Shown here piece after piece: positions 1 through 64,000 of a stretch of DNA of 64,000 nucleotides (its first letter is position 1; each line of letters starts with the position of its first letter). Below the pieces are notes generated by a model. That model was not told where the DNA came from. It saw nothing but the letters and a program-made list of their open reading frames with translations, and ran no database searches. The DNA comes from Dawidia soli (GTDB taxonomy: Bacteria; Bacteroidota; Bacteroidia; Cytophagales; Cyclobacteriaceae): assembly GCF_018598185.1 (NCBI RefSeq), contig NZ_JAHESC010000033.1, positions 24,878-88,877 on the forward strand. Direction: 5' to 3'. The position numbers and the translations under genes are program-made.

Positions 1-1263
1 GAGTTCATTCGGGTGCTGGCGCCGCTCACGATCGAAGAAAAACAGATCCAGATCCAGGCTGCCTGGAGCCGCCTCGATCATACCGAACGCTTCGTCTTCA
101 ACAAGCTTATTACCGGCGGTTTTCGCATGGGCGTATCCCAGCAGCTCATGGTAAAAGCGCTGGCCAAACATACCGGCACGCGCGATACCATATTGGCGCA
201 CAAGCTCATGGGCAACTGGTCGCCCGATCAGACCAGCTTCAGCCAGTTGCTGGAAGAAGAACAGCACGACATCTCGCGTCCGTATCCCTTTTACTTAGCC
301 TATGCGTTGGAAGAAGACGTAGCCACGCTCGGGACACCGGAGGAGTGGTATGCCGAGCACAAATGGGACGGCATTCGCGGACAGATCATCGTGCGCGACC
401 GCCAACTTTTTGTTTGGTCGCGTGGCGAAGAGCTGGTAACGGACAAGTACCCCGAGTACGCCGTCATGCTCGACCTGCTGCCCGACGGTACGGTGCTCGA
501 CGGCGAGATCTTACCCTTTCTCGATGACCGCCCGCTGTCGTTCAACCACCTGCAAACGCGCATCGGCCGGAAGACGCTGAGCACTAAACTGCTGCGCGAA
601 GTGCCCGTGGCCTTTGTCGCGTACGATGTGCTGGAGTGGGAGGAAACGGACCTGCGCGAGCGGCCGATGCACGATCGTCGCACCATCCTCGAAACGATCT
701 GCGCGCAACCCAACCCCGTGCTACGCCTTTCAGCGCTGGTAACGTTCGACACCTGGGAAGCCCTGGCCGCCGAGCGCCGGCGGGCACGCGAGCTGGTAAG
801 CGAAGGCATCATGCTCAAACGCAAGACGTCGCCTTACCGCACGGGCCGCCGCCGCGGCGACTGGTGGAAGTGGAAGATCGACCCGTTGACCGTAGACGCC
901 GTGATGATCTACGCCATGCACGGCGCCGGCCGCCGAGCCAACCTCTACACCGACTATACATTTGCCGTGTGGGACCAGGGCCAGCTGGTGCCCTTCACAA
1001 AAGCCTATAGTGGCCTGACCGACGACGAGATCCGCGCGGTAGACCGTTGGATCAAACAAAACACCCTCGAACGTTTTGGCCCCGTGCGAAGTGTCAAGCC
1101 CGAGCTGGTATTCGAGATAGCCTTCGAAGGCATCGCCAGATCCACGCGGCATAAATCGGGCATCGCGCTACGGTTTCCACGCATCCGCCGGTGGCGGCAG
1201 GACAAGCCGGCCGCGGAGGCCGACACCCTCGACAACCTCCGCTTGCTGCTGGACGAGCGTTAA
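1..1263 (+). CDS. ATP-dependent DNA ligase (5' end outside window)
   Basis: This is the C-terminal part of a bacterial ATP-dependent DNA ligase, which seals nicks through a ligase-AMP intermediate. The frame is open from base 1, so the true start lies upstream; the GTG at 13 is internal. The end of the N-terminal DNA-binding domain comes first. Motif I KWDGIR follows, with the lysine to be adenylated encoded at 361-363. Then come motif III (DGEIL), motif IV (EGIMLKR) and motif V (WWKWK), and a C-terminal OB-fold. The visible 416 residues fit a family length of about 530. Such ligases often sit in an exonuclease/Lhr-helicase repair cassette, but those genes would be upstream and are not visible. 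The family call is secure; the subclass is not. Confidence 0.93.
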   Translation, partial: EFIRVLAPLTIEEKQIQIQAAWSRLDHTERFVFNKLITGGFRMGVSQQLMVKALAKHTGTRDTILAHKLMGNWSPDQTSFSQLLEEEQHDISRPYPFYLAYALEEDVATLGTPEEWYAEHKWDGIRGQIIVRDRQLFVWSRGEELVTDKYPEYAVMLDLLPDGTVLDGEILPFLDDRPLSFNHLQTRIGRKTLSTKLLREVPVAFVAYDVLEWEETDLRERPMHDRRTILETICAQPNPVLRLSALVTFDTWEALAAERRRARELVSEGIMLKRKTSPYRTGRRRGDWWKWKIDPLTVDAVMIYAMHGAGRRANLYTDYTFAVWDQGQLVPFTKAYSGLTDDEIRAVDRWIKQNTLERFGPVRSVKPELVFEIAFEGIARSTRHKSGIALRFPRIRRWRQDKPAAEADTLDNLRLLLDER

Positions 1264-1338
1264 TTGCCGTTCACACCGATCACACTGTATTTCGGTGGCC
1301 ACAAGGATTAAATTAGGACTCATCAACGTTATAAAACC

Positions 1339-1752
1339 ATGGCCCGCCTGCTCTTCACCCTACTGTTCCTGCTGCCGCTGCCGGCCCTTGCCCAGCAGGC
1401 ACGCGAAGAGCTGCGGCGGAGTATCTATTTCGGCGGCGGCAGCTACGAGATCGACGAGTTCCAGGCCGACGCCCTGTACCAATGGCTCGACTCCATTCCC
1501 GACCTGCTTGAAAAATATCAGCTGCAGCTGATCAGCCACACCGACCCCATCGGCGGCCGGGCGTTCAACGAATGGCTTTCGGAAATGCGGGGAGAGGCCG
1601 TGCTGCAGTTGCTGATCCAAAAGAACATCCCCTCGTACAGGATCAATATCAAGAACTGGGGCCTGGACAACCCGGTCTATAGCAACAAAACGTTTAACGG
1701 CATGCAGCTGAACCGGCGCGTGGATGTGATCCTATATCCGATTGTTTATTAG
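1339..1752 (+). CDS. Small secreted OmpA-like peptidoglycan-binding protein
   Basis: The 137-residue protein has a signal peptide (residues 1-18, ending ALA before QQ). The rest is essentially one OmpA C-terminal-like domain. The family pattern is visible as HTD (67-69), an LSEMR segment with Arg84 and NRRVDV (125-130). In OmpA proteins the Asp and Arg bind diaminopimelate of peptidoglycan. There is no beta-barrel, so it is probably a free periplasmic or envelope-associated binding domain. It lies 75 bp after the ligase, and the start at 1339 gives a good signal peptide. The specific role is unknown. Confidence 0.8.
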   Translation: MARLLFTLLFLLPLPALAQQAREELRRSIYFGGGSYEIDEFQADALYQWLDSIPDLLEKYQLQLISHTDPIGGRAFNEWLSEMRGEAVLQLLIQKNIPSYRINIKNWGLDNPVYSNKTFNGMQLNRRVDVILYPIVY

Positions 1753-2245
1753 GATCGGCCTGCAAGGGGGCCAAAGGCAGGGTTAACAATAGAGTTAAGC
1801 CTGTATTCACACAGACGTAAGCCAGTGATGACATAGTCCTAAAGGACTGAGAAAACACCCGGCCACGGCTCGGACAAGCCGGCGCCACATCAGGCCAGGA
1901 GGGAGCGTACCCGTATCATACCCGTATCAAAGCCCTAGATTACCCGTATCATACCCGTATCATACCCCTATCAAAGCCGTACTAAAGGCATACATACTCC
2001 CTCCCAATCAGGCCCCACGGTCTCCTCACCATTCCCCCGGCCAGGTGTTCATATCGACCGTCCGATTTAGGACACCATTTTGCACAAGCGGACGCACTTT
2101 ATGCTGAAAACATCCCTTTTTTGTGCATCTTCCGCTAAAAAGTCCATTGGCACCATTGTTGGCAAAGACCTGCTACCGGTCATAGCGCCCAGGGAGTCGT
2201 GGAATCATCCCGCTTCTAACATGTTCTGACCTATTATTCAACACT
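1753..2245. other. 493-bp intergenic region with phased repeats
   Basis: No convincing gene is visible. The stretch holds a small hairpin (AGTCC/GGACT, about 1838-1851), the 11-bp repeat array at 1908-1984, and an inverted pair AGCGGA (2087-2092)/TCCGCT (2131-2136) about 110 bp before the ABC transporter gene. It probably contains the promoter region of that gene. Confidence 0.6.
1908..1984. repeat. Seven 11-bp units in strict 11-bp register
   Basis: TACCCGTATCA occurs at 1908, 1919, 1941 and 1952, with the one-base variant TACCCCTATCA at 1963. The remaining two slots (1930 AAGCCCTAGAT, 1974 AAGCCGTACTA) are also 11 bp and are related to each other. All units stay in phase, so equivalent bases fall on nearly the same face of the helix. 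The array lies about 260 bp upstream of the ABC ATPase gene. It may be a multi-site operator or simply a tandem repeat; no binding protein is identified. Confidence 0.85.
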
Positions 2246-2932
2246 ATGATCAAACTACGCGACATCGACAAGTACGTGGACTCACGTTTCCAGCGCACCT
2301 TCATTCTGAAAAGTGTTAACCTGGATGTACAGCAAGGAGAATTCCTGACCCTCATGGGCCCCAGCGGCGCCGGTAAGTCGACGCTGATGAACATCATCGG
2401 CATGCTCGATGAGCCCTCGGCCGGCGAATACTTTTTCTTTGACGAGCCCGTGCACCGCATGAAGGAGAAACAAAAGTCCGACATGCACAAAAACTATATC
2501 GGCTTTATCTTTCAGGCCTACCACCTCATCGACGAGCTGACCGTGTACGAAAACATCGAGACGCCGCTGTTGTACAAAGGCGTCAGCGGCAGCCAGCGCA
2601 AAAGCATGGTGGCCGAAATGCTGGACCGGTTCAACATGGTGGCCAAGAAAGACCTGTTCCCCGAGCAGCTCAGCGGCGGCCAACAACAGCTGGTGGGCAT
2701 CGCGCGGGCCATTGTGGGCCAGCCCAAGTTGCTGCTCGCCGACGAGCCGACCGGCAACCTGCACTCCGACCAGGGCAAGCAGATCATGGAGATATTCCAG
2801 AAACTCAATGAAGAAGGCATCACCATCATCCAGGTAACACACTCGGAAGAAAACGCACGTTACGGCAAACGCATCGTGAAAGTAGCCGACGGCACTATCG
2901 TGTCGGATGAGCAGGTGATGGTAGGAGCATAA
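2246..2932 (+). CDS. ABC transporter ATP-binding protein (MacB/LolD type)
   Basis: The 228-residue protein is a complete nucleotide-binding domain that powers a MacB/LolD-like (MacB_PCD superfamily) transporter. Walker A is GPSGAGKST (38-46), the Q-loop glutamine is at 90, the signature LSGGQ is at 142-146, Walker B is LLLADEP (162-168) and the H-loop histidine is at 199. The length is typical. It is followed after 21 bp by a TolC-like channel gene, so the pair probably forms parts of an efflux or lipoprotein-export machine. No permease or membrane-fusion gene is adjacent, so those partners must be elsewhere. Confidence 0.92.
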   Translation: MIKLRDIDKYVDSRFQRTFILKSVNLDVQQGEFLTLMGPSGAGKSTLMNIIGMLDEPSAGEYFFFDEPVHRMKEKQKSDMHKNYIGFIFQAYHLIDELTVYENIETPLLYKGVSGSQRKSMVAEMLDRFNMVAKKDLFPEQLSGGQQQLVGIARAIVGQPKLLLADEPTGNLHSDQGKQIMEIFQKLNEEGITIIQVTHSEENARYGKRIVKVADGTIVSDEQVMVGA

Positions 2933-2953
2933 GGCTTAAGAACTAAACAAGAC

Positions 2954-4309
2954 ATGAAGAGGATCGTTGCAATATGTTGGTTAAGCTGCCTGGTTATAGC
3001 AGCCCGGGCTCAGGAAGCGTCCACGCCAGTGCCTACCACGTTGTCATATAAGGAGGCGGTGCAGATTGCTATCAAGAATAACTATCTCCTGAACCAGGAA
3101 AAGAATAATCTTGAGTTGAGTCAATCTGTCAGAGCCAACAATGTTGCCCGACTGGCACCCTCGGTGAGCAGTACTTTTACGGCCCTGCGCATAGACGGTA
3201 ATTCGTTCAACCAAAACGAAGGTAAAGTTGAAAACGGCGTACGCGATAACGTTTATGGAAGTGTTGATGCCAACCTGATGCTCTTCAATGGGTTTAACCG
3301 GATCAACACGATCCGACAGTCTAACGATCTGCTCCGTGCGCAGACGAGTGTTGTCAAACGCACCGAGCAACAGGTAATCAGCGATGTATCGTCACAATAT
3401 CTGCAAGTATTGCTCGATCAGGAGTTGCTGAAGATTGCCGAGCGTAACATCGAATTACTCAAGGCCCAGTTGGAACAGATCAAAGGACAGGTAGAGCTTG
3501 GTGCCAAGGCCGAGGTGGATGGCATCACTCAAGACGCGTTGGTAAAGGGTGCGGAGCTTATGTTCCTACGTGCCCGCGTGACGCTGCGTAACGACAAGGC
3601 CTTGCTTTCGCAGACCATGCTGGTAGACGCTGCGGCGGATTATTCGCTCGAAGATCCTCAGTGGGACGCAAACTTTGCTGCGTCGCTGGACCAAAACCTG
3701 GACCAATTGGTGGCTACCGCCCTGGCAAATCGGGCAGACTATCAGGGCGCACTGTATACGGAAAACGCTGCCCTTCATTTTGTACATGCCACCCGCGCAA
3801 CGTATTATCCCAATCTCGTGGCTTTCGGCTCCTATGGGTCGGCCTATAACAAATTGCAAGGATCGGCTGCACGCGGTTTTCGGGATCAGTTCTTTACCGA
3901 TAACACCCAGCTACAATATGGTCTGCAGTTGAACATTCCCATCTTCAATAATTTAAGCAACAGGTTGAATGTGGTTCGGACGAAGGTGGCCTATAACAAC
4001 GCCAAGCTGGTGCGAAGCAACGTCGAAAATACTGTCAAAAATGATGTTCTGAAAGCTTACCTGAATTTCCAGGATGCCATTGCCGCCTACCAGGCTGCCG
4101 AAGTGCAACTGCATGCAGCCGAGCTGTCGTATAATCTGGAGAAAGAGCGGTACGATCTGGGCATTACCGATCTGGTTCAGTACACGCAGGCTAACCAGAA
4201 TTATGTTAAAGCACAGGGCGACTTTGCGCAATCCAAATTCACGATCACATTTCAAAAGATCCTGTTGGACTTTGCTGTTGGCACGCTCAAATTCGAGGAT
4301 ATCCCCTGA
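2954..4309 (+). CDS. TolC-like outer-membrane efflux protein
   Basis: The 451-residue protein has a signal peptide (about 1-19, ending ARA before QE) and two outer-membrane efflux repeats of long alpha-hairpins alternating with short beta segments (for example LSYKEAVQIAIKNN near the start and a second copy from about residue 240). Proteins of this family are trimeric channels of tripartite pumps or type I secretion. It follows the ABC ATPase gene by 21 bp and is probably co-transcribed with it. A terminator hairpin follows at 4335. Confidence 0.9.
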   Translation: MKRIVAICWLSCLVIAARAQEASTPVPTTLSYKEAVQIAIKNNYLLNQEKNNLELSQSVRANNVARLAPSVSSTFTALRIDGNSFNQNEGKVENGVRDNVYGSVDANLMLFNGFNRINTIRQSNDLLRAQTSVVKRTEQQVISDVSSQYLQVLLDQELLKIAERNIELLKAQLEQIKGQVELGAKAEVDGITQDALVKGAELMFLRARVTLRNDKALLSQTMLVDAAADYSLEDPQWDANFAASLDQNLDQLVATALANRADYQGALYTENAALHFVHATRATYYPNLVAFGSYGSAYNKLQGSAARGFRDQFFTDNTQLQYGLQLNIPIFNNLSNRLNVVRTKVAYNNAKLVRSNVENTVKNDVLKAYLNFQDAIAAYQAAEVQLHAAELSYNLEKERYDLGITDLVQYTQANQNYVKAQGDFAQSKFTITFQKILLDFAVGTLKFEDIP

Positions 4310-4334
4310 GAGTACCTTCTTTGTTGAAATACGT

Positions 4335-4363
4335 TGCCCTTCCGATGATCGGGAGGGCATTTT
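4335..4363 (+). terminator. Rho-independent terminator after tolC-like gene
   Basis: TGCCCTTCC (4335-4343) pairs with GGGAGGGCA (4351-4359) through nine base pairs, one of them G-U. The loop is 7 nt and the stem is followed by TTTTG. It ends the ABC/TolC unit just before the rpsA promoter. Confidence 0.75.
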
Positions 4364-4391
4364 GCTGTTATTCAGCCTTTTCCTATCTTTG
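4362..4391 (+). promoter_or_regulatory. Bacteroidota-type promoter of rpsA
   Basis: TTG at 4362-4364 is followed by a 19-bp spacer and TATCTTTG at 4384-4391. This is an exact match to the Bacteroidota housekeeping consensus (TTG about -33, TAnnTTTG about -7). Transcription would start near 4397, giving a leader of about 100 nt before the S1 start codon. Confidence 0.75.
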
Positions 4392-4454
4392 CACCCCTGC
4401 TCGATCGAGCGGGCTCTTCGGGCGGTTGCCGGAAGGGAAATAAACAAACAAAGT

Positions 4455-4479
4455 TGCCTCCGCCCGCCCGCCGGAGGCA
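4455..4479 (+). promoter_or_regulatory. GC-rich hairpin in the rpsA leader
   Basis: TGCCTCCG (4455-4462) and CGGAGGCA (4472-4479) form a perfect 8-bp stem with the 9-nt loop CCCGCCCGC. It sits 18 nt before the S1 start codon, in the predicted mRNA leader. It could control S1 translation, but this is inferred from position only. Confidence 0.5.
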
Positions 4480-4497
4480 TGTAAACAGGGCAAACGC

Positions 4498-6504
4498 ATG
4501 TCAAAAGTACAACGCCCGGGTGGTGATCGCCCCAGAAAACCTGCAGGAGCTTCCAGCGACGCTTCGAAAGGAACCTCTAAAGCAAAAGGATCGAAAGTCG
4601 ACAACGACGATGAAGATCCGATGGCAGACCTCCGTTCTGCGCAACGCGAGGACATCGGCACCGACGCCATCCCGCTTTCTGAACTGAAGAAAGCAAAATA
4701 CGAAAAGCAGATCCCCGGCCAGTTCGACTTCGAAGCATTCGCTTCAAAAGGCTTTGGCGAAGGATATTCGAAAGAGAAGCGCGATGAAATGGAGAAAATG
4801 TACTCCGGTACCGTAACGTCTGTTGACAGCGGTGAAGTAGTACAAGGTGTAGTCGTGGGTATCAACGACCGCGACGTGATCCTGAACATCGGCTTCAAGT
4901 CAGACGGTCTCGTGCCGCTGGCTGAATTCAAGGAAATGACCAACCTGAAAATCGGTGATGTGGTTGACCTCTTCATCGAAGAGCGTGAAAACGCCATGGG
5001 TCAGCTCGTCCTGAGCCGCAGAAAAGCGAAGCTCGTGAAGGGTTGGGAATATGTACAAACCGCCCTGGACAAAGACCAGGTGATCGAAGGTTTTGTAAAA
5101 CGCAGAACCAAAGGTGGTCTGATCGTCGACGTGTTCGGCATCGAGGCCTTCTTGCCCGGTTCACAGATCGACGTGAAGCCTATTCGCGATTTCGATATCT
5201 ATGTAAACAAGAACATCGAGGTGAAAGTTGTGAAGATCAACTACACCAACGACAACGTAGTAGTATCGCACAAAGTCCTGATCGAGAAAGACCTCGAGCA
5301 GCAGAAGGCAGCGATCCTCACCAACCTCGAAAAAGGTCAGGTGCTCGAAGGTGTCATCAAGAACATGACAAACTTCGGTGTGTTCATCGACCTGGGTGGT
5401 GTAGACGGTCTGCTCCATATTACCGACATCAGCTGGGGTCGCATCAACCACCCGGAAGAGGTGCTGAAGCTCGACCAGACGGTGAAAGTAGTAGTGCTGG
5501 ACTTCGACGAAGACAAGAAGCGTATTTCCCTGGGCATGAAGCAGCTGACGCCGCACCCGTGGGATGCACTGCCGGCCGACATCCAGGTTGGCTCGAAAGT
5601 GAAGGGCAAGATCGTGAACGTAGCCGACTACGGCGCATTCCTCGAGCTGCAGCCCGGCGTGGAAGGTCTGATCCACGTAAGCGAAATGAGCTGGTCACAA
5701 CACCTGCGCAACCCGCAAGACTTCATGAAAGTTGGCGACGAGGTTGAAGCAGTCGTATTGACCCTCGACCGCGAAGAGCGCAAGATGTCACTCGGCATCA
5801 AGCAACTCACCGAAGATCCCTGGACACGCCAGGACGTGCTGACCAAGTACGCCGTAGGCACCAAGCACAAAGGCATCGTGCGCAACCTGACCAACTTCGG
5901 CTTGTTCATCGAGCTGGAAGAAGGTATCGACGGCCTCGTGCACGTATCCGACCTGAGCTGGACCAAGAAGATCAAACATCCTTCTGAGTTCGTGAAAGTA
6001 GGAGAGACCATGGAAGTACAAGTGCTCGAGCTCGACGCCGCAAACCGTCGCCTGGCCCTCAGCCACAAGCACCTGGAAGAGAACCCTTGGGATACATTCG
6101 AAACCGTATTCACAATCGGTTCGGTGCACAAAGGCACGATCATCAACAAGAACGACAAAGGCGCAGTGCTCGAGTTACCGTACGGTATCGAAGGCTTTGC
6201 AGCCATTAAAAACCTGGCCAAGGAAGATAACTCCAAGGCAGAGGTGGGCGAGTCACTGGATTTCAAAGTGCTCGAGTTCTCGAAAGATGACAGAAGAATC
6301 GTGTTGTCGCACAAAGCAACCTGGTCTGCAGAAGAAGAACGTCCTGCACCCGGCGGCAAAGGCGCTGGCAACAAGAAAGCCCCTTCAAAAGGCGCTTCGA
6401 TCCAGTCGATCAACCAGCAGACTGAAAAGTCGACCCTGGGCGACCTCGATGCCCTGGCCGCATTGAAAGAAAAAATGCAAGGTGGTGAAGGTAAAGCTGA
6501 GTAA
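4498..6504 (+). CDS. rpsA: 30S ribosomal protein S1
   Basis: S1 helps mRNAs bind the 30S subunit and is essential in most Gram-negative bacteria. The 668-residue product has a basic, low-complexity N-terminal extension (about 1-100), six S1 OB-fold repeats (from about 103 to 630) and an Ala/Lys-rich tail. Typical repeat cores are visible, for example TNFGVFIDLGGVDGLLHITD, ADYGAFLELQPGVEGLIHVS and TNFGLFIELEEGIDGLVHVS. The length is slightly above the 557 residues of E. coli, mostly from the N-terminal extension. It has its own promoter (4362) and terminator (6518). Confidence 0.97.
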   Translation: MSKVQRPGGDRPRKPAGASSDASKGTSKAKGSKVDNDDEDPMADLRSAQREDIGTDAIPLSELKKAKYEKQIPGQFDFEAFASKGFGEGYSKEKRDEMEKMYSGTVTSVDSGEVVQGVVVGINDRDVILNIGFKSDGLVPLAEFKEMTNLKIGDVVDLFIEERENAMGQLVLSRRKAKLVKGWEYVQTALDKDQVIEGFVKRRTKGGLIVDVFGIEAFLPGSQIDVKPIRDFDIYVNKNIEVKVVKINYTNDNVVVSHKVLIEKDLEQQKAAILTNLEKGQVLEGVIKNMTNFGVFIDLGGVDGLLHITDISWGRINHPEEVLKLDQTVKVVVLDFDEDKKRISLGMKQLTPHPWDALPADIQVGSKVKGKIVNVADYGAFLELQPGVEGLIHVSEMSWSQHLRNPQDFMKVGDEVEAVVLTLDREERKMSLGIKQLTEDPWTRQDVLTKYAVGTKHKGIVRNLTNFGLFIELEEGIDGLVHVSDLSWTKKIKHPSEFVKVGETMEVQVLELDAANRRLALSHKHLEENPWDTFETVFTIGSVHKGTIINKNDKGAVLELPYGIEGFAAIKNLAKEDNSKAEVGESLDFKVLEFSKDDRRIVLSHKATWSAEEERPAPGGKGAGNKKAPSKGASIQSINQQTEKSTLGDLDALAALKEKMQGGEGKAE

Positions 6505-6517
6505 GCTATAAGTAATA

Positions 6518-6560
6518 AAAAGGTGGTTCCGGCACCCGTCGGGATCACCTTTTATTTTAT
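6518..6560 (+). terminator. Terminator after rpsA
   Basis: AAAAGGTG (6518-6525) pairs with CACCTTTT (6546-6553), with a partly paired GC-rich interior, and is followed by ATTTTAT. It starts 13 bp after the rpsA stop codon. Confidence 0.75.
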
Positions 6561-6566
6561 AGATCG

Positions 6567-6596
6567 TTGTAAACACAGCCGTTTTTTTTAGTTTTG
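6567..6596 (+). promoter_or_regulatory. Promoter of tRNA-Cys
   Basis: TTG (6567-6569), a 19-bp spacer and TAGTTTTG (6589-6596) match the Bacteroidota -33/-7 consensus exactly. The spacing is identical to that of the rpsA promoter. The tRNA begins 46 bp downstream of the -7 box. Confidence 0.7.
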
Positions 6597-6642
6597 CACG
6601 ATCGTTAAGAGCGATACCCACACCTCACACGCAAAATGACAC

Positions 6643-6713
6643 GGTTCCGTGGCCGAGTGGCTAGGCTGAGCTCTGCAAAAGCTCCTACAGCGGTTCGAAT
6701 CCGCTCGGAACCT
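6643..6713 (+). tRNA. tRNA-Cys (GCA)
   Basis: A complete 71-nt cloverleaf is visible. The acceptor stem is GGTTCCG/CGGAACC, the anticodon stem is GAGCT/AGCTC with loop CTGCAAA (anticodon GCA at 6675-6677), and the T-arm is AGCGG-TTCGAAT-CCGCT. The discriminator is T, as expected for cysteine. No CCA is encoded. Confidence 0.97.
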
Positions 6714-6720
6714 CAAATAA

Positions 6721-6757
6721 AAAGCCATCCAATGCTGTATTGGATGGCTTTTTATTT
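6721..6757 (+). terminator. Terminator after tRNA-Cys
   Basis: AAAGCCATCCAAT (6721-6733) and ATTGGATGGCTTT (6739-6751) form a perfect 13-bp stem with a 5-nt loop, followed by a T-rich run (TTATTTTT). Confidence 0.9.
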
Positions 6758-6941
6758 TTCCACCCCTGGGAGATCTTGCTTGTTAAGTTGCGGTAGACCG
6801 TTCAGAAATTATTTATACTTTATGCGAACAATAGCGCTGTACCATTTTCTTAACATGTTACACCGATGTTGGTGGCCGTCAGAGATACGAAACGAGGGGT
6901 TATCCTTAATTTTGGTTAACTTTGGATAACTACGCGCATTT

Positions 6942-7655
6942 ATGAAGAAGCTTCTTTGGATCGTATTCATTCTCTCATCTTGTGCACCGGTATACGTGCC
7001 GAACGTTCGCAACGCAGCGCTGTTCCGCGGCGCGGGAGAAGTGCAGGTGTCCGGCCACGTGGGTAATGGCGTCGACCTGCAGTCGGCGGTGTCTGTTACG
7101 GATCACATCGGCGTCATGGGGAACTATGAGTTTGTAAACCGCAATAGCGAAAGCGACGACAGCTATATCAAACATAAATTCTGGGAAGCTGCCATCGGCT
7201 ACTACGAAAACTCCGACAAGATATGTTATGAGATCTTCGGAGGATATGGCAGGGGAGAGGGAACAGCCTACGACAACTATGGCGATCTGTTCACGGTTCC
7301 GACCGACGTACTGGCTACCGGAAAATATCAACGCTTCTTCGTTCAGCCTTCCATCGGGTCGAACCACCGCATTTTTAATTGGATTGTTTCGGGGCGGATC
7401 AGCTATGTCGACTTCGAAGAATTTATATACGATGGCCGCCGGGCGGCCTTCAACGACCCGGCAATATTTTTTGAGCCGGCATTCACAGGACGGGTCAATT
7501 TTGGTAAAAGCCCTATATATACGCAATTCCAGGCGGGGTTCAGCTTCACGACCCAAGGGAGTACCGTCTATGACTACGAACCGTTTCATCTCTCTTTTGG
7601 TTTCGGTCTCCGGCTGGGTGGTCTTCGCCGCAACACGGCTGACAGCGAAAACTAA
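6942..7655 (+). CDS. Lipoprotein with outer-membrane beta-barrel character, function unknown
   Basis: The 237-residue protein starts with a lipoprotein signal (MKKLLWIVFILSSC; lipid-bearing Cys14). The rest alternates short amphipathic strands rich in Gly, Tyr, Phe and Val, and ends in a run of Leu/Gly-rich strands (LSFGFGLRLGG), as in small outer-membrane barrels. No enzyme motif is visible and the family is not recognised. Two -7-like boxes (TAATTTTG at 6907, TAACTTTG at 6917) lie just upstream. It stands alone between the tRNA and the convergent efflux operon. Confidence 0.75.
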   Translation: MKKLLWIVFILSSCAPVYVPNVRNAALFRGAGEVQVSGHVGNGVDLQSAVSVTDHIGVMGNYEFVNRNSESDDSYIKHKFWEAAIGYYENSDKICYEIFGGYGRGEGTAYDNYGDLFTVPTDVLATGKYQRFFVQPSIGSNHRIFNWIVSGRISYVDFEEFIYDGRRAAFNDPAIFFEPAFTGRVNFGKSPIYTQFQAGFSFTTQGSTVYDYEPFHLSFGFGLRLGGLRRNTADSEN

Positions 7656-7667
7656 TTCTGATGCCGG

Positions 7668-9257
7668 TCATTTCCCCGCCGGCGTAGGTTTATGCTTATC
7701 GCGCATTTTAGTAACAACAGCAAACGTCAACAGCACAACAAAGGCAGCGGTCGTAAATACCGCAGCGAGAAGAAAAATTGCACGCAGGGTTAATAGCTGG
7801 CCCTGGACGGCCGACGTTTTGGCAATGAGCATGGTTGAAATTTGCGAGGCTTCCCCCGCGGCATAGCCTTTCAGGGTCAGCAGACTTTTGTATAACTCCT
7901 GTCGCTGCGAGAATATGTCACTGCCGGTTGACAGTTTGGGCAGAAAGCCTTCTTTGAAATGTTGGCTATAATTCAATTGGAGCGTATAAAATCCTGCCAG
8001 GGAATTGAGCGTGGCGATGAATCGCGCGTAGGCGCAGATCACGATTCCGGTGATCGCGGCTTTCGGGGGAATGGAGGCCATACAAAAGATCGTAATGGGC
8101 ACGAACAATAATCCGCAGGCAAAACCATGCAGGAATATCGGGAAGCACAACGCATGGAATGATAAGTCGGGCGTGAGGTATGCGTATACCCATGCGTGAT
8201 AGAATGTCATCACGGCAAACCCGGCTAGCAACAGCTTGGGCAGGTTTGTCTTTTGTGCCAGGATCACCATCACAGCGATAATGGTTGCCAGGATCACCCC
8301 CGCGACGTTGAACATGCCTGCGTTCACGACGTCTGCCGGACTCCAGCCAAGCACCGAGCCTGCGTAGCCATACATCAGGTTTATACTGTCTTTGATCCCC
8401 CAGAACAAAAGCATGAGTAGTATGGCAAAGGCGAATTTTCCCGACCGGAATACGCGCAGATCGATCAGCGGTCTTTTGAGCGCCGATTGCCGGAGGAGGA
8501 AAAGTAACAAGGTTGCCGCGGCAACAATGGATATATACAGGATCGAAGCGTCGGCAAACCAGTAACGCTTCGGGCCGTAGATCATGACAAAAGCCGTTGC
8601 TGACGCACCGGTTATAAACAACACGCTTCCAAGCCAGTCGACCTGGTATAATGGGTACGGTCTGGTGGTGGACCGCGGATCGAAAATGAGCGTAACAAGC
8701 ACAACGGCGATCACCTGTAAACCGATCAACCCGTTATACACCCATACCCAGTTGGCCCTTAGTACGACCCACGTCCCTCCGATACCAACAAGAAGGCCGC
8801 ACGTAAGGACCAGTGAGAAAAATAGCGACATGCCCACGACCATTCTTTTGTGGTCTGGCAGTGTAGAAAAAATGGCCATCAGCATACAACCGGCGACCGA
8901 GCAGGTAATAACGCCTGTAAAAAAACGCAGCACAGCAAACAATACCAGGTCGTGCACACACAGGCAGCCGACATTGACCAGAATGCCGAGTATGAATGCG
9001 TGGAGCAAATAGCTGCGGGTAGTGAAGTACCGCACCAGGCGGAACTGTATAGGCAAAGTAGCAATGATGCCGGCATAGGCGATCTGCAATGCGAACGAGA
9101 TGTCTTCGGGCTGCGCGCCATAGAAGGAAATTACATGCTGCTGGGTCAGCGCAAACGAAGCGAATGGCGCCATGGCAGCAAATAAGATGAAGATCAACGC
9201 CAGCCTCACAGCACCGAGGTGTCCGTAGAGCGTTTCTTTGAAGTGAATGGTTTGCAC
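7668..9257 (-). CDS. MFS efflux permease, EmrB/QacA (DHA2) type
   Basis: The 529-residue protein is strongly hydrophobic throughout, with about 14 predicted membrane helices as in the DHA2 drug:proton antiporters. The order HlyD-family protein then this gene (6-bp gap) is the classical emrAB arrangement. With the TolC-like gene upstream it would form a tripartite pump across both membranes. The C-terminus has a charged periplasmic segment of about 70 residues (roughly 430-500) before the last helix, also typical of EmrB proteins. The substrate is unknown. Confidence 0.88.
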   Translation of the reverse strand: MQTIHFKETLYGHLGAVRLALIFILFAAMAPFASFALTQQHVISFYGAQPEDISFALQIAYAGIIATLPIQFRLVRYFTTRSYLLHAFILGILVNVGCLCVHDLVLFAVLRFFTGVITCSVAGCMLMAIFSTLPDHKRMVVGMSLFFSLVLTCGLLVGIGGTWVVLRANWVWVYNGLIGLQVIAVVLVTLIFDPRSTTRPYPLYQVDWLGSVLFITGASATAFVMIYGPKRYWFADASILYISIVAAATLLLFLLRQSALKRPLIDLRVFRSGKFAFAILLMLLFWGIKDSINLMYGYAGSVLGWSPADVVNAGMFNVAGVILATIIAVMVILAQKTNLPKLLLAGFAVMTFYHAWVYAYLTPDLSFHALCFPIFLHGFACGLLFVPITIFCMASIPPKAAITGIVICAYARFIATLNSLAGFYTLQLNYSQHFKEGFLPKLSTGSDIFSQRQELYKSLLTLKGYAAGEASQISTMLIAKTSAVQGQLLTLRAIFLLAAVFTTAAFVVLLTFAVVTKMRDKHKPTPAGK

Positions 9258-9263
9258 CTGTTC

Positions 9264-10313
9264 TTAGTTAGTTGCCTTCTTTACGACGATCGTCACGTTC
9301 ATACCCGCCTTCAGCTCGTCTACGTTGCCTTCGTTGAATACGATCTTCACCGGCACGCGCTGAATGATCTTCACAAAGTTGCCCGTCGAGTTGTCCGCCG
9401 GCAGCAGGGAGAATTTTGAACCGGTCGACGCAGCGATGGCGTCGATCTTTCCGGGAAACATCCTGCCCGGGATAGCATCTGCCTCGATCTGTACCGGCTG
9501 GCCCACGTACATGCCGCTTACCTGGGTCTCTTTAAAATTTGCGATAACCCATTTATCGCGACTGTTCACCACCGATACCAGCGGCTGCCCGGCTTGCACC
9601 TGTTGCCCCTCGAGGATGGTCTTGCGTCCCGTATATCCACTGTAAGGCGATGTGATCACCGTATAGCTGAGGTTTAACCGGGCCAGGTCGAGCAATGCCT
9701 CGGCACGCTTGCGCGCTGCCGACAGCGCGTTGTACCGGGCTTGCAATTCCCGCACTTTGCTGTTGCCGGTTTTCAGGCTGTTGAGGGCCGCGCTGTAGTC
9801 GCTCTTCGATACGTCGTATCGTGTCTGCACCTGCTCGAAGTCGGCCACGGTCACGGCGCCTTTGTCCAACAGGTTCCTGAATCGGGTTACATCCTGCTCT
9901 TGTTGCCAGAGCCGTGCCTTGGCGGCGTTCACCTGGTCACCATTGACGAGCGTAGCGGTTTGCGCCGCTGTGATGCTGGCGTCCAGTATTTCCTGTTGCG
10001 CACGCGTGTCGTCCAGGATGGCCTCTGCCTCCCGTACCTTTTGGATATATTCCCGGTTGTCGAGAACAACCAGTGTATCGCCCTGCGCGACAGGCTGATG
10101 CTCGTCAAACAGTACTGTTTTAATAAAGCCTCCCGCACGGGCAGAGACAGGTGTGATAAACGCTTCCACTTGCGCATCATTAGTATCTTCGTAGTGGCTT
10201 AAATACAGGATGTATCGAACAAAGTAGACCAGTGCGATCACGACAATCGATAGGGCAATGCCTTTGATAAGCTTATGCATGAGGCTGGATGTTACGTGTT
10301 GTTTTGTTTTCAT
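9264..10313 (-). CDS. HlyD-family membrane-fusion protein (EmrA-like)
   Basis: The 349-residue protein has one N-terminal membrane helix (about 14-33). A biotinyl-lipoyl-like half-domain follows, containing ITPVSARAGGFIKTV and VVLDNREY, then a long alpha-helical hairpin (about 80-200), the second half of the lipoyl domain (YSGYTGRKTILEGQQVQAGQPL) and beta-barrel domains. This is the periplasmic adaptor that joins the EmrB-like pump to TolC. It lies 8 bp after the TolC-like gene and 6 bp before the permease, so the three are surely one transcript. Confidence 0.92.
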   Translation of the reverse strand: MKTKQHVTSSLMHKLIKGIALSIVVIALVYFVRYILYLSHYEDTNDAQVEAFITPVSARAGGFIKTVLFDEHQPVAQGDTLVVLDNREYIQKVREAEAILDDTRAQQEILDASITAAQTATLVNGDQVNAAKARLWQQEQDVTRFRNLLDKGAVTVADFEQVQTRYDVSKSDYSAALNSLKTGNSKVRELQARYNALSAARKRAEALLDLARLNLSYTVITSPYSGYTGRKTILEGQQVQAGQPLVSVVNSRDKWVIANFKETQVSGMYVGQPVQIEADAIPGRMFPGKIDAIAASTGSKFSLLPADNSTGNFVKIIQRVPVKIVFNEGNVDELKAGMNVTIVVKKATN

Positions 10314-10321
10314 GGCTGCGT

Positions 10322-11668
10322 TCAGATTTTACCGGTGATAAACAGTAGGCGATAGTATATCGACAACGCGGCGATATTTGCCTGCAAATAGTTGAATCGG
10401 GTTTCCTGGTAGAGATTATCGGCTTCCAGAAGATCGGTGAGCAGACCGAGCTGGTTGAAATACTTTGTGTTTTGGATGTCGTAGTTTGTTTGGGTCTGCT
10501 GGATGGATTTTTGAATGACATGCATCCGATGCATGGTCTCATTATATTTTATGGCCAGCGCCCGGGCCTCTTGCTTAACGTTGTCTTCGATCCAGGCTTT
10601 TTGTTGGCTGATGGTAGTTTCCTGCAGGCGGACGGACTTGATCCGATGTTTGTTCTGGTATAGCGATGATATTTCATACGACACTTTCACGCCCGCAACC
10701 CCCACAGCGACTGTCTGCGCTACCGGTGGAAACATCAATGTATTGGGGTAGTTGAGGCCATAGCCGCTAAACAAAGTAACCGTGGGGTGATTATAGGACT
10801 TCACCAGCCGGGCCCGGTTTTCCTGCAGGGCGATATTCTTTTGAATCTTCAGCAGCGCGTAAGTGCCCGAATAATCCTCCAGAAAGCCTGCGAATGCCAC
10901 GCTGTCCAACAGTCCCAGCGACATGGTATCGGAAGGGATGATTCTGGTGTGCTCGTGTAGGTTCAGCAGTGTATTTAGTTTCTGATTGCTGATGAGGTAG
11001 TCGTTTTCGGCGGTGGTTTTACTAAGTAGTGTGATCGATAACAGCACGTCGGCCCGTAGTACGTCGCTTTTTGTAACCTTACCATTGGCATACAGGGCGT
11101 CGATGTTTTTCGAGCGCTCGCGGGACCGGGCTACCTGGTCGTCTATGAGCAGCTGCTGGAAATGAAGCTTGATCATTTCCAGGTATTGAAGCGCTACCTG
11201 TAATCCGATCGTTGCTTCCTGCTCGCGCGTGTTGATAGACGCCAGCTCGCTTCTGTAGTGAAGGTCCGTAACAACCGACCGCTGCCGGCCACCCGCGTAC
11301 AGGTTAACGGATGTTTCCACACCCAGTGCACCGGCATTGGCCGTTGGCGGTTTGGGTATTTCGTGCGAATTCCCCAGTACGCCGTCGTACAACCGTACGT
11401 TGCTATACCGCTGATAGGAAGCGTTGGCGTGGACCCGCGGCAGCGCTCCGGCTTTGGCCTCGGCCAGGTTAGCCTGCATGACGTCCTCCTCGGTCTTCAA
11501 GGCACTGACGGATTTGTTAGACGTCCTGGCATATTGTATTGCCTGCTGCAACGATAAAGACAGCGTAGCACTGTCTGGGATTTGTGCGTTGATCTCGACT
11601 ACTGACACGAACACCAGTGCACAAAAGAGCCCCAGCCTTATCGTGGTTTTAATACTTCCAGATTTCAT
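10322..11668 (-). CDS. TolC-like outer-membrane channel of the EmrAB-type pump
   Basis: The 448-residue protein has a signal peptide (about 1-28, ending INA before QIP) and the two helical-hairpin repeats of outer-membrane efflux proteins (LSLQQAIQYARTSNKS near the start). It follows the cyclase-like gene by 18 bp and precedes the adaptor by 8 bp. It is only distantly similar to the other TolC-like protein at 2954-4309. Confidence 0.9.
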   Translation of the reverse strand: MKSGSIKTTIRLGLFCALVFVSVVEINAQIPDSATLSLSLQQAIQYARTSNKSVSALKTEEDVMQANLAEAKAGALPRVHANASYQRYSNVRLYDGVLGNSHEIPKPPTANAGALGVETSVNLYAGGRQRSVVTDLHYRSELASINTREQEATIGLQVALQYLEMIKLHFQQLLIDDQVARSRERSKNIDALYANGKVTKSDVLRADVLLSITLLSKTTAENDYLISNQKLNTLLNLHEHTRIIPSDTMSLGLLDSVAFAGFLEDYSGTYALLKIQKNIALQENRARLVKSYNHPTVTLFSGYGLNYPNTLMFPPVAQTVAVGVAGVKVSYEISSLYQNKHRIKSVRLQETTISQQKAWIEDNVKQEARALAIKYNETMHRMHVIQKSIQQTQTNYDIQNTKYFNQLGLLTDLLEADNLYQETRFNYLQANIAALSIYYRLLFITGKI

Positions 11669-11686
11669 GATGTATGTTATTTTCCA

Positions 11687-12334
11687 TTACAGAATCGATT
11701 TCCCTGATCCGGGCGACAGCTTCGCATTCAATATCTCCGTGTCATACAGGAAGTAGGTGAACGGCAAACGTCCGTCACTGTTTGCCATGTGCTCGGATGT
11801 GTCTCGTTCTACCCATTCGGGTAGCACCAGGTCGTCGGCTCCGGTACTTTCGATCTTTTCGATAAAGTCTTTTGTCACCAGGATGTAGTTGTGGCTCGGT
11901 ATATCGTTCTTCAACAGATTGTGCGCCGTTACGAGCGCTTCTCCATACAGCTTTTTAAATCCATAGAGCTTGTATTCTGCAATAGAGCCAAAATGAACGA
12001 TCAACTTCAGGGAGAGCTCCAACGCAGCCAATTGTCGTGTGTTGTTCAGGTCGCGAAGCTTTCTCTTGAAAGCGATCAGCATCACCTCATACTGGCGTAC
12101 AAGCTCTTTTAGCGTTGGCGGTGGTCCGTATCGGTAGAACAGTACAGCATCGCCTTCTATTTCCGACACTTTCAAATTCAGGATGTTGGAGTGTAAGATG
12201 ACGGATAGTAATTCCGCGACGATTTTGCGACCCGAATGTATATCGGTATCGTGCACGAATTTGGTGAAGCCGCTGATGTCGGGGATAAAGATCATTCCCT
12301 GCCGTACGGTTGTCTTTGGTTCTGTCTGAATCAT
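11687..12334 (-). CDS. Class III nucleotide cyclase-like domain protein (DUF2652-like)
   Basis: The 215-residue protein is a single domain resembling the class III adenylate/guanylate cyclase fold. The segment FIPDISGFTKFVHDTD (residues 17-31) matches the first metal-binding strand, and EIEGDAVLFY (59-68) the second. Asp19 and Asp62 sit where cyclases hold the two metal-binding aspartates. The typical substrate-specifying and transition-state residues further on are not obvious, so activity is uncertain; DUF2652 proteins are generally uncharacterised. It is the first gene of the efflux operon, after the AraC gene. Confidence 0.75.
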   Translation of the reverse strand: MIQTEPKTTVRQGMIFIPDISGFTKFVHDTDIHSGRKIVAELLSVILHSNILNLKVSEIEGDAVLFYRYGPPPTLKELVRQYEVMLIAFKRKLRDLNNTRQLAALELSLKLIVHFGSIAEYKLYGFKKLYGEALVTAHNLLKNDIPSHNYILVTKDFIEKIESTGADDLVLPEWVERDTSEHMANSDGRLPFTYFLYDTEILNAKLSPGSGKSIL

Positions 12335-12459
12335 ATGTATTTTCGATTACATCCTACCCTGCAAATCATAGATGCTTTGGAAATTGACAACAATATTCCC
12401 CTGTCCTTCGGTGGAAGGTGTTTTTTGTACGCGAACTCTTGTTTGAATGGAGTCGCTGA

Positions 12460-13332
12460 CTACGTGCTGTATGATTTGAAATTTTTTCTGAACCGTCCCG
12501 GCGAGAGGTTGGCTAGTTTGGTAAAAAGCCGGTTGAAGTACTTGTGGTCGTCGTACCCCAGCAGTGCCGCGATTTCTTTCACACTCAAGTCGGTGTAGCA
12601 AAGCAATCGCTGCCCTTCCCGAAACATTTCCTGTTGAATAAAGTAAGTCGTTGTAAAACCCGTTACCGATTTTATGGTGTCGTTCAGATAGCTGGTCGAA
12701 AAGCTCATGAGGCCGGCATAGTCGCCGGGCTTCTTCAACTCGCGATAGTGCTTCTGCACCAGTCGCTTAAACTTCCTGGCAAGCTCAATGCTGCGTTGTG
12801 GATGCACGCCCGCCAGGGCATTGCTATTCGCTTGAAATGCCGATGCGATCTTGTATATGCTGGGTGCCACGAGCGCAGTAACGGCCGATTTATGAAGACC
12901 TCCGAAGGCGCCATCGTGGTAGGTTTGAAAGAGCAGCTCGAAATACCGGGTAAACCAAAGCAGGTCGGCTGCGGATAAAGGTAACAGGGGGTCTTTCAGT
13001 AAGGTATCTTCGATCATCAGCCGGGCGTCGTCGTTCACCAGCTTATTGTCCAGGAACAGTATCCATCCGTCGCTGTTCTTGTTGAACTTGATCACGCGCT
13101 GGATTTGTCCCGGCAACAGGAATGCAAGGGTCTTGCGGGCAACTGACACCTTCTTAAAATCTACCAGTAGTTCGGCGCCGCCCGTCGTCAGCATCAGGCA
13201 AATGAAATGGTCGTTGCGATGAAGCTGGCTGATGTCGGCAAACAGCGAGGAGATAAAAGAGTTGCTAACTCGTTCTATCCGGAGACCCGATATATTCTCT
13301 TGGAGTTGCCATATAGGTATCTTGGTATTCAC
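12460..13332 (-). CDS. AraC-family transcriptional regulator
   Basis: The 290-residue protein has an N-terminal cupin-like sensing part (about 20-140) and a C-terminal pair of helix-turn-helix motifs (about 185-285). The second motif has the family signature: DLSVKEIAALLGYDDHKYFN, then RLFTKLANLSPGRFRK. It lies 125 bp upstream of the cyclase/efflux genes on the same strand, so it probably controls that operon in response to a small molecule. The gene at 13468 is also minus-strand and separate. Confidence 0.93.
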   Translation of the reverse strand: MNTKIPIWQLQENISGLRIERVSNSFISSLFADISQLHRNDHFICLMLTTGGAELLVDFKKVSVARKTLAFLLPGQIQRVIKFNKNSDGWILFLDNKLVNDDARLMIEDTLLKDPLLPLSAADLLWFTRYFELLFQTYHDGAFGGLHKSAVTALVAPSIYKIASAFQANSNALAGVHPQRSIELARKFKRLVQKHYRELKKPGDYAGLMSFSTSYLNDTIKSVTGFTTTYFIQQEMFREGQRLLCYTDLSVKEIAALLGYDDHKYFNRLFTKLANLSPGRFRKNFKSYST

Positions 13333-13433
13333 TGTAGTTAGAACGTAAACTGCAATGCAAAGGTACAGGGTGAGGCCGTATTAAGGTCGCACGTTTCACG
13401 GCTTGGGGTGGACAAATCACGTATTTACTCCAA

Positions 13434-13460
13434 GGGTGGTCTTCCGCGGAAAGACCACCC
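13434..13460 (-). terminator. Hairpin after the isomerase-like gene
   Basis: GGGTGGTCTT (13434-13443) and AAGACCACCC (13451-13460) form a perfect 10-bp stem just downstream of the minus-strand gene ending at 13468. The following bases are not T-rich on that strand, so termination strength is uncertain. Confidence 0.55.
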
Positions 13461-13467
13461 CGAAGCC

Positions 13468-14310
13468 CTACGATAATTTCATTATTCCTTTTACATATCC
13501 GATGGATTCGGCTAAGCCCGCCACCGGGTCGTCGCCATCCTTTTCATATTCAAAGGCCACGGTGCCCTGGTAATTGATCTTCTTCAACGCTTGAATGACA
13601 GCCGGAATGGGAATGACACCGCGGCCTATTTCGATGGCCCCGCCGTCGGCGGCGCGTTTGTCGACGTCTTTCATGTGGAGGTCGTAGAGACGGTCTTTAT
13701 ATTTTTCAATGAAGGCGACGGGATCCTGGCCGATGCGGACCACGTGGCCGATGTCGATGCAGAAGCCGATGCGTTTGTCGAGGTCTTTGATCCTGGCGTA
13801 TACGTCCGCGGGGCTGGAATACATTTCATCCCCCGGGCCGTGATTGTGGATGGCCACCTTGATGTTGTGCGTCTTTACCTTTTCGTTGACCATCGGCAAC
13901 AGGGAATGTTTGGGTACGCCGATGATCATTTCGAGCTGCGCGGCGGCAGCGTAGCGGAAGGTAGTGTCAACTTCCTGCTCGGTGTTCATGTAGATGACAC
14001 CGGCGCCGTAGAGGCGAAGGCCCGAGGCGTTGACTTTTTCGGCCATCTGCCGAACGTCCTCGATAGGGCTTTTCAGCGGCATGTGCATGTCTTTCAATGC
14101 TACGCCGGTAAGCCCCAGGCGCTTGGAGATCCTGATCACGTCGTCCAGGTTGAATTTGCGCAAGGTATACGAGGCCAGGCCAAGCTTCAGCGTGACGTCG
14201 GCCGGTGGGAGGGACGTTGCTGTGGCGGCCTGGGCCATAGCGGGTGTCAGGCCGAGAGCGGCGGCCGATAGGCCAAGTGTCTTTAGAAAGGAGCTTCTGG
14301 ATTGGATCAT
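13468..14310 (-). CDS. Exported sugar-phosphate isomerase/epimerase-like TIM-barrel protein
   Basis: The 280-residue protein has an export signal (SRSSFLKTLGLSAAALGLTPAMAQA) and then the xylose-isomerase-like/AP-endonuclease-2 TIM barrel. Characteristic strands with metal-ligand positions are visible: VAIHNHGPGDEMY, IGFCIDIGHVVRIGQDP, LYDLHMKDVDKR and GTVAFEYEKDGDDP. Such periplasmic proteins are common in Bacteroidota carbohydrate and inositol metabolism, but the substrate cannot be told. It stands alone between the AraC gene and the SARP-like regulator. Confidence 0.88.
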   Translation of the reverse strand: MIQSRSSFLKTLGLSAAALGLTPAMAQAATATSLPPADVTLKLGLASYTLRKFNLDDVIRISKRLGLTGVALKDMHMPLKSPIEDVRQMAEKVNASGLRLYGAGVIYMNTEQEVDTTFRYAAAAQLEMIIGVPKHSLLPMVNEKVKTHNIKVAIHNHGPGDEMYSSPADVYARIKDLDKRIGFCIDIGHVVRIGQDPVAFIEKYKDRLYDLHMKDVDKRAADGGAIEIGRGVIPIPAVIQALKKINYQGTVAFEYEKDGDDPVAGLAESIGYVKGIMKLS

Positions 14311-14473
14311 AAGGGATACTGTTTCGTTGCTATAAAAGATAACAATTCTACAGGGGATGGCTTACGCCTGAATTAACAAACCAATTAATACAGCCCGGGA
14401 ACGATCTACAGGCTATATTTTCGGGCTATTTTTTACATAAGCGGTGGACCCGCACCGGCGTGAACACCGCGTG

Positions 14474-17101
14474 TCAGGAAATGACCTGTTCGAATGTCTT
14501 TGGATAATTTTCAGCGTAGAGCGCTTTGTATTCCTTTACAAAGTGATCGTACCACGTTTTGGCCAGCGAGTATTTTCCCTTGTTGTTGAGGATCGAGCAC
14601 TTGAGCACCAGTGCCTCCTGGTTGATGCTGTCGTACTTGAAGATGATGTCGGCGATTTCCAACAGGGCATGATCGTGACGGTTGACGTCCAGCTTTTGCG
14701 AGTAGGCCAGCAGGCTGTCGATAACCATGTTCGAGACATCTGACTTGTAATTGTCCAGCCACCCCGCCGTCAGGTTGGGCACCAGGTTTCCGCGTTTTAC
14801 ACAGCGCATGAGAATGTCCACGGTTTGGTGGGTGATGTCGCCGGCACTATGGAGGATTTTGGAAGCGATCTGATAATCGCAAAAGACGCCTTCGCCGATG
14901 ACCAGGCGTACATAGTTGTGCGTGTTCTCGATCTTGATGTCGCCGATCTCTTCAAAAATAGCTCTCAGTTTGGTAATGGTAACATTGCGGTTGTTTCGGG
15001 CGCTGATCTCGTCTTTTTCGGACCACAGATGTTCGCGGAGCGAGGCCGTCGAGATACCCTTTTCCTGCTTGACGGACGAAAGGACGAGCAACACAAAGAG
15101 CTCTTTGAGTGTAGTGCTGAACTTCGAAGTGATGTCGTTGCCGTTTTTATCGAATACCTGGAAGTCGCCAAAGAGAAATACCGTCGAGACGATCTTTCTG
15201 TCTTCGGGAAGCGCATTGATTATTTCGGTCCCTTTTACCAGGTGGCCGATCGGATCGGGATCCGACAGGGGCTGCAGCGTGATCTTGTCGCCGGTGAAGA
15301 CCGCGTGTGGTTGTCCAACCCTGCGTTTGGATAAGAGCTGATAGGCCAGGGCTATTCCCAAGATGCCGGCGATCCCGATGATCCAATAGTTGCCGGCGTG
15401 TTGCCGGCTGCCGGCCGCTTGTACAACATCTTCTTTTCGAAGGGGAGGATAACTAATAGAGTAAACATGCACGGTATAGGCGGTGTCGGGCTTCGCGTTC
15501 TTGTGGGCGGTTACGGCGATGAGCTCTTGTGTGGCTTTCGAGAGGAACAGGTCGCAGAACGAGTATTCGTCGTGGAACTGAAAGGGGATGGAGTCGGCAA
15601 AGCCGGTATATCGCGCATCGCTCAGCAGGTATTTACGCAGCCTCAGAGAGCCGTGGTATTTGTTTTTGGGAAAGCTCAAAACATAAAAGCAGCTGTCCGC
15701 TTCGTTGACGATGAGTGAATTCGAGAACGCGATCTCTTCGTCGCCATGCTCCTTGAATTCCCACACTTTTTTTACAGTATGCGTTTTCAGATCGTAGGAG
15801 TAGAGATCATAGTAGCTCTGCGGGAATAATTCCTGCTTGCCGCTTTCGGATCCGTAGCCGCCAAATATGTATGCCGTGGTTTGGGATGCCGTGAGTCCGA
15901 GCGCGCTCAGGTAGCGTGGTGGTATGGAATCGCCCGCGGTCTGAACAGATTCCCAGGCGTGTTTCTTCGCGTTATAGCGGCGGAATTTGTTTTTGTAAAC
16001 ATAGTACCCGTAGCCGCCAAAGGTATACAATGTCGAGTCGAAGGGATTATAGAACTTATTGTTGTGCCAGTAGTGCGGCTGCTTATACATCTTGAGCCCG
16101 TTTTCCCACGTGCTGTTCGCGAAATCAAAATGCGAATAGACGTTTGATCGGAAATCGTAGTTGATGAGCTCCCCGGTTTCAGGAACATAGACCAGCTGGT
16201 TGGCGTCGATATAAGCCACGTTGCCTTCCGCGGCGTTCACTTTTTCCAGGATACCCGTTAGCGTATTGAATGTCGTGAGATTTTTGATGTCGGAGATGTA
16301 TAGGTTTCCGGTGGTCGGGTCGAATGCCGCCGAAGGATATTTGCCGGTCTTAAATTCTGTTTTATGGCTCCAGGTGATATGGCGGTCGATGAGCCAGATC
16401 GGGTTTCTGACCTGCGCCAGGTGCTCCAGCGTGTTGTCATACACTTCGTTTGTCCCGTGATTTCGTAAGTCCCATGCCAGGCGATTCCTTCCGCCGTCCA
16501 GGGATATACGAATGTCTTTGATGATCATCGGCGGCACATCGGCGGTTTTGAACTTTCCGAAATCGTGGCTGCCGAAGAACAACCGGAACTGTTTGATCTG
16601 TGCCGCGGGAAACGCGTGTGTTTTGACCTTGTTGTTCCAGGTTATGGAGACAAGGTTCTTGCGCGTGTCGAACCTGATCGTAATGGTTGCCCAGGGAAAA
16701 GGGCGGTTTCCCCATTCAAAGCGCTTGATGCCGAGCTCTTCGTAATCAAAATAGACGTCTGTCTTCTGGTTATTGATGATAAAGTTAAAGTCATGGAAGC
16801 CTTCGGTTTCAGGGCTGGAAACCAGGTCGAAGTTCAGGGAGTCGTTCGCAACGATGCGCATCACATAACCATAGGTATTAAAGAGACGCTTCAGGCGAAA
16901 TGTAAAAGAGACCTCTATATCATCGGAGGTCTGAAATGCAGATGCCGGTGTGAGGTTGAGGGATGTCCGGAAGTCTTTGGCGACCTCGTGCGATGCAAAC
17001 TCAAGGCCATAGGTGGTCTCCGGGTACTTGTTCTGCGCGAACGTACCGATAGAATAGATCAGGACAAGGACTGTATAGACAGGTAATCTGAGACTCGACA
17101 T
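14474..17101 (-). CDS. Membrane-spanning Kelch-type sensor fused to a SARP-like DNA-binding/TPR regulator
   Basis: The 875-residue protein combines a large exported part with a cytoplasmic transcription-factor part. A signal peptide (1-22) is followed by a concanavalin-like beta domain (about 55-205) and Kelch-like repeats (about 255-480, with LYTFGGYGYYVY and AYIFGGYGSE). One membrane helix follows (572-590, then SKRR). Inside the cell lies an OmpR-like winged helix (about 642-735, with LKELFVLLVLSSV and SLREHLWSEKD) and a helical TPR/BTAD-like region to the end. This is SARP-like order (wHTH then BTAD) attached to an outside sensor, with no kinase. It faces susC at 17431 and probably controls that locus. 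Confidence 0.85.
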   Translation of the reverse strand: MSSLRLPVYTVLVLIYSIGTFAQNKYPETTYGLEFASHEVAKDFRTSLNLTPASAFQTSDDIEVSFTFRLKRLFNTYGYVMRIVANDSLNFDLVSSPETEGFHDFNFIINNQKTDVYFDYEELGIKRFEWGNRPFPWATITIRFDTRKNLVSITWNNKVKTHAFPAAQIKQFRLFFGSHDFGKFKTADVPPMIIKDIRISLDGGRNRLAWDLRNHGTNEVYDNTLEHLAQVRNPIWLIDRHITWSHKTEFKTGKYPSAAFDPTTGNLYISDIKNLTTFNTLTGILEKVNAAEGNVAYIDANQLVYVPETGELINYDFRSNVYSHFDFANSTWENGLKMYKQPHYWHNNKFYNPFDSTLYTFGGYGYYVYKNKFRRYNAKKHAWESVQTAGDSIPPRYLSALGLTASQTTAYIFGGYGSESGKQELFPQSYYDLYSYDLKTHTVKKVWEFKEHGDEEIAFSNSLIVNEADSCFYVLSFPKNKYHGSLRLRKYLLSDARYTGFADSIPFQFHDEYSFCDLFLSKATQELIAVTAHKNAKPDTAYTVHVYSISYPPLRKEDVVQAAGSRQHAGNYWIIGIAGILGIALAYQLLSKRRVGQPHAVFTGDKITLQPLSDPDPIGHLVKGTEIINALPEDRKIVSTVFLFGDFQVFDKNGNDITSKFSTTLKELFVLLVLSSVKQEKGISTASLREHLWSEKDEISARNNRNVTITKLRAIFEEIGDIKIENTHNYVRLVIGEGVFCDYQIASKILHSAGDITHQTVDILMRCVKRGNLVPNLTAGWLDNYKSDVSNMVIDSLLAYSQKLDVNRHDHALLEIADIIFKYDSINQEALVLKCSILNNKGKYSLAKTWYDHFVKEYKALYAENYPKTFEQVIS

Positions 17102-17430
17102 AACACGTAAATGTTCTCCCCGCAGTGACCGGAAAATTGTATTTCAAGATATAAAAAAGGGATTTTTTGAGCAAAAGAACGTTTGCAGGCAGATCGTGGA
17201 ACGGCCCCTTTCAGGGCCGTTATTTTCCCGCCGGATTCGATCCATGGTTTATTCACGGCTATCGGGACCGATCCCAATGGCACCTTTTCGTAAAAATTCA
17301 GATAGAAAAATGCCATTAATAGCAGTGTTAATAACGGCATTAATAGGGGGCATCTACCTTGTTTCACCGAAAGCGATGGAAGTCGTTTTTCAAACGAACG
17401 TCCTAATTCCTTAAACAACCCCTAACCCTA
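17102..17430. promoter_or_regulatory. Divergent regulatory region between SARP-like regulator and susC
   Basis: The 329-bp gap holds a hairpin AACGGCCC (17200-17207)/GGGCCGTT (17214-17221) followed by ATTTT. It also holds three direct repeats of RTTAATAR at 17315, 17327 and 17339. A -7-like box TACCTTGT (17355-17362) begins 8 bp after the last repeat. No gene is visible in it. Confidence 0.6.
17315..17346 (+). repeat. Three 8-bp direct repeats at exact 12-bp spacing
   Basis: ATTAATAG (17315-17322), GTTAATAA (17327-17334) and ATTAATAG (17339-17346) recur every 12 bp, separated by 4 bp. SARP and OmpR-like regulators bind tandem direct repeats near the promoter, so these are candidate sites for the divergently encoded regulator. 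The assignment is by inference. Confidence 0.55.
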
Positions 17431-20400
17431 ATGCTTATGAGTAAAAAATACTTGTTTGTGCTCTTCTTCCTTGGATCTGCCGATTGGGTTGGCGCCCAAA
17501 CCGTCAGTGCCCGGCGGGTGTTTTCAGAAGACAGTGCGCCGCCGCCACAAACATCTTTAGCGGTGCAAATGCGCGCCGGAGCACCCGGTACCGTGCCGAC
17601 GATCGTAACCGTGTCAGGCACGGTCAGCGATGAGTCTGGCGTGACGATGCCTGGCGTGAACGTCATTGAGAAAGGCACGACCAATGGCACCACGACCGAT
17701 ACCGCGGGGAAGTATACGCTAACGGTAGAAGGTCCCTCGTCAGTGCTGGTGTTTTCCTTCATCGGCTATCAAACGCAGGAGATAGCCGTCCAGGCCCAGA
17801 CGTCGATCGCTGTGACATTGGCCAGTGATGTGGCCACGTTGAACGAAGTCGTGGTAGTGGGGTACGGTGAGCAGAAGAAGGTAAGCCTGACGGGCGCGGT
17901 AGCCTCCGTGCGAAGTGAAGAGCTCATGACCACCCGGCACCAGAACGTTCAGAATATGATGACGGGAAAGGTGCCAGGGGTACGCGTGGTGCAGCGCACA
18001 TCCGAGCCCGGCAACTTCGACACGCAGTTCGACATTCGTGGCTTCGGTGCGCCTCTTATTATTATAGACGGCGTACCCCGTGACAACATCGCCCGTATCG
18101 ATCCCAGTGAGATTGAAAGTATCTCCGTTCTGAAAGATGCTTCGGCGGCGATATATGGTGTACGAGCGGCCAACGGCGTGGTGCTGATCACCACCAAGAC
18201 CGGTCAGCCCGGACGCGCCAGGATTGAATACTCGGGCTACTACGGCATGCAAAACGTTATCGGTTTGCCCAGGCCGGTAGACGTCATAGACCGGTATACC
18301 CTGGCAAATGAAAAGAGCATGCACACTGTAAATGGACCGGTGCTTCGCTATACCGACGACGACTTTGCGCCGTTCCGGGACGGCTCGCGCCAGGGCACGG
18401 ATTGGTATGACGATGTTATGCGAAACACGGCGCCGCAATATCAGCACAACCTGACGGTCAGTGGCGCATCGGAAGACAAACGGGTCGACTACTTCATAAA
18501 CCTGGGGTATATGAATCAACAAGGTTACTACCGCAGCGACGACCTCAACTACGACCGGTATAACGTGCGGGCTAACATCGGCGCGCAGATCACGCAGCGC
18601 ATCAAGGCGTCTATGAAGATCAGTGGGATCGTAGAGCAAAAGAACAGCCCGTACGCCAATCAACCCCAGGATATCTATGGTGCCTTGTGGCGCGCGCAAC
18701 CCAATGAGCAGTATTACGCCAACGACAATTCTGCCTATTTATTCAAGACCCTGTTCCTTCACCCCGGCGCCATCACCGACGCCGGCATCTCGGGGTATCG
18801 CCGCGACGATAACCGTTGGGTGCAGAGTCAGTTCCAGCTGGAGTACAAGGTGCCCTATATCGAGGGCCTGCTGGCGAAAGGTATGTTCAGCTACGATATG
18901 CGTTTCAACGAGAACCGGCAATACCGTAAAACCTATACGAGCTATGCGTACGACCCGGTAACGGAAGTTTACATTCCGAACCTTCAAAACGCTCCTGGAA
19001 ATTTCACCCGTAACTATTACAGCCTGCCTTCGTCGCTGATGCAGCTGTCGCTGAATTATGGAAGAACGCTTTTCTCGCATCACAACATCAACCTGCTGGT
19101 GCTCTATGAGGAAAGCACGCGCAAAGCGGACAACTTCTTTGCATCACGTGAGCTGGGGCTGCCGATGGATTACCTTTTTGCCGGCAAAGCGCAGAATCAG
19201 ATCGGTAACAGCAACATCAACGATATCTGGGAGACCGCCAACAAAGGTCTTGTAGGAAGATTAAATTATGACTTCAAGGGAAAGTACATGGTGGATTTTG
19301 CCTTCCGCTATGACGGCTCTTCCAAATTCCCTCCCGGAAAACAGTGGGGTTTCTTCCCGGCCGTATTTGCCGGCTGGCGCATTTCGGAAGAAGACTTTTT
19401 TCATTTCGATTTCGTAGACAACCTCAAGGTTCGGGGTTCGTGGGGTGAAATGGGCGACGATGGCGCATCCAGCTATCAGTTTATCTCGGGGTACGACTAT
19501 CCGTACAACGGCAGTAACCAGGGCCTGCCCGGAGGGCATGTATTAGGCGGCACGTTTGTCAACTCGTTGGGTTTTCGTAACTCACCGAATCCGAACATTA
19601 CCTGGTATACGGTGCAAACCGCGAACATCGGGTTGGATGCCGACTTCCTGGGCGGAAAGATCGGATTTCAATTCGACGTCTTCCGTCGGAACCGCGCGGG
19701 GCTGCTCGCCAACCGCCTGGTCAGCGTGCCCGGCTCGTTCGGCGCGACCATGCCGCAGGAGAACCTGAACAGCGATCAGACAAAAGGCCTGGAGCTTGGG
19801 CTGACACACCGCGGCCGCGCGGGGCAGGTATCGTACACCGTGACGGGCAACGTCTCGTATACCCGTACGAAGAACCGCTATATAGAGCGGGCACGCGCCG
19901 GTAATTCTTACGACAACTGGCGAAACAATACCAACGGCCGCTACAACGACGTGTGGTTCGGCTGGGGTGATGCCGGCCAGTTCACATCGTACGAAGAGAT
20001 CGCCCACTATGGCGTCTATACCAGCCGGAACACGCTGCCCGGCGACTACCGCTACGAAGACTGGAACGGCGACGGTGTGATAGACGACGGAGACCGGCAT
20101 CCTATTGCCACAACGCTCAACCCCGCCAGCAACGACGTGACCGGCGGCAACGCAAAAAAGAACAACCCGTTGCTCAACTTCGGGTTGACGCTTTCGGCAG
20201 CGTATAAAGGCATAGACCTTACGGTGCTGTTCCAGGGATCGGCCCTGTCTTATGTCGCCAATAAAGAAATGATGATCGAGCCGCTGGCCTTCGACGGAAA
20301 CGCGCTGGAACAGTTTATGGATCGCTGGCGTCCGGAAGATCCGAAAGCCGATCCCTATAATCCCGCCACCAAATGGATTCCAGGGTACTACGCCTACACC

Positions 20401-20664
20401 GGTACAAACATTGATGAGAACTCCGAACGCAACATCCAGAACACGGCCTATCTGCGCGTAAAGACGCTGGAGATCGGGTATACCGTTCCCCGGAAGATCA
20501 CCGCGCGGGCCGGCGTTCACAACCTGCGCCTGTTCTTTAACGGCTATAACCTCCATACCTGGACAAAAGCGAGAATAATCGATCCGGAACATCCTTCGGA
20601 GCTGTTCGGCTATATCTATCCGCTGAGCAGCACCACCAACGTTGGATTAACCGCAACCTTTTAA
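17431..20664 (+). CDS. SusC-like TonB-dependent outer-membrane transporter (locus 1)
   Basis: The 1077-residue protein imports oligosaccharides through the outer membrane with its SusD partner, driven by TonB. After a signal peptide there is a carboxypeptidase-regulatory-like domain (about 57-135, with SGTVSDESGVTMPGVNV and SFIGYQTQEI). The TonB-box/plug start follows (EVVVVGYGEQKK), then the plug (to about 270) and a 22-strand barrel ending in an aromatic residue (GLTATF). ATG codons at 17431 and 17437 are both possible. The SusD gene follows after 5 bp. Confidence 0.96.
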   Translation: MLMSKKYLFVLFFLGSADWVGAQTVSARRVFSEDSAPPPQTSLAVQMRAGAPGTVPTIVTVSGTVSDESGVTMPGVNVIEKGTTNGTTTDTAGKYTLTVEGPSSVLVFSFIGYQTQEIAVQAQTSIAVTLASDVATLNEVVVVGYGEQKKVSLTGAVASVRSEELMTTRHQNVQNMMTGKVPGVRVVQRTSEPGNFDTQFDIRGFGAPLIIIDGVPRDNIARIDPSEIESISVLKDASAAIYGVRAANGVVLITTKTGQPGRARIEYSGYYGMQNVIGLPRPVDVIDRYTLANEKSMHTVNGPVLRYTDDDFAPFRDGSRQGTDWYDDVMRNTAPQYQHNLTVSGASEDKRVDYFINLGYMNQQGYYRSDDLNYDRYNVRANIGAQITQRIKASMKISGIVEQKNSPYANQPQDIYGALWRAQPNEQYYANDNSAYLFKTLFLHPGAITDAGISGYRRDDNRWVQSQFQLEYKVPYIEGLLAKGMFSYDMRFNENRQYRKTYTSYAYDPVTEVYIPNLQNAPGNFTRNYYSLPSSLMQLSLNYGRTLFSHHNINLLVLYEESTRKADNFFASRELGLPMDYLFAGKAQNQIGNSNINDIWETANKGLVGRLNYDFKGKYMVDFAFRYDGSSKFPPGKQWGFFPAVFAGWRISEEDFFHFDFVDNLKVRGSWGEMGDDGASSYQFISGYDYPYNGSNQGLPGGHVLGGTFVNSLGFRNSPNPNITWYTVQTANIGLDADFLGGKIGFQFDVFRRNRAGLLANRLVSVPGSFGATMPQENLNSDQTKGLELGLTHRGRAGQVSYTVTGNVSYTRTKNRYIERARAGNSYDNWRNNTNGRYNDVWFGWGDAGQFTSYEEIAHYGVYTSRNTLPGDYRYEDWNGDGVIDDGDRHPIATTLNPASNDVTGGNAKKNNPLLNFGLTLSAAYKGIDLTVLFQGSALSYVANKEMMIEPLAFDGNALEQFMDRWRPEDPKADPYNPATKWIPGYYAYTGTNIDENSERNIQNTAYLRVKTLEIGYTVPRKITARAGVHNLRLFFNGYNLHTWTKARIIDPEHPSELFGYIYPLSSTTNVGLTATF

Positions 20665-20669
20665 CGAAA

Positions 20670-22706
20670 ATGCCGATGAAAACAATACGCTTTAACCGAA
20701 TATCGACCTTGATCCTCGTGGTGCTGATGTCGGCTTGTAATACGCTCGACATAGCGCCCATGAACGTAGTACAAGACGATGCCGCCTTTACCGACTCCGG
20801 CATGCAAGCATATATGGCAGCCCTGTATTCGCGTCTGCCGATCGAGGATTTTAAATATAGTGCAACGGAGAACGACGGATTTAACACCTGGAACGCTATC
20901 TGGGTGCCGATGCTCAACACGGGCGAGAATGCAAACCGGAACACCGGTGGGTTTCAGAACCCGGCGCGGGAGTACTGGAAGAACGGCTACCTCGTGATTC
21001 GAAACGCCAACTACCTGATCGAAACGTTGCCTGCCTACGGCGGTTCGCTTACCGAAGATAAGATCAAGCGCTGGAGCGCAGAGGCAAAGTTTGTGCGTGC
21101 CTATACCTATTTTGCCCTGGCGAAACGCTACGGCGGGGTGCCCATCACCACCGCGGCGCAAAGCCTGAGCGGCGCCGATGTGACCGGGCTTCAGATTCCC
21201 CGCAGCAGCGAAAAAGAAATAGTTGACCTGATCCTGAGCGACCTGGATGCCGTCATTGCCGGCATGCCGGAGACCAGCGAGCAGTCCGGCCGCGTGAACC
21301 GCAATATTGCCTATGCGTTCAAGGCGCGCGTAGCCTTGCATGCCGCCTCCATTGCGCGGTACGGTAGCCAAAACGTTGTAGAAGGGGTAATGCTCAACGG
21401 TATACCGGCCGACCAGGCCAACGTGTATTTCACCCAGGCTTACCAGGCGGCCCGCGCCATCGAAGGCAAGTACTCCCTGTATATGAAGACGTGGTCGGCC
21501 ACCGACAAGATCGCTGCCGCCGACAACTATGCCGCGTTGTTTCTCGATCCCACCAGCCCCGAGACGATCTTTGCGAAAGGCTATTCGTACGATCAGTCCG
21601 TTCATAGCTTCGATGCGATCTATGCACCGCCGCACATGACCACGACCTATGGCGACCGGTTTAACCCGACGCTGGACTATGTGGAGCTTTTCGACGGTCT
21701 TCCCAAAAACGAGAAGGGTCAGCTTAAAACCACAAACGATGATGGAACATACATCGTGTATGATTCACCGGACGAGGTATTTGAGAACTGCGAGCCACGG
21801 TTGCGGGGAACGGTGCTACTACCCGGTATGAGCATTAAGGGCATGAATGTGGACCTGCGCCGGGGTACGCTGATCGATGCCGTTGACCCCGCCACGCCCA
21901 TCCAGAAGTTCGTGCCCGAAGGGCAGACGGCAGGCTATAACGCCAATGCCTTTTATAATGCCAATGTAAAACAGTCCGGCGGCATCTTCAACCAGGTGCC
22001 CTATGTAACGACCGGTGGCGTCAGCATCAACCCTACGGGAATGGACGGGCCTACTTCAGCCAATACCGCTACAGTTACCGGCTTCCACGGGCGCAAGTGG
22101 CTCATGCCTGCATTGCCGGCAGCGGAAACGCGCCTGCACGCATCATCACAAACGTGGATCGATATGCGCTACGCAGAGGTGCTGCTTATTCGCGCGGAAG
22201 CCGGCCTGGAGCTCTTTCAGAACGGCGTGACGGAGCTGGGCGGCGTAAATCTGCAGGCAGACGCGTTCGAGTGTATCAATAAGATCCGCGCGCGGGCCGG
22301 TGCCGACCTGCTCGCCACGCCCGACGATCTTTCGGCAGCGGCACCCATTGGTGTCGATCAGGGCGTGGGAGGATATGTACTGGCACCTACGCGTGGCCTG
22401 CAGATCATTCGGATCGAGCGTCGTAAAGAGCTGGCCTTTGAGCATAAGCTCTGGTGGGACATGCTGCGATGGCGTACGGCAGACCGCGAGGTGAATGCCC
22501 GGCGGTGGCGTAAGTTCAACCCCTTCCTGTTTTCAAAGGGTGCGGTCGTCGTGGCGCCCGACAAGGTGGAAGGCAAGTGGATCGTCGATTGCCGCTTCGA
22601 CGAGCGCGGTTCGACCTTTACCGTCACCACGCAACGCTATTACGAGCCGATTCCCAACGGCGAGATCAACGCAAACCCCAGGTTGAAACAGAATCCGCAA
22701 TACTAA
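20670..22706 (+). CDS. SusD/RagB-family glycan-binding lipoprotein (locus 1)
   Basis: The 678-residue protein has a lipoprotein signal (VVLMSACNTLDI) and the SusD helical TPR scaffold. Typical C-terminal SusD wording is present: YAEVLLIRAEAGLELF, and near residue 590 IERRKELAFEHKLWWDMLRWR. It caps the SusC transporter at the cell surface and binds the glycan. It is longer than typical SusD (about 500-550), with extra loops around residues 330-470. Confidence 0.95.
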   Translation: MPMKTIRFNRISTLILVVLMSACNTLDIAPMNVVQDDAAFTDSGMQAYMAALYSRLPIEDFKYSATENDGFNTWNAIWVPMLNTGENANRNTGGFQNPAREYWKNGYLVIRNANYLIETLPAYGGSLTEDKIKRWSAEAKFVRAYTYFALAKRYGGVPITTAAQSLSGADVTGLQIPRSSEKEIVDLILSDLDAVIAGMPETSEQSGRVNRNIAYAFKARVALHAASIARYGSQNVVEGVMLNGIPADQANVYFTQAYQAARAIEGKYSLYMKTWSATDKIAAADNYAALFLDPTSPETIFAKGYSYDQSVHSFDAIYAPPHMTTTYGDRFNPTLDYVELFDGLPKNEKGQLKTTNDDGTYIVYDSPDEVFENCEPRLRGTVLLPGMSIKGMNVDLRRGTLIDAVDPATPIQKFVPEGQTAGYNANAFYNANVKQSGGIFNQVPYVTTGGVSINPTGMDGPTSANTATVTGFHGRKWLMPALPAAETRLHASSQTWIDMRYAEVLLIRAEAGLELFQNGVTELGGVNLQADAFECINKIRARAGADLLATPDDLSAAAPIGVDQGVGGYVLAPTRGLQIIRIERRKELAFEHKLWWDMLRWRTADREVNARRWRKFNPFLFSKGAVVVAPDKVEGKWIVDCRFDERGSTFTVTTQRYYEPIPNGEINANPRLKQNPQY

Positions 22707-22719
22707 TTATCGGAGACCT

Positions 22720-23433
22720 ATGAAATACATATTCTATTATATGATCGCCATCGTGACGCTGGCGAGCTGCCATGATACAGATAACTACGTGGAGCCGAAC
22801 GCGACCATTCAAGGCCGTATCCTGGATCAGGACGGAAACCCGCTGCAGCTCGAGCAAGGCGCGTCGAGCATGCGGATTCGCATGCAGGAACTGAGCTGGA
22901 GTGAAACAGCCGTGCCTACGTTCCTGAACGTAAAGGTCGACGGAACCTATTCGAACAACAAGATCTTCGCGGGCCACTATCGCATGCAACCTGTGGACGG
23001 TCCCTTTTATCCGCTTGCCGACGATGCCGCGAAAATGGCAGACATCGTCGGGGTAACGGATCTCGATTTTTCGGTTGTTCCCTATCTCAATGTCGCCTGG
23101 GTAACGCCTCCTACGGTCACGGCAGACAAAAAAGTAACGGCAACATTCCGGTTCACCCGCAATGCAGCACCGGGCGGAGTAATACAACCGAATGTGCTGG
23201 ACTACCAGCTGTTCATTTCCACGACGAAGTATGTTGGCAACAACAACTTCGATGCGACGGTGGTGAGTGCCGTCGTACCGGTAACCAATGACAAGGAGAG
23301 CACGGACATTACCATTATGTCCGCGCAGCCAATGAAGTACGCCACCACATTCTTTGTACGGGTGGGAGTTCGCGTGAACGACAGCTTCAAGAAGTACAAC
23401 TACACCGATGTTCGGACGGTAGCGGTGCCATAG
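22720..23433 (+). CDS. DUF3823-like surface lipoprotein
   Basis: The 237-residue lipoprotein (ASC at about residues 16-18) follows SusD by 13 bp. It has two beta-sandwich-like parts, the first a carboxypeptidase-regulatory-like fold (ATIQGRILDQDGNPL). It matches what I know of DUF3823 proteins, which are common third genes in SusCD operons and probably bind glycan at the surface. A strong terminator follows. Confidence 0.8.
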   Translation: MKYIFYYMIAIVTLASCHDTDNYVEPNATIQGRILDQDGNPLQLEQGASSMRIRMQELSWSETAVPTFLNVKVDGTYSNNKIFAGHYRMQPVDGPFYPLADDAAKMADIVGVTDLDFSVVPYLNVAWVTPPTVTADKKVTATFRFTRNAAPGGVIQPNVLDYQLFISTTKYVGNNNFDATVVSAVVPVTNDKESTDITIMSAQPMKYATTFFVRVGVRVNDSFKKYNYTDVRTVAVP

Positions 23434-23448
23434 GTCACCGCCGGTAAG

Positions 23449-23520
23449 AAGAGGAGATCTGATTGGGGATCCTGATCCGGGGCCTGTGTAGCGTATGGCC
23501 CCGGACTCCTCTTATTTTTT
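23449..23520 (+). terminator. Compound terminator after the SusCD-DUF3823 operon
   Basis: An inner stem CCGGGGCC (23477-23484)/GGCCCCGG (23497-23504) is enclosed by AAGAGGAG (23449-23456)/CTCCTCTT (23506-23513) and followed by ATTTTTT. It separates the transporter genes from the downstream hydrolase gene. Confidence 0.85.
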
Positions 23521-23696
23521 CATCGACGATAACAGGAGTTGATGGACGTTTTCAGAAGACCCTGCTATTCTTCTGCGACCGTTAAGTCTTTATTAAGCCG
23601 ATAATAAGCGCCCCGCCTTACCTTTTCATACGTAACGTTTCTGCCTTGGACTGCAGTCCGTTTTTAGGAATCATTTTTAACTAAAATCAAACAATC

Positions 23697-25268
23697 ATGA
23701 AAAAGCGAAAGTACACCTATGCTAAACTCTCTCTTGTTCTTTTGGCTAGCATTTTTGCAGCATGTTCCGATCACGGGGTGCTCGAGGGAGACCGTGATAA
23801 AGTGTTGGATCGGGAACCGAAAAGTGGGGAGGCGATCACGCCGCTGGCGTCGCCGGTGGGCGATGTTGTTGGAAAGCTGGTGGTCGGCTATCAGGGATGG
23901 TTTGCCTGCGCGGGTGATGGATCTGCATACAATACCTGGGTGCATTGGGGTGGTGGTGCGCAAGGCCCGCGCCCCGGTAATCAAACCTTCGATCTGTGGC
24001 CGGATGTGCGGGAGTATACTACTACGTATCAAACCGGGTACGCCAACCTGGGCAACGGACAACCCGCGAAACTATTTTCTTCGTGGGATCCGCAGGTGGT
24101 GAACAAACACTTCGAGTGGATGCAGCAGCATGGCATCGACTGCGCGGCCATGCAACGATTTGGGAAGAGTGACGGACAGAAGGATGGTATCGCCGTCCGC
24201 GTGCGGAACGCCGCACAGACCTACGGACGAAAGTTCTTTGTCATGTATGATCTCTCAGGGTGGACCAATTTTCAAAGCGAGATCAAAACAGATTGGACGA
24301 ATGTCATTGTGGGTAATCTGAATCTGACCGGGTCCAGTGCTTATGCGATCCAGAATGGCAAGCCCGTGGTTTGCATCTGGGGTATGGGGGTTTCCGGCCG
24401 GCCGGGCAATGTCACGTCTTATACCGACGTCATCAACTGGTTCAAGGCGCAGGGGTGTTTTGTTATTATCGGCGTGCCGCGTGACTGGAGGAATCAGACG
24501 GTCAATCTTCCGGCGTTCGAGGCGGCGAATATGATCACACCCTGGGCCGTAGGAACGTTCAACAGCCTGGCCGGCGCCGATAGCTATGTGCCGGTCATGC
24601 AAGCGGACCTGGCGTACTGCAACGCCCGCAACATCGATTACATGCCGGTGATATGGCCGGGCTTCTCGTGGGCTAACTGGAACGGCGGCGCACAGAATCA
24701 GATTCCGCGTCTGCACGGTGATTTTATGTGGCGCCAGTTTTATAATGTAAAGAACGCCGGGATGACAACCAGCTACGTAGCCATGTTTGACGAATATGAC
24801 GAAGGCACGGCCATAGCCAAGGCCGCCGAAAACAGCAGTATGCGTCCGACGAACCAGTGGTTCCTGAGCCTCGACGCGGATGGCGTTGCCGTGTCGTCGG
24901 ATTTTTACCTGCGGCTTACGCGGGATGGTGCGCAGATGTTAAAGGGACAGATCGGCCTTACGCCAAACCACCCGACGCCTCATACTACTACCGGTGGGGC
25001 AGGGGTTGTTTTCTATCAACATATAGACTACGGTGGCGCAGCCAGTCAGGCGTTGCCGGTCGGTAACTATACCCTGGCACAGCTGGCGGCACTCGGCGTG
25101 GTAAACGACTGGGCGTCGTCTGTGCGTGTGCCTGCGGGCAGGACGCTTATTATGTATTCCGACGATAACTTCAGCGGAACGTCGTGGACCCGGACGGCGG
25201 ATACTCCCAACTTTACAACGCTTTCGCCGAATGCGAATGATATGGTTTCTTCCGTGAGGGTGCAATAA
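23697..25268 (+). CDS. GH99/GH71-like glycoside hydrolase lipoprotein with beta/gamma-crystallin domain
   Basis: The 523-residue lipoprotein (Cys23 in IFAAC) begins with a TIM-barrel-like domain resembling GH99/GH71-like enzymes (GKLVVGYQGWFACAGDGS; later PVIWPGFSWANWNGG). The segment MFDEYDEGTA (from residue 363) has two glutamates (366 and 369) where GH99 endo-mannosidases carry catalytic acids in a similar EW-x-EGT context. From about residue 433 a beta/gamma-crystallin-like domain follows (VVFYQHIDYGGAASQALPVG, then MYSDDNFSGTSW). It probably attacks a mannan-like or related alpha-linked glycan at the cell surface. The exact family and substrate are not certain. Confidence 0.82.
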   Translation: MKKRKYTYAKLSLVLLASIFAACSDHGVLEGDRDKVLDREPKSGEAITPLASPVGDVVGKLVVGYQGWFACAGDGSAYNTWVHWGGGAQGPRPGNQTFDLWPDVREYTTTYQTGYANLGNGQPAKLFSSWDPQVVNKHFEWMQQHGIDCAAMQRFGKSDGQKDGIAVRVRNAAQTYGRKFFVMYDLSGWTNFQSEIKTDWTNVIVGNLNLTGSSAYAIQNGKPVVCIWGMGVSGRPGNVTSYTDVINWFKAQGCFVIIGVPRDWRNQTVNLPAFEAANMITPWAVGTFNSLAGADSYVPVMQADLAYCNARNIDYMPVIWPGFSWANWNGGAQNQIPRLHGDFMWRQFYNVKNAGMTTSYVAMFDEYDEGTAIAKAAENSSMRPTNQWFLSLDADGVAVSSDFYLRLTRDGAQMLKGQIGLTPNHPTPHTTTGGAGVVFYQHIDYGGAASQALPVGNYTLAQLAALGVVNDWASSVRVPAGRTLIMYSDDNFSGTSWTRTADTPNFTTLSPNANDMVSSVRVQ

Positions 25269-25272
25269 AAAC

Positions 25273-25300
25273 GAAAGGGTGGATGTTTTCATCCACCCCT
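25273..25300. terminator. Bidirectional terminator between GH gene and RNA array
   Basis: GGGTGGATG (25277-25285), loop TTTT and CATCCACCC (25290-25298) form a perfect 9-bp stem. Read on the minus strand it is followed by TTTCGTTTTTATT, which makes a good end for the small-RNA array. On the plus strand it lies just after the hydrolase stop. Confidence 0.85.
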
Positions 25301-25314
25301 TCTATAATAAAATA

Positions 25315-25460
25315 AACAGGGCAAAAGGCGAAAGCGTACGTTTAGGCGCTCTATCCACTGAGCTATCTTGTGATGAATACTGTTAGGGTCACAAGAGCGG
25401 GACTCGAACCCGCGACCTCCCGGTTAACAGCCGAAGTAACGCTATTCTACGGCACCTGTT
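25315..25460 (-). ncRNA. Y RNA-like unit D with permuted tRNA-Asn-like domain
   Basis: The 146-nt unit is closed by AACAGG/CCTGTT (25455-25460 with 25315-25320). The shared element TGCCGTAG follows, then a second helix (AGCGT 25439-25443 with ACGCT 25333-25337) and the conserved TTACTTCG. Inside is a tRNA in permuted order. First comes an anticodon-like loop CTGTTAA (25424-25430), then a 5-nt variable region and T-arm GCGGG-TTCGAGT-CCCGC (25397-25413). Acceptor 3' strand TCTTGTG (25390-25396) and a 17-nt loop follow, then acceptor 5' strand CACAAGA (25366-25372) and the D-arm with GCTC/GAGC and a GG-containing loop (25348-25365). The acceptor strands pair perfectly over 7 bp. Confidence 0.75.
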
Positions 25461-25478
25461 GTTTCTTTACTATCTAAA

Positions 25479-25614
25479 AAACCGAGCAACAACCCGGCAA
25501 GCGACTTTTATTTAATGCTCTAACCTGGCTGAGCTACCGCAGTTTGCGCCGCAGGAGGGATTTGAACCCCCGTCCCTTAAGTCCCGAAGTAACGCTTGCC
25601 TACGGCATCGGTTT
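25479..25614 (-). ncRNA. Y RNA-like unit C with permuted tRNA-like domain
   Basis: The 136-nt unit is closed by AAACCGA/TCGGTTT (25608-25614 with 25479-25485). It has the shared TGCCGTAG element, a perfect 8-bp second helix (GGCAAGCG 25593-25600 with CGCTTGCC 25496-25503) and TTACTTCG. The interior again runs T-arm first (GGGGG-TTCAAAT-CCCTC, 25555-25571). A connecting segment then leads to a canonical D-arm region (GCGGTAGCTCAG..., 25516-25540). The two acceptor strands are both CTGCGG (25549-25554 and 25537-25542), which pair with each other using two G-U pairs. TTAA segments either side could form the anticodon-stem base. Confidence 0.72.
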
Positions 25615-25626
25615 AAGTTTTTTAAA

Positions 25627-25699
25627 ACAGAGGGCAACAGATCAACAGGGCTTATGTTCAATTAAAAGTCGAAGTAACCCTGCAGTACGGCACCTCTGT
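25627..25699 (-). ncRNA. Y RNA-like unit B, minimal (no tRNA-like domain)
   Basis: This 73-nt unit keeps the frame of the others but lacks the T-arm and D-arm. The terminal helix is ACAGAGG/CCTCTGT (25693-25699 with 25627-25633). The shared element reads TGCCGTAC, the second helix is CAGGG (25678-25682)/CCCTG (25646-25650), and TTACTTCG is present. The 3' side ends in CTGTTGC before the closing strand, like units C and D. Confidence 0.65.
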
Positions 25700-25709
25700 A
25701 TAGTTTAGG

Positions 25710-25851
25710 AATAAGGAGTAAAAGACGAAACGAGTTGAGTTTGGGCGTCGCATGCCGGGAGTCGAACCCGGAACACTTCCTCTGATCTGGTCAGAGCGTG
25801 TGATTCCTCCCTGTTTTGAGCGAAGTAACTCACTTCTACGACATCCTTATT
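25710..25851 (-). ncRNA. Y RNA-like unit A, adjacent to the Ro gene
   Basis: The 142-nt unit is closed by a perfect 8-bp helix AATAAGGA/TCCTTATT (25844-25851 with 25710-25717). The shared element is TGTCGTAG, and on the 3' side TTAC replaces TTGC, a compensating change. The second helix is GAGTT (25827-25831) with AACTC (25732-25736 or 25737-25741). The interior has a long hairpin around CTCTGA-CCAGA-TCAGAG and a canonical T-arm CCGGG-TTCGACT-CCCGG (25755-25771), but no D-arm. It is only a partial tRNA mimic. Confidence 0.7.
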
Positions 25852-25861
25852 TTCTTTTTAG

Positions 25862-25895
25862 AACCCTCTCCCTCCCTCACGGGAGGGAGAGGGTT
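25862..25895 (-). other. Perfect 15-bp hairpin between TROVE gene and RNA array
   Basis: AACCCTCTCCCTCCC (25862-25876) and GGGAGGGAGAGGGTT (25881-25895) pair without a mismatch around the 4-nt loop TCAC. It starts 9 bp beyond the TROVE stop codon. On the minus strand no T-run follows, so it looks more like an mRNA-end or processing hairpin than a terminator. On the plus strand GTTTT follows. Confidence 0.7.
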
Positions 25896-25903
25896 GTTTT
25901 ATA

Positions 25904-27421
25904 CTACAATGTTATGTTCTCGATCTCAGACAATGCCTGACGACCTTCGTCCAGTGCGTTCAACACGTCGAAGACCTTATCAGACCAGCCTGCGATCAGG
26001 TATACATCGTTACCACGTACATCTACCGGCGCCTGGCCGTGTCCGGCCAGGTCGAACAAGTACAGCTTTGCTTTTGGCGCCAGCTTCTTGTACAGTGCCC
26101 ACTGCGCCGACAGTGTTGCCGTGGCCCGCGTGGAATCGCTGGTCCACAGCTGACAATCCGTAAACAACATGATCTTATCGACGATCTGACGGCGGGCGAG
26201 CAGATCCTGTACGACCTTGTAGCCGTTGGTAGAATATCCTACCTCACCTTCGCGGCGGTAGAACTCCTGCACGTTACCCAGGATGTTCTTACGCGACACG
26301 CTCACGATCTTCCAGGTATCGCCAAACATACCGGTCTGTACCTGCGCGCAACGCGACTGCAGCAGCATTCCCAGCATCAACCCGATATCGTACAGCAATA
26401 CTTTGCTTTTTGCCGATACAGGCTTCTGCATCGACCCGGACACGTCGCAGGCGATGCACACCGAGGTATCGCGACCAAAGCCGCGGATGTTTGCCGCGCT
26501 ATGCGCCACAGCATCTTCCAATGCGCCCAACACCATCGGTGCCAGGCCGGACTTCAGCTCTTTCACCTCGCGGTATGCCGCCAGGAAACGGAACGGCAAC
26601 TGGCGTGACGTGGCTACGGCCTCACGGTCGGACAGGTATGCACACGCGCGTTCCATCGCCTGCGATGATACACCGTACTCCAGCATATTCCGCAGGTTTC
26701 GGAGCGTGGCCATATAGCCCAGCTTGCCGCTCAGGATCAGTTCCTCCCACTGTGCGCGGAAGGCAAGGATCTTCTGTCCTTCGCTATGGAATTTTTTCTG
26801 ACCCAGGCCCGACAGTGCAGTCTCCCAGGTATAAGGTATCTCCAGCGTGCCGTGCACGATCTTGTTAAACACGGCTTGTTGCTGCTCGCTCGCCGCTTTC
26901 GGGTGGACCAGGAACAAGGCGTCTTTCAGCTTGATCTCACCGGCGCGGTCGTATTTCGCGAACTGGTATTCATCAAAGGTGTTGAACGCTGCCGACAAGC
27001 CCCGCTGTATCTGCTTGGAAAGCTTGTTCAGCTTCTTGGCACCGGTACGCGCGTTGGCCAACTGGTAGTAAGCCAGCAGCTCGGTGATTTCGTCCGCGCG
27101 CTGTACTACCTGGTTCACCGTCTTCCCGATCAGGTTGTTTCCCGATTGGAGCTTTGCCAGCTCGACGGCCAGCATCAGGGGTACGCTACGCAAATGCATA
27201 CGCTGTCGTGCATAGACCGCCAGCCGGGCCACAAAATCAGGCTCGTTCAGCTCGATCAGCATACGGATCCGCTCCATGCGCTCGCCTGCCTTTTCGTAGA
27301 ACTTGTCGCTTAGCGATGTCGTTACCACGGCGCTATACAGCTCCAGGCGCTCATCCAGCCGATGCGCGGTAGCGCCTGCGTGGTTTGTCAGCGTGTTGGT
27401 TGTCCGTACATTGAATTTCAT
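25904..27421 (-). CDS. Ro60-family TROVE/vWA RNA-binding protein (bacterial Rsr)
   Basis: Ro60/Rsr is a ring-shaped HEAT-repeat protein that binds Y RNAs and misfolded or decaying RNAs, often with PNPase. The product (505 residues from ATG 27421; an upstream ATG at 27448 adds nine) has the helical TROVE ring (about 10-320). The C-terminal von Willebrand A domain has MIDAS motif DVSGS (326-330), a threonine in STNG and the third motif FTDCQ. It lies 128 bp after a sigma-factor gene on the same strand and directly before four Y RNA-like units. The start at 27421 gives the usual MKFNVRTTN beginning of the family. No RtcB/RtcA genes are nearby. Confidence 0.95.
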   Translation of the reverse strand: MKFNVRTTNTLTNHAGATAHRLDERLELYSAVVTTSLSDKFYEKAGERMERIRMLIELNEPDFVARLAVYARQRMHLRSVPLMLAVELAKLQSGNNLIGKTVNQVVQRADEITELLAYYQLANARTGAKKLNKLSKQIQRGLSAAFNTFDEYQFAKYDRAGEIKLKDALFLVHPKAASEQQQAVFNKIVHGTLEIPYTWETALSGLGQKKFHSEGQKILAFRAQWEELILSGKLGYMATLRNLRNMLEYGVSSQAMERACAYLSDREAVATSRQLPFRFLAAYREVKELKSGLAPMVLGALEDAVAHSAANIRGFGRDTSVCIACDVSGSMQKPVSAKSKVLLYDIGLMLGMLLQSRCAQVQTGMFGDTWKIVSVSRKNILGNVQEFYRREGEVGYSTNGYKVVQDLLARRQIVDKIMLFTDCQLWTSDSTRATATLSAQWALYKKLAPKAKLYLFDLAGHGQAPVDVRGNDVYLIAGWSDKVFDVLNALDEGRQALSEIENITL

Positions 27422-27507
27422 AACCTTTATATTTAATTGACGATACAAAGGTTAGGCCTTACTACGCAGCCTTTTTGCGCAGCACGTATGTTCTGTTATT
27501 TTTTTTA

Positions 27508-27545
27508 AAAGAGTGAAAAAAAGATCGGGTGGGGGAGAGTCCCCG
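27508..27545 (-). terminator. Probable terminator of the sigma-factor gene
   Basis: On the minus strand a G-rich/C-rich hairpin (TCGGG...CCCGA, with an inner GGGGA/TCCCC) directly after the sigma-factor stop is followed by TCTTTTTTT. This suggests the TROVE gene has its own promoter, although some read-through is possible. Confidence 0.5.
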
Positions 27546-27548
27546 ACA

Positions 27549-28136
27549 TTACCAGGGCCTCAACATCTTAATAAGGAAGGCCAGCAACATTACCCGGTCG
27601 AGCGAGAGCCTTAAATGCTTCAGAGCCGCCGAGATATAATTCTCCACCGTACGCGGTGAGATCTTCATGTGCTCGGCAATACGTTGCGTGGGCTCGTGCT
27701 GCATGCGGCTGAGCCGGAAGGCGGTTTGATAGTGCTCGGGTAATCCGGAGAGGCTTTCTTCGATGGTCTTATAGAGGTCCTTCAGGTGCAGGAGCTCTTC
27801 ACTGGAATTGTCCACACGCTCGGCGGTATAGAGTACAAAATCGGCGGCGTAGCGCTCGCGTACCGAGCGGGATTTGATGAATGTCAGGATCTTGTTTTTT
27901 GCGGCGCCGAAAAGCCAGGCTTCGACCGAGGTGTTGATCACGAGTGTATCGCGTTTGGCCCAGAGCGCCAGGAAGATCTCCTGTACGATCTCTTCGCAGA
28001 CTTCCTTCTTCTTGACTTTGCTATAGACATACCGATACAGGGCCGGCTCGAAGCGGTCGTAGAGTGCCTCAAAGGCTTTTGCCTGTTCAGCAGCAGGCAA
28101 CGCGAAGAAGTCCGAATGGTTGAATCCAGACGCCAT
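27549..28136 (-). CDS. ECF sigma factor (FecI-like)
   Basis: The 195-residue protein has sigma region 2 (about 22-90, with YRYVYSKVKKKEVCEEIVQEIFLALW) and region 4 (about 125-180, with GLPEHYQTAFRLSRMQ and RIAEHMKISPRTVENYISAAL). This is the layout of Bacteroidota FecI-type ECF sigma factors, which direct RNA polymerase to SusC/SusD genes once released by a FecR anti-sigma factor. The FecR gene lies 196 bp away on the opposite strand. Confidence 0.93.
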   Translation of the reverse strand: MASGFNHSDFFALPAAEQAKAFEALYDRFEPALYRYVYSKVKKKEVCEEIVQEIFLALWAKRDTLVINTSVEAWLFGAAKNKILTFIKSRSVRERYAADFVLYTAERVDNSSEELLHLKDLYKTIEESLSGLPEHYQTAFRLSRMQHEPTQRIAEHMKISPRTVENYISAALKHLRLSLDRVMLLAFLIKMLRPW

Positions 28137-28154
28137 AGAGTGGACCAGGGTATT

Positions 28155-28215
28155 GATTGAAGAAAGTTAGAATATTTTTATTTCAATCGAAAGCATGATC
28201 CGGATTTGATTGAAA
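28155..28215. repeat. GATTGAA repeats in the sigma/FecR divergent region
   Basis: GATTGAA occurs at 28155-28161 and 28208-28214, and as the inverted TTTCAATC at 28181-28188. The 28181 and 28208 copies form an 8-bp inverted repeat. They lie between the divergent sigma and anti-sigma genes and could be regulator or sigma recognition sites. Confidence 0.4.
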
Positions 28216-28332
28216 ACCAATGGTTTGGACATGATATAAAAGAATTTTACAGAAAACGTGTGCGTAAGGAGCGGCTCGGGCTACATCCTGTTATGGGGCC
28301 GCAGAAGTGGCCTGTTATCATCGACTATCTAT

Positions 28333-29289
28333 ATGAAGAAATCAGAATTTGAGCAGCTTATCGAGAAGTATCAGCAGGGGCTGTTGTCCGGAAAAGAAAA
28401 GGAGCTCATGGACGCATGGTTTGACGCCATCGGCCGTGACGAGGCACACCCCTTGCGGACGACGGCGGAGCGCGATGTTTTGAGGCGGCGGGTGATGGCG
28501 GGCGTGCACGGACATAAAACATGGGCCCCGGTGTATGCCTGGAGGATCGCAGCCTCTTTATTGTTGATAGCCGTGGCGTCGTTTGCGATCTGGCAGTATA
28601 TCGCACACGATGCCTATCTGCCGGTGGCGCAGCAACTGACGGCTTCGTCCGCCGAGGGATTTGTCCATAAGGTCCTCCTGGATGACGGAAGCCTGGTATG
28701 GCTGAAGAACAACAGCTCGCTGACCTATCCGGAGAAATTCACGGGGAAAGACCGGCGGGTTGTGCTTCGCGGCGAAGCGCTGTTTGAAGTAGCCAAAGAC
28801 GCCAGCCATCCCTTTATTATCCAATGCGGCGAGCTGACGACGACCGTGCTGGGTACCAGTTTTAATATCAAGTCCAGCGAAAAAGACATTGAAGTGGTCG
28901 TGCTGACGGGCAAGGTCTCGCTGACGGCGCAAAACGACGCGTCGGGCATTGTCGTCCTGCCGTCTGAGAAAGCGATATACCGCAAGGAGATGAAGCAGCT
29001 GGCCAAGGTCGAGGCGCAGCCAGAGGAGTCGGTGTCCAGCATTTCGGGCACGGAATACAACATGAATTTCGAGCAAACGCGGATGCAGGAAGCTATCCGG
29101 CGGATCGAGCTCAAATTCAATGTGACCATATCCCTGACCGACCCGAGCATGGGGAACTGTATCATTACGGCCAACCTGACGGACCAATCGCTCAGGAAGA
29201 CCCTAGACGTCATAACCCTGACGTTGCGCGCGCACTACGAAGTGAATGGAAAGACCGTCACCCTGACCGGCACGGGGTGCAGTGAATAA
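28333..29289 (+). CDS. FecR-family anti-sigma factor
   Basis: The 318-residue protein has a short cytoplasmic N-terminal sigma-binding part, one membrane helix (about 70-87, IAASLLLIAVASFAIWQYIA), and a periplasmic FecR domain (about 105-205, with DDGSLVWLKNNSSLTYP and GEALFEVAKDASHPF). A C-terminal DUF4974/STN-like domain (about 245-318) follows. In this family the periplasmic part senses the STN domain of a partner SusC and releases the sigma factor. The start at 28333 (MKKSEFEQ) fits the family better than an upstream ATG at 28258. Confidence 0.93.
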   Translation: MKKSEFEQLIEKYQQGLLSGKEKELMDAWFDAIGRDEAHPLRTTAERDVLRRRVMAGVHGHKTWAPVYAWRIAASLLLIAVASFAIWQYIAHDAYLPVAQQLTASSAEGFVHKVLLDDGSLVWLKNNSSLTYPEKFTGKDRRVVLRGEALFEVAKDASHPFIIQCGELTTTVLGTSFNIKSSEKDIEVVVLTGKVSLTAQNDASGIVVLPSEKAIYRKEMKQLAKVEAQPEESVSSISGTEYNMNFEQTRMQEAIRRIELKFNVTISLTDPSMGNCIITANLTDQSLRKTLDVITLTLRAHYEVNGKTVTLTGTGCSE

Positions 29290-29316
29290 CGTATCCGCTA
29301 CCTAAACAAATAACAT

Positions 29317-29352
29317 ATGAACAAACCCGCCAATAGTACCAATACAAGCTAG
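29317..29352 (+). CDS. Possible 11-residue leader peptide upstream of susC
   Basis: ATG at 29317 opens a frame of 11 codons (MNKPANSTNTS) ending at TAG. It lies 27 bp after fecR and 122 bp before susC. A hairpin follows (GGCAGA 29385-29390 with TCTGCC 29406-29411, inner GTG-TTCG-CAC). The arrangement resembles an attenuator leader, but the frame is short and could be chance. Confidence 0.25.
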   Translation: MNKPANSTNTS

Positions 29353-29474
29353 AAAAAAGCCAATACCGCTACAGCCTAAAAAAAGGCAGAAGTGTTCGCA
29401 CCACCTCTGCCCCCCGTCAAAAACGGTAGGCTAATGTTTCACCTCGAGAGTTTCACACTAAACCTTTAACAAAA

Positions 29475-32400
29475 ATGCAAAAATTTACGATCAGTTGGAT
29501 CGGTAAGCTTATGCGTATTACCCTAATACAGGCAACTCTTGCCATGACCCTTTTCGGTATCGCGATCGCCGGCGACAACTACGGCCAGCTTCTCGAACTG
29601 CAGGTGACGGTAAAATACCGTAACGAATCCATCCGGAATGTACTTTCAGGCATTGAGCGCAAGAGCTCGGTCAAATTTGCGTACAGCGGCAGCATGCCCG
29701 CCCTGGAAGAAAAAGTGACCATTGCGGTAAATAGCACCCGGCTAAAAGATGTGCTGGAGACCCTGCTAAAGCCCCGCGGTATAGCATACATCGAAGAGAG
29801 CGACTTTATCATCCTTTCCGACCGGCCCCTGGACCAGAAGGCAAAAAATCCCGATAACTATCAATCCATGCTTACGCCGGTCGACCGGACCGTGTCTGGT
29901 ATTGTGTCGGACGGAGAGAACGCCGGCCCGTTACCGGGCGTAAACGTCGTGATCAAAGGAACGAGCATCGGTACCACTACCGACGCCGACGGCCGGTACT
30001 CTCTGAACGTGCCCGACGAGGGGGGTGTGCTGGTATTTTCGTTTATCGGCTATGCGACGCAGGAAGTGATTATCAACGGCCGGACGACCATCGATGTGGC
30101 GATGGCGGCCGATATTACATCCCTGGACGAAGTCGTCGTCGTGGGGTATGGCACGCAGCAGCGAAAGAACGTGACGACAGCCATTACGCAGGTTTCGTCG
30201 GAAGACCTTTTGCAGGTAGCCGGCAACGGAGCGTTGATGGCCATACAGGGCAAAGTGGCGGGGTTGTCGATCGTCAACACCGCGGCGGCCGACCCCAATT
30301 CCACCCCGGACTTTCAGTTGCGGGGTGTATCCTCCCGCAACGCGGGCCTGGGGCCGCTGTTCGTGATCAACGGTATACCGGGCGGCAACATCGACAACCT
30401 CAACCAGAACGACATCGAGTCGGTGACCGTGTTGAAAGGGGGCGCTGCCGCGGCCATTTATGGTACCCGGGGCAGCAACGGTGTCATTCTTGTGACGACC
30501 AAGAAAGGAACCACCACTCCCCAGGCTTTTTATGATGGCTATGTCAGCTTCAATTATTTAGCCAATACGTTGGACGTCCTTTCGCGGGACGAATTTGTGG
30601 CGAATGGCCGGGGCGTCGATTACCACGGCAATACCGACTGGTTAAAATCCATCACCCACGAACCGGCCGTATCGCAGAAACATACGCTGCAGCTCTCCGG
30701 TGGAAGCGATCTGACCAATTATATGATCTCCTTCGACTACCGCGATGCCGATGGAATCGACCTGCGATCGAACAAAGAGGAGTACGGTGCGCGGCTAAAC
30801 CTGAATCACCACTCGGCCAATAATCTGTACGTTGCCACCATTACGATTGCGCCGCGCTATTTAAGATCCAATAATATCAGCAAGAACGGTTTTAGCCAGG
30901 CGTTGTTCCTAAACCCGACGATACCCGTTCAGGATACCCTGAACAGTGCGCGGTATTTTAATATCCGCACCGGGTTTGATGGTGCCTTTAACCCCGTAGA
31001 GGAACTAAAGACAGTCGAGAGCGGCACGGAAGGGAAATACCTCGACTGGAGCGCTTCGTTCAGACTGAACCTGCTGAAGAACCTGTACACGCAGGTCAGC
31101 CTCAGCGAGCAGACGACCGACTTCTTTGACTTTGGATTCACGCCTTCGTATAACACTACCCGGATCAATAACGACGGCGGGAGGAATACAGCCAGCCGGG
31201 CGTATAAGAAGCGCGATCAAAAGATCTTTGAGTGGATCGGCAATTACAATCTCTCCTTCGACAAACACAACGTAGAGGTCATGGGCGGCTATTCGTTCAA
31301 CTATTTCGTCAATGAAGGGATGAACGCCTCCAATGAGCAATTTCCCTCGGATGTGCTCACGTATAATAACCTGGGGACCGGAACCTGGATCCTGGAGAGC
31401 CCCCAAAACCGGTTGGGTTCGTATAAATCGGATGCCAAGCTGATAGCCTTTTTCGGCCGCGTGAACTATGACTTTGCCGACCGGTATTATGTCTCCGCCA
31501 GCTTGCGTCGTGAAGGATCATCCAAGTTTGGTATCGGCAACAAGTGGGGCAATTTTCCCGGTGTTTCCGTGGGATGGCGGATCACTAACGAAGCCTTTTT
31601 CCCGGCGGTGGATGCCATCGACGATCTTAAATTCCGGGCAGACTTCGGGGTGACCGGAAATCAGGATTTTAACCGTGGAGGCGAGGACCTGGGCAGTTAC
31701 ATGTCCATGGACACCTATTCGGGCTATGGGTTCTATGCCTATCAGGGTGTATACTACCAGGTGTGGGGCCCCAGCCAAAATACCAACTACAACCTGCGGT
31801 GGGAAAAGTCCGAGAATATAAACATCGGTGTCGATTTCGAGCTCTTCGACCGGAGACTGACCGGCAGCGTGAACTATTATACCCGGAAGAATAAAGATCT
31901 CCTGGGTAACTACAATGTTCCTGTCCCGCCCAATGTGCAAGGCGCTACCTATGTAAACGTCGGTACGATGAAGAACTCCGGTTTGGAGATCCAGCTGGAG
32001 GGCGAGCCCTATCGTTCGGATAAATTTACCTATGGGGTGACATTTGCCGGCGCCACCAACAGCAATGAGTTTGTGTCGTTTTCAAACGAGCTGTACCATG
32101 GTCAGAACTTTTCAGACATCGCAGGCCTGGGTGGCATGGGCAGCTCCGGACTGAATGCGCAGCGCCTGGAAGAAGGCAAACGCATTGGCAGCTTCTACAT
32201 GCTGAAATCCGCCGGGGTGGATGCCACCGGCCGGTTATTGGTTTACGACAAGGCCGGAGAGGTCATTCCGGGGAACCGGGCGAAAGCCGAAGACCGCCAG
32301 TATGTGGGGAACGGGCTTCCGAAGTTCACCGCCAGCCTGGGCAACAACTTCAGCTACGGCAACTTCAGCCTGAGTATCTTTTTACGTGGTGCCTTTGGAT

Positions 32401-32789
32401 ATGATCTGTACAATACCACCGCGTATTTCCTCGGTACACCCGCGACCCAGAAAGGTGTCAACGTGCTGGCATCGGCGTATGACGGTGGAAAGTATTCGGC
32501 CCTCACCAATCCCGAGACGTACTCATCGCTTTCCGATTACTTTCTCGAAAAGGGTGACTTTGTGAAGATCGATAACGTGACGCTGGGCTATACGTTCAAG
32601 AACCCCATCGAGTTCCTGTCGTCGGTAAGACTCTATTTTACTGCGCGGAATTTGTACACGTTCACTAAGTTCACCGGTGGTGATCCCGAATCGGTGAGTG
32701 TGAACGGCTTGACGCCGGGTATCAATACCTCGCTGCCGTACTATCCTTCTTCTACCCAGCTCATCGCTGGCTTACAACTCAAGTTTTAA
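29475..32789 (+). CDS. SusC-like TonB-dependent transporter with N-terminal STN signalling domain
   Basis: The 1104-residue protein has a signal peptide (about 1-32) and then an STN domain (about 40-115, with RNVLSGIERKSSVKFAYSG and LEETLLKPRG-like text). Next come a carboxypeptidase-regulatory-like domain (about 140-215, GVNVVIKGTSIGTTTDADG), the plug starting EVVVVGYGTQQRK, and the barrel to the C-terminus (LIAGLQLKF). STN-bearing SusC proteins pass ligand status to a FecR protein across the periplasm. This fits the sigma/FecR genes just upstream. SusD follows by 17 bp. Confidence 0.96.
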   Translation: MQKFTISWIGKLMRITLIQATLAMTLFGIAIAGDNYGQLLELQVTVKYRNESIRNVLSGIERKSSVKFAYSGSMPALEEKVTIAVNSTRLKDVLETLLKPRGIAYIEESDFIILSDRPLDQKAKNPDNYQSMLTPVDRTVSGIVSDGENAGPLPGVNVVIKGTSIGTTTDADGRYSLNVPDEGGVLVFSFIGYATQEVIINGRTTIDVAMAADITSLDEVVVVGYGTQQRKNVTTAITQVSSEDLLQVAGNGALMAIQGKVAGLSIVNTAAADPNSTPDFQLRGVSSRNAGLGPLFVINGIPGGNIDNLNQNDIESVTVLKGGAAAAIYGTRGSNGVILVTTKKGTTTPQAFYDGYVSFNYLANTLDVLSRDEFVANGRGVDYHGNTDWLKSITHEPAVSQKHTLQLSGGSDLTNYMISFDYRDADGIDLRSNKEEYGARLNLNHHSANNLYVATITIAPRYLRSNNISKNGFSQALFLNPTIPVQDTLNSARYFNIRTGFDGAFNPVEELKTVESGTEGKYLDWSASFRLNLLKNLYTQVSLSEQTTDFFDFGFTPSYNTTRINNDGGRNTASRAYKKRDQKIFEWIGNYNLSFDKHNVEVMGGYSFNYFVNEGMNASNEQFPSDVLTYNNLGTGTWILESPQNRLGSYKSDAKLIAFFGRVNYDFADRYYVSASLRREGSSKFGIGNKWGNFPGVSVGWRITNEAFFPAVDAIDDLKFRADFGVTGNQDFNRGGEDLGSYMSMDTYSGYGFYAYQGVYYQVWGPSQNTNYNLRWEKSENINIGVDFELFDRRLTGSVNYYTRKNKDLLGNYNVPVPPNVQGATYVNVGTMKNSGLEIQLEGEPYRSDKFTYGVTFAGATNSNEFVSFSNELYHGQNFSDIAGLGGMGSSGLNAQRLEEGKRIGSFYMLKSAGVDATGRLLVYDKAGEVIPGNRAKAEDRQYVGNGLPKFTASLGNNFSYGNFSLSIFLRGAFGYDLYNTTAYFLGTPATQKGVNVLASAYDGGKYSALTNPETYSSLSDYFLEKGDFVKIDNVTLGYTFKNPIEFLSSVRLYFTARNLYTFTKFTGGDPESVSVNGLTPGINTSLPYYPSSTQLIAGLQLKF

Positions 32790-32806
32790 TGTCAATATAC
32801 TAGCGT

Positions 32807-34519
32807 ATGAAAACTATAACTCAACATATAGCCGGTATTGCATGCAGTGTGCTGCTGGTGTTTTTTGCGAATGGCTGTACAGACCTGGACGAAACGCTGT
32901 ACGACCGGATTACCTCAGAAAATTTTTTACAAACCAAGGACGACGTAATCCGCGACTTCTTACGATCCTTTGAACACGGCTACTGGTCGATCCAGGGCGG
33001 TGGCTTATACTATGCCCAGGAATTGCCCTCGGACGAGCTGATGACGCCAAACCGCGACGGCGACTGGTTTGACGGCGGCGTGTACGCCCGTTTGCACTAT
33101 CATACCTGGACCGAGCAGGATGGCTATACCAGCGACATGTGGAATGCCTTGTACCAGGGCATAAGCCTGGCGACAAACTCGTTGGAGGACATCGAGAAAA
33201 TCGATCCCGTTCAGTTCGGGTTGACCGAGGCCGACAAGGCAGACTTTGTGGCGGAATTGAGAACCCTGCGGGCGTGGTATCACCTGCGGGCATTTGACCT
33301 GTACCGGAACATTCCCCTGGTCACGAAAGTGAAGGGCGAAAGCCAGATGCCCCCGCAGTCGACCCCGCAGGAAGTATTTGATTTTATTGAGCGGGAGTTG
33401 ACCGAGTCTCTTCCGAATCTCCCAACCCGCGAGCAGCTCGGCGACGACGCGATCGGGCGTTGGACAAAGGGCGGTGCCGCCGCCCTGTTGGTCCGGCTGT
33501 ACCTGAATGCAAAAGTGTACGTCGACCAGGACAAGTTTGCCGAGTGTGCGTCGATCTGTGAGAAGTTTATCAACGGTGAGTATGGCAGTTATCAGCTCGA
33601 AACCCGTTGGGATGCTCCGTTCGATTATACCAATTCAACTTCCGCTGAAATGGTCTTTGGTTTCCCGTCCAGCTTTGCCCGTACACACTGGCAGTACGAT
33701 GGCGGCATGTTCGGTTGGATGGCGCCGCACCAGGCCGGCAAATATTTTGGCCTGTCGGGATTTGGCTTTAACACCCGCTATGCCTTGCAACCCGGACGCG
33801 ACGTCGACAGCGTGGAGTATCCCTTTGCGTTGGGCAAGCCCTTTGTCAAGTTTCAAAAGTATCCCGACGACTTCCGGTTAAAGAAATACCGCAACCTTGG
33901 CAATAGTACCCGCGAAGGAATGTTTTTATATGGGTATCTGCCGTATGTCGAAAACGGAGAAACCAAATACGTCCAGAGCAACCGCGGCTATACCATTTTC
34001 AGCCGCGACCAGGTAGGCTTTTTCAAAAATACACCCCCCGGGCAGGAGTTGGCGGATAAAGTTTCGAACATGGACCACGCGGATGACAACTCCGGCGTGT
34101 GGCTGGTCAAATATCCATTCTATCCGACGGAGGATCCGAACAAACTGGCGTCGGCCTATGCCGAGATCCGGTATGCAGAGATCTATTACTCCCTGGCGGA
34201 ATGCAAGTATCGGGCGGGCGATAAGGCGGCAGCCTCCGTGCTGCTGAACGAAGTGCGGAAACGCAATTATCCCGAGGGCTCTACCAGCCTCTATGAACCC
34301 GACGGCAGCGAGCTGACAGACATCGAGCTGATCGACGAATGGGGCCGGGAATTCATCGGCGAAGCCAGACGGCGTACAGACCTGATCCGCTGGGATCTGT
34401 TCAACAAAGGCACCTGGTGGGATAAACAACCCGATGCGGACGATCATACCAAACTATATCCTATTGGTAAGAACGTGACCAACCTCGTACCCGATCTTAC
34501 ACCCAACCCTGGTTATTGA
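32807..34519 (+). CDS. SusD/RagB-family lipoprotein (FecIR-linked locus)
   Basis: The 570-residue lipoprotein (VFFANGCTDLDET, Cys near residue 24) shows the SusD scaffold: ELRTLRAWYHLRAFDLY, then AEIRYAEIYYSLAECKYRAGD and LIDEWGREFIGEARRRTDLIRW. It pairs with the STN-SusC upstream. The final text KLYPIGKNVTNLVPDLTPNPGY is the usual SusD C-terminus (P-I-x-x-x-x-x-x-x-x-L-x-x-N-P-G-Y). Confidence 0.95.
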   Translation: MKTITQHIAGIACSVLLVFFANGCTDLDETLYDRITSENFLQTKDDVIRDFLRSFEHGYWSIQGGGLYYAQELPSDELMTPNRDGDWFDGGVYARLHYHTWTEQDGYTSDMWNALYQGISLATNSLEDIEKIDPVQFGLTEADKADFVAELRTLRAWYHLRAFDLYRNIPLVTKVKGESQMPPQSTPQEVFDFIERELTESLPNLPTREQLGDDAIGRWTKGGAAALLVRLYLNAKVYVDQDKFAECASICEKFINGEYGSYQLETRWDAPFDYTNSTSAEMVFGFPSSFARTHWQYDGGMFGWMAPHQAGKYFGLSGFGFNTRYALQPGRDVDSVEYPFALGKPFVKFQKYPDDFRLKKYRNLGNSTREGMFLYGYLPYVENGETKYVQSNRGYTIFSRDQVGFFKNTPPGQELADKVSNMDHADDNSGVWLVKYPFYPTEDPNKLASAYAEIRYAEIYYSLAECKYRAGDKAAASVLLNEVRKRNYPEGSTSLYEPDGSELTDIELIDEWGREFIGEARRRTDLIRWDLFNKGTWWDKQPDADDHTKLYPIGKNVTNLVPDLTPNPGY

Positions 34520-34525
34520 TATAGT

Positions 34526-34984
34526 ATGGAAAAGCATCAGAAACGAAACATAGGCATTGCAGCAATACTGCTGCTGAGCATAGCCATAGGGTCTTGCAGT
34601 AAAGACCTGGACGCGCCGGAGCCAACACCGTTGACCACGGGCACGCTTTCGACATCGAAGTCCGAGGTGGTGATCGACATGACCCAACCGTCGGACGAGG
34701 CCGTTAAATTTACCTGGTCGGCAGAGAAAAATACATTGGTGGCGTACAAGATCATTTTCACCGCCGGATCAAAGACCGACTCGGTGGATGTCGCGGCCAA
34801 TACCGTCGACAAAGGATTCTCGAACACCGAGCTGAACGACATCCTGGTGGATAACCTCGATCTGGAAATTGACAAGCCGGCATCGGTCAGCGTACAGGTC
34901 CATGCAAAAGTGACCATCAACGACCGGGAAGCGTCTTCCAACGTCGTGACTATTTCGGCAACCCCCGCCATGAAAGAAGGTTAG
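34526..34984 (+). CDS. Short SusE-like surface lipoprotein
   Basis: The 152-residue lipoprotein (IAIGSCSKD) follows SusD by 6 bp. After the anchor it has one Ig-like beta domain with the look of the SusE N-terminal domain (VIDMTQPSDEAVKFTWSAEKN, then VHAKVTINDREASSNVVTISAT). Full SusE proteins are about 350 residues with additional glycan-binding domains, so this one has only the stalk-like part. It ends cleanly before a terminator, so it appears to be a natural short form and not a frameshift. Confidence 0.75.
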   Translation: MEKHQKRNIGIAAILLLSIAIGSCSKDLDAPEPTPLTTGTLSTSKSEVVIDMTQPSDEAVKFTWSAEKNTLVAYKIIFTAGSKTDSVDVAANTVDKGFSNTELNDILVDNLDLEIDKPASVSVQVHAKVTINDREASSNVVTISATPAMKEG

Positions 34985-35000
34985 TCTTTTAGCGTTGCAT

Positions 35001-35046
35001 AAAAAAGCGCTTTGTCCTGAATACCGGGCAAAGCGCTTTTTTTTAG
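35001..35046. terminator. Bidirectional terminator after the SusE-like gene
   Basis: AAAAAAGCGCTTTG (35001-35014) pairs with CAAAGCGCTTTTTT (35029-35042) over 14 bp. It has A- and T-runs at the two ends, so it can serve both the plus-strand SusCDE operon and the convergent T9SS cargo gene. Confidence 0.9.
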
Positions 35047-35122
35047 GATCACCACCACCCGAAATGGTGATACTTGTGCCGGTGGATCCAGTCAGCAGAA
35101 ATCAAAAAGCACTTGCAGTTTA

Positions 35123-37357
35123 TCAGCGCAGGATGTGAATGGCACCCTTCGTTTCAGGAACGCACTCACCGGTGGCGCGGTAAAAATAGACTCCTTCCGA
35201 TAGGCCGGACCCCGTCCAGGTGTTCTTGTAGTCGTCGGTAACATACACTCGTTGTCCCCAGCGGTTAAAGATGGCGAGCGAAACGGCGCCGGCGTGGGGA
35301 TCGACCGGGAGGTTAAATGTTTCATTCTTCTCGTCGCCGTTTGGTGTAATAACATTAGGAGGCGACAGTATGGGGTAGATTTTTTGGGTGATTGTTACTG
35401 AGTCGCGCGTGCTGCCACACGCGTTGCTCACCTGTACCCAATAGGTGCCGTACACTTTTGCTTCCAATTGTGGCGTGGTTGAACCATCCTGCCATTCAAA
35501 TGTCAGGCCTGTAGGGTCGGCTACTGGTGTGAGCATTGCTGCCACCTTGCAGGCGATTTGATCTTCTCCCAGGGATACCACAGGAGCCGCGTTTACAAGT
35601 GACAGGCGTACCGTGTCGGTTACCGATCTGCAGACGCTACTGACGCGTACCCAGTACGTGCCAGAGGTAGTTGCCACGAAGCTTGGCGCCATCGATCCGT
35701 CCTGCCAGAGGAAGGTGAAGTCGATCGGGTTAGCCAGAGGCGTCAACAAAGTGGAAACGTCACACAGCGTTCGGTCTACACCAAGGTCGGCCTCGGGCGC
35801 GGGTGGAAACACCAGGTCTACCGTATCGCGATCAGCGCCGCAGGCGTTGCTGACCGCTACCCAATACGAGCCGGTGACGCGCGCTTCAAGTTGCGGGCTG
35901 GTCGATCCATTTCTCCATAAGAAATTCACGCCGGTGGCATCGGCCATGGGGCGTAGCAGGACAGATTCGTCACACGACGTCCGGTCGGGTCCCAGCGATG
36001 CTTGTGGTTTAGACGCGACTGATACCTGAATGGTGTCGCGTGAAGTGCCGCAGGCGTCCGTTACAGCCACCCAGTATTTACCTGCCGTTGACACGACAAT
36101 GCTTGGGCTTGTTTGCCCGGTGCTCCAGCGGAAGGTAGCCGCCGGATCGGGTGCGGTGGGGCGCAGGGTGATCGCAGCCCCGCTGCACGTGAATTGATCG
36201 GGCCCCAGCGACGGGTCGCTTCCCGAGACGCCGGTGCGGATTAGTTCAAGGCGAGCCGTGGCTGTTAATGGCCCGCCGGAGGCTAGCGAGGTCCAATTGC
36301 CGACACTGTTATCCGGGCGTCGCGAGAGCGCACAAGGAGCCGCGCCTTCGTACGAGTAGGTGGCAGTATAGCGATAGCCGGCGTCCGCCGCGACGAACAC
36401 GCCAAAATATCCCCGGGCAGCTGCGGTTAGATCGAGGCCGTTGGAGCGACTGGGATGTTCATTGACATAGTATATATGTACGCCCTGGGGATTGCCCTCG
36501 AGATTGCTTGTTTTTAACGCGTCGTCGCCCTGAATAAGCTGAAGTGAGCTACCGCTCCAGGTCCCTGCATACTGATACGTGCTGATATCTCCTATGGGTG
36601 CGCCGGAGTAGCTCCGGGTGGAGCCATGCATGATGCCGGCGGCGTGTTTAACGGGAGATTGATCATGGATGGCCGTGCCGGATGTCTCATTAAACGACCA
36701 ATTGCCTACCAGGCCTGGCTCATTGCCTTTTAGTTTCTGGCACATCGTGGTGCGAATCTCATCGGCTGTTCGCCCGCGGTTCCACACACGCACTTCGTCC
36801 ATCTTGCCTTTGAAAAAGTATGCATTCCCATTCGGCGTCCACTGCCCGACCTTGGCCACATCACCCGGCGAATTGGAACTCATCGGCAAGTTTGTAGATC
36901 CGTCGTAGTGGCCCCCTACATCGACACCGTTGACAAACAACTGCATATCGAGCGGACCGTTCACCACAATGGCCACGTGCGTCCATTTGTCAGCAATGGA
37001 TGCAATAGTCTGCGATTTGGCCCGACGGTACTGTCCACTGTTTTCTCCCCGGCCGTCGCCATAGCCGCCCGTAATACGCGTAGCCGTAACGCCAAAATCG
37101 ACGCCGTTATAGAGAGGTAAGTTGTCCTGACTGCTAAAAACTGGTAGCACGTAGGCAGGTGTGCCATCGACATACACCCACGCTTCCACAGTAAGCGGCA
37201 GCGCCAGATTATCCAGGATGTTTCCTAAATCGATGTAGTCGTCGACGCCATCGAATTCTATGCATCGGCCGGAGCTTTTAAAATCTGACTGCGCATAACC
37301 AAAACAATAACAACCGGCCGTTAAAAACAGCAGAAAAACCAATCTCAGCATAGACAT
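35123..37357 (-). CDS. Secreted LamG/repeat protein with type B T9SS (CHU_C) C-terminus
   Basis: The 744-residue protein has a signal peptide (about 1-23) and a LamG/concanavalin-like domain (about 28-220, ending in GNWSFNETSGTAIHDQS). Four repeats of about 86 residues follow (about 385-660), each with a motif like SLGPD...C...FxWxxGxxxPxxxxxxxGxYWVxVxxxCG. The C-terminus (about 665-744, NVITPNGDEKNETFNLP and FNRWGQRVY) is the gliding-motility-associated CHU_C domain that directs type IX secretion and cell-surface attachment. It is probably an adhesin or glycan-binding surface protein. Confidence 0.88.
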   Translation of the reverse strand: MSMLRLVFLLFLTAGCYCFGYAQSDFKSSGRCIEFDGVDDYIDLGNILDNLALPLTVEAWVYVDGTPAYVLPVFSSQDNLPLYNGVDFGVTATRITGGYGDGRGENSGQYRRAKSQTIASIADKWTHVAIVVNGPLDMQLFVNGVDVGGHYDGSTNLPMSSNSPGDVAKVGQWTPNGNAYFFKGKMDEVRVWNRGRTADEIRTTMCQKLKGNEPGLVGNWSFNETSGTAIHDQSPVKHAAGIMHGSTRSYSGAPIGDISTYQYAGTWSGSSLQLIQGDDALKTSNLEGNPQGVHIYYVNEHPSRSNGLDLTAAARGYFGVFVAADAGYRYTATYSYEGAAPCALSRRPDNSVGNWTSLASGGPLTATARLELIRTGVSGSDPSLGPDQFTCSGAAITLRPTAPDPAATFRWSTGQTSPSIVVSTAGKYWVAVTDACGTSRDTIQVSVASKPQASLGPDRTSCDESVLLRPMADATGVNFLWRNGSTSPQLEARVTGSYWVAVSNACGADRDTVDLVFPPAPEADLGVDRTLCDVSTLLTPLANPIDFTFLWQDGSMAPSFVATTSGTYWVRVSSVCRSVTDTVRLSLVNAAPVVSLGEDQIACKVAAMLTPVADPTGLTFEWQDGSTTPQLEAKVYGTYWVQVSNACGSTRDSVTITQKIYPILSPPNVITPNGDEKNETFNLPVDPHAGAVSLAIFNRWGQRVYVTDDYKNTWTGSGLSEGVYFYRATGECVPETKGAIHILR

Positions 37358-37488
37358 TTAGACGGGTTACGTCCAGGCAACAAAGATACGTCGGTTTTTG
37401 GACGCGGGGGTAGTCCATGTAATAGAATCCGCTGGTTTACCCGGGCCGAAATCGGGCAGTCCACGCGCAATGCATCAACGCTGCTGCA

Positions 37489-39126
37489 TCAGCGTGCGGC
37501 TTTAAACTCCGATCCTTCTTTCCACGCCGGCCAGGCATCTTCTGCCGCCAGGCGTTTTCCTACCTGGAAGAGCAGTTTGATGTCTTCCAGTGCGCCGGCG
37601 GTATTCAGGCGGGCGCTATCGTACTCGTCGGTCGGTTGGTGATAGTATAGCCTGGTGTACTCGCTTTTTAAGCGTGCGCCATATTCCTTTCCCTTTTCGG
37701 CGTGATCGTTGCCCGTGCCGGTGTAAAGCGCGGGAATACCGATCTTGGCAAAGTTAAAATGGTCGGAACGAAAGTAATAACCTTTTTCGGGTTCGCTGTC
37801 AGGCACGACATAGCGGCCCTGCTGGCTGGCCGCGTCGGCCAGATAATCTTCCAGCTCCGACTGGCCCTTGCCGATGACGACCACGTCTTTCATTTTGCCG
37901 TACGGATTGATACCGTCCATGTTGAGGTTTGCGACGGTGCTGGCCGCCGGATATACCGGATGCTCCGCATAGTAGGCTGAGCCCCACAAGCCTTGCTCTT
38001 CGGCCGTAACGGCCAGGAATACTACCGTCCGCCGGGGCTTTTGCTGCAGGCTCTTAAAGGCCTTTGCGATTTCCAGCAGAGCTGCCGTGCCGCTGGCGTT
38101 ATCGTGCGCACCGTTGTAGATGCTGTCGCCGACGGCGTTGGGCTTGCCGATGCCCAGGTGGTCCCAATGGGCGGTATACAGTATATACTCATCGGGTTTT
38201 TCGCTGCCCGTGAGTTTGGCAATGACATTGTACGACTTGTCGAAGCGTGTTTTTACATGCAAGGTTGTAGAGGCCTTTACGTTCATGTCCACGGCGGTAA
38301 AGCCGGGCTTACGTGCGCGTGTCTGCTGCTCATTGAGATTCAGGCCGGCGAGCTGAAAAAGTTTTTCCGCCGCGGGAAAGGAGACCCAACCCACACCTTC
38401 GCAGACGTACAGCTGGTGGCCCCGTTGGTCGAGGTAAAGATGCGGCGAGTTCCAGTTGTTTTGCACCACGCCGAACGGATAGGCTGCTGGTACCGTGTTG
38501 TGTACGATCAGGCAGCCCCGGGCGCCCTGGCGTGCGGCCTCTTCGTATTTATAGGTCCAGCGCCCGTAATACGTCATGGTGTTGCCTTTGAAGAAGGTCG
38601 TGTCGTTGCCGCCAAAGCCCGGGTCGTTCACCAGCACGACAACGATCTTGCCCTTTACATCCAGGCCCTGATAGTCGTTCCAATGATATTCCGGTGCCAC
38701 GATGCCAAAGCCGGCGAACACCAGCCCGGCATCACGCCAGGAAATGAGCGAGTCGGTGCGCTGCGTCCAGAGTACATATTCCTTCAAACCCGACAATGTT
38801 GTTTTGCCGGTTGGCCCGGTAAGGTGCATGACGGAATCGGCCTTGGTGGTGATTTCCACCATCGGTACTTCCTGCAGGAAGCTGGTATCATTACCGGCCT
38901 CCAATCCCAATTGCTTAAACTCGTCGACCAGGTATGCCAGGGTTTTCTTTTCGCCCGCGGTGAAGGGACGGCGACCCTGAAAGTCGTCGGAGGCGAGGGT
39001 CTTCACATGTTGTGCGTAGCCTGCTTCGGTAAAGCTGGCAAGGCCGTCTTGCGGATCGGCGTGTTTCGGCTTACAGGAGGCCAGAAGGAGCAGTAGGGCC
39101 AGGGGCCAAACGGTACTTTTTGACAT
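37489..39126 (-). CDS. M28-family metallopeptidase lipoprotein
   Basis: The 545-residue lipoprotein (LLLLLASC, Cys18) is a zinc aminopeptidase-like enzyme. A PA-domain-like insert spans roughly 140-290. The M28 catalytic domain shows candidate ligands His320 (TAHWDHLG), Asp342 (GAHDNASG), the pair Glu376/Glu377 (TAEEQG), Asp404 (NLNMDG) and a final histidine in YYHQPTDEY. All key residues are present, so it should be active, removing amino acids from peptides in the periplasm or at the surface. It forms a single-gene unit. Confidence 0.95.
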   Translation of the reverse strand: MSKSTVWPLALLLLLASCKPKHADPQDGLASFTEAGYAQHVKTLASDDFQGRRPFTAGEKKTLAYLVDEFKQLGLEAGNDTSFLQEVPMVEITTKADSVMHLTGPTGKTTLSGLKEYVLWTQRTDSLISWRDAGLVFAGFGIVAPEYHWNDYQGLDVKGKIVVVLVNDPGFGGNDTTFFKGNTMTYYGRWTYKYEEAARQGARGCLIVHNTVPAAYPFGVVQNNWNSPHLYLDQRGHQLYVCEGVGWVSFPAAEKLFQLAGLNLNEQQTRARKPGFTAVDMNVKASTTLHVKTRFDKSYNVIAKLTGSEKPDEYILYTAHWDHLGIGKPNAVGDSIYNGAHDNASGTAALLEIAKAFKSLQQKPRRTVVFLAVTAEEQGLWGSAYYAEHPVYPAASTVANLNMDGINPYGKMKDVVVIGKGQSELEDYLADAASQQGRYVVPDSEPEKGYYFRSDHFNFAKIGIPALYTGTGNDHAEKGKEYGARLKSEYTRLYYHQPTDEYDSARLNTAGALEDIKLLFQVGKRLAAEDAWPAWKEGSEFKAAR

Positions 39127-39151
39127 AAGGATGAAGGTTAAGAGAACCCAA

Positions 39152-39188
39152 GATAAAAAAAATCCGTGCCCTCGGGGCGCGGATTTTT
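39152..39188 (-). terminator. Terminator of the giant T9SS protein gene
   Basis: AAATCCGTGCCC and GGGCGCGGATTT pair over 12 bp (one G-U) around a short loop. On the minus strand the stem is followed by a run of eight T. It lies 24 bp after the stop of the gene ending at 39212. Confidence 0.88.
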
Positions 39189-39211
39189 TTCAGGAGGCGA
39201 TTACGAGCCGA

Positions 39212-42200
39212 TCAATAAATACTGATCTTCCGGTGAATGACCTTTTCTTGTGTTTTGATCAGACAGATGTACACGCCCGGAGGCAGTTGTGAAACGTCGA
39301 CCAACAGCGCTTCCTGGCGCGCAGGCTTGGACACTTCCCATAAGTTGCCGCCGGACGCGCCGATGAAGCTTACGGTTGCGGCGTGGAGGGCATCGTCAAA
39401 CTTCAGCGTGAGCCAGTCGGTTGCAGGCGAAGGATATACCGCTACGCCTTCATGCACGCCGGTTTCCACGCCGGTAATGGTCAGCATGACCGGCCGCGAG
39501 CTGCCGCTGCAGCCGTCGGCGACAACGTCGACCTTATAGTGCCCGTCCGACAAGGGAGCGATGCTGCGTGTAGTCCCGCCGGCGATCGGTTCATCTTCCA
39601 GGTACCACTGATAGCGATCGGCCTCTTCGGTCGTCTGGAGTGTGTGGCCCACCAGTTCGATCACGGGAACCGGCACCGGATTGAACGTCACCGTGACTTT
39701 ATCCGATACCTCGCTCTGGCAACCTTGCGCGTCCGTCACGCGAACAGTATAATCGTCTTCTATTATGGCGCCGATCGTCTGCGTGCGCTCACCGGTGCTC
39801 CATTGATAATATCGGAAGCCGGCCGGTGCAGACAGCTCGAGTGGCTGGCCGATACAACCCTGTTCCGCGCTTTTTACAATGACAGGCCTGGCAATTTTTT
39901 CGGTGGTCGTCGTTGCGTCGTTGGAGTAGAGGGGGGTGTTAGAGACGATCGCCGCGACGCGGAAATCGTACGCTCGATTACACACCAGGTTATTCACGGT
40001 GTATTGTGTGGCGTTGGCGCCAATGGATACTGACGTATACGCCGTGGCTGTCGACTCTTTATACTCCACGCGGTACGATTGCTCGGTGGTAACATCGTCA
40101 CGCCATTGCAGCGCTACGGCAGAGGTACCCGCCGCGGTAGCCGTCAGATTGCTCGGTTGCGTCACCACCGGAGGAGTGATGGTGACAGTCTGTGTAGCCG
40201 TACGCTCGCCGCAGGGGCCAGTGCCCTTCAGTGTTACAGAATAGGAGCCCGGCCCGGCATACACATGCGGCAGGATATCGCGCGTAGAGGCCGTCGCACC
40301 GTCGCCGAACGACCACAGGAAGCTGGTATATTCGCTGGCGCTGGTGTTGGTGAACGTCACGGTGTTCTCCGCTTGCTGATAGGTGAATGCGGGCAGGCCT
40401 TGCGTACACGTAACGGTGAAGGTCTTTGTAACCGTACGCTCGCCGCAAGGGCTTGTGCCCTTCAGCGTTACCGAATAGGAGCCCGGCCCAGCATACACAT
40501 GCGGCGGGATATCGCGTGTAGAAGCCGTCGTGCCGTCGCCGAACGACCACAGGAAGCTGGTATATTCGCTTGCGCTGGTGTTGGTGAACGTCACGGTGTA
40601 GGCCGCTTGTTGATACGTGAATGCAGGCAAGCCCTGCGTACACGTAACGGTAATGTCTTTACAGATCGTCAGTGGCTGATCACAGCCGCCGCCGCGCGTG
40701 GTCATGCAGACGTTGTACGTGCCGGGCGTTGTGAAACGATGCTCTGCCTGGGCGCCGGTATATGTCTGGCCTTCGATGGTCCAGGTATAGTCGGTACCAT
40801 TGCCGCCCGAGGCGGTAAATCCATAACGCATGTAGGCATCCTTCGTTGTGTACGAGTAGTCGGCGGAGACAGGCGGGCTGATCGTGAAATAGTAGTCCGC
40901 CGGCGGCGAATATAGCGTCGGGTTCGAGCCGATGATCCGGAACGTATAAGCGTCCGAAGGTACGTCCGGAATGGTTACCGTTATTTTTCCTTCCGGTTCT
41001 TGCGTGGCCAGGCTGCCGACCTTCAGCATGGTGGTGTTTTGATCGCTGACGAGATATACATCGAAGACATTACCCGCCCCGAGTTTTATGCTGCCGTGTA
41101 CACGATAGTCGATGTCCACCGTCGTGTTGGGACACAGGAAGTCCGCGCCATCGATGTGGCTGTCGGCGTAGAGCTTGTATTGTGACGAAGTGCAATCGAG
41201 ACCGTCAATGGCGGCGATAAAGAAAGAGCGATTCTGTTCCGTATAAATCGCATCGCCCAGCACAAGGTTCGGCAGCTGAACGGACATGTCGCTATTGGTG
41301 TTCTGGTATGCGGCACCATACACCAAGACCCTTCCAGATAGCGTAGACACATCGAGTATTTCCGGCCGTACACCGTCATCGAACTCCCGGTCGTAGACGT
41401 TTTCGCCAAGTGACTTCGTTTTCGCCAGGGTACCGTCCGTATTAAACCCAACGACGTAGGCAAAACCACCCCGGACGGTGATCGGACCATCCTGTGCCTG
41501 AAAGCTTGATTCTTCGTGGTTGGACTGAAGCGAGGTGTAAATTACACCAACGTCGTCTACCGAAAGTCCGCGCAGGTACATGCTGCCTATCGAAGCATTT
41601 GCCCATTGCACCTGGCCGGTAGTACTATAGCGAACGATATACACATTGTTGACCATCACGGTATGGTCGGCTTCGCCCACCGAGGGGAAAGAGACCGCGC
41701 CAAAAGCCTCGCCGCTTACCACGAGGTTGCCATCCAGGTCGGCCGATGCTTGCAGGATCGTACCGGGAACGTTAGTTTCTACCAGGAGCTCACCGCTGTG
41801 TGAATATTTGTGCACAATGTTTCCGTCCCAGCGTGTGGGATAAAAAAACCACATACCGTCCGGGGTTACGACCATCTCGTCGGCAGTGTACGGATAGTTC
41901 GGCAGTTCCAACGGAAACGACGAGATGACATTCCCGGAGGGAGAGACGATAGTAAGGTGATCGTTGACCAGGTATATATTACCGTTTTCGTCGAGTTCCA
42001 TGTCTTTGAGGACCCCGCTACCGCCCGGAGCAATCTGCCCGCCGGAGCGTATCCACTCGATCACTCCGTCGGTCGTATATTTTACCAGGTATTGCTGGTC
42101 CGCGCTGGAGGACGTTGCCGGACGCAACGTATCACCATTGGCGGAATAAAACTCGGGCATGTTACCGGCCTGCCAGGCCAGCATGTAGATCGACTGATCT

Positions 42201-45091
42201 TTGGCTGTACGAAGCTTTACGTCGAGGTGCGGGTTTTGCGGGAGGTCGGGCATGGCAGCAAATGCCCATGCCACGACACCCCCGAAAGTGTACTTCGCCA
42301 GGAATCGTCTCCGGCCCGTTGCGGCCGGGGCGGTATACTTCACGCCGGTCTTCGAATCCAGCATCGCTGTGCCCGACTCATACATGCCCGATACGACAAA
42401 GCCGCCTTCCCAGGTCGAAGTCAGGGCAAACAATTTGTCCGTAGGGTACGTGCTCTGGGGTTGATTCAGCCCAATGCTCGTAGCCCAGCAGCCAAGCATA
42501 CCCGTGGCGTCGTATGCATGGATGGTTTTTTGGATCACATCCGAGCAGCCATTGGAGCCCGTTACGCGCAAGGTAATTGCATGCGTGCCGGGTTGCAGGA
42601 ATCGGATAGCGGCGGGATGGGCGTCGGTTGATGTTGCCACATCTGCCCCGTTAAAGGCCCACTCGAACGATGTGGCGTCGGTCGACCGGTTAAAAATTTT
42701 CACCGGTTCCTGCCAACCGCCGGTTTGTGTATTTATACTCGACAGGTAGAAGTCGGCCTTTATACGTTGTACGTCAATCGGAAGGTTATTGTCAAACCAT
42801 TGCTCGCACGCGCCGATGCGGGCCTGCACGCGGTAATATGTGTCTTTGGTGATCGTGGTCGTGAAGGTCACCAAACCGCCGGTACCGATAACGTTTCCCA
42901 GAAGGGTTTGCTCCCGGTAAACGTCGTATTGCACCGAAGGGTGGCTGTTGGCGATGTTGATGACTGCCTGCCCGCCCTGGCAGGACTGTTGTGCATCGAG
43001 CGTGATCGTCGAACCTTCCAGGATGTTGTCGTATACCGTAATCGTGGCATTCATGTCGGCAGTAGCGGATTCGCAGCTATTCGAACGGGTGCCGACAACG
43101 CGGAATGTATTGACCGTTGCGGCCGTCAGGGTAGGGGATGTCAGCGTAATGAAGGGCGTGGTGCTGTTAACGGTGACGGACGCCACCTGCACGTCGCCCT
43201 GTAAAAGTTTATAGGCTCCACGCTCCGGGTCGCTAACGGTAAACACCGCGGTCTGCCCGGCACACATCGTCTGTGGATAGGTCACCTGCAGTGGTTTGGT
43301 GAAGGCGGGGTTCGCCTCAACCGTGAGGTTATTGTCGAACCATTGCTCGCACGCGCCGATGTGGGCCTTTACGCGATAGTATGTGTCGCCATTTACAACC
43401 GGGGCAGTGTATGTGACAACGCCGCCAGTACCGGTAACACTGCCAAGCGAGGTTTGTTCGTGGTAGATATCGTATTGCACCAGGGTGCGGCTGTTGGTAA
43501 TACTGATTACCGGCAGCCCTTCCTGGCAGAACCGCTGCGCATCGATGCCGATTGTCGTGCCCGCACGGATGTCGTCGTATACCGTAATGGTGGCAGTCTT
43601 GTCGGTAGTGACTGTTTCGCAGACGTTCGAACGGCTAGCCACGACGCGGAACGTATTTGTCGTCGCGGCCGTCAGGATGGGGGATGTCAGTTGGATGGAG
43701 GACATGGTGCTGTTGACAGTGACAGATGCCACCGGCACACCGCTCTGTAAAAGCTGATAGGCTCCACGCTCGGGATTGGTCACCGTAAATACCGCGGGCT
43801 GCCCTGCGCACATCGTTTGCGGATAGGCCACCTGCAGCGGCCTGGTAAAGGCGACGCTGGCTTCGACATATACGTCTATACTCTTTGCCTTTGAAAGCGT
43901 ACCCCTCTTCGCGGTAAGTGATATCGTATGGCTGCCGGCTGTGAGCGTGGTCGTAAGATCGCGGCTGGTGCTGACGAGCGTATTGTCAATGCGCCATTCA
44001 AATGTTTGGCCTGTGGCTGGACCGTTGTTCTGGAATGTATACGACGGACCGGCACAGTAGGTCGTGCCGGGTGCGGTAAACGACGCAATAGGGGTGCTGA
44101 CGTTGTCAGCGGTCGAGCCTGAATAAAGGCGTCCTTCAAATCCTCCCGCCCACACTTTTCCGGAGGGTGTAATAGAAATACCCTGCAGGCTCAGGTTGGA
44201 ATTCGGAAACGTCTGGGTTTCCCAGGTCGCGCCGCCGTCGGTTGTCTTGAGCACCGGCAGAAGGAAGATGGTAGAATACGAGAGAATATAGCCTGTTTGC
44301 CCCTGGAACGCGATAGCCCCCAGGTCGACACCTACGGTAAAGGGGTTTTCCTGCCAGGTCGCGCCGCCGTCGGAGGTATGCAAAACAGCACCGATGGAGG
44401 TGGACGCAATGCCGCGGCTGGCATCGAAGAAGTATAAATCGTTGATGTTATACGTGGTTCCGAGGTTTGTCCAGGTAGCGCCGCCGTTGGTGGTCTTCAG
44501 GAACATGTTGTCGCCCGCCATGAAGCCAAGTTGGTTGTCGATAAAGAGAACCTTCCGCAGGTTGCCGGTGGCCGGAGCCGTCGTCACGGTGATCCAGGAT
44601 ACGCCGGCGTCCTGGGTGCGCAGTACCGTACCATCGCTACCAACCGCGAAGCCGATCGATGCGGTGGCGAACGATACCGACGATAAGCCGAGTCGGCCGA
44701 CGGCACTGCCCATAGCCTTGTAGTAGGTAACAGACCAGCTGGTGCCGCCGTCCGTAGTGCGGGCAATGACATCATACGTGTTGAACATCGCACTGCCGAC
44801 CAGTACGCCCGTCGTGGTGTTGAAAAAGTGAATGTCGTTGACGAATGCGCCCCCGAGCAACTGCTGGTCGGTGGCGGTGGGGTATTGCCCCTTGGCCCAG
44901 GTGACCCCGCCGTCGGCGGTTTTCAGGATGCCTTCGCTCGTGCCGAGAAAGCCTACCTGATCGTTCAGGAAGTGGACGTCATAAATGGCAGAGGATTTAG
45001 GGATGGGGGAGGTTTCCTGCTTCCATTGGCTAAAACCAGCCACAGGAAGCAGAAAGGCCAGCGAAGCGGCCAGTAACGATTTGAATGACAT
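39212..45091 (-). CDS. Giant secreted BNR/PKD-repeat protein with type A T9SS sorting domain
   Basis: The product is about 1959 residues from ATG 45091 (an ATG at 45115 adds eight). A signal peptide is followed by Ycf48/BNR-like propeller repeats (about 25-330, repeated TTDGGxTW). Two large homologous units of 181 residues follow (43.9-42.8 kb), then a further PKD-like domain and a long propeller-like region. Two nearly identical PKD repeats of 78 residues (FLWSFGDGTTASTRD), an FN3 domain and Ig-like domains come next. The end (VYPSPATDWLTLKF ... GVYICLIKT) is a type A T9SS sorting signal. It is probably a surface or extracellular binding protein; no catalytic motif is visible. Confidence 0.85.
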   Translation of the reverse strand: MSFKSLLAASLAFLLPVAGFSQWKQETSPIPKSSAIYDVHFLNDQVGFLGTSEGILKTADGGVTWAKGQYPTATDQQLLGGAFVNDIHFFNTTTGVLVGSAMFNTYDVIARTTDGGTSWSVTYYKAMGSAVGRLGLSSVSFATASIGFAVGSDGTVLRTQDAGVSWITVTTAPATGNLRKVLFIDNQLGFMAGDNMFLKTTNGGATWTNLGTTYNINDLYFFDASRGIASTSIGAVLHTSDGGATWQENPFTVGVDLGAIAFQGQTGYILSYSTIFLLPVLKTTDGGATWETQTFPNSNLSLQGISITPSGKVWAGGFEGRLYSGSTADNVSTPIASFTAPGTTYCAGPSYTFQNNGPATGQTFEWRIDNTLVSTSRDLTTTLTAGSHTISLTAKRGTLSKAKSIDVYVEASVAFTRPLQVAYPQTMCAGQPAVFTVTNPERGAYQLLQSGVPVASVTVNSTMSSIQLTSPILTAATTNTFRVVASRSNVCETVTTDKTATITVYDDIRAGTTIGIDAQRFCQEGLPVISITNSRTLVQYDIYHEQTSLGSVTGTGGVVTYTAPVVNGDTYYRVKAHIGACEQWFDNNLTVEANPAFTKPLQVTYPQTMCAGQTAVFTVSDPERGAYKLLQGDVQVASVTVNSTTPFITLTSPTLTAATVNTFRVVGTRSNSCESATADMNATITVYDNILEGSTITLDAQQSCQGGQAVINIANSHPSVQYDVYREQTLLGNVIGTGGLVTFTTTITKDTYYRVQARIGACEQWFDNNLPIDVQRIKADFYLSSINTQTGGWQEPVKIFNRSTDATSFEWAFNGADVATSTDAHPAAIRFLQPGTHAITLRVTGSNGCSDVIQKTIHAYDATGMLGCWATSIGLNQPQSTYPTDKLFALTSTWEGGFVVSGMYESGTAMLDSKTGVKYTAPAATGRRRFLAKYTFGGVVAWAFAAMPDLPQNPHLDVKLRTAKDQSIYMLAWQAGNMPEFYSANGDTLRPATSSSADQQYLVKYTTDGVIEWIRSGGQIAPGGSGVLKDMELDENGNIYLVNDHLTIVSPSGNVISSFPLELPNYPYTADEMVVTPDGMWFFYPTRWDGNIVHKYSHSGELLVETNVPGTILQASADLDGNLVVSGEAFGAVSFPSVGEADHTVMVNNVYIVRYSTTGQVQWANASIGSMYLRGLSVDDVGVIYTSLQSNHEESSFQAQDGPITVRGGFAYVVGFNTDGTLAKTKSLGENVYDREFDDGVRPEILDVSTLSGRVLVYGAAYQNTNSDMSVQLPNLVLGDAIYTEQNRSFFIAAIDGLDCTSSQYKLYADSHIDGADFLCPNTTVDIDYRVHGSIKLGAGNVFDVYLVSDQNTTMLKVGSLATQEPEGKITVTIPDVPSDAYTFRIIGSNPTLYSPPADYYFTISPPVSADYSYTTKDAYMRYGFTASGGNGTDYTWTIEGQTYTGAQAEHRFTTPGTYNVCMTTRGGGCDQPLTICKDITVTCTQGLPAFTYQQAAYTVTFTNTSASEYTSFLWSFGDGTTASTRDIPPHVYAGPGSYSVTLKGTSPCGERTVTKTFTVTCTQGLPAFTYQQAENTVTFTNTSASEYTSFLWSFGDGATASTRDILPHVYAGPGSYSVTLKGTGPCGERTATQTVTITPPVVTQPSNLTATAAGTSAVALQWRDDVTTEQSYRVEYKESTATAYTSVSIGANATQYTVNNLVCNRAYDFRVAAIVSNTPLYSNDATTTTEKIARPVIVKSAEQGCIGQPLELSAPAGFRYYQWSTGERTQTIGAIIEDDYTVRVTDAQGCQSEVSDKVTVTFNPVPVPVIELVGHTLQTTEEADRYQWYLEDEPIAGGTTRSIAPLSDGHYKVDVVADGCSGSSRPVMLTITGVETGVHEGVAVYPSPATDWLTLKFDDALHAATVSFIGASGGNLWEVSKPARQEALLVDVSQLPPGVYICLIKTQEKVIHRKISIY
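40201..40668 (-). repeat. Two nearly identical 234-bp coding repeats (PKD domains)
   Basis: Within the giant gene, the segments starting at 40201 and 40435 are offset by exactly 234 bp (78 codons) and differ at only a few positions. Even silent sites are mostly conserved, so the duplication is recent or maintained by gene conversion. Confidence 0.85.
42784..43870 (-). repeat. Two 543-bp coding repeats in the giant gene
   Basis: Two units of 181 codons share phrases such as YPQTMCAG and IGACEQWFDNNL. They are more diverged than the PKD pair. The shared CEQWFDNN codons lie 543 bp apart (about 42784 and 43327). Confidence 0.75.
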
Positions 45092-45200
45092 ATTGGTAGG
45101 TATTCGAATGCCCAAAGTTCGGCAGGGTGGAGCAGAAAAACGGCGAAAAGTGGGGTGAAAACCTACGTATCCGTATTTTGTCGAAAAAACAACGATGACG

Positions 45201-46223
45201 CTATTTCGCCGAGGACGATTCGCGTACGAGCAGCTCGTGCTTCAGCACCAGCGTGTTGATCGGCGACGTGCGGCTGTTGTGAATGGTGTTGATCAGGGTC
45301 GTGGCCGCGATCTGGCCCATTTCATATCCCGGATAATGGATGGTAGTGAGGTTGGGTTCGATAACCCGGGCGATCGGATCGTTGTTAAACCCCACGATCG
45401 CGACATCTTCCGGAATGCGAATACCAGCAATTTTTAACTCTTGCATACACGCTACGGCCGACGAGTCGTTGGCGGCGAAGATACCGTCCGGGCGGATATC
45501 GAGTTGCAGGAATTTCTGTGCCGCTTCGATACCTCCTGCCTCGTTTAAGGGGTTTACGATCACAAGCGATTCGTCATAAGCAATGCCCTTGTCTTGTAAC
45601 GCCATGCGATACCCCTTCAGGCGGTCGGCATAGGTATTGCGTGTCAGATGGCCGCACAGGTGTACAATGCGCCGGCGGCCCTGCTCGAGCAGGTGCATGG
45701 TGGCGTCGTATCCCGCTTTGGTATTGTCGATGACAACGTTGGTACAGGTGGGATCGTCAAAGACGCGGTCAAAAAAGATGATGGGGATCCTTTTACGAAG
45801 CAGCGCTTCAAAGTGCTGGATGTTCTCCGTGGTATAGGTAAGCGACACCAGCAAGCCGTCGACGCGGCTGTTGTACATCGTCGTGGCATTTTTGATCTCC
45901 TTCTCAAAGGTTTCCTGCGACTGGCTGATGATCAGACTGTATCCCTGGGCATTGACCACGTGCTCGATGCCCGAGATCACCGTCGACATGAAGTAGCTGT
46001 TGATGCGGGGGATGATGATGCCGATGGTATTGGTCTTTTTTGCACGCAGGTTGCTGGCAAACAGGTTGTTCTGGTATCCCATCAGCTGCGCGGTTTCCTT
46101 GATGCGCTTGCGTGTTTCCTTCCTGATGGCAGGGTGATCTTTCAGTCCGCGGCTAACGGTAGCAGGCGACAGATCAAGCTTTTCTGCAATATCATAGATC
46201 GTGACTTCCTTCTTTCCGTCCAT
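45201..46223 (-). CDS. LacI-family transcriptional regulator
   Basis: The 340-residue protein has the LacI helix-turn-helix at its start (TIYDIAEKLDLSPATVSRGL, about 8-27, then the hinge helix). A periplasmic-binding-protein-like sugar-sensing domain follows (about 60-330, with TIGIIIPRINSYFMSTVISGI and PDGIFAANDSSAVACMQEL). It is divergent from the GH43 gene, and a 16-bp palindromic site typical of the family lies in between. The same site recurs before the second SusC/GH67 pair, so it probably represses this hemicellulose locus until a sugar is bound. Confidence 0.95.
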   Translation of the reverse strand: MDGKKEVTIYDIAEKLDLSPATVSRGLKDHPAIRKETRKRIKETAQLMGYQNNLFASNLRAKKTNTIGIIIPRINSYFMSTVISGIEHVVNAQGYSLIISQSQETFEKEIKNATTMYNSRVDGLLVSLTYTTENIQHFEALLRKRIPIIFFDRVFDDPTCTNVVIDNTKAGYDATMHLLEQGRRRIVHLCGHLTRNTYADRLKGYRMALQDKGIAYDESLVIVNPLNEAGGIEAAQKFLQLDIRPDGIFAANDSSAVACMQELKIAGIRIPEDVAIVGFNNDPIARVIEPNLTTIHYPGYEMGQIAATTLINTIHNSRTSPINTLVLKHELLVRESSSAK

Positions 46224-46293
46224 ATTTTACAATCGCTTACATGCGATCAGGTGATCAAAATTAACTAAAATTCTATCTCACAACGTTATTGTA

Positions 46294-46324
46294 TTGCAAT
46301 CGGTTGCAAATATTGCTAGTTTTA
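46294..46324 (+). promoter_or_regulatory. LacI operator overlapping the GH43 promoter
   Basis: TTGCAATCGGTTGCAA (46294-46309) is a near-perfect palindrome with the central CG typical of LacI operators. Its first TTG is also a good -33 element: after a 20-bp spacer comes TAGTTTTA (46317-46324), close to the -7 consensus. A repressor bound here would block the promoter. Confidence 0.7.
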
Positions 46325-46364
46325 GTGGCTATCAACCAAACCCAAGGCCCGTCGGGGCCGCCGA

Positions 46365-47414
46365 ATGACTATGAAACATAGACAGATCCTTTTTTGTGCC
46401 TGCATTCTTTTTGGCGCGACTGCTTTTGCGCAGGTTCCTCAGAAACCGCTTTCACCGCCGTTGGTCACCGACCTCTATTCGGCCGATCCTTCTGCACATG
46501 TATTTGATGGTAAGATCTACATTTATCCGTCGCACGACATCGACGCGGGCGTGCCGGAAAATGACAATGGTGACCACTTCGACATGCGCGACTACCATGT
46601 GTACTCGCTGGAAGCACCGGGTAAAAAAATACAGGATCATGGCGTGGCGCTCGACATCAAACACGTGCCCTGGGCCGGAAAGCAGCTGTGGGCGCCGGAT
46701 GCCGCCGTTCGCAACGGCACCTATTATCTATACTTTCCCGCCAAGGATAAGCAGGGCGTCTTTCGTATAGGTGTTGCTACGAGCAAATCGCCGGCAGGTC
46801 CTTTCCAGGCATTGCCAGAACCTATGAAAGGCAGTTACAGCATTGATCCATGCGTCTTCACGGACGATGATGGAGCGAGCTATATGTACTTCGGGGGCAT
46901 CTGGGGCGGGCAGTTACAACGTTGGCGCACCGGGCAATACAACGAGGCCGGTGCGTTGCCCCAGGATCAGGAGCCTGCTGTCGGCCCCCGCATGGCGAAG
47001 CTTACAAACGCCATGACGGAGTTTGCCGAGCCCCTGCGCGAGCTGAGGATCGTAGACGCCGCCGGCAAGGAATTATTGAACGGCGACAACAACCGCCGCT
47101 TCTTCGAGGCCGCCTGGATGCACAAATACAAAGGCAAGTATTACCTGTCGTATTCTACAGGCGACACCCACCTGATCTGTTACGCTACGGGCGATAGCCC
47201 TTATGGGCCGTTTGTATACCGCGGCGTCGTACTGAAGCCTGTGCTGGGATGGACCAACCATCACTCGATCATCGAGTTTAAAGGCAAGTGGTATTTGTTC
47301 TACCACGACAGCACGTTGTCGGGAGGCAAAACACACCTGCGGAATATCAAGATGACCGAGCTGAAGTATAACGCCGATGGCACCATTCAAACCATTTCGC
47401 CGTATCTCGACTAA
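46365..47414 (+). CDS. GH43-family glycosidase (xylosidase/arabinofuranosidase type)
   Basis: The 349-residue exported enzyme (signal peptide to about residue 22, FAQ) is a single five-bladed beta-propeller. The three family acids are visible: Asp41 (YSADPSAHVF; general base), Asp161 (SIDPCVFTDDDG; pKa modulator) and Glu248 (FFEAAWMHKYKGKYYLSYS; acid). Enzymes of this type remove xylose or arabinose from xylans. ATG at 46371 is an alternative start. The gene converges on the GH67 gene with 6 bp between the stops. Confidence 0.93.
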   Translation: MTMKHRQILFCACILFGATAFAQVPQKPLSPPLVTDLYSADPSAHVFDGKIYIYPSHDIDAGVPENDNGDHFDMRDYHVYSLEAPGKKIQDHGVALDIKHVPWAGKQLWAPDAAVRNGTYYLYFPAKDKQGVFRIGVATSKSPAGPFQALPEPMKGSYSIDPCVFTDDDGASYMYFGGIWGGQLQRWRTGQYNEAGALPQDQEPAVGPRMAKLTNAMTEFAEPLRELRIVDAAGKELLNGDNNRRFFEAAWMHKYKGKYYLSYSTGDTHLICYATGDSPYGPFVYRGVVLKPVLGWTNHHSIIEFKGKWYLFYHDSTLSGGKTHLRNIKMTELKYNADGTIQTISPYLD

Positions 47415-47420
47415 ACGTTA

Positions 47421-49625
47421 TTACCATTTCGGGCGAATGCCCGGGGCAAAGGGAAATTCCAGGCTTTGATAATATTCCAGCGTCCTTGTCGGCTTGGTTA
47501 CTCCGGCCGGCAAGGGCCGCTTCGAAAACTGTTGGAAATACAGCAGGCAGGCGTCCCGCCACCAGGCTGCCTCGTTGTATTGAATCGCCAGCAGCGATGT
47601 TACGTGGGCGTGCACCGCATCATCTACTTTACGGTGTACCGTCTTCCACTGCGCTTGCATCCAGGCCACCGAGTCAACGCCCTGCTGGTAGCTGTAGCAG
47701 AGCTCGTCCCACAACGTGCGGCCCGAGCGCAGCGTGTGGTCCCAGAGCACATGGTGGAACCACAACAGGTAGGGTTCCGGACACTGCTGCAGGTCGTTAT
47801 ACAGCGCCTGTACGGGTGGGTGGTATTGCCCCAGGGCATTGCTGCCGCGCGCGGAGCGGTCAAAGCCTATGCCCTGCTCGTCGGCGCGGTGGTAATAGAC
47901 CGATGTCCAGTCGGCGCGTTCTTTGTCTTTGATCCAGGGCGCGGGGCCGTAGTGGTGGTTCCAGCCCATGATGTGGTGCAGGCCCAGGGGTGTCATGTAG
48001 CGCACCGTGGTTTCGCGTGTAGCGAGCAGCATCGCGCGGATGGTTTGAACGACGGCGGCATCCTGGTGCAGCGTCATGCGGATCCACTCGTCGGCCAGGC
48101 TGGCGGGTGACAGCTGATGGTTCCAGGCCAGCCGGCCGAATGCATACCAGTTGGCTTGCGCGAGGGGGTGGCCGCACCAGTTACGGTCGTTGCCGATGTT
48201 GGCCACACCGGCCATGCCGGTGAGCGTATGGTGATCCAGCGTACCGTCTATTACGTTCGATACCGGACTGCCCTTGCCGCGTGCATACGTGTCGGCGTCC
48301 AGGCATTCCTTAAACAGGGGCGCCTGGTAAAACAGATGTGACGCAAAGCCCAGGTACTCCTGGGTGAGCTGGAATTCGGGTAGGAGGGCTGTGGACGGCA
48401 TGGCTCCGAAGAGCGGGTGGAAGGGCTCCCGCGGCTGAAAGTCGAGCGGTCCGTTCTTTACCTGCACCATTACATTCGGCAGGAACTTGCCGTCCAGGGG
48501 CTTGAACTCGTTATAGGCCTGACGTGTGCGGTCTTCGGGCACCTGGTGATCGTACACAAAGGCACGCCACATGACGATGCCGTTGTGGGGCTGCAATGCT
48601 TCTGCCAGCATGTTGGCGCCGTCGGCATGTGTCCGTCCGTAGTTCTGCGGACCGGGTTGCCCTTCGGAGTTGGCCTTTACTGTAAAACCGCCGAAGTCGG
48701 GTATATAGGTATAGATCTCCCGGATCTTATCCTGCCACCAGGCCCGTACCGCTTTATCCAACGGGTCGGCTGTCGGCAGCTTGCCGAGCTCGATGGGTGC
48801 GCTGAACCGGGCCGTCAGGTACACTTTGATGCCATACGGCCGGAAGACGTCGGCCAGTGCTTTGACCTTCTCCAGGTACATCGGCGTGAGCACGAGTGCG
48901 TTGGCGTTGACGTTGGTCAATACCGTCCCGTTGATGCCGATCGATGCATTGGCCCGGGCATAGTCGGTATAGCGCGGGTCGATGTACCCCGGCAGCTGAT
49001 GCCAATCCCACAGGGAGAAGCCCGCATAGCCGCGCTCTACCGTGCGGTCGAGGTTATCCCAATGGTTGAGGATGCGGACCTTTGTTTTGGGGCTGCTGCT
49101 GACCTCGCCCAGCGGCTGGCCCGTCTGCATCATGCGGAGGAAATGAAAGACACCATAGAGCATGCCCGTTTCCGTGGCGGATACGATTGCGATCGATTCT
49201 TTTCCCTGGATACGCGTGTGCGTAATGATAAAGCCCTCCGGCGCAAGCCCGGCCACTTTACCGTGCAGCGGCGCCAGCAGGGGGAGCTGCGATGTGCCCA
49301 CCACCAGCTGGCGGTTGACAGCGCCTGCTTCGGGTATGGTTTCACCCAACAAACCCGGCAACGCCCGGCGGAGCTCCCTGCGTGCGGCGTCGGCCGTTGC
49401 GCCGGTCGACAGTACCGTCCAGCCCTGGAGTTGACGGCGATACGATGCCGCTACGGCACGGTCGGCGATGCGGGTATACTTCAGCCACAGGTCATAGCCG
49501 TCATCGGCCTGCAACAGCCGTGGTCCCGTCAGACATACGAGTAGGATCAGCACCCGGGCGGCTACCGGGAGCGCGGAACGACGCCGGTTGGTGCCGTTTG
49601 CGAAGTCGATGGCAATTGTGCTCAT
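47421..49625 (-). CDS. aguA: GH67 alpha-glucuronidase
   Basis: The 734-residue enzyme cleaves alpha-1,2-linked (4-O-methyl)glucuronic acid from xylo-oligosaccharides. An N-terminal signal or anchor and a small beta domain precede the TIM barrel (about 170-480). The strongly conserved family text is visible: LNHWDNLDRTVERGYAGFSLWDW, GFTVKANSEGQPGPQNYGR (acid Glu) and VMVQVKNGPLDFQPREPFHPLFG (the Asp and Glu base pair). The C-terminal helical domain includes HHIMGWNHHYGPAPW. Length and motifs are complete. It is divergent from susC, with the second LacI-type site between them. Confidence 0.96.
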   Translation of the reverse strand: MSTIAIDFANGTNRRRSALPVAARVLILLVCLTGPRLLQADDGYDLWLKYTRIADRAVAASYRRQLQGWTVLSTGATADAARRELRRALPGLLGETIPEAGAVNRQLVVGTSQLPLLAPLHGKVAGLAPEGFIITHTRIQGKESIAIVSATETGMLYGVFHFLRMMQTGQPLGEVSSSPKTKVRILNHWDNLDRTVERGYAGFSLWDWHQLPGYIDPRYTDYARANASIGINGTVLTNVNANALVLTPMYLEKVKALADVFRPYGIKVYLTARFSAPIELGKLPTADPLDKAVRAWWQDKIREIYTYIPDFGGFTVKANSEGQPGPQNYGRTHADGANMLAEALQPHNGIVMWRAFVYDHQVPEDRTRQAYNEFKPLDGKFLPNVMVQVKNGPLDFQPREPFHPLFGAMPSTALLPEFQLTQEYLGFASHLFYQAPLFKECLDADTYARGKGSPVSNVIDGTLDHHTLTGMAGVANIGNDRNWCGHPLAQANWYAFGRLAWNHQLSPASLADEWIRMTLHQDAAVVQTIRAMLLATRETTVRYMTPLGLHHIMGWNHHYGPAPWIKDKERADWTSVYYHRADEQGIGFDRSARGSNALGQYHPPVQALYNDLQQCPEPYLLWFHHVLWDHTLRSGRTLWDELCYSYQQGVDSVAWMQAQWKTVHRKVDDAVHAHVTSLLAIQYNEAAWWRDACLLYFQQFSKRPLPAGVTKPTRTLEYYQSLEFPFAPGIRPKW

Positions 49626-49738
49626 AAAGTATACAAATAAGGCCTTTTTTACGCTATTTCAATAAATCGGTATCATTCATTTATATCGATTTACGGCCTT
49701 GTAATTGCCTAAAGTAGTGATTTATTAAGATAAATTTA

Positions 49739-49754
49739 TGCAATCGGTTGCAAA
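49739..49754. promoter_or_regulatory. Second LacI-type operator, before susC and GH67
   Basis: TGCAATCGGTTGCAAA is identical over 16 bases to the site at 46295-46310. It lies 97 bp before susC and 114 bp before the divergent GH67 gene. A -7-like TAAATTTA (49731-49738) directly abuts it, with a TTG at 49705, so the site would cover the transcription start of susC. Confidence 0.7.
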
Positions 49755-49850
49755 GATTCTTGAAAACACTCATCTTCGATTCATGCATTCCCGGCACCCG
49801 GGAGTGCTCCTGGAACAGACCAATTACTAATCCACTTAAATAAACAACCT

Positions 49851-52800
49851 ATGAGAACTCTATTTCTACCCAATTTCCCAGGTCTCGGCATGGGGCGGGG
49901 CTTCCCGGGGATCGTCCTATGGATGAGCCTGCTGCTGGTGGCGTCCGCGGCGCATGCGCAGCTGGCTGTGCAGGGCACTGTACAAGACGAGACCGGTGCC
50001 GGCATGCCCGGTGTATACGTCGTGGTCAAGAACACGTCGCTGGGTACCACAACCGACGCCGACGGTAACTTTTCGATGAATGTCAACAGCAACGATGCCG
50101 TGCTGGTGTTCAGCTTCATCGGGTATGCCACGCAGGAAGTGGCCGTCAACGGCCGCACACGTGTGGACGTAACGTTGGCGGCCAGCGTGCAGTCGCTGGA
50201 CGAAGTGGTCGTCGTGGGCTACGGCACACAAAAGAAGAGTGACATCACGGGGTCATTGGCGTCTGTCAGCTCCGAGTCCTTGCGCGAAGTGCCGGTGGCG
50301 AACGTACAGAACGCCCTGCAGGGGCGTGCTGCCGGCGTGGAGGTACAACGCGTGGGGAGCACACCGGGCTCGAGCGCGCAGATCCGCATTCGCGGTGAGC
50401 GTTCCGTATCGGGGAGCAACGACCCCCTCATTGTACTCGATGGGATACCGTACCAGGGAAACCTCAATGATATCAATACCGACGATATTGCCTCCATCGA
50501 GGTATTAAAAGACGCATCGGCTACGGCGATCTATGGATCGCGCGGCGCTAACGGCGTGATCCTGGTAACGACCAAACGGGGAAAGAAGGGAGAGAACATC
50601 CTTTCGTTCAACAGCTATTACGGTATCAGCACCGTGTCCAAGAAATACCCGGTATACGATGCCAAAGGATATGAAAACCTGCGCGACAGGTCTGTATACC
50701 TTGGTGGCTATAAACCCGAGGAGCTTGAATCGATCCAGTTAGGCCGGTCTACCGACTGGCAGGACCTGATGTACGAGAACAGTTATATCACGGACCACAA
50801 CCTATCCATTTCAGGTGGCGGCGACCGGAGCACCTATTCGGTGGGTGGCGGATATTTCAAAGAAAAAGGTGTTTTGCCCGCGCAGGATTTTTCGCGCCTG
50901 AGCTTGCGGCTCACCGAAGACCTGCAGCTGAACGACCGTGTTAAGTTCGGCTTCAATTCCATGAACTCTTATAGCATCCGCAATGGCTCGAGCATCAGCC
51001 CCATGTTCCCGATCTTATCGCTCAGCCCCTTGATGCCGGCATATGAAGCCGACGGTACGATCGTCAAGGCCCCGGCCGGCAACGACGACGACCGGGCCAA
51101 TACCTATAGTCCGCTCTATCTGAAAAGCAACGACCATGACTGGGTCGACCGCATCCGCCGGATCCGTACGTTCAATAGTTTATACGGCGAGGCCGAAATT
51201 ATACCGGGCCTGACCTATCGCCTGAATATCGGCCTGGACTACTCGCAGGAGGAAAACAGCCAGTTCCGCGGGATGGATACGTACTTCACACCGAACGCCG
51301 GTAACTATGCCAGCGTCGATAATACAGAGGAATGGAGCTATACCCTGGAAAACATCCTGATGTATGAGAAGACTTTTGCGGAAAAGCATCATGTTAAATT
51401 CACAGGCCTGTATAGCGTGCAGGAATCGCAGAAGCACAACACGTTTGTGCGCAAGGATTCGATCACGAGCGACTTTGTGGAATACTATAACCTGGGCACG
51501 TCGGTGGAAACGGCCAACCGTCGGCTGGACGGCAAAGAAGCTAAGTGGGGTATTGTGTCCTACATGGGACGTATCAACTATAGCTTTGAAGACAAATACC
51601 TGTTGACGCTGACCGGGCGTATCGACGGTTCTTCCCGTCTTTCTGAGAAATGGCATCGTTACCCGGCGGTGTCGGGTGGGTGGAATATTATCAAGGAGGA
51701 CTTTATGCAAAATGTCCGGCCCGTGTCAAACCTGAAGCTGCGGGTAGGGTGGGGGAATACGTCCAACCAGGCGGTTGATCCCTACAGCCTGATCGGCGGC
51801 GTGACCAACACCTGGCGCAACGGAGCCAACAACGTGCCGATCGTCTATAATTTTGGTACAAAGCTCCAGAACGGTTATTATGTAAGTCGCATAGCCAGCC
51901 AGAAGCTTGTGTGGGAGTTTACGGCGACCACCAACATCGGTATCGACTTCGGGCTGTTTGAAGACCGCATCACCGGCTCGATCGATTGGTATAACGCACG
52001 CACCCACAACATTATTTATAACCGTACGCTGCCGGCCACGTCGGGTGTCAATAGCGACTATGCCACGAACATCGGTAAAATGCAGAACCGTGGCATGGAG
52101 ATCTCCATCTCGTCCATCAACATCGAAACACCGGGCGGGTTTCAGTGGAGCACCGATCTCAACATCTTCTGGAACCGGAACAAGCTGCTTTTCCTCGACG
52201 ACGGTTTTGTGCGGAACATTGAAAACGGATTGCACATCGGTGAACCGCTCACGGCGATCTACGACTTCGACAAGCAGGGTATCTGGCAGACGGGTGAAGA
52301 AGCGCAGGCTCAATCGTTCGGACAGGTGCCGGGTCAGCTCAAGATCCGCGATATCAGTGGTCCCGACGGTGTACCCGACGGTAAGATCACGCCCGAATAC
52401 GACCGTACCATCATCGGCAGCGGCCAGGCGAAGTGGCAGGGAGGTATTACCAACCGCTTTTCCTATAAAGGCTTTGACCTTTCGTTTGTGACCTATGCCC
52501 GCTTCGGCGGTACCCTGATCAGCGCAATACACCAGCCGTTGGCGGGTTACCTGACGATCAACGACGGTCGCCGCAATCAGCTGAAAGTCGACTACTGGAC
52601 ACCGGAAAATCCGACCAACGACTTCCCGGCACCTCTTGCGACGATCACGCCGCCGCAAGCTACGTCTGCCTGGACAACGCTGGGCTACTACGATGCGTCG
52701 TTCGTGCGGATCAGGAGCATCAACTTCGGGTATAAAATCCCGACGGCGGTGGCCGAGCGGATCCGGGCACGCTCCATTCGCGTTTATACCACGGTGATCA

Positions 52801-52979
52801 ACCCGGTGGTGCTCTACTCGCCGTACATGAAAGCGGGTGGCGTCGATCCTGAGGCAACCGGAACCGGTAAAACCGGCTTTGTACAGAACGGTGGCAATAT
52901 TCCCGACCGCGCGCTGACCGTAGCGCTGAGCTCGCCGCCCACACGCTCGTTTACGTTGGGCCTTAATATTACCTTCTAA
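49851..52979 (+). CDS. SusC-like TonB-dependent transporter (hemicellulose locus)
   Basis: The 1042-residue protein has a signal peptide (about 1-38, AHAQ), then a carboxypeptidase-regulatory-like domain (VQGTVQDETGAGMPGVYVVVKN) and the plug beginning EVVVVGYGTQKKSDITG. The 22-strand barrel ends LGLNITF. It lacks an STN domain, unlike the transporter at 29475, so control is expected through LacI and/or the LuxR-type regulator. SusD follows by 17 bp. Confidence 0.96.
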   Translation: MRTLFLPNFPGLGMGRGFPGIVLWMSLLLVASAAHAQLAVQGTVQDETGAGMPGVYVVVKNTSLGTTTDADGNFSMNVNSNDAVLVFSFIGYATQEVAVNGRTRVDVTLAASVQSLDEVVVVGYGTQKKSDITGSLASVSSESLREVPVANVQNALQGRAAGVEVQRVGSTPGSSAQIRIRGERSVSGSNDPLIVLDGIPYQGNLNDINTDDIASIEVLKDASATAIYGSRGANGVILVTTKRGKKGENILSFNSYYGISTVSKKYPVYDAKGYENLRDRSVYLGGYKPEELESIQLGRSTDWQDLMYENSYITDHNLSISGGGDRSTYSVGGGYFKEKGVLPAQDFSRLSLRLTEDLQLNDRVKFGFNSMNSYSIRNGSSISPMFPILSLSPLMPAYEADGTIVKAPAGNDDDRANTYSPLYLKSNDHDWVDRIRRIRTFNSLYGEAEIIPGLTYRLNIGLDYSQEENSQFRGMDTYFTPNAGNYASVDNTEEWSYTLENILMYEKTFAEKHHVKFTGLYSVQESQKHNTFVRKDSITSDFVEYYNLGTSVETANRRLDGKEAKWGIVSYMGRINYSFEDKYLLTLTGRIDGSSRLSEKWHRYPAVSGGWNIIKEDFMQNVRPVSNLKLRVGWGNTSNQAVDPYSLIGGVTNTWRNGANNVPIVYNFGTKLQNGYYVSRIASQKLVWEFTATTNIGIDFGLFEDRITGSIDWYNARTHNIIYNRTLPATSGVNSDYATNIGKMQNRGMEISISSINIETPGGFQWSTDLNIFWNRNKLLFLDDGFVRNIENGLHIGEPLTAIYDFDKQGIWQTGEEAQAQSFGQVPGQLKIRDISGPDGVPDGKITPEYDRTIIGSGQAKWQGGITNRFSYKGFDLSFVTYARFGGTLISAIHQPLAGYLTINDGRRNQLKVDYWTPENPTNDFPAPLATITPPQATSAWTTLGYYDASFVRIRSINFGYKIPTAVAERIRARSIRVYTTVINPVVLYSPYMKAGGVDPEATGTGKTGFVQNGGNIPDRALTVALSSPPTRSFTLGLNITF

Positions 52980-52996
52980 AATAAAAACACTGGTTT

Positions 52997-54826
52997 ATGA
53001 AATTCTTAAATAAACTTATACCCTCGTCGCGCTGCCTGGTGTTGGTAACCCTGCTGTCGACCGCGTGTAACGAGATCCTCGAAGAGAATCCCTATACCAC
53101 CTTTACGAAGGACTACTTTAAGACCTCGGGCGGTTTTCGTTCAGCGGTTGTGACCGGGTATGCAGGCATGCGTTTTAACTATGGGCCTATTGGTGCATTG
53201 GACCTGAACGTATTTGGTACGGATGAATGGACCAACGGCGACCAAGCTATCAGCTCGCCGCTGAATGTATATAACGTCAGTACGTCGGAGGGCGACTTGC
53301 TTACGCCCTGGAACAATAACTTCTGGCACATCAATACGCTCAACCTGATCATCAACCTGAAGCCGGAAGAACTCGTTGACGTGCGGGAAGCAGACAGGGT
53401 CGTCTGGGTAGCGGAAGCCCGTTATCTGCGTGCACAGTACTATTATTTGCTGGTAACACAGTTCGGTGCGGTACCACTCGACCTGGGTTCGGGAGAGCTT
53501 CAGTTTAATGACCTGCCGACCTCTGCCTTTAACCGGTTGCCGGTGGACGATCTGCTGGTAAAGAATTACCAGGCCATGATCGACGACCTCACATTCGCCG
53601 TGGAGAACCTGCCCGCGAAGCGTCCCGAAAGAGCCTTCAACTTGTCGAAATCCGCCGCGTTGCACCTGCTGGCAAAGGTATACCTATACCGCGGATATTC
53701 GGCCGCCAGCCAATCTACGGACTTTCAGAACGCTTACAATACGGCTATTCAGCTCATCAACGGCAAGGATACGTATGGTGCAGCGTTGCTTGAAAACTTT
53801 GCCGATGTGTTCCGGGAAGGGAATGACTACAATGCGGAGATACTGTACGCCGTCGAGCGTCTGCCGAAGAACAACACGGCGAACGAAATGCTCGATCCCT
53901 CGACCGACTTTGCCAACAAGGCGAACATGACCAACAACATGTTCAACTCAAACTACCAGGGACCGATCTTTGTCTTTGATCCTTCGACGACGCCCCCTTC
54001 CACGCAGGCCTATATCGACGGCCGCCCGCTGGAGTACGGTCGTCCCTTACGCCGGTTCGCCCCGACCCAGTGGCTTTTTGAAACGGCCTTTGCCGACAAG
54101 AAGAACGACAGCCGCTTCGACAATTCGTTCCGGATGGTGTGGTACGCACGGTCTGTGTCGGCCACGCCGCCCGCTACCTACGTGGATCGATTACAGGTAA
54201 TCGGGTTGAATATCGGCGACACTGCTTTTTACCTGACGAAGACGGACCGGGAGGCCGATTCGTTGAAGGCGTTGACCGGTGCTCAAAAGAAAAACTACCG
54301 GGTCTTTGGTCCGAGCGAATTCTATACCAACGCCAACCGGACCAACCTGATCTACCCGAGCCTTACGAAGTTCCAGAGTATACAGCGGGCTAACTTCCAG
54401 GATGCGTCCGGCAGGCCGTTGCCGGTGAGCCGCTTTGCGGAAACGTATCTGCTCGCAGCGGAAGCCGCCATGCTACTGGGGCAGTCAGGTGAAGCTGCCG
54501 ATCTGATCAATGTGTTGAAGCGCCGCGCGGCGTACCGTCCGGGACTGACGCCGGAGGAGGTCGAGAGCCGCTATGCGGCCATCGAAGTGACGGCTGACGA
54601 TATAGACATCGACTTTATACTCGACGAGCGCACACGTGAGCTGGCCGGTGAGCACTCGCGTTGGCCGGACCTCGCGGCGCGGGGCAAGTTGCTGGACCGG
54701 GTGCCGACCCGCAATCCCGATGCGGCCAATATTCAACCGCACCATGTACTGCGCCCCATCCCGCAAAGTCAGCTGGACCGGATATCCGATCCGGACAAAG
54801 CCAAGTATCAGAATCCCGTGTACTAA
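52997..54826 (+). CDS. SusD/RagB-family lipoprotein (hemicellulose locus)
   Basis: The 609-residue lipoprotein (LLSTACNEIL, Cys near 25) pairs with the SusC upstream. Typical SusD segments are RVVWVAEARYLRAQYYYLLV, FAETYLLAAEAAMLLG and IDFILDERTRELAGEHSRWPDLAARGK. The end (HHVLRPIPQSQLDRISDPDKAKYQNPVY) is the standard SusD C-terminus. A strong terminator follows. Confidence 0.95.
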   Translation: MKFLNKLIPSSRCLVLVTLLSTACNEILEENPYTTFTKDYFKTSGGFRSAVVTGYAGMRFNYGPIGALDLNVFGTDEWTNGDQAISSPLNVYNVSTSEGDLLTPWNNNFWHINTLNLIINLKPEELVDVREADRVVWVAEARYLRAQYYYLLVTQFGAVPLDLGSGELQFNDLPTSAFNRLPVDDLLVKNYQAMIDDLTFAVENLPAKRPERAFNLSKSAALHLLAKVYLYRGYSAASQSTDFQNAYNTAIQLINGKDTYGAALLENFADVFREGNDYNAEILYAVERLPKNNTANEMLDPSTDFANKANMTNNMFNSNYQGPIFVFDPSTTPPSTQAYIDGRPLEYGRPLRRFAPTQWLFETAFADKKNDSRFDNSFRMVWYARSVSATPPATYVDRLQVIGLNIGDTAFYLTKTDREADSLKALTGAQKKNYRVFGPSEFYTNANRTNLIYPSLTKFQSIQRANFQDASGRPLPVSRFAETYLLAAEAAMLLGQSGEAADLINVLKRRAAYRPGLTPEEVESRYAAIEVTADDIDIDFILDERTRELAGEHSRWPDLAARGKLLDRVPTRNPDAANIQPHHVLRPIPQSQLDRISDPDKAKYQNPVY

Positions 54827-54862
54827 CGGAATCGTTACTGCTTTACCCCTTTGGAGTTTGGT

Positions 54863-54897
54863 GTGAAGGAAGGTTGTTACCTTCCTTCACTATTTTT
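54863..54897 (+). terminator. Terminator between susD and the GH35 gene
   Basis: GTGAAGGAAGGT (54863-54874) and ACCTTCCTTCAC (54879-54890) form a perfect 12-bp stem with loop TGTT, followed by TATTTTT. It ends only 18 bp before the GH35 start codon, so it can reduce transcription into the enzyme genes. Confidence 0.88.
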
Positions 54898-54914
54898 AAC
54901 GTATCTTCCTTCCG

Positions 54915-56537
54915 ATGAAATACCTGTTTATATACTGCGCAGTCGTTATACTGGCCTGCGCCACGACTATACGGGCACAGCCGCTGCCGTCATTACAACG
55001 GCAGGGCGCGGCCGGCCACCTGGTGGTGAACGGTAAACCCTTCCTGGTGCTGGGGGGCGAGTTGGGCAACTCCAGCGCGTCCAGTGCCGACTATATGCGG
55101 CCCCTCTGGAAAAAGCTGCAGGCCATGCATTGCAACACCGTGCTGGCGCCGGTATACTGGGAGCTGATCGAGCCCGCCCCGGGTAAATTCGATTTTACGA
55201 CGGTCGACAGCCTGTTGGCCGGTGCCCGCCGTCATGGTATAAAACTGGTCTTCCTGTGGTTCGGAAGCTGGAAGAACAGTATGTCGTGTTATGTGCCGGC
55301 GTGGGTCAAGAAGGATTATAAGACTTATCCGCGTGCTTACGACGCGCGGGGCCAGGCGCAGGAGATCCTCACGCCGTTCAGCGCCAACAACCTGCGTGCC
55401 GACGTCGATGCCTTTCGCGCGCTCATGAAGCACATCCGCACGGAGGATGAGAAGCACCAAACGGTGATTATGATCCAGGTGGAGAACGAGATCGGCATGT
55501 TGCCCAGCGCCCGCGACTACCATCCCGACGCTACGAAGGCATTTCATCAGCCGGTCCCCGCGGCGTTGATGCAATACCTGCAGCAACATCGAAAGAGCCT
55601 GGCGCCGGCGCTGGCAACGGCCTGGAAGAAGAATGGCACCCGTGCCGCCGGCACCTGGGAGGAAGTATTTGGCAAAGGCCTGGCCACGGACGAAATGTTT
55701 ATCGCCTGGCACTTTGCGGTCTTTGCCAACCAGGTAGCGCAGGAGGGCAAGAAGGTATACCCGCTGCCGATGTTTGTCAATGCGGCGCTGAACCGCCCCA
55801 ACGTAAAGCCGGGCGACTACCCCAGCGGCGGGCCGCTGCCGCACATCATCGATGTCTGGAAGGCGGCTACGCCTGCGATCGATCTGTTGTCTCCGGATTT
55901 TTACAATCCCGACTTTGCCTACTGGAACGACCTGTATACGCGTCCGGACAATGCATTGTTCATTCCCGAGATACGGTTTGAGCCGTCGGTTGCGGCCAAA
56001 GTATTTTATGCGCTGGGTCACTACCAGGCGATCGGCTTTTCACCGTTCTCCATCGAGTCGACAGACGCGCCGGAGCGCGAGCCTATCGGCCGGAGCTATC
56101 GTGTGTTGGAGCAGCTGATACCGCAGCTCTGCCGGCACCAGGGCAAACCCACGCTCGACGGCGTATTGCTCGACAAACACGCGGACACGGATACGCTGAC
56201 GTTTGGCAACTATATATTTATCGTAAAGCACGACTATACCCTGGGATGGTCGCCCGGTGCCAAGGAGGAGGCCTGGCCGCAGGCGGGCGGGCTTATCCTG
56301 CAAACCGCGGCCGATGAGTTTGTCGTGGCCGGCACGGGCATTGTCGTTACATTTGTATCCGCGCAAGCGAGCAACGGGCGGACCGGGATCCTCACGATCG
56401 AGGAAGGCGAATACCGCGAGGGCCGCTGGGTGCCCGGTCGCACGATGAACGGCGACCAAAGCCACCAGGGAAGGCACCTGCGCTTTCCTGTCGGTGAGTG
56501 TGGTATTCAGAAATTGTCATTATACCAGTATAAGTGA
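54915..56537 (+). CDS. GH35 beta-galactosidase
   Basis: The 540-residue exported enzyme (signal to about residue 21, IRAQ) has a GH35 TIM barrel. The acid/base Glu192 lies in QVENEIG and the nucleophile Glu352 in LFIPEIRFEP. The C-terminal part (about 430-540) resembles the DUF5597 beta domain of the short GH35 enzymes found in xylan/xyloglucan degraders. It would remove terminal beta-galactose from oligosaccharides imported by the adjacent SusCD. The esterase gene follows closely. Confidence 0.93.
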   Translation: MKYLFIYCAVVILACATTIRAQPLPSLQRQGAAGHLVVNGKPFLVLGGELGNSSASSADYMRPLWKKLQAMHCNTVLAPVYWELIEPAPGKFDFTTVDSLLAGARRHGIKLVFLWFGSWKNSMSCYVPAWVKKDYKTYPRAYDARGQAQEILTPFSANNLRADVDAFRALMKHIRTEDEKHQTVIMIQVENEIGMLPSARDYHPDATKAFHQPVPAALMQYLQQHRKSLAPALATAWKKNGTRAAGTWEEVFGKGLATDEMFIAWHFAVFANQVAQEGKKVYPLPMFVNAALNRPNVKPGDYPSGGPLPHIIDVWKAATPAIDLLSPDFYNPDFAYWNDLYTRPDNALFIPEIRFEPSVAAKVFYALGHYQAIGFSPFSIESTDAPEREPIGRSYRVLEQLIPQLCRHQGKPTLDGVLLDKHADTDTLTFGNYIFIVKHDYTLGWSPGAKEEAWPQAGGLILQTAADEFVVAGTGIVVTFVSAQASNGRTGILTIEEGEYREGRWVPGRTMNGDQSHQGRHLRFPVGECGIQKLSLYQYK

Positions 56538-56545
56538 TTTTTATC

Positions 56546-58495
56546 ATGAAGGATCGAAGTGTACGGCGAGGCATGGTGGTACTGGCCTGGCTGCTGAGCA
56601 GTACGTTGTTGCCGGCACAGGTGAAGTTGCCCGCCCTTGTACGCGACAGCATGATCGTACAGCGCGATGCGAAGGTAAAGATCTGGGGGTGGGCATCCCC
56701 GGGTGAGCGCGTGCAGGTGGCGCTTGCCAGGAAGCACTACAAGGCAACGGCCGGGGCAGACGGTACGTGGTCCATCCTGGCGGGTCCGCTGCCGGCCGGT
56801 GGTCCGTATACGATCGATATACAGGCGAGCAACAAGATCACCCTGCGGAATATCCTGGCCGGCGATGTGTGGCTCTGCGCGGGACAATCCAACATGGTAC
56901 ACTCCCTGGCATTGCACCAGGAGCGTTACAAACAAGATATTGCGCAGGCAAACTATCCGCAGATCCGGAACTTCACGGTGCCGGTAACGGCCGACCTGCA
57001 AGGGCCCCGGGAGGACTTGCCGGGCGGCCGGTGGAAGGCGGCGAATCCTTCGGATGTCAAGGGCTTCTCGGTAATAGCGTATTTCTTTGCGCGGGCGTTA
57101 TACGAGAAATACCGTGTGCCGGTCGGTATCATCAACACCAGTGCAGGGGGGACGCCGATCGAAGCCTGGACGAGTGAGGATGGTCTGCGTGCCTTTCCGG
57201 CAGCCATGGTTAGCCTTCGGCAGAACAAAGACAGTGCGTATGTTCACCGGGTGAACCGTGGCGCCCGTGCAGCGTATGATGCCTGGGAGGCCGCGGTGCG
57301 TTCGGAGCCGGGATTTTCGGCGGGCGCGCGGGATGCTGCTGAAGTAACGGTAAAAGACTGGCGGCCGGTATATGTGCCGGGCTACTGGGAAGACCAGGGC
57401 ATTCGGGACCTGGACGGCATCGTTCGGTACCGCCGCGTGATCGAGCTGCCGGCCTCGGCGGCGGGCAAGCCGGCGCGTCTGGCGCTCGGGCGTATTGTGG
57501 ATGCGGATGATGTATATATCAACGGTGTGGCCGTGGGGCACACAGGATATCAGTATCCGCAGCGACGTTACCAGGTGCCCGCGGGGGTGCTGAAGGCCGG
57601 CAGGAATGTACTGACGGTGCGTGTCACGAACTATCACGGTAAAGGCGGCTTTGTGCCGGATAAGCCGTATCGGTTGGTCGTTGACAGCGATACCGTGGAT
57701 CTGACGGGGCATTGGCAGTATACGATCGATGTCGTCTTTCATGCGCCGGAACCGGTAGCGGAGATCATACCGCCGCGTTCGCAACCGGCGGCGTTGTTCA
57801 ATGGTATGGTGGCACCGCTGGTGCCGTATGCGATCAAGGGGGTTGTATGGTACCAGGGAGAGAGCAATACGGATACGCCCGAGGAGTACCGCAAGCTTCT
57901 TCCGGCGTTGATCGCTGACTGGCGTCAGCAATGGCAGCATGCTGCTCTGCCTTTTTTGTTTGTGCAGCTGCCGAACTTTAACGAAGTGAACTACCTGCCG
58001 GTGGAAAGCCGGTGGGCTTCTTTGCGGGAGGCACAGCGTCAGGCGCTACGCGTACCGCGTACGGCGATGGTGGTGGCGATCGATGTGGGGGAGTGGAACG
58101 ACATTCATCCTGGTAATAAAAAGCCGATCGGTGATCGGCTGGCGCTGGCGGCGCGGAGGCTGGTGTACGATGACAGGCAGGTGGTGAGCTCGGGGCCTGT
58201 GTTTCAGGGAGCGCGTTTAGCGGGGCGTTCCGTTGTTCTGTCGTTTCGTGAGATTGGGACCGGGCTTGCAACAAGTGATGGTGATGCGCCCGGGCAGTTT
58301 GCTGTAGCCGGTGTCGATAAGGTATATAAGCGGGCGACGGGCAGGATCGTTGATGACGCGGTTGTTGTTTCCAGTGCGTTTGTGGAGCATCCGGTATATG
58401 TTCGGTATGCATGGGGGGATAATCCGGCGAAGGCGAATCTTGTTAACCGGGAAGGGTTGCCGGCTTCGCCGTTTGAGGAGCGGGTTGTTGAATAG
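56546..58495 (+). CDS. SGNH-type acetylesterase (sialate O-acetylesterase family)
   Basis: The 649-residue exported protein (signal to about residue 25) belongs to the SASA/SGNH esterases. The catalytic Ser115 is in LCAGQSNM, a conserved WYQGESN segment follows later, and IDVGEWNDIHPGNK carries the Asp and His. A beta-sandwich like a GH2 sugar-binding domain is inserted (about 270-400, with GRIVDADDVYINGVAVG). It probably removes acetyl groups from hemicellulose. The ATG at 56546 is preferred to a GTG at 56534 that overlaps the preceding stop. Confidence 0.92.
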   Translation: MKDRSVRRGMVVLAWLLSSTLLPAQVKLPALVRDSMIVQRDAKVKIWGWASPGERVQVALARKHYKATAGADGTWSILAGPLPAGGPYTIDIQASNKITLRNILAGDVWLCAGQSNMVHSLALHQERYKQDIAQANYPQIRNFTVPVTADLQGPREDLPGGRWKAANPSDVKGFSVIAYFFARALYEKYRVPVGIINTSAGGTPIEAWTSEDGLRAFPAAMVSLRQNKDSAYVHRVNRGARAAYDAWEAAVRSEPGFSAGARDAAEVTVKDWRPVYVPGYWEDQGIRDLDGIVRYRRVIELPASAAGKPARLALGRIVDADDVYINGVAVGHTGYQYPQRRYQVPAGVLKAGRNVLTVRVTNYHGKGGFVPDKPYRLVVDSDTVDLTGHWQYTIDVVFHAPEPVAEIIPPRSQPAALFNGMVAPLVPYAIKGVVWYQGESNTDTPEEYRKLLPALIADWRQQWQHAALPFLFVQLPNFNEVNYLPVESRWASLREAQRQALRVPRTAMVVAIDVGEWNDIHPGNKKPIGDRLALAARRLVYDDRQVVSSGPVFQGARLAGRSVVLSFREIGTGLATSDGDAPGQFAVAGVDKVYKRATGRIVDDAVVVSSAFVEHPVYVRYAWGDNPAKANLVNREGLPASPFEERVVE

Positions 58496-58639
58496 AACGC
58501 GGTCTTGTCTCGGGCCACCTGAAGCTACGGTGGACGAATCGAGTTGTTGTTTCTTTGGCGTTAGGGCGCTCGAAAATAATTTGCGTGAAGGTTCGGAAGT
58601 CGGAGACTCCCTCCATCGATGCACGAATCATGCTAGGCA

Positions 58640-58672
58640 CGAGTCTCCGCCCCGCGGCGGGGCTAAGACTCG
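58640..58672. terminator. Hairpin between convergent esterase and regulator genes
   Basis: CGAGTCT (58640-58646) pairs with AGACTCG (58666-58672), and the inner GCCCCG (58649-58654) with CGGGGC (58658-58663). No T-run follows, so it may be a weak terminator. The remaining 58496-58740 holds nothing recognisable. Confidence 0.5.
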
Positions 58673-58740
58673 CGCCAGGTACTGATGTGTGTGGGGGCTA
58701 CGCCCCTACTACCCCTTTGGGCACCAAACTCCGACCTCCC

Positions 58741-61647
58741 CTAATACCGCATTATAAAATCCGTCAGATTTATATGTGGGTCCAGGTTCATCTTCTTTCG
58801 TATGCGGTATCGGCTGGCTTCTACGCCGCGTATTGTCAGGTTTAGCAGCGGCGCGATCTCTTTTGTCGCCAGGTTTAGCTTGAGGTAAGAAATCAATTTG
58901 ATGTCGTTGTGCGTCAGTCCCGGATAATCGCGTCGCAGGCGCGCCAGGAAGTCCTGGTGGATATGGTTGAAGTGATGCTCGAATTGTTCCCACTTGTTCT
59001 CTAATGTCAGCTCGCCGGCGATGGCGCGTAGGATCCTTTTGAGGTGTCCGCGTGCTTCCGGGTCTTGTACGGCTTCCAGCGCGGTATATAGATCGCTCTT
59101 GACTTTCTGCAGCGTTTCAAAGCTGTGAACAATGTGCATGGCGGATGAGGCCAGTTCCTGGTTCTTGTGGGCCAGGGCGTGCTCGAGCTTTTCGTGATTT
59201 AGTTTGATGATCTCTTTCTCTGCCCGCAACACGGCCTCCTGGTGCGTGACCTCTTGCAGGCGTAGCGTCTTTAGCCGTGTGTGTCGCAGGCTTCGGTAGG
59301 CCCAGCGTACGAATAGCCCGATCGCCACCAGATATCCGGCGTAGGCCCAATAGGTGCGATACCAGGGTGGTAGCACAACAAAGGCATACACGGCTTCCGA
59401 ACCGGCACGACGGTACAGGTCCATGCTCTTTACGCGAAAGGTGTAGCGCCCTTCGGGCAAGTCGGTATATGTTTGCGTGGTGTGTTTTGTCCAGGGTGAC
59501 CATTGGGTGTCGTATCCGTCCAGTATATATTGATATTGTACGTGCCCGGGGTCTTCGTATGACGTTGCTGAGAAGGAAAAGCGAAGCGCATTACGTGCGT
59601 AGGGTAATTCCGGTGTGTCTCCGACAGAAACCTTTGTGTCGGGTTGCCAGCCCCCTGAAAGGAGGGAGTCGCCGCCTGCCGCGAGGGTTACGCCGCGGAT
59701 CAGGGTGGCGAAGGTATGATCGGTGTCGAAGACAAACGCGGGGTCGAAGTGCACGAAGCCGTCGTCGGTGCCGATGATGACGTGGCGTGTACTATAGGGG
59801 GCGATGTGTTCAAAGCCGCCGACGAGGCGTCGCTGCAGTTTGTTGAAGATGGTGCGTGTACTTTCGTAGTGCTGGCCGTTGCGTTTGCGCAAGATGCCTA
59901 GGTCGTCGCCGGAGGCGAACCAGATGTTGCCTTCACGGTCTTCTACCAGCTTGCGCGTGTGGCCCGCGGCGCCGATCGCTTCCACGAGGGTTGCATGCGG
60001 TACGAAGGTGTCGCGGGCCGCGTCGTAGGAATAGATGCCGCGTTGACCCGTAAAGACGAGTTCGTGGTTCACCTGGAAGACATTGATGAAGACGTTCGAC
60101 GGGAAGCCGTTGCGTGCGTTGTAGAACTGCACGTCGCGCACCTGGCGCAGGTCGTCTGTCAGCGTGATGCGGTACAGGCCGAGGTAGCCGTGTGCCACCC
60201 AGAGGTTGCCTGCCGCGTCCTGCTCGATGACCCGCGATGATTCGTCAAAGCCGCGGATCTTCCACAGGAATGTCGGCTTGCCATCTACGAGGCGGTACAG
60301 TCGCAGGCCGTCGTAGGCGCCGCAGAGTATATAGCCCGGCCGCTTTGCCAGCGGTTGTACCAGCCACGCGCCGGCAGGGCCTTCGCCGCGCTGTGCGGTC
60401 GTGCCCCGCACGGTGTAGAGACCGTTGTTGTGCGTCAGGAGCAGTGTGTTGCCGATCTTTTGCAGGTTGTATGTCTGACCCGCGGTGCCTTCCACCAGGC
60501 GAAAGGGTGATGGTGTGAGTGGATTGGCCGGTGCCCAGGGTTTGTAATACAGGCCCTCGCTCGTGCCGAGGTATACGGTGCCGTCTTCTATCCACGATGT
60601 AAAGCCAGCGCCTGCCAGGCCACTGGCCGTGGACAGGCGCGTAAAGGGGGAGTTGATCTCGACGTAGTCGATCCCGTCGCGCAGCGCCAGCCACAGGTTG
60701 CCGTTGTTGTCGGGGTATATATACTCGATGCCGTTGTGCTGCAGGCCGTTGTCGCGGTGCAGGTGCAAGCGGGGTGTGCCGTCGTCGCCCAGCATCAGCA
60801 TGCCGTGGTGTGACGAGCCGAGAATATATCCGCCCGGGATGGCGGCGGCCGATACCACGGTGTTGTTTCGAAAGAAGGGCGCGCTTTCGGGCGACCACGG
60901 TGTAAAGCTGCTGTAGCCGTCATACATAAACAGCCCGTGCTGCTGGGTGGCCACCAGCATGCGGTTGCCCGCGGCGGGGAGCATGCCCGTGACGTTGTAC
61001 CGGGCGAGTGTCTCGCTGTGGGGCACGGTGACGAGCTCGTGGTCTTTGAACTCGGCTATGCCCTGTCGCTGGCGACAGACGAACAGGCGACGGCTTACAT
61101 AAAAGTAGGAGGTAAGTCCCGCGGCTTCGGGGTCTAACCGGAAGAACCGTACCGAGTCGTGTTGCCAGGTATAGAGTCCGGCGCTGGTGCAGAATACGAC
61201 GCCTTGCTCGGTAACGAGGATCTTCCAGACGTCGGCAAAGGCCTGCTCCCGGGGCTTGATATACGACTTGAGCGACACAAAGCTGAGCTCGCCGCGGGCG
61301 TCGGGTTGCAGGTAGCCAAAGTCGGCCTGGCCGCCGTAGTAGACCGTGCCGTTCTTGTCGAGCGCAAGGGATCGCACGACGGTGCGGTTCGGGAGTGGGG
61401 TGCTGCGCCAGGTGTTACCGTCAAATTGCAGCAGGTTGTAATTATTCGCCACGTATACTACTCCACGACGGTCTTGCACAATACCCCAGTTAAACGGCGA
61501 CGAGCCGTAGTCCTGGCGACTGTAATGGCGAATGTACGGAAGCCCTTCGGGTGGGGCCTGGGCGAACGCCGGTTCAAGCGCGGGCAACACGGCGAGAATC
61601 AAGCAGAGGAGCTTCCGGTGCGTAACCGGAAAAACATAGTGGTCCAT
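58741..61647 (-). CDS. Membrane-bound two-component-style propeller regulator with LuxR-type HTH
   Basis: The product (about 968 residues from ATG 61647; an ATG at 61686 adds 13) has a signal peptide (LLCLILAVLPALEPAFAQ). Two reg_prop beta-propellers follow (about 25-640, with AIPGGYILGSSHHGMLML and ENIWFASGDDLGI-like repeats), then a Y_Y_Y domain (about 660-725, YQYILDGYDTQWSPW). One membrane helix (YWAYAGYLVAIGLFVRWAY), a coiled coil and a C-terminal LuxR-type HTH (LTHNDIKLISYLKLNLATKEIAPLLNLTIRGVEASRYRIRKKM) complete it. It looks like a hybrid sensor without kinase or receiver domains, and probably senses oligosaccharides for the neighbouring locus. Confidence 0.9.
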   Translation of the reverse strand: MDHYVFPVTHRKLLCLILAVLPALEPAFAQAPPEGLPYIRHYSRQDYGSSPFNWGIVQDRRGVVYVANNYNLLQFDGNTWRSTPLPNRTVVRSLALDKNGTVYYGGQADFGYLQPDARGELSFVSLKSYIKPREQAFADVWKILVTEQGVVFCTSAGLYTWQHDSVRFFRLDPEAAGLTSYFYVSRRLFVCRQRQGIAEFKDHELVTVPHSETLARYNVTGMLPAAGNRMLVATQQHGLFMYDGYSSFTPWSPESAPFFRNNTVVSAAAIPGGYILGSSHHGMLMLGDDGTPRLHLHRDNGLQHNGIEYIYPDNNGNLWLALRDGIDYVEINSPFTRLSTASGLAGAGFTSWIEDGTVYLGTSEGLYYKPWAPANPLTPSPFRLVEGTAGQTYNLQKIGNTLLLTHNNGLYTVRGTTAQRGEGPAGAWLVQPLAKRPGYILCGAYDGLRLYRLVDGKPTFLWKIRGFDESSRVIEQDAAGNLWVAHGYLGLYRITLTDDLRQVRDVQFYNARNGFPSNVFINVFQVNHELVFTGQRGIYSYDAARDTFVPHATLVEAIGAAGHTRKLVEDREGNIWFASGDDLGILRKRNGQHYESTRTIFNKLQRRLVGGFEHIAPYSTRHVIIGTDDGFVHFDPAFVFDTDHTFATLIRGVTLAAGGDSLLSGGWQPDTKVSVGDTPELPYARNALRFSFSATSYEDPGHVQYQYILDGYDTQWSPWTKHTTQTYTDLPEGRYTFRVKSMDLYRRAGSEAVYAFVVLPPWYRTYWAYAGYLVAIGLFVRWAYRSLRHTRLKTLRLQEVTHQEAVLRAEKEIIKLNHEKLEHALAHKNQELASSAMHIVHSFETLQKVKSDLYTALEAVQDPEARGHLKRILRAIAGELTLENKWEQFEHHFNHIHQDFLARLRRDYPGLTHNDIKLISYLKLNLATKEIAPLLNLTIRGVEASRYRIRKKMNLDPHINLTDFIMRY

Positions 61648-61756
61648 AACGAGGTCGGTTGTCGGAGTACTGAAAATACGCAGCATTTCGCTTATTTTTT
61701 CAGCTATGACCGGCCTGTTGCATGCGGGAGGGAATGAGCCGAAGTTCCGGGCGGTG

Positions 61757-61801
61757 TAAAAAAAGAAGCCGGAGACGCACGGTACGCACGTCTCCGGCTT
61801 G
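61757..61801 (-). terminator. Terminator of the GH16 gene
   Basis: AAGCCGGAGACG (61766-61777) and CGTCTCCGGCTT (61789-61800) form a perfect 12-bp stem. On the minus strand it is followed by CTTTTTTT. It lies 16 bp after the stop of the gene ending at 61816. Confidence 0.9.
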
Positions 61802-61815
61802 TCAGAAAGGGAGGT

Positions 61816-64000
61816 CTATCGTTTAATCAATTTCTTCTGCACGTCTTTTGCGCCACGGCGATAGCGCACGACGTATACGCCGGCGGGGAGGTGACCTATG
61901 CTCACGGCCTGGTTTTCTACACGTTGTGTATACTGGCGTGCGCCGGTGGTGGACAGGAAGCCAACTTCCGTGCCGTCGGTCAGTCCTTCGATGCGCAGCA
62001 CATCGTGGGCGGGGTTGGGATAAAAGAATACGGGATCTTCTTCGGCCAGCGCGGTGGTGACGCCTTCCGGTGCGGCGGTGCGGGCGCCGGCGGCGGTGCC
62101 ATACACTTCCAGCTCATAGATGGAATAGCCGTAGGGCGTGCCGCGGGTGGTGCCATAGACACGTACGTAGCGACCGGAGCCCGACAATCCCGTCAGGTCG
62201 TTGACCAGCGCCGTGTTGCCGGTCACCGTGCGCAGCGGCGACCAGGTGGATGCGTTGGGCGAGATTTCCACCACGTAGTCGCGGCCGTAGGCGGCTTCCC
62301 ACGTGATCTTTACCTGCGTGATGGAGTATGTGGCGCCCAGGTCCACATAGAGCCACTGCGGGTCGCTGAACGCGCTGCTCCAACGACTCGTGGCCACACC
62401 GTCTACCGCGGCGCTGCCCGGCGTTCCAACGGCTTCGACAGACGACACTGTAACGGGCTTCAGCAACGCCAGGTTGACGGTGGCTGCGGGGTTCACGGTA
62501 ACGGTCGCATCGTCGCTGGCGGTCAGACCGCCGTTGTCGGTTACCGTCAGGCGGAATACATAGGTACCGGCCACCATGCCGCTAACCGATAGGGTGGCGG
62601 TGGCCGCGCCGCTCAGGGTAGGTGTGTTCGGGCCGCTGACGCGTGTCCAGGCATAGGTGCTGATCGTTCCGTCGCTGTCAGTACCGCTACCGTTGAGCGT
62701 CGTGCTGTTTGCCGGAAGGGTAATGACCTTGTCGGCGCCGGCGTTGGCGATGGGGGCGACGTTGCTGCCGCTGTTGTCCGGTTCGGCCGTGCCGCCACCC
62801 GAGAAGTAAATGTTGTCGACGGCGATGTTGGAAATGTTACCGGTGCCCAGGATCTGCAGAAGCTGTGTTACTTCCATGAGGTTGACCGATTCATAAAAAT
62901 GGCTCAGCGGAATCTGGATCGTCTGCCAGGTGCCGTTGCGCACAAAGCCATAGGGTGTCTGACCGGGCTCAAACGCGATCCACTTCTGGCCTTCGCCGTC
63001 GCGTGTACCACTCTTCATGCCGAGGTAGAAGGGCGTGGTCGCATCCGAGGTCTTCAGCGAGAGCACAAGCCGCGCCGTCGTGTTTTTGTAAGCGGTGAGG
63101 TTGTGTACGTTGCTGGGTGTAAAGGCGGCGCCGAACCAACCTTTGTTGTTGTGGGTAAACGACAATACGCTGCTGCCCTCGGAAGGCGTCGTGGCCAGCG
63201 GGGTCAGGGTGTTTTCCCATACAAAGAAGTTGCCGTCGGTGCCGAGGTCGAAACGGTCTACGCCGGTCTGCGTATCGCTGTATAATACATAGTTGCCGTT
63301 CTGCGGGGTGACCTTTGTGCCATCCTGCCAGTAGATGTTGTCGAGGGCAAACGTGACGGATGACGACGGCGCATCGCCCACGATATAGAACATGGTGTTG
63401 ATGGAACGGAATTCCACGTTGCCAAAGGCGCTGATCGGGATCACGACCTCATGCCACTGGCCGTCGCGTACTAATCCATACTGATTCGCACCGGCGGGGT
63501 CGAGGCGCACGGTCTTGCTTTGTGTACCGGCCTGGGCGTTACCGTTGGCCGTGCTGATCACACCGATCGAGAAGGGCCACGACGAGGTGGTCTTCATGCG
63601 GAAGCGCAATGTGCCGTCGATGAAGTTCTGCATGTTCTTGATGTTGGTGGCGCCGGTAGGAATGCCCAGCCCAAACCAATTGCCGGGATTGGCGGTAAAC
63701 GACAATACAGCCGATCCTTCCTGCGGCGTGGTGGGTGTAGCCGTCAGGTTGCTCCACACGTCGATCGTCGGGCTGGCGCCCAGCGATGCTGTGACGGGAG
63801 TCGTTTCGGTAAAGACACCGAAGGTGCCGGTCTGCCGCGGCAGGTTGCTGGCCTGAAAGGTTTGTGTGTTGGCGTTTGCATATACGCGCACGTAGTCGAC
63901 GACCATTTGTGCCGGCATGGGTGCCGTGATCTGGGCGGGGTTGGTAATGCCGACGAAGTTGCTGCCGCCGACCGCGAGATTCAGGATGACATAATAGGGA
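61816..64000 (-). CDS. GH16-type glucanase C-terminal part with binding modules and T9SS tail (5' end outside window)
   Basis: The frame stays open to the window edge, so the start is beyond 64000. The first visible residues ([16 protein letters not shown] ... MVVDYVRVY) are the conserved end of the GH16 laminarinase/beta-glucanase fold; the catalytic ExDxxE is outside. Two homologous carbohydrate-binding-like beta modules of about 150 residues follow ([39 protein letters not shown]). Then come a PKD domain, a discoidin (F5/8C) domain ([17 protein letters not shown] ... [18 protein letters not shown]) and a type A T9SS sorting domain ([14 protein letters not shown]). It is a secreted multi-modular glucanase. 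Confidence 0.85.

Follow-up and report, generated by a model that had tools for sequence, protein, structure and literature searches.

Predicted Y RNA-like units with diverse tRNA-like heads lie behind a divergent Ro60 gene of Dawidia soli and share an inverted repeat with RNA-repair genes

In a 64,000-nucleotide stretch of Dawidia soli DNA (hereafter the window), a Ro60-type gene is followed by four tandem units that we predict to be Y RNAs, because they combine one covarying core with different tRNA-like heads and because the inverted repeat in front of the Ro60 gene also precedes RNA-repair genes. We consider it probable, at roughly 0.6, that Ro60 binds the core of these Y RNA-like units and that the heads are baits drawing tRNA- and rRNA-acting enzymes to Ro60 during RNA damage, as part of an RNA-repair regulon. 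An earlier note on this DNA had described four tandem units beside a TROVE/vWA gene. This arrangement was confirmed with a covariance model, R1, for which 16 units from 14 distant loci had been picked by hand among 92 candidates; the Ro60 proteins of these loci are 61-65% identical to the query, and the loci include unplaced or doubtfully labelled metagenome records. At E values up to 1, R1 recovered only the four units in the window (118, 90, 53 and 43 bits; Table 1).

Table 1. Features of the Ro60 locus in the window (window positions) and of the candidate regulator gene at another locus.
Feature	Position	Strand	Description	Score or basis
Four-unit array	25315-25851	(-)	tandem units of 146, 136, 73 and 142 nt, 3' of the Ro60-type gene	
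Unit 1, 142 nt	25710..25851	(-)	Deinococcus-Y-RNA-like head with T-arm-like hairpin	R1 43.0 bits, E 1.2e-10
Unit 2, 73 nt	25627..25699	(-)	small, anticodon-arm head	R1 53.5 bits, E 9.8e-14
Anticodon-arm-like hairpin of unit 2	25657..25673	(-)	UUCGA-CUUUUAA-UUGAA; loop identical to tRNA-Lys(UUU)	
Unit 3, 136 nt	25479..25614	(-)	permuted tRNA head without anticodon arm	R1 90.5 bits, E 1.2e-24
Permuted arms of unit 3	25517..25571	(-)	T arm 25555-25571, acceptor hairpin 25537-25554, D arm 25517-25536	read from sequence
Unit 4, 146 nt	25315..25460	(-)	permuted tRNA head, all four arms	R1 118.1 bits, E 8.5e-33
Permuted tRNA(Asn)-like head of unit 4	25348..25435	(-)	anticodon arm 25419-25435 (loop CUGUUAA), T arm 25397-25413	
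Acceptor stem and D arm of unit 4	25389-25396/25366-25373; 25348-25365	(-)	acceptor stem with 15-nt closing loop; D arm	
GC-rich hairpin	25863..25894	(-)	between gene and unit 1	read from sequence
Terminator-like hairpin	25273..25300 (about)	(-)	GGGTGGATG-AAAA-CATCCACCC with T-rich tail, after unit 4	read from sequence
Ro60-type gene	25904..27421	(-)	TROVE + vWA, 505 aa	Pfam TROVE 5e-30
ACCTTTG box	27446..27452	(-)	likely -7 promoter element	read from sequence; promoter role presumed
Operator, inverted repeat	27461..27483 (19-nt core 27463-27481)	(-)	TGCGCA-AAAAGGC-TGCGTA	0 mismatches to TRCGCA-N7-TGCGYA
ECF sigma gene	27549-28136		upstream	
WYL-WCX-PhyH gene	L236 1674-3413		candidate regulator, encoded at the RtcB site	

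The protein combines the two parts that mark a Ro60/TROVE protein, namely a TROVE domain (105.5 bits against a Pfam cut-off of 23) and a vWA domain with a metal site, the latter scoring just below its cut-off (vWA_Ro60, 26.7 against 27.7 bits) with its DVSGS and TD motifs invariant across 10 relatives. A profile of ten Ro60 relatives matched the solved TROVE/Ro60/Rsr chains 9l5y, 1yvp and 2nvo, and the match to the TROVE chain 9l5y covered residues 11-498 (2.9e-36). Because the protein reached 28.4 bits where the NCBIfam Rsr equivalog demands 900, its sequence identifies it as a divergent Ro60 outside that equivalog.

The four units are separated by spacers of 10, 12 and 18 nt. Their terminal helices, which the earlier note had described as specific to each unit, indeed pair exactly with their own 3' ends (AATAAGGA, ACAGAGG, AAACCGA and AACAGG), and the core continues with one bulged U, GY opposite RC, CGUA, a second helix particular to each unit (helix 2) and UUACUUCG. 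Hairpins that by eye resemble the GC-rich one in front of unit 1 lie at the equivalent position in loci L003 and L013. Single-sequence folding of the four units gave no significant result (z of -1.67, -1.93, -0.09 and -1.25).

Comparison across loci showed that the core is more than chance. In 1.92 Mb from 146 loci, a sequence-only 5' motif with up to one mismatch was found at 536 sites on the Ro60 strand (133 two-mismatch sites excluded) versus 6 on the opposite strand. Where a 3' motif was present too (438 of these sites), 6.76 of the 8 positions in the 8-nt ends paired, a figure that fell to 4.54 (sd 0.05) once partners were swapped, and helix 2 scored 6.56 against 4.23 in the control. It is the swapped-partner controls that carry this argument, because the units from which the 3' motif matrix was derived came from a helix-led finder that proved too loose: in the window it returned nine other matches on the minus strand and nine on the plus strand, two of them within the score range of the units. 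The finder was replaced by sequence motifs, and only motif and model separate the units from its extra matches. In the alignment, both partners had changed in 22 of 33 pairs (mean of 17.2 when shuffled, maximum of 12 when slid), 117 cells carried both-side changes (39.5 shuffled, 27 slid) and 92% of cells were paired (70.5 shuffled, 50 slid). The closing stem, the bulged U and the conserved CGUA and UUGUU strands were all present, with covariation. Compensating changes thus keep the helices in homologous loci, one of the two points on which the earlier note had staked its reading, and the units show two marks of a Ro60-associated bacterial Y RNA, encoding linked to Ro60 and a closing stem with conserved unpaired strands.

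At least one unit was present in 79 of 80 named Ro60 loci and three or more in 78 of 80, counts that include the window (L001) and also hold duplicates and related loci, because some share a contig (L081 with L005, L074 with L006) and others look alike (L094/L095 and L109/L110); L021, which has no readable gene end, was left out of some counts, hence n = 79 there. Of the Ro60-containing genomes, 9 of 12 had at least two exact 5' motifs inside roughly 1 kb, as did 0 of 136 others. The expanded, Ro60-linked family of Y RNA-like units proposed in the earlier note is therefore upheld by covariation, by recovery with the distant-loci model and by the finding of no array in the 136 Ro60-lacking genomes of the family.

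Could the units be debris of a tandem tRNA array that merely resembles Y RNAs? At E values up to 0.01, R1 had matches in 133 of 148 genomes, reaching 48.1 bits in Ro60-lacking ones, and most of the Ro60-lacking matches listed cover only part of the model (such as 31-114), several of them evenly spaced. We read them as probable tandem tRNA genes, where a T arm followed by the D arm of the neighbouring copy would mimic the permuted order, and such junctions may be the origin of the heads. Debris as an account of the units themselves is nevertheless contradicted by conservation and very improbable: all 18 matches of at least 50 bits were confined to Ro60-containing genomes (11 of 12), the core helices covary, and the window and P. 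silvisoli share three units in the same order, with the change in unit 4 almost confined to the acceptor loop.

Unlike the shared core, the heads differ from one another, and each unit may, as the earlier note suggested, have a function of its own. Some heads are permuted tRNAs with a T arm, a closed acceptor stem, a D arm and in certain cases an anticodon arm; others are anticodon arms alone, folds resembling a T arm or, in relatives, a piece of 23S rRNA. The earlier note had placed permuted tRNA domains in two units, which holds for units 3 and 4, but tRNA-like parts are not confined to these two and appear in all four heads. For the circularised head of unit 4, ARAGORN gave tRNA-Asn(gtt) with 14 trimmings and tRNA-Val(tac) with 10; we take the linear tRNA-Asn that the program placed at 25387-25461 to be a false call on unit 4. 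In L013, one double and three further changes leave the acceptor helix of unit 3 intact. The Rfam tRNA model RF00005 found nothing above its cut-off at 25315-25851, and one relative has a linear tRNA head above it (L006 3595-3665, 45.4 bits).

Among the units of all loci, sequence-anchored acceptor stems paired at 6.42 of 7 positions against 3.97 (sd 0.10) with swapped partners (n = 142 units), and circularised heads were called tRNA in 154 of 303 cases, compared with 35/281, 41/283 and 45/281 when halves were swapped. Because the ARAGORN isotype labels of these heads vary with trimming and are often undefined, we relied on exact anticodon loops instead. Such loops occurred in hairpins of 40 of 536 units versus 2.6 (sd 1.6) in 20 shuffles, with about 2.6 of the 40 expected by chance, singletons possibly due to chance and related loci not independent counts; tRNA-Lys(UUU) was the commonest, with 13 of the 40. 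Since only 40 of 536 units have an exact loop, no anticodon-based role can be general. In the 23S-like class, 11 of 12 units contain 19-33 nt of 23S rRNA; outside this block the best scores were at the shuffled level (19.8 versus 19.9 bits), and in the twelfth unit (L091) just 11 nt remain, no more than expected by chance.

If the permuted units were tRNA genes whose transcripts are processed, circularised and opened into working tRNAs, like those of algal permuted tRNA genes, permuted heads with four arms and ordinary anticodon loops would also be expected, and canonical tRNA genes do lie 3' of Ro60 in 7 of 79 loci. Upstream controls gave 5 of 73, however, so tRNA genes are not a general feature behind Ro60. 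We hold this explanation to be extremely doubtful, as unit 3 and many other permuted heads have no anticodon arm, the acceptor ends are joined by a loop (median 8 nt) and units 3 and 4 have no CCA there, the D arm and the anticodon arm are separated by a Y-type core, and the same genome has ordinary tRNA genes, including those for Asn(GUU) and Lys(UUU).

The inverted repeat in front of the Ro60 gene scored 31.0 bits on a matrix trained on 66 distinct sites from Ro60 promoters. Of 92 cellular Ro60 loci, 85 have it in this position; it was absent from two control zones (0) and from the viral loci tested (0 of 41). The 85 loci also share a conserved TTTG roughly 30 nt 3' of where the operator begins, and we take the ACCTTTG box of the window, by the Bacteroidota promoter consensus, to be a likely -7 element. 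The view of the earlier note that gene and units form one operon fits the window, where the operator and the promoter-like box precede Ro60 and the terminator-like hairpin follows unit 4; it does not extend to every locus, because 29 of 79 named loci hold an extra operator copy between the Ro60 stop and the first unit, so that the array can have its own promoter.

In the window, neither an RtcB nor a WYL gene adjoins Ro60, and the link to RNA repair comes from the other sites of the repeat. The genome has seven repeat places, five of at least 28 bits, four of which precede Ro60, RtcB, Hen1-Pnkp and RlaP, and the fifth a 693-aa gene without a Pfam match. A sixth, weaker site (C48, 26.5 bits, other spacer) precedes an ApeA-type HEPN gene (ApeA_NTD1 8.4e-29); a place of 10.5 bits (C41) was taken as chance. 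Six other genomes have 27 repeat places, and the genes were read at 16 of them. Outside the D. soli genome, such sites precede RlaP, RtcB, WYL genes, a Thg1-type operon, Ro60 and arrays. Several strong sites precede genes without a Pfam match. One of three places in Flavobacterium lies within a gene (25.1 bits), the Chitinophaga sites reach only 24.0-26.8 bits, and the four places in Hymenobacter have no A-rich spacer. Loose matching (up to one mismatch, spacer 5-9) gave 163 matches elsewhere in the loci.

Taken together, these observations suggest how the bait system might work. The WYL-PhyH protein encoded at the RtcB site would read the repeat, in which case all of these genes would be switched together by RNA damage. 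The conserved core would be held by Ro60, by analogy with known Y RNAs, while the heads may be offered as decoys or minimal substrates to enzymes that handle tRNA or rRNA, such as modifying enzymes, the exonuclease PNPase and anticodon nucleases, with several heads per locus probably widening the range of partners. The Deinococcus radiodurans Y RNA, reportedly the only bacterial one whose function had been studied, tethers Rsr to PNPase (PMC7790460), and the YrlA head is a substrate of DusA and TruB (PMC8394870).

It is possible, although we give it well below even odds, that the heads are ribotoxin decoys, with anticodon loops, tRNA elbows and the 23S piece acting as competitors of genuine tRNA and rRNA for anticodon nucleases and for toxins that cut rRNA, and co-regulated ligases mending the remaining cuts. 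The genuine anticodon loops, most often that of tRNA-Lys(UUU), and the repeat common to RtcB, Hen1-Pnkp and RlaP agree with this. HEPN proteins are ribonucleases, which fits the weaker repeat site before the ApeA-type gene. Moreover, one or more units were found in 20 of 54 viral loci, some with anticodon arms. On the other hand, most heads have no exact anticodon loop, and the loops of related loci are not independent counts. PMC7790460 proposes a competitive-inhibitor role for the YrlA head but reports no YrlA fragments detected when the Salmonella nuclease cut tRNAs. A tentative extension is an inducible decoy library behind Ro60 in Bacteroidota, in which the heads would show different isoacceptor tRNAs (anticodon loop included) or H69-H71 of 23S rRNA and one operator would co-induce RNA-mending ligases, kinase and methyltransferase, so that the cell intercepts and repairs a ribotoxin attack; the heads would then stem from junctions of tandemly duplicated tRNA genes.

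Whether as baits or as decoys, the heads bear on the question of why those of bacterial Y RNAs mimic tRNA. The several hundred units form a natural series on one core, with heads ranging from lone anticodon arms to complete permuted tRNAs plus the 23S piece, and the series occurs in genera with cultured strains (Chryseobacterium, Flavobacterium, Chitinophaga and Chryseolinea). Because the common repeat ties the units to RtcB, Hen1-Pnkp and RlaP, the purpose of the heads is directly testable: the repeat predicts the timing of unit production, and the anticodon loops point to the enzymes worth testing.

Algal permuted tRNA genes, in which the 3' half precedes the 5' half, have this order in common with the permuted heads but, unlike them, neither a closed acceptor loop nor an inserted Y-type core, and units 3 and 4 differ also in having no CCA. 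Among Y RNAs, the Rfam models named in the earlier note matched only far below their gathering scores, at which nothing was found at the locus. YrlA (RF02553, gathering score 69) gave 33.8 bits for unit 4, 27.2 for unit 3 and 19-43 bits overall, 43 being the best in relatives; RF01053 (gathering score 80) gave 27.5 bits for unit 1 (E 0.038) and 34.2 for L014. Both labels were rejected for the units on these curated scores. Still, unit 1 aligns with the D. radiodurans Y RNA (RF01053) over its full length, with a near-identical T-arm-like block, and differs from it in being accompanied by other unit classes. YrlA likewise adjoins a Ro60 (Rsr) gene and has paired 5' and 3' ends, and its head has T arm, closed acceptor stem and D arm in the same permuted order; the loci here differ from Salmonella-type YrlA in their arrays of mostly 3-11 units, in the complete anticodon arm of some units and in another putative regulator. 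Literature searched by title and start of abstract, mostly outside subscription papers, contained no such arrays, no anticodon-bearing or 23S-like Y RNAs, no such repeat and no link of Pnkp-Hen1 repair to Ro60 arrays. Hen1 and Pnkp of the bacterial RNA-repair system (PMC4411300) are also encoded in the D. soli genome, under the common repeat. The Salmonella rsr-yrlBA-rtcBA operon, controlled by RtcR, similarly places RtcB together with Ro60 and Y RNAs in a single response to RNA damage (PMC7790460), whereas the genes here are dispersed and linked by an inverted repeat, with a WYL-WCX-PhyH candidate regulator and with Hen1-Pnkp and RlaP in addition. tRNA-like Y RNAs are thus already known, and the permuted tRNA head is the layout of the Rfam YrlA model; the complete anticodon arms, the heads made of an anticodon arm only, the 23S-like head and the link to RNA-repair genes go beyond that model.

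The Ro60-type gene of the window is followed on the same strand by four tandem units, each composed of a shared core (a closing stem and conserved strands) and a unit-specific head. This anatomy is summarized in the table, together with the copies of the inverted repeat found in the Dawidia soli genome.

Features of the array and copies of the inverted repeat in the D. soli genome; bits are scores on the matrix of Ro60 promoter sites
Feature	Position	Strand	Basis or remark
Inverted repeat before Ro60	27461-27483	minus	read from sequence; 31.0 bits
ACCTTTG box	27446-27452	minus	read from sequence
Ro60-type gene	27421-25904	minus	TROVE domain 5e-30
Strong GC-rich hairpin, Ro60-unit 1 interval	25894-25863	minus	counterparts in relatives
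Unit 1	25851-25710	minus	RNA unit
Unit 2	25699-25627	minus	RNA unit
Unit 3	25614-25479	minus	RNA unit
Unit 4	25460-25315	minus	RNA unit
Terminator-like hairpin	~25300-25273	minus	read from sequence
Repeat before RtcB			30.8 bits; divergent WYL-WCX-PhyH gene on opposite side
Repeat before 693-aa gene			30.7 bits; gene without Pfam or PADLOC match
Repeat before Hen1-Pnkp			29.9 bits
Repeat before RlaP pair			28.2 bits; pair adjoins RNA ligase and HD-kinase genes
Repeat before ApeA-type HEPN defence gene (L230 1581-2990)	contig 48		26.5 bits, different spacer; ApeA_NTD1 8.4e-29
Repeat, seventh place			10.5 bits

The protein did not reach the NCBIfam Rsr equivalog cut-off. A profile built from ten of its relatives matches solved TROVE/Ro60/Rsr chains, the best match spanning 11-498, and the protein is a divergent Ro60. 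The adjoining stretch (27549-34519) holds an ECF sigma gene (Pfam) and, by eye, FecR-, SusC- and SusD-like genes, and is an ordinary uptake cluster. At L071, the Ro60 locus of Chryseobacterium mucoviscidosis, the opposite strand carries a sub-cut-off match to Flavo-1 behind Ro60.

We predict, with a probability of about 0.93, that the units are Y RNA-like partners of Ro60. The DNA behind Ro60 was read in all 12 Ro60-carrying genomes, the host included, among 148 genomes of the host family, and in a further 80 named loci, almost all of them bearing a Bacteroidota label, plus 54 viral loci. The 5' motif (TGYCGT, 9-13 nt, TACTTCG), defined by sequence only, occurs with at most one mismatch at 536 sites on the Ro60 strand versus 6 on the opposite strand (1.92 Mb). 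In the 438 units having a 3' motif, 6.76 of 8 end positions are paired on average, compared with 4.54 (sd 0.05) with partners swapped; helix 2 scores 6.56 versus 4.23. At least one unit was found in 12/12 family, 79/80 named and 20/54 viral loci. Named loci most often carry 5 units and at most 11, with three or more in 78, and the sequence of the sole exception, L062, stops ~200 bases past the Ro60 gene. Two or more exact 5' motifs within ~1 kb were present in 9 of the 148 genomes. All 9 carry Ro60, and none of the 136 lacking it shows such a cluster; single matches are present in both groups. Some viral contigs (L103 and other IMG/VR loci) carry Ro60 followed by as many as 8 units, and anticodon arms are present in some; a Ro60 relative is also encoded in 93 phage records.

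An earlier note had named homologous loci whose helices are not preserved by compensating changes as grounds for refutation. Covariation was observed in an alignment of 16 permuted units drawn from 14 loci whose Ro60 shares 61-65% identity with the query; the units were hand-picked from 92 motif-defined candidates and the expected structure was imposed. In this alignment 22 of 33 pairs changed on both sides (117 cells), and 92.1% of cells were paired. Re-dealing the partners gave 17.2 pairs, 39.5 cells and 70.5%, the observed values being reached in 0/500 shuffles, and sliding them never exceeded 12 pairs, 27 cells and 50%. Of the helices the D stem is weakest, with 77% paired and five rows off by one column. 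A covariance model built from these units, R1, recovered in the window exactly the four units that the note had described as Y RNA-like on the strand of the TROVE gene. Units 4, 3, 2 and 1 score 118.1, 90.5, 53.5 and 43.0 bits, respectively (E 8.5e-33 to 1.2e-10), and the window has no further match with E up to 1.

The search of the 148 genomes used stricter filters, under which unit 2 of the window is not among the matches listed. All 18 matches of at least 50 bits among those listed fall in 11 of the 12 Ro60-carrying genomes; the twelfth, G074, has one at 47.0 bits, and the best in a genome lacking Ro60 reached 48.1 bits. At E up to 0.01 some match was present in 133/148 genomes. The weak matches among those listed are mostly partial (e.g., model 31-114), several at even spacing, and we tentatively read these as tandem tRNA genes, because the junction of two tRNA gene copies runs T arm, acceptor 3' strand, spacer, acceptor 5' strand, D arm, the order of a permuted head. 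Such junctions are a plausible origin of the permuted heads. Single units off the Ro60 contig were seen in two Ro60-carrying genomes (G142 contig 10, 12534-12661, 73.4 bits; G002 contig 203, 1893-1964, 49.8 bits).

The similarity of the heads to tRNA was quantified in 142 units (84 loci) whose T-loop anchor precedes the D-arm anchor. Their 7-nt acceptor strands, 78 of them different, pair at 6.42/7 positions versus 3.97 (sd 0.10) when swapped, and their T stems at 4.92/5 versus 4.05. When heads of 60-150 nt were circularised, ARAGORN called a tRNA spanning the point of closure in 154/303, compared with 35/281, 41/283 and 45/281 after D halves were swapped between loci and 2/303 when heads were left linear, as in the RNA. 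A hairpin after the core has a 7-nt loop equal to one of 57 reference anticodon loops (own genome plus one Chryseobacterium genome) in 40/536 units versus 2.6 in 20 shuffles (sd 1.6, maximum 6): Lys(UUU) in 13, Asn(GUU) in 8 and thirteen others 1-3 times each. In many of these hairpins the core UUCG doubles as the stem 5' strand.

In the window, then, unit 4 forms a complete tRNA(Asn)-like cloverleaf whose opening lies between the D and anticodon arms and whose acceptor is closed by a 15-nt loop; unit 3 carries T arm, acceptor and D arm, and unit 2 a Lys-type anticodon arm only. The two permuted tRNA domains anticipated in the note are thus those of units 3 and 4. In unit 1 a T-arm-like block is nearly the same as its counterpart in the Deinococcus Y RNA model. 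Parachryseolinea silvisoli (Ro60 90% identical) retains the order of units 2, 3 and 4 and lacks unit 1. In its unit 3 a G-C pair of the acceptor has become U-G, and three other acceptor pairs are altered on one side; in its unit 4 the 15-nt loop is swapped out, both acceptor strands are identical and two other differences occur.

One unit (L006 3566-3688) has a linear, non-permuted tRNA head inside the usual core (Rfam tRNA model, 45.4 bits). tRNA genes lie amid or just behind units at L084 (8920-9660, alternating with units at few-nt gaps), L074, L085, L068, L024 and L077; with 7/79 loci having tRNA genes behind Ro60, this is no general feature. In C. mucoviscidosis (G149, contig 10, 92555-110953) 21 tRNA genes cluster ~12-30 kb before Ro60. 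A long RNA-like stretch with tRNA-like start and end and a large insert (L009 ~3650-3880; L006 from ~4480) is accounted for by no Rfam family at the thresholds used.

Another class of head resembles 23S rRNA. Twelve units at twelve loci (ten Chryseobacterium) carry CCUAAGGUAGC or one change from it, and 11 of them contain a 19-33-nt block 91-100% identical to ~1905-1937 of an E. coli copy, which we take to be H69-H71; the remaining unit, at L091, retains 11 nt. One such unit matched a median of 7 places per E. coli genome, 5/5 among the matches listed being annotated 23S rRNA, and outside the block the heads resemble rRNA no more than shuffled sequence does. A further recurrent class, GTGCAATTTCCTGAA...GATCAGGTGCATGTCTG, in Chryseobacterium arrays L047, L060, L071 and L072 resembles, by eye, neither tRNA nor rRNA.

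The array very likely belongs to a predicted RNA-repair regulon. The repeat TRCGCA-N7-TGCGYA (at most one mismatch) lies upstream of Ro60 at 74/80 named and 11/12 family loci, at 0/41 viral loci tested and at no locus in two equally wide control zones. In the host genome its exact pattern occurs at 7 places versus 4 for the reversed control; on a matrix of 66 distinct Ro60 sites 5/7 score at least 28 bits, each ~110 nt or less from the gene pointed to. The ApeA-type gene adjoins an HNH endonuclease gene. Of 8 places in Chryseolinea serpens seven were read; they are at RlaP, a WYL gene start, Ro60, a Thg1-type operon (L258 52-1812: Thg1-type, AAA_33 and 2OG oxygenase genes), two Pfam-less small genes and a point 0.9 kb ahead of a Band_7-RtcB pair. 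The four read of 10 in Chitinophaga filiformis are at Ro60, RtcB, a WYL gene and a 528-aa unknown (24.0-26.8 bits). Flavobacterium zhairuonense has three (Ro60, the array itself, one within a gene), Spirosoma arboris and C. mucoviscidosis one each, at Ro60, and Hymenobacter four, all without the A-rich spacer. Sites of at least 26 bits in 79 named loci number 63 at the Ro60 promoter, 29 from the Ro60 stop to the first unit and another 29 farther downstream, same strand; 11 more lie at other places of the Ro60 strand and 5 on the divergent side. Clustering places a WYL-type protein within 6 kb of Ro60 at 34/79 loci and RtcB at 25/79, one member of each cluster being Pfam-confirmed. Pfam-less genes directly behind the repeat (L237 1365-3446; L260 1513-3099; L258 2363-2950; L257 2256-2738; L256 2506-2781) are candidate new members.

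How the system may work is modelled on known Y RNAs: in D. radiodurans, Rsr is tethered to PNPase by the Y RNA (PMC7790460), and YrlA is a DusA/TruB substrate (PMC8394870). By analogy, Ro60 would grip the core and the heads would recruit or occupy tRNA- or rRNA-handling enzymes. A WYL protein would sense RNA damage and control the repeat. We advance the role of the heads as bait tentatively. They could instead serve mainly as ribotoxin decoys, which we consider less likely.

In many bacteria Ro60 is known to be accompanied by tRNA-like Y RNAs, as the title of a 2014 paper by Chen et al. states. Our literature search found neither arrays this large whose heads are diversified, nor complete anticodon arms, nor a 23S-like head, nor the repeat. 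Compared with the tRNA-like Y RNAs already known, it is the array size and head diversity, the anticodon arms, the 23S-like head and the repeat that are apparently new.
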